Shown here: positions 1 through 7,669 of the stretch, in pieces
How the letters are laid out: every line of letters begins with the position of its first letter
Numbering within the stretch: the first letter of the stretch is position 1
Origin: Blautia sp.
GTDB taxonomy: Bacteria; Bacillota; Clostridia; Lachnospirales; Lachnospiraceae
Length of the DNA: 7,669 bases
Reading direction: 5' to 3'
Assembly (NCBI GenBank): GCA_017515945.1
Contig: JAFWDX010000046.1
Location: forward strand, 1 to 7,669
Notes under the pieces: generated by a model
Database searches by the model: none
The model's input: the letters and a program-made list of their open reading frames with translations, nothing else
What the model was told of the DNA's origin: nothing
Translations under genes and position numbers: made by a program

Positions 1-24
1 ACAGCCTCTTAGCCCGCGTTCCAA

Positions 25-59
25 GAGAGCCATGCGCCCTGGTCTCGGACATTTTTTTT
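25..59 (+). terminator. Hairpin plus T8, terminator-like, inside the left-edge repeat
   Basis: GAGAGCC (25-31) pairs with GGTCTC (41-46) with one bulged G and a 9-base loop. Eight T follow at 52-59, five bases after the stem. On the plus strand this has the form of an intrinsic terminator for transcripts entering from outside the window. It cannot stop the minus-strand amidohydrolase transcript, which meets it as an A-run. The match to the middle copy shows it belongs to the repeat; terminator activity is inferred from shape only. Confidence 0.45.
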
Positions 60-146
60 GCCGACGGTCCCACCGGGGGATACATCCGGCGCTTCCCGCC
101 GTGAATGGAATTGAAGCCCGGCTGAGATAAACCAGGGGGGCGGTGA

Positions 147-175
147 TGAGTCAAGGGACCTGTCCCCCTGACTCA
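147..175. repeat. 29-bp terminal palindrome, copy 1
   Basis: TGAGTCA (147-153) and TGACTCA (169-175) are perfect inverted ends around a 15-base core whose GGGAC and GTCCC also pair. It differs from the other four copies by G for A in the core (AGGGACC instead of AGGAACC). The next bases, 176-178, are the reverse complement of the amidohydrolase stop codon. Confidence 0.9.
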
Positions 176-1021
176 TCAAATATCCAGCAACCTCTGCGCA
201 TTTCTGCCCAGGATATCGTCGGTTTCCTCCTGTGTAAGCGGCAGCTTCCGGATAAAATCAAGGCTTTCGCGGGGATCACTCCAGGGAGAGTCTGTCCCGA
301 AGAGGATCTGGTCCGGGCCGAAGGCGCGGACGATCTTCATAAACGCGTCAGCATCCAGCATCGACAGATCTTCGGGCCGCCAGTATCCGTCCAGGGGAAC
401 CATGGCCCCGGTGGAAAAGGAGGTGTCCAGCCAGACGCCGGTATCGGCCAGCAGGTCCGGCACTTCATCCCAGTTGTGCCATCCGCCCATGTGGGCCAGC
501 ACCAGGGAAAAGGGGCCGATCTCCTGCACCGCATGTCTGCACATCGCGGGAGAGCAGTGCACGACGCCGGGAATGCCGACATCCAGGCCGGCATGGGTGA
601 CGACGATCAGGCCCAGCTCCGCGGCCCGGTCGAGGATCCGCAGAAAACGGATATCATCGATATCTGCGCCTTGGTAGACGGGGTGGATCTTGAAGCCTTT
701 CATCCCAAGCTCCCGGATCCGGGCAAGCTCATCTCTGTAGCCTTCATAATCCGGATGCATGGTGCCGAGGGACAAAAGGCCCTGGTCGTTCATGGCTTCA
801 TTGAGCCTCGCGGAGGCGTCGTTGATGTGTTCGACCTGCCTGGCCGCCGTGGCGACCGGCAGGATCACGGAAAGATCGATCCCTGCCGCGTCCATGTTGC
901 GCCGCAGCCCGTCGGCCGTACCGTCCGCAAAGGTGACGGTATGGGAGTTGTGCTTCAGCTTGTCGAGGGTGGCGGCAGCGATCTTTTCCGGAAACGTATG
1001 TGTGTGAAAATCTATGATCAT
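176..1021 (-). CDS. Amidohydrolase-superfamily metal-dependent hydrolase or decarboxylase (281 aa)
   Basis: A cytoplasmic TIM-barrel enzyme of the amidohydrolase-2 type (PF04909-like); no signal peptide is seen. Visible metal-site motifs are FHTH near the N-terminus (His6, His8), VTHAG (His143), LAHMGG (His177) and FGTDSPW (Asp244), in the order expected for the family, with GFKIHP around residues 109-114. The family includes hydrolases and also non-oxidative decarboxylases of aromatic acids, so the reaction is not assigned. The start is the ATG in the 4-base ATGA overlap with the upstream acyl-CoA ligase stop. No good Shine-Dalgarno precedes it, which suggests translational coupling. The protein ends LLDI, and its TGA runs directly into the repeat palindrome, so the extreme C-terminus or stop may have been set by the repeat. 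The length is normal for the family. Confidence 0.88.
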   Translation of the reverse strand: MIIDFHTHTFPEKIAAATLDKLKHNSHTVTFADGTADGLRRNMDAAGIDLSVILPVATAARQVEHINDASARLNEAMNDQGLLSLGTMHPDYEGYRDELARIRELGMKGFKIHPVYQGADIDDIRFLRILDRAAELGLIVVTHAGLDVGIPGVVHCSPAMCRHAVQEIGPFSLVLAHMGGWHNWDEVPDLLADTGVWLDTSFSTGAMVPLDGYWRPEDLSMLDADAFMKIVRAFGPDQILFGTDSPWSDPRESLDFIRKLPLTQEETDDILGRNAQRLLDI

Positions 1022-2652
1022 GACTTGTTCTGTTTTTCAACCAACCTTTCGCCGCAATAGATCTCGCGGAGCTTCGGTTTGTCGATCTTGCCGGTCGCGT
1101 TGCGGATGACATCGGCGAAGATGAGCTTGCGCGGGCGCTTGTAGCGGGGCAGATCCAGGCAGAAGCGGTTGACCTCTTCTTCTGTGAGGGTCTCTCCCTC
1201 CTTGACCTGGATGATGGCTGCGGCGATCTCGCCCAGACGCGGATCGGGCAGACCGATGACGGCCACATCGTGGATCTTGTTGTGGGCGGCCAGGAAGGAT
1301 TCGATCTGGACCGGGTAGAGATTTTCGCCGCCGGAGATGATCACATCCTTCTTGCGGTCTACCAGGAAGATAAAGCCGTCCTCGTCCCTGCGGGCCATGT
1401 CGCCGGTGTGGAGCCAGCCGTTCTCGAGGATCTCGGCAGTGGCTTCGGGATTTTTGTAATACTCCACCATGACGCCGGGGCCTTTGACACAGAGCTCGCC
1501 TACTTCGCCTTCCGGCACGGGCTCGTTTTTCTCATCCACGATCTTGACCTTCCAGCCGTAACCGGGTACGCCGATGGCGCCAACCTTGTGCACGTTGCCC
1601 AGGCCCAGATGTACGCATCCGGGGCCGGTGGACTCGGACAGGCCGTAGTTGGTATCATACTGGTGATTCGGGAAATAAGCCATCCAGCGTTTGATCAGGC
1701 TCGGCGGTACCGGCTGGGCGCCGATATGCATCAGGCGCCACTGGCTCAGCTGGTAATCCTCGATCTTGAGGTCGCCGCGGTCAAGGGCGGCGAGGATGTC
1801 CTGCGCCCAGGGCACGAGGAGCCATACGATGGTGCAGCCCTCTGTCGAGACCGCGTGGAAGATCGCCTGGGGGGAATTGCCCTTGAGGATGACGGCGCGG
1901 CTGCCGGTGTACAGGGATCCGAACCAGTGCATCTTGGCGCCGGTGTGGTACAGGGGCGGGATGCACAGGAAATTGTCGTTTTTGGTCGTCTGGTGATGGA
2001 TCGCCTCCATGCGGGCGGACTGGCTCAGGGCGGAGTGCTTGAGCAGGATCGCCTTCGGGAAGCCGGTGGTGCCTGAAGAGAAATAGATCGCGGCGTCGTC
2101 CGTGTCCTCCACCAGGATCCGGGGAACCGAGGAGGAGCTGTTGGACGCCTGTCTGTAGTAATCCTCTGTATAGGAAGGACAGGCATCGCCGACGAAGTAC
2201 AGCAGCATGTTGTTCTTGAGCTTGTTTGCGATGTCTTCGATCCGGCCGATGAACTCCGGTCCGTAAAAGAGGACGTCTGCGTCCGCCGCCTGCAGGCAGT
2301 AGTCGATCTCATCAGCTGTGAAGCGGAAATTCAGCGGTACGGCGATGGCGCCGGCTTTGAGGATGCCGAAATAGATCGGCAGCCATTCCAGGCAGTTCAT
2401 CAGCAGGATCGCGCATTTCTGGCCGCGGCTGATCCCGCGCTCGAGGAGCATGTTGGCCACGCGGTTCGCTTTCTCATCAAAGACGGACCAGGTGATCTGG
2501 CGGCGGTAATAGGCCGTGGAGGTGGGCTGGATCAGCTCATATTCCTTCCATGTGACGCGCTGCTCTTCACGGATCTCGGGATTGATCTCCACGAGAGCCA
2601 CTTCGTTTCCGTATAGCTTGTTGTTTCTCTCCAGCAGGTCTGTAATAGGCAT
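1018..2652 (-). CDS. AMP-forming acyl-CoA ligase (544 aa), ANL superfamily, CaiC/FadD-like
   Basis: Forms an acyl-CoA from a carboxylate, ATP and CoA through an acyl-adenylate, in the cytoplasm. Core motifs are all present: the phosphate-binding loop SSGTTGFPK (192-200), NYGLSE (335-340), GWLHTGD (412-418, Asp418 for ribose hydroxyls), DRKKDVIISGGENLYP (432-447, with hinge and Arg433), and NATGK (518-522), where Lys522 is the expected adenylation lysine. The large N-domain covers about 1-430 and the small C-domain about 432-544. Full length for the family. Residues 30-52, between ALVEIN and ITWSVFDE, are longer than in typical members. The start ATG has GAGAGGA (2667-2661) nine bases upstream. 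First gene of a two-gene operon with the amidohydrolase, behind a near-consensus promoter. The substrate is unknown; carnitine-, medium-chain- and aryl-acid ligases share these motifs. Confidence 0.93.
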   Translation of the reverse strand: MPITDLLERNNKLYGNEVALVEINPEIREEQRVTWKEYELIQPTSTAYYRRQITWSVFDEKANRVANMLLERGISRGQKCAILLMNCLEWLPIYFGILKAGAIAVPLNFRFTADEIDYCLQAADADVLFYGPEFIGRIEDIANKLKNNMLLYFVGDACPSYTEDYYRQASNSSSSVPRILVEDTDDAAIYFSSGTTGFPKAILLKHSALSQSARMEAIHHQTTKNDNFLCIPPLYHTGAKMHWFGSLYTGSRAVILKGNSPQAIFHAVSTEGCTIVWLLVPWAQDILAALDRGDLKIEDYQLSQWRLMHIGAQPVPPSLIKRWMAYFPNHQYDTNYGLSESTGPGCVHLGLGNVHKVGAIGVPGYGWKVKIVDEKNEPVPEGEVGELCVKGPGVMVEYYKNPEATAEILENGWLHTGDMARRDEDGFIFLVDRKKDVIISGGENLYPVQIESFLAAHNKIHDVAVIGLPDPRLGEIAAAIIQVKEGETLTEEEVNRFCLDLPRYKRPRKLIFADVIRNATGKIDKPKLREIYCGERLVEKQNKS

Positions 2653-2660
2653 GACACGGT

Positions 2661-2667
2661 TCCTCTC
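2661..2667 (-). promoter_or_regulatory. Ribosome binding site of the acyl-CoA ligase
   Basis: Read on the minus strand the bases are GAGAGGA, with the core AGGA separated from the ATG (2652-2650) by about eight to nine bases. This supports that ATG over internal start codons. Confidence 0.6.
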
Positions 2668-2726
2668 TTCTTGTCTTGTGAAATATGTGGATCATCACAT
2701 AGTTTTGCAATTTAAACCACTAAAGT

Positions 2727-2755
2727 ATATTAGCCGATTTCCACCCGTCTGTCAA
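2727..2755 (-). promoter_or_regulatory. Sigma-A promoter for the acyl-CoA ligase operon
   Basis: On the minus strand there is a perfect -35 TTGACA (2755-2750), a 17-base spacer, and -10 TAATAT (2732-2727). Transcription would start near 2720, giving a leader of roughly 70 bases before the ATG at 2652. The -35 box begins only eight bases from the edge of the foldback repeat, so any operator upstream of it would lie in the repeat or be absent. Confidence 0.8.
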
Positions 2756-2763
2756 GGGGAGAA

Positions 2764-2785
2764 TGAGTCAGGGGTGAGTCAGGGG
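2764..2785. repeat. 11-bp tandem duplication at the left end of the element
   Basis: TGAGTCAGGGG occurs at 2764-2774 and again directly at 2775-2785. The second copy begins the full outer palindrome, so the first is a partial duplicate of the element terminus. Confidence 0.9.
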
Positions 2786-2803
2786 GACAGGTTCCTTGAC
2801 TCA
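2775..2803. repeat. 29-bp terminal palindrome, copy 2
   Basis: TGAGTCA (2775-2781) and TGACTCA (2797-2803) flank a 15-base core. The GGGGGACAGG half faces the acyl-CoA ligase gene, the same orientation towards the flanking gene as in the other outermost copies. Confidence 0.9.
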
Positions 2804-2879
2804 TTTTTCAAGGACGGACGCCGGGCCAGGCAGGGCTATGAGGCGGGAAGCGCCGGATGTGTCCCCCGGTGTGACCACG

Positions 2880-2910
2880 AAAAAAATGCCCGAGCCCTTT
2901 CCGCTGGCTC
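2880..2910 (-). terminator. Hairpin plus T7 on the minus strand, left arm of the central element
   Basis: Read leftward, GAGCC (2910-2906) pairs with GGCTC (2896-2892) around a 9-base loop, and after five bases a run of seven T follows (2886-2880). It is the counterpart of the plus-strand T8 hairpin at 2966-3000, making the element terminator-like from both sides. It would stop leftward transcripts that come through the element before they reach the acyl-CoA ligase promoter. Confidence 0.45.
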
Positions 2911-2965
2911 TCTAAGAACGCGGGCTATTCGGCCATAGACGCCAGCCTCTTAGCCCGCGTTCCAA

Positions 2966-3000
2966 GAGAGCCATGCGCCCTGGTCTCGTGCATTTTTTTT
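2966..3000 (+). terminator. Hairpin plus T8 on the plus strand, right arm of the central element
   Basis: GAGAGCC (2966-2972) pairs with GGTCTC (2982-2987) with one bulge, followed within six bases by eight T (2993-3000). The A7 at 2880-2886 can pair with this T-run in the long fold, as in bidirectional terminators. It would stop rightward readthrough before the iorA promoter at 3181. Confidence 0.45.
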
Positions 3001-3053
3001 GCCGATGGTCACACCGGGGGACACATCCGGTGCTTCCCGCCGTGAAGGGAAAT

Positions 3054-3167
3054 GAAGCCCGGCTGAGATTACCGGAACGTGAGTCAAGGAACCTGTCCCC
3101 GTGACTCATTCGAAGCCCGGTTAAGATAACCGGCGCATGAGTCAAGGAACCTGTCCCCCTGACTCAT
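3054..3167. repeat. Two tandem 56-bp units at the right end of the element
   Basis: Unit 1 (3054-3109) and unit 2 (3112-3167) are each 56 bases and start with GAAGCCCGG, end with CTCAT, and contain one full TGAGTCA-N15-TGACTCA palindrome (3080-3108 and 3138-3166). They differ at only a few positions, including CCCCG versus CCCCC in the core. Unit 2 also has a perfect small hairpin, CCGGTTA-AGA-TAACCGG (3117-3133), which is imperfect in unit 1. The left-edge copy of the element has a single such unit, so this is a local duplication. Confidence 0.9.
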
Positions 3168-3180
3168 GGCAATTATATGC

Positions 3181-3209
3181 TTTACTTCGATAAAATATCA
3201 TGTTACAAT
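3181..3209 (+). promoter_or_regulatory. Extended -10 sigma-A promoter for the ior-paaK operon
   Basis: TTTACT (3181-3186), a 17-base spacer, and TACAAT (3204-3209) preceded by TG one base upstream (3201-3202), an extended -10. Transcription would start near 3216, leaving a leader of about 90 bases before the ATG at 3307. The -35 begins 13 bases after the end of the foldback repeat. The surrounding AT-rich stretch contrasts with the GC-rich repeat and genes. Confidence 0.75.
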
Positions 3210-3236
3210 CCCTTTTATTGGTAGTTATGATATGTC

Positions 3237-3287
3237 CGCCGGAAGCGGGGAATACTCCGAAGACATTCCGGCGAGTATAAATATACT
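3237..3287 (+). promoter_or_regulatory. Two consecutive hairpins in the iorA leader
   Basis: CGCCGGAA (3237-3244) pairs perfectly with TTCCGGCG (3266-3273) over a 21-base loop. Directly after it AGTATA (3274-3279) pairs with TATACT (3282-3287) across two bases, ending five bases before the Shine-Dalgarno. No T-run follows the strong stem, so it is not a plain terminator. It may act in mRNA stability, translation control or protein binding. I do not recognise it as a known riboswitch or T-box. Confidence 0.5.
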
Positions 3288-3292
3288 GGCAT

Positions 3293-3298
3293 AAGGAG
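3293..3298 (+). promoter_or_regulatory. Ribosome binding site that sets the iorA start at 3307
   Basis: AAGGAG ends at 3298, overlapping a possible GTG (3298-3300) and only two bases before an ATG at 3301. The ATG at 3307 has a spacing of eight bases and gives the N-terminus MRQLMLGN, which fits IorA proteins. The first two start codons are therefore unlikely. Confidence 0.7.
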
Positions 3299-3306
3299 TG
3301 ATGATT

Positions 3307-5046
3307 ATGAGACAATTGATGCTGGGCAACAAGGCTGTTGCCCGCGGGCTGTACGAGGCCGGTGTCTGTTTTATCTCCAGTTATCCCGGCACGCCGAGTA
3401 CCGAGATCACGGAGGAAGCGGCCAAATATGATGAGATCTACTGCGAGTGGGCGCCGAATGAGAAGGTGGCGATGGAGTCCGCTTTCGGCGCATGTCTGGC
3501 GGGCAGGAGAGCTTTCTGCGCGCAGAAGCATGTGGGTCTTAATGTGGCGGCGGATCCTCTGTATACGATGTCTTACACCGGTGTGAATGCCGGTCTGGTC
3601 ATCGGGGTCGCGGACGATGCGGGTATGCATTCCTCACAGAATGAGCAGGACAGCCGTCATCACGCCATCGCGGCAAAGGTACCTATGCTCGAGCCGTCGG
3701 ATTCCGCGGAGGCGCTGGCTTTTGCCAAGGCTGCCTATGAGATCTCTGAGCAGTTTGACACACCTGTACTGCTCAAGATGTGTACGCGTGTGGCCCATTC
3801 ACAGTCCGTCGTTGAGACGGGAGAGCGGAATGTGCCCGTTAAACAATATGAAAAGAATATCGCCAAATATGTCATGATGCCGGGCAACGCCAAGCGGCGC
3901 CATCCGATCGTGGAGGAGCGCACAAAAGCCCTGCGGGAGTATGCGGAGACATCTCCTCTCAACCGTGTTGAGATGGGCGGGACGCAGCTGGGCATCATCA
4001 CCTCATCCACCAGCTATCAGTATGTGAAGGAGGTCTTCGGGGACAGCGTGAGCGTGCTCAAGCTCGGGATCGTCAATCCGCTTCCCGAAAAGCTGATCCT
4101 TGATTTTGCCGCCAAGGTTGAAAAGCTGGCGGTGGTCGAGGAGCTGGATCCCATCATTGAGGAGCATGTGCGTCGTCTGGGCCTGGCCGTTACGGGCAAG
4201 GACGTGCTGCCCATGATCGATGAATTCTCTCAGAATCTGCTGGCGAAGGCTCTGGGCGGAGAGGTCCATACCGGCAGAACTCTGAGTGAACAGGTGCCGG
4301 TCCGTCCGCCTGTCATGTGTGCGGGATGTCCGCACCGCGGCCTGTTCTATACGCTGAAAAAGAATAACTGCACCGTTCTGGGCGATATCGGATGTTATAC
4401 CCTCGGCGCGGTCCAGCCGCTGGGGGCCATGGAGATGACCCTGTGCATGGGCGCTTCCATCGGCGCGCTCCACGGTTTCAACAAGATCCTGGGATCGGAG
4501 AGCGAAGGAAAGACGGTAGCCGTCATCGGCGATTCCACCTTTATGCATTCCGGTATGACAGGCCTCGCCAATGTGGCCTACAATCAGTCCAATTCCACTG
4601 TGATCATTCTGGACAACTCGATCACCGGCATGACCGGTCATCAGCAGAACCCGACCACAGGCTACAATATCAAGGGCGATCCGGCCGGCAAGATCGATCT
4701 GGAGGCCCTGTGCAGAGCCATGGGCTTTGACCGCGTGCGTGTCGTGGATCCGTATGATCTGGCACAGTGCGATCAGGTGCTCAAGGAAGAGCTGGCGGTG
4801 GCAGAGCCCTCCGTCATCATTTCCCGCAGGCCCTGTGCGCTGCTCAAGTATGTGAAGCATAAAGCGCCTCTGGCCGTGGACACGGATAAGTGCATCGGCT
4901 GCAAATCCTGTATGCGGATCGGATGTCCGGCCATCTCCATGAAGGACGGCAAGGCCCGCGTGGACAATACCCTGTGTGTAGGCTGCGGAGTCTGCAGCCA
5001 GCTTTGCAGAAAGGACGCCTTTGTGTCCACCGGAAAGGAGGCCTGA
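3307..5046 (+). CDS. iorA: Indolepyruvate ferredoxin oxidoreductase, alpha subunit (579 aa)
   Basis: Catalytic subunit of the thiamine-diphosphate enzyme that converts aryl pyruvates plus CoA to arylacetyl-CoA, CO2 and reduced ferredoxin, reversibly, in the cytoplasm. The N-terminal pyrimidine-binding domain shows SSYPGTPSTE (25-34) and WAPNEKVAMESAFGA (48-62; Glu52 is the likely cofactor-activating Glu). The second half has MCAGCPHRG (337-345), LGDIGCYTLGA (358-368) and the TPP/Mg motif GDSTF...LDNSITGMTG (408-444). The C-terminus is a ferredoxin domain with two 4Fe-4S motifs: Cys529/532/535/540, with the four-residue gap usual in IorA, and Cys557/560/563/567. The length is normal. It is followed after five bases by iorB. 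Substrate preference among indole-, phenyl- and hydroxyphenyl-pyruvate cannot be read from sequence. Confidence 0.95.
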   Translation: MRQLMLGNKAVARGLYEAGVCFISSYPGTPSTEITEEAAKYDEIYCEWAPNEKVAMESAFGACLAGRRAFCAQKHVGLNVAADPLYTMSYTGVNAGLVIGVADDAGMHSSQNEQDSRHHAIAAKVPMLEPSDSAEALAFAKAAYEISEQFDTPVLLKMCTRVAHSQSVVETGERNVPVKQYEKNIAKYVMMPGNAKRRHPIVEERTKALREYAETSPLNRVEMGGTQLGIITSSTSYQYVKEVFGDSVSVLKLGIVNPLPEKLILDFAAKVEKLAVVEELDPIIEEHVRRLGLAVTGKDVLPMIDEFSQNLLAKALGGEVHTGRTLSEQVPVRPPVMCAGCPHRGLFYTLKKNNCTVLGDIGCYTLGAVQPLGAMEMTLCMGASIGALHGFNKILGSESEGKTVAVIGDSTFMHSGMTGLANVAYNQSNSTVIILDNSITGMTGHQQNPTTGYNIKGDPAGKIDLEALCRAMGFDRVRVVDPYDLAQCDQVLKEELAVAEPSVIISRRPCALLKYVKHKAPLAVDTDKCIGCKSCMRIGCPAISMKDGKARVDNTLCVGCGVCSQLCRKDAFVSTGKEA

Positions 5047-5051
5047 GCAGG

Positions 5052-5624
5052 ATGCAGACAAAGAATATCATGATCGTAGGTGTCGGCGGACGGGGTTCTC
5101 TGCTGGCCAGCAAGCTCCTGGGACATCTCCTGCTTTCCCAGGGCTATGATGTAAAGGTTTCTGAGGTGCACGGCATGTCCCAGCGCGGCGGCAGCGTCGT
5201 GACCTATGTCCGATATGGCGACAGGGTTTATTCTCCCGTGATTAATCAGGGAGAAGCGGATTATATCGTGTCCTTTGAGCTGCTGGAGGCCGCCAGATGG
5301 CTGCCTTATCTGAAGGAGGACGGCCAGATCGTCACCAACACCCAGCAGATCGACCCGATGCCCGTCATCACCGGTGCGGCGCAGTATCCGGAGGATCTGG
5401 TGGAAAAGATGAAAGCCGCCGGCGCAAAGGTGGACGCCCTGGACTGCCTGGCGCTGGCCGAGGAGGCTGGATCGGCCAAGGCCGTCAACATCGTGCTGCT
5501 GGGCAGACTTTCCCATTATTTCGACCTGCCCGAGGAGGCGTGGATGGCTTCGCTGGAGGCAAATGTTCCCGCAAAATTCCTTGAGATGAACAAAAAGGCT
5601 TTTGCGCTGGGAAAGAATGCATAA
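5052..5624 (+). CDS. iorB: Indolepyruvate ferredoxin oxidoreductase, beta subunit (190 aa)
   Basis: Small partner subunit of IorA, a single domain of the 2-oxoacid ferredoxin oxidoreductase gamma type. Diagnostic stretches are VGVGGRGSLLASKLLG (9-24) and SEVHGMSQRGGSVVTYVRYG (37-56), and the length is typical. The ATG at 5052 is preceded at a ten-base spacing by AAGGAGG (5035-5041), which lies inside the last codons of iorA, so the two genes are tightly coupled and probably made in equal amounts. The reading frame is open further upstream inside iorA, but this region matches iorA coding in another frame and is not part of the protein. Confidence 0.93.
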   Translation: MQTKNIMIVGVGGRGSLLASKLLGHLLLSQGYDVKVSEVHGMSQRGGSVVTYVRYGDRVYSPVINQGEADYIVSFELLEAARWLPYLKEDGQIVTNTQQIDPMPVITGAAQYPEDLVEKMKAAGAKVDALDCLALAEEAGSAKAVNIVLLGRLSHYFDLPEEAWMASLEANVPAKFLEMNKKAFALGKNA

Positions 5625-5675
5625 ATAAATAGTAACTGTGGATGAGTATCAGGAAAGAAAAAGAAAGGCAACAAA

Positions 5676-6977
5676 GTGGAAAGATACTATCAGCCGGAAA
5701 TCGAATGTGCATCTCGTGAGACGATCAAGGCCCTGCAGGATGAGCGCCTGGTAAAACAGGTACAGCATGTGTGGGACAACGTACCGTATTATCGCAAAAA
5801 AATGGAAGAAAAGGGTGTGACGCCTGCAGATATCAAATCCACAGATGATCTGCACAAGCTTCCCTTCCTGTCAAAGCATGACCTCAGGGAGGCATATCCC
5901 TATGGTCTGGTCGGGAAACCGCTCAAGGAGTGTGTGCGTATTCAGTCTACCTCCGGTACGACCGGCAAGCGCGTCGTCGCTTTTTATACGCAGCATGACA
6001 TTGACCTCTGGGAGGACTGCTGTGCCAGAGCAATCGTGGCAGCAGGCGGGACAGACGAGGATGTCTGCCAGGTATCCTATGGATACGGACTCTTTACAGG
6101 CGGCCCGGGACTCAATGGCGGCTCACACAAGGTGGGATGCCTGACCGTTCCGACCAGCTCCGGCAATACGGACCGGCAGATCATGTTCATTCAGGATCTG
6201 TCCACGACGATTCTCTGCTGCACGCCCAGCTATGCCGCTTACCTCGCCGAGAGGATGAAGGAAATGGGACTTGGACCCGACGACATTCCTCTTAAGGCCG
6301 GTATCTTTGGCGCTGAGGCATGGAGTGAGGAGATGCGCCGGGATATCGAGGCAACGATGGGCATCAAGGCCTTTGATATCTATGGCCTGACTGAGCTGTC
6401 CGGTCCCGGTGTGGCCTTTGAGTGCTCCGCCCAGCAGGGCATGCATATCAATGAGGATCATTTCATCGCCGAGATCATCGATCCTGATACAGAAGAAGTG
6501 CTTCCCGAAGGCTCACAGGGCGAGCTTGTATTCACGGCGCTCGACAAGGAAGCCTTCCCGATGATGCGTTATCGCACCCGCGACATCTGCACCCTGACCC
6601 GGGAGAAATGCTCCTGCGGCCGTACCCATGTGCGCATGGCGAAGCCGAAAGGACGTTCCGACGACATGCTGATCATCCGCGGCGTCAACGTCTTCCCGAG
6701 CCAGATCGAGACCGTGCTGCTCAACCATGGCTATGCGGCCAATTACCAGATCATCGTGGACCGCGTCAACAATACCGATACGCTCGACGTACAGGTTGAG
6801 ATGACTCCCGAGATGTTCACCGATAACCTGGGTGAGATCGAAGGCAGGCAGAAGGATCTGGTGGACGGCCTTAAGTCCATGCTCGGCCTCAAGGCCAAGG
6901 TCACCCTCGTTGCACCCAAGACCATTACACGCAGCGAAGGCAAGGCTGTCCGCGTCATTGACCGCAGAAAGATCTGA
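5676..6977 (+). CDS. paaK: Phenylacetate-CoA ligase family protein, AMP-forming (433 aa)
   Basis: Activates phenylacetate or a related aryl-acid to its CoA thioester with ATP, giving AMP and pyrophosphate. Motifs: STSGTTGKR (91-99, phosphate loop), YGLTE (236-240), RYRTRDI (298-304), CSCGRTH (312-318), GRSDDMLIIRGVNVFPSQIE (326-345, hinge to the C-domain), and RSEGKAVRVIDRR (419-431), with Lys423 the expected adenylation lysine. The length is normal for PaaK. The start is a GTG at 5676 with AAAGG (5664-5668) seven bases upstream; the resulting MERYYQPEIECASRE fits the family N-terminus. It follows iorB by 51 bases without a visible terminator, so it is in the same operon. Next to iorAB, its arylacetyl-CoA product is the IOR substrate or product. 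The exact aryl substrate is not known. Confidence 0.93.
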   Translation: MERYYQPEIECASRETIKALQDERLVKQVQHVWDNVPYYRKKMEEKGVTPADIKSTDDLHKLPFLSKHDLREAYPYGLVGKPLKECVRIQSTSGTTGKRVVAFYTQHDIDLWEDCCARAIVAAGGTDEDVCQVSYGYGLFTGGPGLNGGSHKVGCLTVPTSSGNTDRQIMFIQDLSTTILCCTPSYAAYLAERMKEMGLGPDDIPLKAGIFGAEAWSEEMRRDIEATMGIKAFDIYGLTELSGPGVAFECSAQQGMHINEDHFIAEIIDPDTEEVLPEGSQGELVFTALDKEAFPMMRYRTRDICTLTREKCSCGRTHVRMAKPKGRSDDMLIIRGVNVFPSQIETVLLNHGYAANYQIIVDRVNNTDTLDVQVEMTPEMFTDNLGEIEGRQKDLVDGLKSMLGLKAKVTLVAPKTITRSEGKAVRVIDRRKI

Positions 6978-6993
6978 GAAAAAAAGTGACTGT

Positions 6994-7032
6994 AAAGCCA
7001 TGGATCCGTATTTCCCGGAATGCATGGCTTTT
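6994..7032 (+). other. Intergenic hairpin between paaK and the ACT gene
   Basis: AAAGCCATG (6994-7002) pairs perfectly over nine bases with CATGGCTTT (7023-7031), and within it TCCG (7004-7007) can pair with CGGA (7016-7019). Only four T follow, so it would be at most a weak terminator. It could lower expression of the ACT gene relative to paaK or protect the upstream mRNA 3' end. Confidence 0.5.
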
Positions 7033-7067
7033 CGGCAAAACAAAGGAAAAAAGAATGGAGGTGTCCC

Positions 7068-7502
7068 ATGAGCATCAAACAGATTTCCGTATTTCTGGAA
7101 AATAAACCCGGCACCCTGAATCGCATGACCGCAGCCCTGTCCGAAGGCAGGGTGGACATGCGTGCCCTTTCTGTGGCCGAGACCAAAGACTTTGGCATCG
7201 CCCGCATGATCGTGGATGATGTTTTTAATGCGATGAACGTTCTCAAAGAGGCGGATTTTGTCGCCAGCCTGACTCCGGTCCTCGCCTACGAGATCCCGGA
7301 TGAGACAGGCGGGCTTAATAAACTGCTCGGTTATTTCACTGACGCTCAGGTAAATATCGAATATATGTACGCCTTCCTCGGAGGAAAAGACGCCAAGCAT
7401 GCGTATATGATCTTCCGCGTTGCGGATACGAAAGCGGCTGAAGCGGCGCTGGCGGGCAAAGGCCTTAAAGCGGTGTCGCAGGAGGAGATCGCGCTGATCT
7501 AA
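7068..7502 (+). CDS. Tandem ACT-domain protein (144 aa), probable amino-acid sensor
   Basis: A small cytoplasmic protein of two ACT domains, about 1-70 and 71-144, with no catalytic domain (COG4747-like). The first has the classic pattern ISVFLENKPGTLNRMTAALSE (6-26), with the PGTL ligand loop; the second has GGLNKLLGYFTDAQVNIEYMYAF (81-103). ACT pairs usually bind an amino acid between domains or subunits. As the last gene after iorAB and paaK it may sense an aromatic amino acid or aryl-acid and adjust the enzymes; this is inference from context. The start is ATG 7068, six bases after GGAGG (7057-7061). An in-frame upstream ATG at 7020 lies inside the hairpin and has no ribosome site. Its TAA stop is followed with no gap by the repeat palindrome. 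Confidence 0.88.
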   Translation: MSIKQISVFLENKPGTLNRMTAALSEGRVDMRALSVAETKDFGIARMIVDDVFNAMNVLKEADFVASLTPVLAYEIPDETGGLNKLLGYFTDAQVNIEYMYAFLGGKDAKHAYMIFRVADTKAAEAALAGKGLKAVSQEEIALI

Positions 7503-7503
7503 A

Positions 7504-7532
7504 TGAGTCAGGGGGACAGGTTCCTTGACTCA
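7504..7532. repeat. 29-bp terminal palindrome, copy 5
   Basis: TGAGTCA (7504-7510) and TGACTCA (7526-7532) flank a 15-base core identical to that of the central left copy. It starts two bases after the ACT gene stop codon TAA (7500-7502), with GGGGGACAGG on the gene side. Confidence 0.9.
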
Positions 7533-7632
7533 TTGGATATGATGCCGGATGTGTTTATTTGGATATCCGGACGCCGGGCAGTCTAAAGTTGTGAGGCGGG
7601 CGGCGCCGGATGTATCCCCCGGTGTGACCACG

Positions 7633-7664
7633 AAAAAAAACGCTCGAGCCCTTTCCGCTGGCTC
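7633..7664 (-). terminator. Minus-strand hairpin plus T8 in the right-edge repeat
   Basis: Read leftward, GAGCC (7664-7660) pairs with GGCTC (7650-7646) around nine bases, and a run of eight T follows (7640-7633). It would block antisense transcripts from the right entering the ior operon. It does not end the operon's own plus-strand transcript, which meets it as an A-run. Confidence 0.4.
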
Positions 7665-7669
7665 TCTAA

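Follow-up and report, generated by a model that had tools for sequence, protein, structure and literature searches.

A repeated giant hairpin, usually framed by REPs, keeps its arms complementary across four subfamilies in a Blautia genome

The DNA analyzed here (the window) is an entire contig of 7,669 nt (JAFWDX010000046.1, C285 of the genome labeled G000) from a Blautia sp. draft assembly (GCA_017515945.1) of 518 contigs and 2.6 Mb that is 79% complete. The neighboring genes are metabolic, and include indolepyruvate ferredoxin oxidoreductase alpha and beta, both above the NCBIfam cut-offs, as well as genes whose products come closest to a phenylacetate-CoA ligase and an acyl-CoA ligase, with scores below those cut-offs. 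Among the ORFs of the window, six of which were scanned as proteins (the first giving no match at all), none was recognized as encoding a transposase. Flanked by divergent ORFs is a 404-nt stretch (2764–3167) that forms the subject of this work, and which, together with two further partial copies at the contig ends, is laid out as follows:

1–128, + strand: second core copy, right half, cut by the contig end
147–175, – strand: REP to the right of the second copy
2764–2774, + strand: 11-bp REP fragment immediately 5' of the full REP (from the sequence)
2775–2803, + strand: left REP, TGAGTCA...TGACTCA, + polarity (359 genome copies at ≤3 mismatches)
2815–2819, + strand: CGGAC at the left end of the core, without a pairing partner, present in all four subfamilies
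2820–2826, + strand: outermost stem, 5' side, partner of 3057–3063 (from the fold)
2842–2877, + strand: left arm
2880–2886, + strand: A-tract, with the T-tract as its partner
2891–2897, + strand: asymmetric internal loop, conserved 5' side, CGAGCCC
2905–2927, + strand: central stem, 5' side
2928–2950, + strand: terminal loop region of the central hairpin
2951–2973, + strand: central stem, 3' side
2979–2988, + strand: internal loop, conserved 3' side, CCTGGTCTCG
2993–3000, + strand: T-tract (from the sequence)
3006–3041, + strand: right arm
3057–3063, + strand: outermost stem, 3' side, GCCCGGC, then TG (from the fold)
3080–3108, – strand: right REP, inverted relative to the left REP
3138–3166, – strand: second right REP, inverted relative to the left REP
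7504–7532, + strand: REP to the left of the third copy
7568–7669, + strand: third core copy, left half, cut by the contig end

The two arms are 36 nt long, 97% complementary and 128 nt apart, and the folding energy of the 404-nt stretch is –267.4 kcal/mol, compared to a mean of –149.9 for shuffled sequences (z –19.2, with none of 100 shuffles equal), such that the nested foldback put forward in the original prediction does exist; the complementary strand folds almost as strongly (z –16.1). Some of its boundaries, however, had to be redrawn. The 29-bp palindromes predicted for the two ends are present as 29-bp REPs on both sides, but the left one occupies 2775–2803, with 2764–2774 being a mere 11-bp piece, and while the palindrome at the right end (3138–3166) stands, a second one at 3080–3108 had been overlooked. 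Similarly, the 12-bp inner stem (2916–2927/2951–2962) does pair, but belongs to a larger 23-nt stem (2905–2927/2951–2973, 91% complementary), and as pairing extends outside the arms in the fold (2820–2826 with 3057–3063), the total stem is longer than had been described. The inner REPs of this copy are separated by 276 nt, and the right REPs are inverted in both copies of the window with a legible right side. The contig itself starts with the right half of one copy and finishes with the left half of another in the same orientation, and may thus either span the interval from one direct copy to the next or represent a circle left unclosed by the assembly.

The hairpin core is found at 22 sites in the window's genome, comprising 14 complete central hairpins, three interrupted ones (C168, C490 and C8) and five half copies (w1, w7503, C61, C186 and C296b). 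These sites fall into four subfamilies: subfamily 1, with 14 window-like sites, subfamily 2 with two (C341 and C277), subfamily 3 with one (C326), and subfamily 4 with five (C409, C20, C148, C333 and C96). As contigs break inside the hairpin, the right half at the start of the window may pair with a left half elsewhere, and the number of physical copies is perhaps slightly below 22. More diverged copies were brought in by a covariance model built from ten rows (R1), a second model was built from fifteen rows (R2), and the scan of the window's own genome with R2 gave the list of 14 complete and three interrupted hairpins. The elements are intergenic wherever they were examined. Taken together with the 359 REPs in the same genome, this bears out the proposal of a repeated, non-autonomous composite with REP-type ends.

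Several individual copies show features of their own. In subfamily 4, an extra left piece (ATTTAAGTG..., or like ATTTAAGTGTGCTTTAAGTGAGTTGG) is common to four of the five copies (L127, L128, L129 and L131), and the right side of C148 carries GGCCAACCTCA, which is partly complementary to this piece; the subfamily 4 element may extend further than the others. On contig C205 of G000 (11855–12561), two oppositely oriented copies, with about 150 bp between them, are found close to the contig end. The C168 hairpin (L037, about 110–219) is interrupted by a repeat of about 110 bp with the ends TATACTC...AGTATA, and C8 (L040, near its end) shows the final stretch of this same repeat at the identical point, followed by the contig end, so that either a TA target is favored by the repeat or the interrupted hairpin was itself copied.

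The 29-bp palindrome qualifies as a REP in being short, palindromic and present in high copy number. At ≤3 mismatches, it occurs 359 times in the window's genome, and among other genomes 34 times in G036, 24 in G003, 22 in G027, twice in G002, once in G010 and not at all in G018. Neither the GTAG nor the CGTC tag adjoins the palindrome in ten copies viewed by eye with their flanks, and the REPs are therefore not filed as GTAG or CGTC REPs; GGGGACAG within the REP fits the GGGGWSAS motif that has been reported for some TIRYT-type terminal inverted repeats (TIRs) (PMC3733652, to the extent used here). A left REP lies within 150 bp in 11 of the 16 copies with a readable left flank (missing in the other five), and each of these sets includes a + REP, even though in C296a a degenerate – REP is nearer to the hairpin than its + REP. 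On the right, a REP is present in 10 of 13 copies and missing in three, with the nearest being + in eight cases and – in two. All 21 REP-bearing sides (11 left and 10 right) include a REP with ≤2 mismatches, and the association between REP and hairpin has a p-value of about 1e-14 at the genome REP density, or ≤3.3e-5 if a local chance of 0.2 is assumed. The six copies with REPs on both sides are four +/+, one +/– (that of the window) and one mixed. At C333 (L130, around 2065–2070), the TGA stop of the upstream ORF is also the start of a REP-like TGAGTCA.

The 30 bp outside the left REP have a mean pairwise identity of 25% and a maximum of 40% (45 pairs among ten of the 11 left-REP copies), and as this outside sequence is unrelated, REP and hairpin look like one inserted unit. 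Furthermore, some copies share their left spacer: C148 and C96, for example, have the REP, the spacer and the hairpin in common while the sequence outside differs, which argues that REP and hairpin arrived together in at least some copies. The C326 copy offers a comparison with other species, at the sole junction compared in this way: it has on one side an ecfT-like gene, for which the CbiQ/ECF transmembrane component models are the closest in NCBIfam (below cut-off), and on the other a truA-like gene, the latter identified from its start. The ecfT-like gene is found in 63 of 64 genomes of the genus, that of the window included. The ecfT–truA gap measures 429 bp and holds two REPs in the window's genome, compared to 0–198 bp (median 27) and no REP in the 27 congener loci that were readable out of 29 fetched. 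As this is a cross-species comparison, with EcfT 71–76% identical, the insertion is placed at the level of the junction only, and from such sequences the unit could have been either gained in this lineage or lost repeatedly in the others, with a gain being the simpler reading. Neither a scar at a target site nor an excised intermediate was seen.

The framing could also have arisen in another way, with the hairpin independently mobile by means of another enzyme and REPs inserting beside it, as would be expected if RAYTs favor hairpin-adjacent or tolerant intergenic sites. There is evidence in this direction: the 150 bp to the left of C277, C409, C20, C382 and C456 contain no REP, several of the REPs on the right have degenerated or stand in tandem, the extra left piece seen in four of the five subfamily 4 copies is present with or without a preceding REP, and REP dimers inserted into long palindromes are already in print (PMC3733652, in the part drawn on here). 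This explanation is, however, less easily reconciled with the + REP included in all 11 of the left-REP copies, with the unit common to C148 and C96, and with the diverged copy in another genome (G036, below), which repeats the left arrangement. On balance, we regard separate mobility of the hairpin as doubtful, although it is an alternative to be taken seriously.

We examined the pairing in an alignment (A4) of 15 rows, namely the 14 complete copies and the G036 copy, in which the C277 row is shorter than its copy. The five half copies are present in a broader alignment (A1) and excluded from a second one (A3), and A4 leaves out both the half copies and the interrupted C168, C490 and C8, of which A1 and A3 take the right part only. 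A1 contains many partial rows, and RNAalifold derived no useful structure from it; all structure work therefore took the window copy's fold as its single reference, which biases the analysis toward the window's pairs. In A4, 19 of 43 central-stem pairs are changed on both sides (80 such cells), and 85.3% of the cells are paired, compared to 73.6% in shuffles. None of 500 shuffles matched the both-side changes, the paired fraction or the covariation score, and controls in which the structure was slid along A4 reached 11 pairs at most; the count of further pair types on A4 was no better than in shuffles (184 of 500). The arm sequences differ among the four subfamilies with their pairing retained, as had been predicted for the arms. 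Neither of the two outcomes named beforehand as counting against a conserved structured family, namely a lack of further copies and arms that freely lose their pairing, was found.

Counted pairwise within subfamilies, with copies reused, subfamily 1 has 131 changed cells: pairing survives a double change in 69, a single change yields a wobble in 15 and a mismatch in 43, and 4 are of other kinds. C205a is involved in 50 of these 69 double changes, and there are thus fewer events than cells. The corresponding 79 changed cells of subfamily 4 are made up of 21 paired double changes, 14 single wobbles, 34 single mismatches and 10 others, and the one pair available in subfamily 2 shows a single wobble in 47 cells.

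Set within these changing stems is an asymmetric internal loop that does not change. Its 5' side reads GAGYCC in all 15 rows of A4, and its 3' side TGGTCTC in 14 of them, with the fifteenth (C277) having TGGTCTC in its contig; the half copy C296b has TAGTCTC in its place. The loop is kept in all 14 complete copies, and persists with its two sides mutually noncomplementary even though the surrounding stems are near-perfect. An ordinary miniature element (MITE) of a DDE insertion sequence with identical terminal inverted repeats would also be small, rich in inverted repeats, multicopy and, where examined, intergenic. The arms here, however, vary among subfamilies, unlike TIRs that are bound by a transposase, and the conserved part is instead the internal loop, making such a MITE a very improbable explanation.

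The original prediction took a G-U wobble in the arms as a hint that the folding of an RNA or single strand is under selection. In the arms of nine full copies, there are 17 G-U cells on the + strand compared to 18 A-C cells, which are equivalent to G-U on the – strand, alongside 116 transversion-type mismatches, many of them within the conserved loops; the corresponding counts in A4 are 14 G-U and 22 A-C (p = 0.24). The majority of single-sided changes break the pair and a minority give a wobble, with the wobble share being 26% in subfamily 1 and 29% in subfamily 4, or by our reckoning approximately what would be expected of random, unselected change. A selected RNA would tolerate G-U above A-C, and since the counts are balanced there is no wobble preference, and the hint of RNA selection fails. 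One mutation event can yield paired changes in both arms of a hairpin through template switching (PMC8794818, as far as that source is used here). We infer that double changes lacking a wobble preference fit the copying of one arm from the other by template switching better than they fit selection on an RNA helix. A bias by replichore was considered and set aside, as 13 of 19 rows, read in the orientation of the element and with one contig entered both ways, show positive GC skew, which by our reckoning is not significant, and the threshold by which nine of ten strong-skew rows are positive was set afterwards.

These counts bear directly on a function in RNA, either as a bidirectional terminator or as a long transcribed hairpin with pairing under selection. 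The strong covariation is what such a function would produce, subfamily 1 has an A-tract before and a T-tract after the central hairpin, and the two ORFs beside the G036 copy converge on it with their stops. Against this, neither strand is favored in the G-U and A-C counts (17:18 and 14:22), wobbles make up only about a quarter of single-sided changes, subfamily 4 has only four consecutive T, and the window copy has divergent ORFs on its two sides. Moreover, matches of the element to Rfam families were weak and stayed below the gathering scores; a tRNA was recognized in L124, outside the element. We therefore consider an RNA function improbable.

All clear copies but one lie in the single draft genome of the window. 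Searching with the full 404 bp matched seven of 61 genomes, the six others, among the matches listed, in the REP parts only, and the core alone matched two of 64 genomes of the genus, namely the window's genome and G036, with one diverged copy. The latter is a shorter hairpin without the outer arms, 3' of a related REP-like palindrome (TGGCAGGGGACGGTTCTCTGTCA) of the same polarity as the left REPs. In G036 (L072, about 1459–1485), the REP-like palindrome also encodes the final residues of an ORF.

Searches with R2 found only the window's genome among 392 genomes in a sample of the order, with nine candidates scored per genome, such that weak copies could escape. Among 200 genomes of the family, with few candidates scored per genome, there was again the window's genome and one weak match in G906 (E 2.7e-5). 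This match (L311, 1501–1620) is a hairpin between uvrA-like and mreB-like genes in a different genus, with a similar loop (TATTCGTC...GACTCTTA) and without the conserved GAGYCC/TGGTCTC internal loop. The conserved-loop pattern matched 42 of 398 genomes of the phylum, 12 times in the window's genome and one to three times in each of the others; the matches elsewhere are chance-like, and a reversed-pattern control also matched scattered genomes. Of 131 loop-pattern matches that were folded, only the window genome's own copy was element-like, and the runner-up among those with a long stem (L227) is GC-rich and was not accepted as a relative. A 23-nt pattern match (two bases free) within a BamA-like gene of a Bacteroidales draft (L094) was likewise taken as chance. 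In viral contigs, one scan with the loop pattern gave chance-like hits among the matches listed and another gave no match, and there was no match to the element in the plasmids and phages searched.

Y1 transposases are present in 10 of the 15 genomes scanned, the window's genome included, but no RAYT gene was found in the latter (a 79% complete draft), whose sole Y1 sequence is a fragment at the end of a contig, which we read as IS200-like. RAYT-like genes occur in seven of 64 genomes of the genus, and the RAYT loci of five of these seven (all except G010 and G079) contain, by eye, GGGGAC-type palindromes that are related but not identical to the window REP. The palindrome at the G085 locus differs from it by six mismatches, and those at the G027 locus have TGAGTTA or TGAGTAA at the start and TGACTCA at the end. 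The G027 protein scores highest in NCBIfam against the REP-associated tyrosine transposase, at 59.7 bits (cut-off 80), compared to 19.5 for IS200. The gene in G027 is bracketed (L054, 240–360 and 1250–1390) by inverted pairs of TGAGT...GGGGACG...TGACTCA in a compact, REPtron-like arrangement. The search proposed beforehand, for a Y1 gene flanked by TGAGTCA...TGACTCA, turned up RAYT-like genes with related palindromes close by in congeners, and no RAYT in the window's genome.

IS200/IS605 elements have two hairpin ends on the same strand, which the two same-polarity REPs on one strand of the present element resemble. The closest comparison is with REPINs, in which inverted REPs enclose a hairpin-forming spacer with compensatory changes, the commonest spacings being 71 and 110 bp (PMC3116915, in the part consulted). 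The element shares with these the REPs on both sides, folding kept by compensatory changes, multiple copies and the lack of autonomy. It differs in having a hairpin of about 250–300 nt between the REPs with a conserved internal loop of its own, and in that the REPs are co-oriented, rather than inverted, in four of the six two-sided copies. Seen against a REPIN, the composite therefore has a covarying hairpin spacer, but neither a short spacer nor consistently inverted REPs.

REP dimers in long palindromes, and REPs fused to stem-loops as TIRs of TIRYT elements, have also been described (PMC3733652, in part), and here too REP-type repeats are joined to a longer palindrome, with GGGGACAG fitting the motif noted above. 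As far as that account is used here, those palindromes are targets or transposase-adjacent TIRs, whereas the present hairpin covaries across four subfamilies and has conserved unpaired bases. ERIC, NEMIS, RUP and RPE are small mobile palindromes of 105–155 bp (PMC2229807), and are similar in being small and repeated, in having inverted repeats and in encoding no transposase, although the portion of their descriptions drawn on here defines families by sequence, within that size range, and mentions no REP frame. The paired arm changes are shared with template-switch hairpins, which the part of PMC8794818 used here describes for RNA genes, and which we propose here for a repeated, mobile DNA hairpin. 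No description of a REP-framed covarying hairpin family was found in the open-licence PubMed Central literature searched, mostly at listing level. As the principle of REPs with a hairpin spacer is known from REPINs, the REP-framed giant hairpin with its conserved loop would, judging from its sequence, be a variant of REP/REPIN-type elements.

Taking these observations into account, we believe, with a little more confidence than doubt, that the window stretch, as one of 22 usually REP-framed hairpins, is a non-autonomous mobile element, which a RAYT-like Y1 transposase would cut at the REPs and move in the form of a folded single strand. The REPs would serve as the cleavage ends, at which the Y1 enzyme would cut single-stranded DNA and move the intervening strand as a folded hairpin, with the RAYT acting in trans and either encoded in sequence absent from the draft or since lost. 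During copying, the polymerase would switch template within the hairpin, such that the arms stay complementary, and the conserved internal loop could be a recognition or assembly site; we read its unpaired bases in this way because correction would otherwise erase them. Far more tentatively, and expecting this broader idea to fail sooner than to hold, we suggest that the family represents a class of single-strand element that combines REP ends with a second recognition site, in the form of the asymmetric GAGYCC/TGGTCTC loop in the stem of a giant hairpin, and in which this loop stays constant while the arms on both of its sides are rewritten by template switching, with entire arms replaced from one subfamily to another and pairing retained throughout.

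If the preferred reading, that of a REP-cut strand moved by a RAYT-like enzyme, is true, the cargo that REP transposases or their relatives are able to spread far exceeds the usual REPIN in size and in degree of structure. The family would also then be a natural experiment that sets pairing kept through the copying of a DNA hairpin, with no wobble bias, against pairing kept through selection on RNA, a difference to which covariation tests alone are blind. Strong covariation in a repeated intergenic hairpin would thus, by itself, be no evidence for RNA.
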